Origin: Candidatus Eiseniibacteriota bacterium
GTDB taxonomy: Bacteria; JAFGKV01
Length of the DNA stretch: 6,627 bases
Assembly: GCA_025453925.1 (NCBI GenBank)
Contig: JALOPK010000187.1
Location: forward strand, 1-6,627
Direction of reading: 5' to 3'
Within the stretch, counting starts at the first letter, position 1, and the number at the start of each line of letters is the position of its first letter. A program made the translations under genes and the position numbers. This document shows positions 1 to 6,627 of this stretch, piece after piece. Under the pieces are notes generated by a model, which did no database searches, was not told the DNA's origin, and saw nothing but the letters and a program-made list of their open reading frames with translations.

Positions 1-18
1 CCCAGGAGAGCCCCTTCG

Positions 19-801
19 TCATCGGATGCTCTGGCCTTCCCGCGGGAGTCGACGCGAGGCCGATGATCGGAGTTTCCACCGGAGGAGCCTCATCACGTAT
101 TGGGGAATGCCGATGGCATATCGGGGCGCGAGCCGCCTCGGCTCGAGCACCATCCGAAAGAGCCATTCGAGCCAGAGCGTGCGGATGAAAGGCGGGGCCT
201 CGAGGAGGCGACCGGCCAGGAAGTCCAAGGCGCCGGCAGCCGCAATGACGATCGGCACGTCGAGCTGATCCCGGCACTGCATGAGCCACTCCTCGTCCTT
301 GAGCATGCCGCAACACGTCAGCACCACGGTAGGCCGAGCACGGTTGATCTCGGAAACAAGGGATGAAAGCTCCGCGCCCATCCCGAAATAGCCGTGATGC
401 GTTCCCACGAGGGAGACCGTCGGGTGCAGCCTGCGGACAGCGGTGATCGCATCACCCAGCACGGACGAAGAACCACCGACGACAAAGAGGCCCCAGTTCA
501 TCCGGCCGGCCAGCTCGAGGAAATCGTGGATCCAGTCGAGGAACCTGACCTGATCAACCCGCTGGCCCGTGATGCACAGGAGGCCGAGCTTCACACCCTT
601 GCCGTCAGCGATGATCCTCGTACCGCGAAGCCATCCGCGAATATCTTCGCGCGGGTATACCAGGTTCAGCAGGTGTGCGTTGGCGAAAACGAGCGTTTCG
701 CGCTGACCGGCCGAGACGCTGTGCAGCGCCTGCGTCAGGAGCTCGTCGCCCGTCGCAAAGGCGACTGGCACCCACAATTCACCGGCCATTTTGACAGTCA
801 T
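19..801 (-). CDS. WecG/TagA/CpsF family glycosyltransferase, divergent active-site motif
   Basis: This 260-residue protein spans the whole family fold. Known members move a UDP-linked N-acetylhexosaminuronate or N-acetylmannosamine residue onto an undecaprenyl-diphosphate sugar, at the inner face of the membrane, for exopolysaccharide, ECA or teichoic acid synthesis. Visible landmarks are N41 in the first strand, DGKGV at 66-70 (the Asp matches the proposed catalytic base), the GG at 109-110, GYF at 137-139, GALDFLAG at 190-197 and the hallmark C-terminal LEWLFR...EPRR block at 211-223, followed by a basic tail. Two family signatures are altered: GxPxQE is GMLKDE (165-170), and the Arg of the RAP motif is Glu (E201). 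I chose the ATG at 801 because GAGG lies 6 nt upstream; the ATG at 813 has no SD. A stem-loop precedes the gene. The family call is firm; the substrate is unknown and activity is uncertain given the substitutions. Confidence 0.86.
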   Translation of the reverse strand: MTVKMAGELWVPVAFATGDELLTQALHSVSAGQRETLVFANAHLLNLVYPREDIRGWLRGTRIIADGKGVKLGLLCITGQRVDQVRFLDWIHDFLELAGRMNWGLFVVGGSSSVLGDAITAVRRLHPTVSLVGTHHGYFGMGAELSSLVSEINRARPTVVLTCCGMLKDEEWLMQCRDQLDVPIVIAAAGALDFLAGRLLEAPPFIRTLWLEWLFRMVLEPRRLAPRYAIGIPQYVMRLLRWKLRSSASRRLPREGQSIR

Positions 802-835
802 TCGGCCCCTCATCGTGAGCGGTGACGACGCGTGG

Positions 836-870
836 CGCCCTCGGCCGCGGCACGTGCCGCACCGAGGGCG
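836..870 (-). repeat. Strong compound stem-loop upstream of the glycosyltransferase
   Basis: Outer arms CGCCCTCGG (836-844) and CCGAGGGCG (862-870) are perfect complements. Inside them is a 14-nt perfect palindrome, GCGGCACGTGCCGC (847-860), separated by only two unpaired bases on one side and one on the other. As RNA it would give about 14 GC-rich base pairs capped by ACGT. It lies 179 nt past the stop of the TPR-peptidase gene and 34 nt before the glycosyltransferase ATG. There is no U-tract on the minus strand, so a simple intrinsic terminator is not clear. It could be a terminator acting without a U-tract, a 5' UTR structure, or a palindromic DNA operator. Confidence 0.6.
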
Positions 871-878
871 ATCTCTTC

Positions 879-918
879 CCGTGGTGTGACGCGACCCGCC
901 AGAGGGGTATCACCACGG
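879..918 (-). repeat. Inverted repeat with an alternative pairing partner
   Basis: CCGTGGTG (879-886) is a perfect complement of CACCACGG (911-918), with a nested ACCC/GGGT pair (894-897 with 905-908). CACCACGG occurs again at 1005-1012, so the left arm has two mutually exclusive partners. An 8-bp match in a spacer of this size can occur by chance, so this is weaker than the adjacent 836-870 structure. Confidence 0.3.
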
Positions 919-1049
919 CTCCCTTCCAGCTCTGCGCCAGGCGCGAGCATCGTCTCGATCTGCCCACCCCGCTTCCGGACAGGAGCGGAGGCACCACAAT
1001 GCCGCACCACGGGGAGCGCATGTCAAGCAGGTCGGCGAGGAGCCCGGGC

Positions 1050-2012
1050 TTACTCGAGACCACGTTGGGCGAGTTCGTCTTCGTCAAGTCCCAGATGGTG
1101 GCCGACTTCGTGAAGCAACGTCGTGCGCACTTCCCTCACCAGGGCATTCGGGGTCGGGCAGTGGCGCTCCAGATTTCGCTGATAGAGATGGATCGAATCG
1201 GGAACCTCGGGAAGGTCCTGACCGGAGTGCTCAATCAGCGGCACACCGGTGTACAAGCCGAATAGCCCCGGATCCAGGGGAGGATCGTCCCTCCGCAGAT
1301 CATCGTTGGAAGGGAGATCCTCCACGCAAATGGCGACTGTCTCCAAGGCGTCGCGGATCTCCGGAGGAAGCCCGCGCAGTGCAGTCCTCACCGCGGTATC
1401 GAACTCGGCACGGCTGAATCGAGTCGGGAACGGGAACTCATGCGGAGCGGATCTGGCGGCCCGCCGGAAATACCGGTCTGCTGCCCGGAAGTCCCCCGTG
1501 CGCTCGACACAGAGCCCCATGAGGTAGTTCACATGTGCGTCGCGGGGACTCATCGTGAGGGCTCTCGCCAGCACGGCCCGCGACTGCTCGAACTCACAGA
1601 CCTGGAACAGACTCAGGCCCAAGTCCGTGATCAACGCCAGATCGGCGGGAAACATCACCGCAAAGCGACGAAGGTGTGGGATCGCCTCGTGATATCGCTC
1701 CTGTGCCAGCAGGGTCGCGATCAACGCCTCTGCGGCCGGCAGCGAGGGGGCAGACTCGAGGGCCTTGCGTGCGAGCTTCTCGGCGGAACCCCATTGCTCG
1801 GCCTCCACGGCCAACCATGCCCGCCGCGCCAGTTCCTCGGGGTCCACCGTGCCTCGCAGTCGCAACCCCCGCACGTCAGTGGCCACCGTCGCGTACGCCA
1901 CCCGGCATCGCCGAAGAGTCTCTGAGAGCACGGTCGGCCCGGGCCGGGCCGTCCCGCCCCGCGACGCAGGAGCCTCGACGACCGGAGGCCTGGTTCCTGA
2001 GGTTCTCTGCAT
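1050..2012 (-). CDS. TPR protein with C-terminal zincin-like metallopeptidase domain (PF06262-type)
   Basis: This protein of 320 residues has three parts. Residues 1-55 form a basic, Pro/Gly-rich N-terminus without a signal peptide. Residues 58-190 form about four TPR units (for example WGSAEKLARKALESAP at 74-89 and DFRAADRYFRRAARSAP at 174-190). Residues 199-320 match the small zincin family PF06262/DUF1025: the domain opens FSRAEFDTAVRTAL, continues with a GLYTGVPL block (252-259) and PDSIHLYQ (271-278), and ends in HEVGHHLGLDE (301-311). H301, H305 and catalytic-type E302 give HExxHxxG. The usual acidic third position is Glu (E311), where the family more often has Asp. The start at 2012 is supported by GGAGG seven nt upstream, and the start codon lies inside a hairpin (1999-2023). 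The protein is likely cytoplasmic. The TPRs probably bind a partner or substrate; peptidase activity is inferred from the motif, and the family's role is poorly known. Confidence 0.87.
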   Translation of the reverse strand: MQRTSGTRPPVVEAPASRGGTARPGPTVLSETLRRCRVAYATVATDVRGLRLRGTVDPEELARRAWLAVEAEQWGSAEKLARKALESAPSLPAAEALIATLLAQERYHEAIPHLRRFAVMFPADLALITDLGLSLFQVCEFEQSRAVLARALTMSPRDAHVNYLMGLCVERTGDFRAADRYFRRAARSAPHEFPFPTRFSRAEFDTAVRTALRGLPPEIRDALETVAICVEDLPSNDDLRRDDPPLDPGLFGLYTGVPLIEHSGQDLPEVPDSIHLYQRNLERHCPTPNALVREVRTTLLHEVGHHLGLDEDELAQRGLE

Positions 2013-2024
2013 CCGAGAACCTCC
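1999..2024 (-). promoter_or_regulatory. Hairpin enclosing the start codon and SD of the TPR-peptidase gene
   Basis: On the mRNA, GAGGUUCUC (from 2023 to 2015) pairs perfectly over 9 bp with GAGAACCUC (from 2007 to 1999) around a 7-nt loop, GGAUGCA, that contains the AUG at 2012-2010. The SD GGAGG (2024-2020) has all but its first base in the stem. When folded, the ribosome-binding site would be closed, so translation could depend on a protein, a small RNA, temperature or an upstream ribosome opening the stem. The geometry is seen directly; the regulatory role is inferred. Confidence 0.55.
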
Positions 2025-2034
2025 AGAAGTCGGC

Positions 2035-2073
2035 GAACACAGAACAGTGTCTGAACGACCCGCGCGCGGTCGT
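2035..2073 (-). promoter_or_regulatory. GAAC repeats and adjacent dyad upstream of the TPR-peptidase gene
   Basis: Plus-strand GAAC occurs at 2035, 2042 and 2053. The last two form GAAC-N7-GAAC, the direct-repeat layout known for LexA boxes in alphaproteobacteria, placed 30-44 nt before the start codon. The final C of this repeat belongs to a dyad, ACGACC (2055-2060) with GGTCGT (2068-2073). The position suits an operator, but the host does not look alphaproteobacterial and no clear -10/-35 pair is visible, so a LexA reading is tentative. Confidence 0.22.
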
Positions 2074-2264
2074 CGGTGCCGTGGGGCGTCTCACATCCCG
2101 GCCCCCAGCATGCTCGCCCAGGACCGCAGCGTGGCGTGAAATGGAAGACCGATCACGCCGGGAGAGCCCAATGCGCCTCCTCACCATCAGGAGCCCGCTC
2201 ATTGCCCATGCACATCGCCGCACGGATGCTGGCAGCAGGAATGCTCAATGCGGACCTCTCTCGC

Positions 2265-4088
2265 CTACCTTGGCCGACTCCGGGTGAGCGCCAGGTCCAG
2301 CCACCTCCGGCTCTCCGAAGAGGAAATGGTCCCGCTGGCCACCAGGGGTATCTCATCGCCCACGCGGAACAGCCTCCGCATGCTGCGGGCGATGGTCATG
2401 CGCGTGGCGTCCGTCGTGCTTGCCGCGATTGAGCTCACCAGCACGACGACGGCGCACCCCCTGCTGCTGGGGATCGACAGTATGAGCCGTCTCGCCTCGA
2501 GCACATCGGGCTGCCCGCTGTCCAGCACGACGAGGAATGCGGGCTCAGCGCCGCGCTCCAGCGCCAGCGTGAGTTCATCACCCTGTGTCCAGCGATTCGT
2601 GCCCAGGACGATCCATTGCGGGCGCTTGGAGGCCGCGTGGATAAAACAGGCCCACCGTTCACCCTCAGGAATCGCGAACCCGCGGTCAGGCCGCCCGACC
2701 AGTGCCTCGACGGTGTCAGAGACCAGCAGTCCAGTCATGCCCAGAATCACGACGGGCCGTCCGTGGGGCTGTGGAATGAGTCGCGCAATCCGTTCGGGCT
2801 GGTCCAAGACTCGGACGAGAGGAACCTCGCCAGCGAATTCCCGATCGAACGCGTCCAGACGAGCCTGGGAGCCGAGGCCGCCCGTCTCAATGCCTGGCGG
2901 TTCCGCTTCGGCACCCGCTGCCTCCGCCCGATGGTCCCACGACGTGAGGTTCTCCAGGAGCCTGTCGATCAGTTCTGTGTCGAGTTTCATCCGGGCGAAG
3001 GTCTTCATCGCCACCAGCCGCTTGGCGATCCCCTCCAGGGTCCGCACGTCGGAATCGACGCGGTCGGCCACGTACCGCAGCACGGAATCGTCCAGCGGCC
3101 AGTTGTTCTGTGTCGCCTTGTGCTTGAGTATCCTCACCCGTAGATCGGCGTCCGGCTTGTCCACTTCCACCACGAGGCCCATGCCGAAGCGGACGCTGAT
3201 CTCGGCGGCGATCGCTTGCAGTTCCTCCGGCTTTCGATCAGAGCAAATGACGATCTGCTTCCCGTTGTCGTGCATCGCTCCCAGAATGTCGGCGGCGACG
3301 GTTTGGAGACTCGGCGAAACCGCCAGGAATTGGATGTCATCCACGATGAGGACATCGGCACCCACGTACTCTCGACGGAACTGCTCGACCTGCCTCGCGC
3401 GGTATGCGTCGACTATCTGCTGGCTGAACACTTCGGAGCTGACGTAGAGGATACGCGCGCCAGGATCGGCCTCATAGACCTCATTGGCCAGAGCGCACAC
3501 GAGGTGCGTCTTACCCAGCCCGTTTCCGCCGTACAGGAAAAGGGGGTTGAACCGAGATCCCGGGCTCTCGGCTGCAGCGCGTGTCGCCTCGAACGCCGAC
3601 CGGTTGCCGACTCCGATAACAAAGTCGCGAAAACGCAGCCCGGCGAGTCGCTCCATGCCCTCGACGGCAAAGGGGCCGCCGACTCCAGGGACACGCCTTC
3701 GCTCTCGGTACGCGGCTGCCCTGCGCAGGACGGCGCGGGCTTTCGCGACCAGCTCGGTGGGACTGAAGGGCTTCGTCACATAGTCATCCGCGCCGAGTTC
3801 CAGGCCGCGAAGCTTGTCTGCCTCGTGAGTGCGCGCACTCAGGATGATGATGGGGGTGTTGCGGGCGAGGGGATCGGACCGAATCCGCTGAACGATTTCA
3901 AAACCGTCGGTGCGGGGAAGGAGTAGGTCGGTGATGACGAGACTGGGCCGTTCATCGCGGACGATCTCGAGACCCGGATCCGCGTCCGGCGCGAGAAGGA
4001 CCTCGAAACCAGCCTGTTCGAACGCAAACTGGATCGCCCTCAGAATGTGCGGATCATCATCAATGACGAGGATTCGACCCTCGGTCAT
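2265..4088 (-). CDS. Response regulator receiver fused to a DnaA domain III ATPase, with an unknown C-terminal domain
   Basis: The product has 607 residues. Residues 4-122 are a complete receiver domain: acidic pocket D10/D11, phosphoacceptor D54, S84 and K106 (in VTKPF). Residues 150-381 align throughout with DnaA domain III: FVIGVGN (156-162), NPLFLYGG leading into Walker A GGNGLGKTH (187-195), an undeleted initiator-specific segment (217-245), Walker B VLIVDDIQFL (246-255), sensor 1 CSDRKPEE (282-289), a box VII-type arginine finger R300 (in VRFGMGL) and sensor 2 R349 (in VRTLEG). DnaA domain I, and domain IV with its DHTT DNA-binding signature, are absent. After a Gly/Glu-rich linker (386-408), residues 411-607 form an alternating strand/helix domain that I do not recognise. 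ATG 4088 has AGGAG 5 nt upstream; the frame stays open to 4370, but the receiver begins right after this ATG. Likely role, by inference: a phosphorylation-gated ATPase that joins or regulates DnaA-type filaments. No partner kinase is nearby. Confidence 0.92.
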   Translation of the reverse strand: MTEGRILVIDDDPHILRAIQFAFEQAGFEVLLAPDADPGLEIVRDERPSLVITDLLLPRTDGFEIVQRIRSDPLARNTPIIILSARTHEADKLRGLELGADDYVTKPFSPTELVAKARAVLRRAAAYRERRRVPGVGGPFAVEGMERLAGLRFRDFVIGVGNRSAFEATRAAAESPGSRFNPLFLYGGNGLGKTHLVCALANEVYEADPGARILYVSSEVFSQQIVDAYRARQVEQFRREYVGADVLIVDDIQFLAVSPSLQTVAADILGAMHDNGKQIVICSDRKPEELQAIAAEISVRFGMGLVVEVDKPDADLRVRILKHKATQNNWPLDDSVLRYVADRVDSDVRTLEGIAKRLVAMKTFARMKLDTELIDRLLENLTSWDHRAEAAGAEAEPPGIETGGLGSQARLDAFDREFAGEVPLVRVLDQPERIARLIPQPHGRPVVILGMTGLLVSDTVEALVGRPDRGFAIPEGERWACFIHAASKRPQWIVLGTNRWTQGDELTLALERGAEPAFLVVLDSGQPDVLEARRLILSIPSSRGCAVVVLVSSIAASTTDATRMTIARSMRRLFRVGDEIPLVASGTISSSESRRWLDLALTRSRPR

Positions 4089-4090
4089 AG

Positions 4091-4163
4091 CAGCTCCTGA
4101 AGGGAACAACGCCCCGGTGCTTTCCCGGCGGGTGCGGGGATGCGTCAAGCCATGAAGGAGCTG
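4091..4163 (-). promoter_or_regulatory. Leader with an anti-SD segment for the receiver-DnaA gene
   Basis: The mRNA segment AGGAGCUG (4098-4091) contains the SD of the receiver-DnaA gene. It is a perfect 8-bp complement of CAGCUCCU (4163-4156), located inside the upstream 10-codon leader ORF. Between the arms lies a further stem, CCCCG (4139-4135) with CGGGG (4116-4112). A ribosome on the leader ORF would cover the anti-SD copy and free the SD, which is the logic of translational attenuation. The complementarity is read directly; the mechanism is inference. Confidence 0.45.
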
Positions 4164-4177
4164 TCCCGCAATGGCAT
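4145..4177 (-). CDS. Candidate 10-codon leader peptide upstream of the receiver-DnaA gene
   Basis: This ORF encodes MPLRDSSFMA and stops 56 nt before the downstream ATG. Its support is a full-strength SD, AAGGAGG (4195-4189), 11 nt before the ATG; this is the only start codon in reach of that SD, which is stronger than the SD of the main gene. Codons 5-8 carry the sequence complementary to the downstream SD. The peptide matches nothing I know and may only serve to position ribosomes. The spacing is on the long side and the ORF is short, so a chance SD remains possible. Confidence 0.35.
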   Translation of the reverse strand: MPLRDSSFMA

Positions 4178-4299
4178 CCGGTGAGGGTCCTCCTTCACAC
4201 TGCCGGCCTCCGCCCCAGAGGAGCGATTCGGCGTGTCGCCAAGATAGCCTGTATCCCGCGCCATGGCCAGAAGGAAGGGCAGCGGGCTCAGAAGGCCTT

Positions 4300-4360
4300 C
4301 CGCGTCTGCAACGCGGCGGCGTCCCCACGCGCATCACTACTCTGCTCATTGGAGGACGCC
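4300..4360. repeat. Two tandem hairpins
   Basis: CCGCGT (4300-4305) and ACGCGG (4311-4316) pair over 6 bp around a 5-nt loop. One base later, GGCGTCC (4318-4324) pairs with GGACGCC (4354-4360). That second stem extends by two more C-G pairs past a single bulged A (4353), giving about 9 bp with a 24-nt loop. No T-run follows on either strand, so these are not classic terminators. Confidence 0.35.
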
Positions 4361-4451
4361 ATTCAGGCACAGTGGTTCAGGCTTCGGTGTTGCCTCCGAA
4401 CGCACACACCGTCAGGCTTCTCGGAGGGGAGAGTACGCCATCCCTCAGCTT

Positions 4452-4466
4452 CGCCGCGCTGCGGCG
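4452..4466. repeat. All-GC hairpin
   Basis: CGCCGC (4452-4457) and GCGGCG (4461-4466) form a perfect 6-bp all-GC stem with a 3-nt loop, GCT. It is very stable for its size but also easy to reach by chance in GC-rich DNA. Confidence 0.3.
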
Positions 4467-4604
4467 TGCCCAATCAGCCGGCGCAGAGTGCTGGGGCGAG
4501 AGCATCCGAAGGCACCAAAGCTTCACGCTTGACGGCGGAGCCACGCACGTTCGAGCAGGAATGGCCTCCGCGCGCATGGAACATGTGTCCTGTACGCTGA
4601 ACGA

Positions 4605-4629
4605 GGGGCCCTTTGATGAGGGACGCCCC
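4605..4629. repeat. Bulged hairpin
   Basis: GGGG (4605-4608) pairs with CCCC (4626-4629), and CCCT (4609-4612) pairs with AGGG (4619-4622), around the loop TTGATG, leaving ACG (4623-4625) as a bulge. The total is 8 bp. No T-tract follows, and the role is unknown. Confidence 0.3.
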
Positions 4630-4800
4630 ACAAGGTCAAGTTCATTGAAACGCTGCATCCAGACGAACGCGCCCACCCGATGCACCATTCATCCCCAAGC
4701 GCGGGAATCCGCGAAACGGCCGTGTTCATCCGCATCCTGGAAATCACGTGCTGTGTCTCCGGATCGCGGTCACGCCAGTGCCCTGGGAGCGCCATGAAGG

Positions 4801-4846
4801 AACGACAGCCCCAAGGCTTCGCATCGGGGCCCGTGCCTCGGTCGTT
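4801..4846 (-). terminator. Terminator-like two-tier stem after the FG-GAP gene
   Basis: AACGAC (4801-4806) and GTCGTT (4841-4846) are perfect complements. They enclose GCCCC (4808-4812) with GGGGC (4826-4830), which continues inward as a stem with one mismatch to a GAA loop on the minus strand. It lies 47-92 nt after the FG-GAP stop codon. On the minus strand the inner stem is followed by TGTCGTTCCTTC, only moderately U-rich, so efficiency as an intrinsic terminator is uncertain. Confidence 0.35.
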
Positions 4847-4893
4847 TCGGAAGCTCACCCCGGTCGCAGGGGCCCGCCGGGATCGCTGCTCCA

Positions 4894-6573
4894 CTATCTC
4901 ATCACGACCAGGGATCTCACCGCCGAGCACCGTTCTGCTGCGGTGCTCCACCAGTATACCCCCGAAGGCAACGTGTGAGGAAGGCTGAGTTCAAGCTCGG
5001 TGCCGTCCTCCCCTGAGCTGGGCCGGACAGTGGCGCGTGCCACGTGCCGGCCGCCGGCGTCATACAGGACTGACCGGATTCCACCCGCGACGATTCCGGG
5101 GATGAAGAGGTAGGCATGTTCCCCGGCCGGATTGGGCCAGGGGCCGACAAGCCGCAAAACCTCAGGGGCGGCGAACCCGGCCGCCGGCGACGGTCGCATG
5201 AGGTACACGCAACCGGCCTCATCCTCTCCCCCCCCGCCCACCGCGCCATAGGCGCCTATCGCCAGGTCGTCACGCCCATCGCCATCGACATCGCCAAGGG
5301 GTGCGGTCGACCATCCGAAACTGCTCCCCGAGGCCTCAGGTGCGCTGAGGTCCACTATACGCTCGCCGGTTGAGCCAAATGCGCTCACCTCCCCGGTCCA
5401 CCCTTCCGCCCCGTCGACGAGGTAGCTCACCACGGCATCGGACAGGCCGTCGTCATCAACATCGCCGGCCCACCCAACCGCGCGGCCGAAGAACGCGACT
5501 CCTACCGAGGGCGGAGGGTGAAATGCGGCAAGCAGCAGGCCGTTCTCGACGTCAAGCACATAGGCGGATCCGCCGCCTTCTCCGGGGGCGCCCACCAGAA
5601 GGTCCGGCGAACCATCGTTGTCCAGATCACCTCCTCCGGCCACCGCGGAGCCGAACCTGCCGCCCGGAACGGCTCCCGGTGAGATGAGCGTACGCTGGAG
5701 GACACCATCGCTCCCGAACAGAAAGACCGCTCCCGAAGCGGAGTCGTCGGCCGTCGGCACTCCGGCGGCAATGACCCCGCCCGCGAGACCATTGAGCACC
5801 GCCATGCTGCTCCCGAAACGGCCGTCCGGCACCTGAACGGGAGCATCAAGCGCGCGAATGATCTCGCCGTCGGCCCCGCTGAAGAGGTAGGCACGCCCTA
5901 CATTGCAGCGGGATGCTCCAGGCATCTCGCCAGGCGCCCCCACAGCAAGGTCGCACACTCCATCGCCCGTGATATCGCCCAGCGCGAGCACACTCCACCC
6001 GAAGCATCCCGCCGGCTCAGGCTCGGGCGAAGACAGGATCCTGATCGTGACCCCGGAGGCACCACTCAGAACGTGCACGCGTCCGGCGTCTGCCGCGTCA
6101 CCGTCTCCATCCTCGCCGGGAGCACCCACCACCAGATCTCCTTGGCCGTCTCCGTCCAGGTCGCCGGGCAGGGCCACGGCGAATCCGAAACGACCATGTA
6201 CCTGAGGAACGACCGGTGCATACGCAGCCAGGAGCGAGGCATCACCCGCGTCGAACGCATAGACCATCCCTGCCGAGGGCGCCTCTCCGCTGTCCTCTTG
6301 GGGTGCCCCGATGATCACGGCGGGCAACTGGACTGTCGGATCTGACGTCGCCACGCACCACCCAAACCGACCGGCCGGTTGTGCATTGGGTGACCGGAAG
6401 GTACGAATGAGCGAATCCGCCCATGCTGCATTCAGCGGGAGCAGAGCGAGGGTCGCGTGGAATCCAATGATCACCGACGACCCGTGTAACAGTGATCTCA
6501 CGCGGCCGGGCGCACATGTGCGGCTTTTCCCTGCGCCAGCGGCGGACGTGCCCGCGGCCCCTATCGGATGCAT
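4894..6573 (-). CDS. Secreted seven-bladed FG-GAP (integrin-alpha-like) propeller protein with C-terminal sorting-type tail
   Basis: From the ATG at 6573 the protein has 559 residues. A hydrophobic segment (about 34-49) ending in AWA (50-52) looks like a signal peptide cleavage site. Residues 69-460 hold seven FG-GAP units of about 58 residues, each starting FG and most carrying a GD.DGDG..DL.VGAP strand. Calcium-loop motifs are intact or near-intact at 138-146, 200-208, 316-324, 371-379 and 428-436. Blades 1 (near 70-91) and 4 (near 253-273) lack the Asp loop. Residues about 470-559 form a tail with PNPAG (480-484), LYDAGGR (503-509) and SGVYWW (537-542), as in type IX sorting or FlgD-Ig-like C-termini. 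The product is probably exported and surface-bound, with an adhesive or scaffolding role. The start is uncertain: ATG 6573 has GGCGGG 5 nt upstream; ATG 6618 is also in frame, near the window edge; GTG 6501 would give a textbook 28-residue signal peptide but has no SD. Confidence 0.9.
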   Translation of the reverse strand: MHPIGAAGTSAAGAGKSRTCAPGRVRSLLHGSSVIIGFHATLALLPLNAAWADSLIRTFRSPNAQPAGRFGWCVATSDPTVQLPAVIIGAPQEDSGEAPSAGMVYAFDAGDASLLAAYAPVVPQVHGRFGFAVALPGDLDGDGQGDLVVGAPGEDGDGDAADAGRVHVLSGASGVTIRILSSPEPEPAGCFGWSVLALGDITGDGVCDLAVGAPGEMPGASRCNVGRAYLFSGADGEIIRALDAPVQVPDGRFGSSMAVLNGLAGGVIAAGVPTADDSASGAVFLFGSDGVLQRTLISPGAVPGGRFGSAVAGGGDLDNDGSPDLLVGAPGEGGGSAYVLDVENGLLLAAFHPPPSVGVAFFGRAVGWAGDVDDDGLSDAVVSYLVDGAEGWTGEVSAFGSTGERIVDLSAPEASGSSFGWSTAPLGDVDGDGRDDLAIGAYGAVGGGGEDEAGCVYLMRPSPAAGFAAPEVLRLVGPWPNPAGEHAYLFIPGIVAGGIRSVLYDAGGRHVARATVRPSSGEDGTELELSLPHTLPSGVYWWSTAAERCSAVRSLVVMR

Positions 6574-6627
6574 ACGACCCGCCGGGTGGCACTCCGGGTG
6601 CCCGCCTGGAGACGGCATACGTACGCC

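Follow-up and report, generated by a model that had tools for sequence, protein, structure and literature searches.

We identified a protein that combines a response-regulator receiver, a DnaA-type AAA+ ATPase and a predicted Ras-like pseudoGTPase in a 6,627-nucleotide stretch of DNA (referred to here as the window) from a Candidatus Eiseniibacteriota bacterium. We see an even chance that this protein is a two-component regulator in which a DnaA-derived ATP switch and a pseudoGTPase docking domain act on protein assemblies, plausibly pili or the polarity machinery, rather than on oriC. The closest relatives of its AAA+ domain appear, from sequence comparison, to be other chimeras in which a DnaA-type ATPase is fused with MshEN, a domain of the c-di-GMP-receptor type, and some of these are encoded in a pilus locus.

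Gene structure and genomic context

The gene (2265..4088, minus strand) encodes 607 amino acids, from an ATG at 4088 to a stop codon at 2267-2265. In a mechanical ORF call the frame remained open 5' of this ATG as far as a GTG at 4370; the ATG was preferred because an AGGAG-like sequence lies just upstream and the ortholog in G001, a second genome of the phylum, has the same start. A sequence-only reading had proposed a response regulator-DnaA chimera here, and Pfam searches bore out both the ORF and the domain order. The neighbors within the window, assigned by Pfam, are an upstream gene for an FG-GAP repeat protein (4894..6618, minus strand), a TPR protein with a C-terminal zincin-like metallopeptidase domain (PF06262; 1050-2012, minus strand) and a WecG protein. 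The FG-GAP gene is the only window neighbor conserved beside the G001 ortholog, where its counterpart is 49% identical; no counterpart of the TPR-zincin protein adjoins that ortholog.

A profile search of the source genome (3.9 Mb in 502 contigs, the window lying in contig 199) revealed nine proteins matching PF00308. One is a canonical dnaA product carrying PF08299, whose gene adjoins dnaN, recF and gyrB (neighbors named by sequence reading). The earlier reading had left it to be seen whether the genome has such a separate dnaA; its presence rules out that the window protein is the only DnaA of this organism. Eight chimeras make up the rest: the window protein and three more receiver-DnaA proteins that end in the C-terminal domain, two receiver-DnaA proteins that lack this C-terminus (one of them also without the phospho-Asp), and two MshEN-DnaA proteins. 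One paralog pair shares a contig with the canonical dnaA, at a distance of ~14 kb.

Conservation and distribution of the family

The phylum is represented in our collection by three genomes only (the source genome G000, G001 and G002), each of which encodes four fusions of receiver, DnaA-type ATPase and C-terminal domain (n = 12). The window protein shares 77% identity with its G001 ortholog, and the three further paralogous groups were also found in independent genomes; therefore the fusion cannot be put down to faulty assembly, a concern that the earlier reading had raised. None of the 12 proteins has lost its receiver or ATPase motifs, and four ortholog pairs showed purifying selection in each of the three domains (dN 0.05-0.29 versus dS >1). 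In the same dN/dS comparison, the least constrained segment was the variable linker between the AAA+ lid and the pseudoGTPase (residues about 386-411; 2856..2933, minus strand), which was also modeled with low confidence.

No relatives of the chimera were detected with profile A4 in 1,486 genomes from five other phyla (297, 247, 246, 301 and 395 genomes), at E <= 1e-72 to 1e-75 with 3-5 candidates scored per genome; the three positive genomes had been scanned with profile A1 rather than A4. A contig scan with A1, whose patterns were generic receiver and P-loop peptides, returned 80 loci, all of them ordinary receivers and DnaA proteins. Relatives of the C-terminal domain were absent from the plasmid and viral collections, and in the three genomes this domain occurs only within receiver-DnaA fusions. 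A defence system was rejected as an identity for the chimera, the PADLOC matches being weak AAA+ ones only. Searches of published papers (preprints and architecture databases lay outside their scope) gave no description of receiver-DnaA-pseudoGTPase proteins, in agreement with the sequence-only reading, which knew of no characterized protein of this architecture.

Receiver domain and kinase inputs

The receiver occupies residues about 2-123 (3720..4085, minus strand) and matched Response_reg at residues 6-117 (3.9e-28, Pfam). The acidic pair, phospho-Asp, Ser/Thr and Lys of a response regulator are all present, as D10/D11, D54, S84 and K106, exactly the complete receiver that had been read from the sequence initially. 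Since Pfam searches found no histidine kinase gene within the 6.6-kb window, the window copy looks like an orphan response regulator. In the source genome, a histidine kinase is encoded next to three of the four paralog groups. The C384 paralog has a soluble kinase whose gene overlaps by ATGA, an arrangement kept in both G001 and G002; the C49 paralog adjoins a cyclic-nucleotide-binding (cNMP) kinase, also kept in G001; and the C168 paralog adjoins a hybrid kinase with Hpt, G001 having a large gene at the same place. A second conserved type of receiver-DnaA protein has lost the phospho-Asp and thus carries a pseudo-receiver (L008:1054-2526, L032:7932-9452 and L033:5304-6785).

DnaA-type AAA+ domain

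The central part of the protein (residues about 145-385; 2934..3656, minus strand) is an AAA+ ATPase with a lid of the DnaA domain III type, as judged from Pfam, a check of individual residues and an alignment with E. coli DnaA. Bac_DnaA (PF00308) matched residues 152-308 (1.6e-49). The E. coli sequence in the alignment was checked for length and residue numbering. Walker A lies at 187-194 (G190-T194), Walker B at D250/D251, sensor 1 at D284, the arginine finger at R300 and sensor 2 at R349; the last two correspond to R285 and R334 of E. coli DnaA, and the initiator-specific motif is present without deletion. All these features had been listed in the sequence-only reading, and the residue check and alignment confirmed them.

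Across the 12 family proteins, the Walker A Gly-Lys-Thr, Walker B, the sensor 1 Asp and the sensor 2 Arg are invariant. The arginine finger is an Arg in three of them (the window protein, its G001 ortholog and one G002 paralog) and is replaced by Ala, Gly, Ser or Glu in the other nine. Within the initiator-specific motif, every member carries Ser where E. coli DnaA has K243 and R245 (Ser258 and Ser260 in the window protein). The R281 equivalent is Glu or Gly, and the R227 equivalent is non-basic; the window protein thus has S, S, V and E at the K243, R245, R227 and R281 sites. It retains the hydrophobic V211 and L290 equivalents. In E. coli DnaA, R285, R227, L290, R281 and K243 act in contacts between domains III, and V211 and R245 act in the handling of single-stranded DNA (PMC5742627); in B. 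subtilis DnaA, the loop of the equivalent Lys222 touches the DNA backbone (PMC10721633). Because the ATPase motifs are invariant and the equivalents of K243, R245, R281 and R227 are replaced, the domain has likely kept ATP binding, and canonical DNA handling and canonical self-assembly have probably been lost or altered. DnaA-like filament formation by the finger-bearing members is possible, since the window protein and two relatives keep the finger. The earlier reading went further and took the finger and sensor residues to imply nucleotide-dependent self-assembly or co-assembly with DnaA; self-assembly of this kind may occur, but conservation does not imply it.

C-terminal domain

The C-terminal 196 residues (412-607; 2268..2855, minus strand) matched no Pfam family, and PF08299, the DnaA helix-turn-helix, is absent from the window protein. 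A profile search of solved structures pointed to the GTPase Der (E 0.017). In an AlphaFold2 model of the domain built with the 12 family sequences (pLDDT 90, pTM 0.89), strands and helices succeed one another as in a Ras-like GTPase, and the top Foldseek matches were GTPases or GTPase-fold proteins (EngB/YsxC, Nog1, Rab, Ras and Arf; E from 5e-5). VIA-align ranked YsxC/EngB best (Z 12.7, 3.5 Å over 171 residues), with Ras and Arf near 10. The full-length model had a pTM of 0.43, so that domain arrangement from it is unusable. None of the 12 sequences contains the G1 GxxxxGK[S/T], G3 DxxG or G4 NKxD motif; every one has lost the Gly-Lys of the P-loop, the Asp of G3 and the Asn-Lys-x-Asp of G4. 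Because a Ras-like GTPase fold is predicted and the nucleotide-binding motifs are missing, we predict that the domain is a pseudoGTPase. The loss of the DNA-binding domain, as claimed in the sequence-only reading, is thereby upheld, and a cryptic helix-turn-helix in the C-terminus is ruled out by Pfam and the predicted fold. The same reading had called the domain unrelated, which holds with respect to DnaA domain IV, but the predicted fold is a familiar one.

An MglA-like small GTPase (in G001) and roadblock proteins adjoin [NiFe]-hydrogenase-like genes (L149:3505-6018, G001:C39; L148:8905-10917, G000:C44). This GTPase was named by sequence reading and had no Pfam match at 1e-6. Membership of the C-terminal domain in MglA was rejected, as it gave no profile match to this MglA-like protein of the phylum.

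Ancestry of the AAA+ domain and the type IV pilus locus

In a tree of AAA+ domains, all receiver-DnaA proteins grouped with the MshEN-DnaA proteins T3, C7 and C283 (UFBoot 100), and this set fell inside a wider group of chimeras (UFBoot 78), separate from canonical DnaA. Forcing the MshEN-DnaA proteins apart from the receiver-DnaA proteins was rejected by the AU test (p = 0.0036). Placing all receiver-DnaA proteins with the DnaA of their own genomes was likewise rejected (p = 0.0017), as was placing only the 12 pseudoGTPase-bearing proteins there (p = 6e-7); the genome's own DnaA was thus discarded as the closest AAA+ relative. These comparisons suggest that the AAA+ domain descends from the MshEN-DnaA proteins or has its closest ancestry in common with them. 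Deep nodes had UFBoot values of 66-91; being below 95, these leave the exact branching order uncertain, and the case for descent from pilus proteins depends on AU tests in which outgroups were few.

G002 and G001 each have a type IV pilus locus that includes four neighboring MshEN-type genes. In G002 it includes a prepilin peptidase, PilB with MshEN, two PilT-like ATPases, PilC and a sigma54 regulator; the G001 genes were identified by sequence reading. Pilus genes are absent near the window copy, and the pilus locus contains no member of the four receiver-DnaA-pseudoGTPase groups.

Three of the four MshEN-type ORFs in this locus contain a DnaA-type AAA+ domain (L019:4309-17429 and L020:2452-12143, G002:C14; L017/L018, G001:C299). 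One protein of the locus, with 1990 amino acids, has the order MshEN-DnaA-coiled-coil-DnaA; neither of its DnaA domains has lost the arginine finger or the basic residues of the initiator-specific motif, and its MshEN c-di-GMP-binding motif appears complete. In the source genome (L016:3-2078, G000:C183), the same pilus gene set begins and is cut off by the contig end; here MshEN with a degenerate DnaA AAA+ domain lies beside a prepilin peptidase and a pilin-like gene.

Proposed mechanism and alternative explanations

In the mechanism that we favor, the protein would be an orphan response regulator from a family specific to this phylum. A histidine kinase would phosphorylate D54 of the receiver, and this phosphorylation would alter the state of the DnaA-derived AAA+ domain. 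Given its motifs, this domain should still bind ATP and can probably hydrolyze it, and it may form homo-assemblies or join other DnaA-type chimeras; finger-bearing proteins such as the window protein could supply an arginine finger in trans to the nine finger-less relatives. The predicted pseudoGTPase would be constitutively available for docking onto a target, and this target is more likely to be some protein machinery than oriC DNA. The type IV pilus together with its c-di-GMP/polarity control may be the best candidate, favored because MshEN-DnaA proteins, of which some are encoded in a pilus locus, appear to share ancestry with the AAA+ domain, and also because the MglA-like GTPase of G001 lies beside roadblock proteins. 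A phylum-wide extension of this scheme is possible, if doubtful: the DnaA ATPase would be a general signal-transduction output, receiver and MshEN inputs would drive hetero-assemblies of finger-donating and finger-less proteins that switch type IV pili or polarity, and the pseudoGTPase would imitate a polarity GTPase.

The sequence-only reading had suggested that phosphorylation couples signaling directly to replication initiation or to a DnaA-like remodeling job. The replication part lost ground, the sister group containing MshEN-DnaA proteins of a pilus locus. A phospho-controlled regulator of initiation, using domain III to co-assemble with canonical DnaA and supplying or blocking the arginine-finger contact in an Hda-like manner, would fit the intact Walker A/B and sensor motifs, the finger of the window copy, the canonical dnaA in the same genomes and the paralog pair on the dnaA contig. 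We consider it quite unlikely, since all 12 proteins have other residues in place of AID R227, box VII R281, K243 and R245, nine lack the finger, the AAA+ tree shows no affinity to own-genome DnaA, the window protein showed no clamp-binding motif and its score against the Hda model was far under the cut-off.

It is unlikely that the protein is a phospho-regulated AAA+ remodeler or scaffold for another target (envelope, secretion or general signaling) with no link to pili or replication. The paralogs do vary in their neighbors and kinase inputs, and the window copy lies among FG-GAP, TPR-zincin and WecG proteins, but the sister group takes in pilus-locus proteins. That the fusion is functionless, whether decaying or artefactual, has a negligible probability: the assembly is fragmented, but orthologs occur in two other genomes, gene order within paralog loci is conserved and every domain is under purifying selection.

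Comparison with known systems

To our knowledge, all described roles of DnaA domain III lie in replication initiation and the control of that step (DnaA, Hda and the related loader DnaC). If the favored mechanism is correct, an initiator ATPase uncoupled from DNA would serve as a free-standing molecular switch, wired to a phosphorelay here and to receptor domains of the c-di-GMP type in the sister proteins. It would represent a type of response-regulator output absent from the papers searched, and a bacterial pseudoGTPase within two-component signaling.

The window protein shares with DnaA the AAA+ domain III and lid, the initiator-specific motif, Walker A/B and sensors 1 and 2, and the DnaA model TIGR00362 gave 258 bits over residues 151-383, under its equivalog cut-off of 343.9; it differs in lacking domain I, the helix-turn-helix of domain IV and the basic residues of the initiator-specific motif. 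Hda/HdaA also has a DnaA-type AAA+ domain without a DNA-binding domain. The window protein is nevertheless distinct from it, as the sequence-only reading had held: it has a receiver and a predicted pseudoGTPase, its N-terminus is the receiver, a regular expression found no clamp-like motif in it, and the Hda model TIGR03420 gave 85 bits against a cut-off of 194.8. NtrC-type response regulators likewise place an AAA+ ATPase under receiver control, but theirs belongs to the sigma54-activator clade, whereas that of the window protein belongs to the DnaA clade, comes without a helix-turn-helix and is followed by an extra pseudoGTPase domain.

The likeness to MshEN-containing PilB/MshE is indirect: in this phylum MshEN is fused to DnaA-type AAA+ domains, some in a pilus locus, whereas the window protein has a receiver in place of MshEN and no secretion-type ATPase. 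The main text of the published account of MshEN names REC, HD-GYP, CheA, CheX, cyclases and kinases as its partners and does not mention DnaA (PMC5013675). Finally, the predicted fold of the C-terminal domain is that of Ras-like GTPases (EngB/YsxC, Arf, Ras and bacterial MglA), from which it differs by the loss of the nucleotide-binding motifs, a state that resembles the pseudoGTPase domains of p190RhoGAP (PMC5593906).
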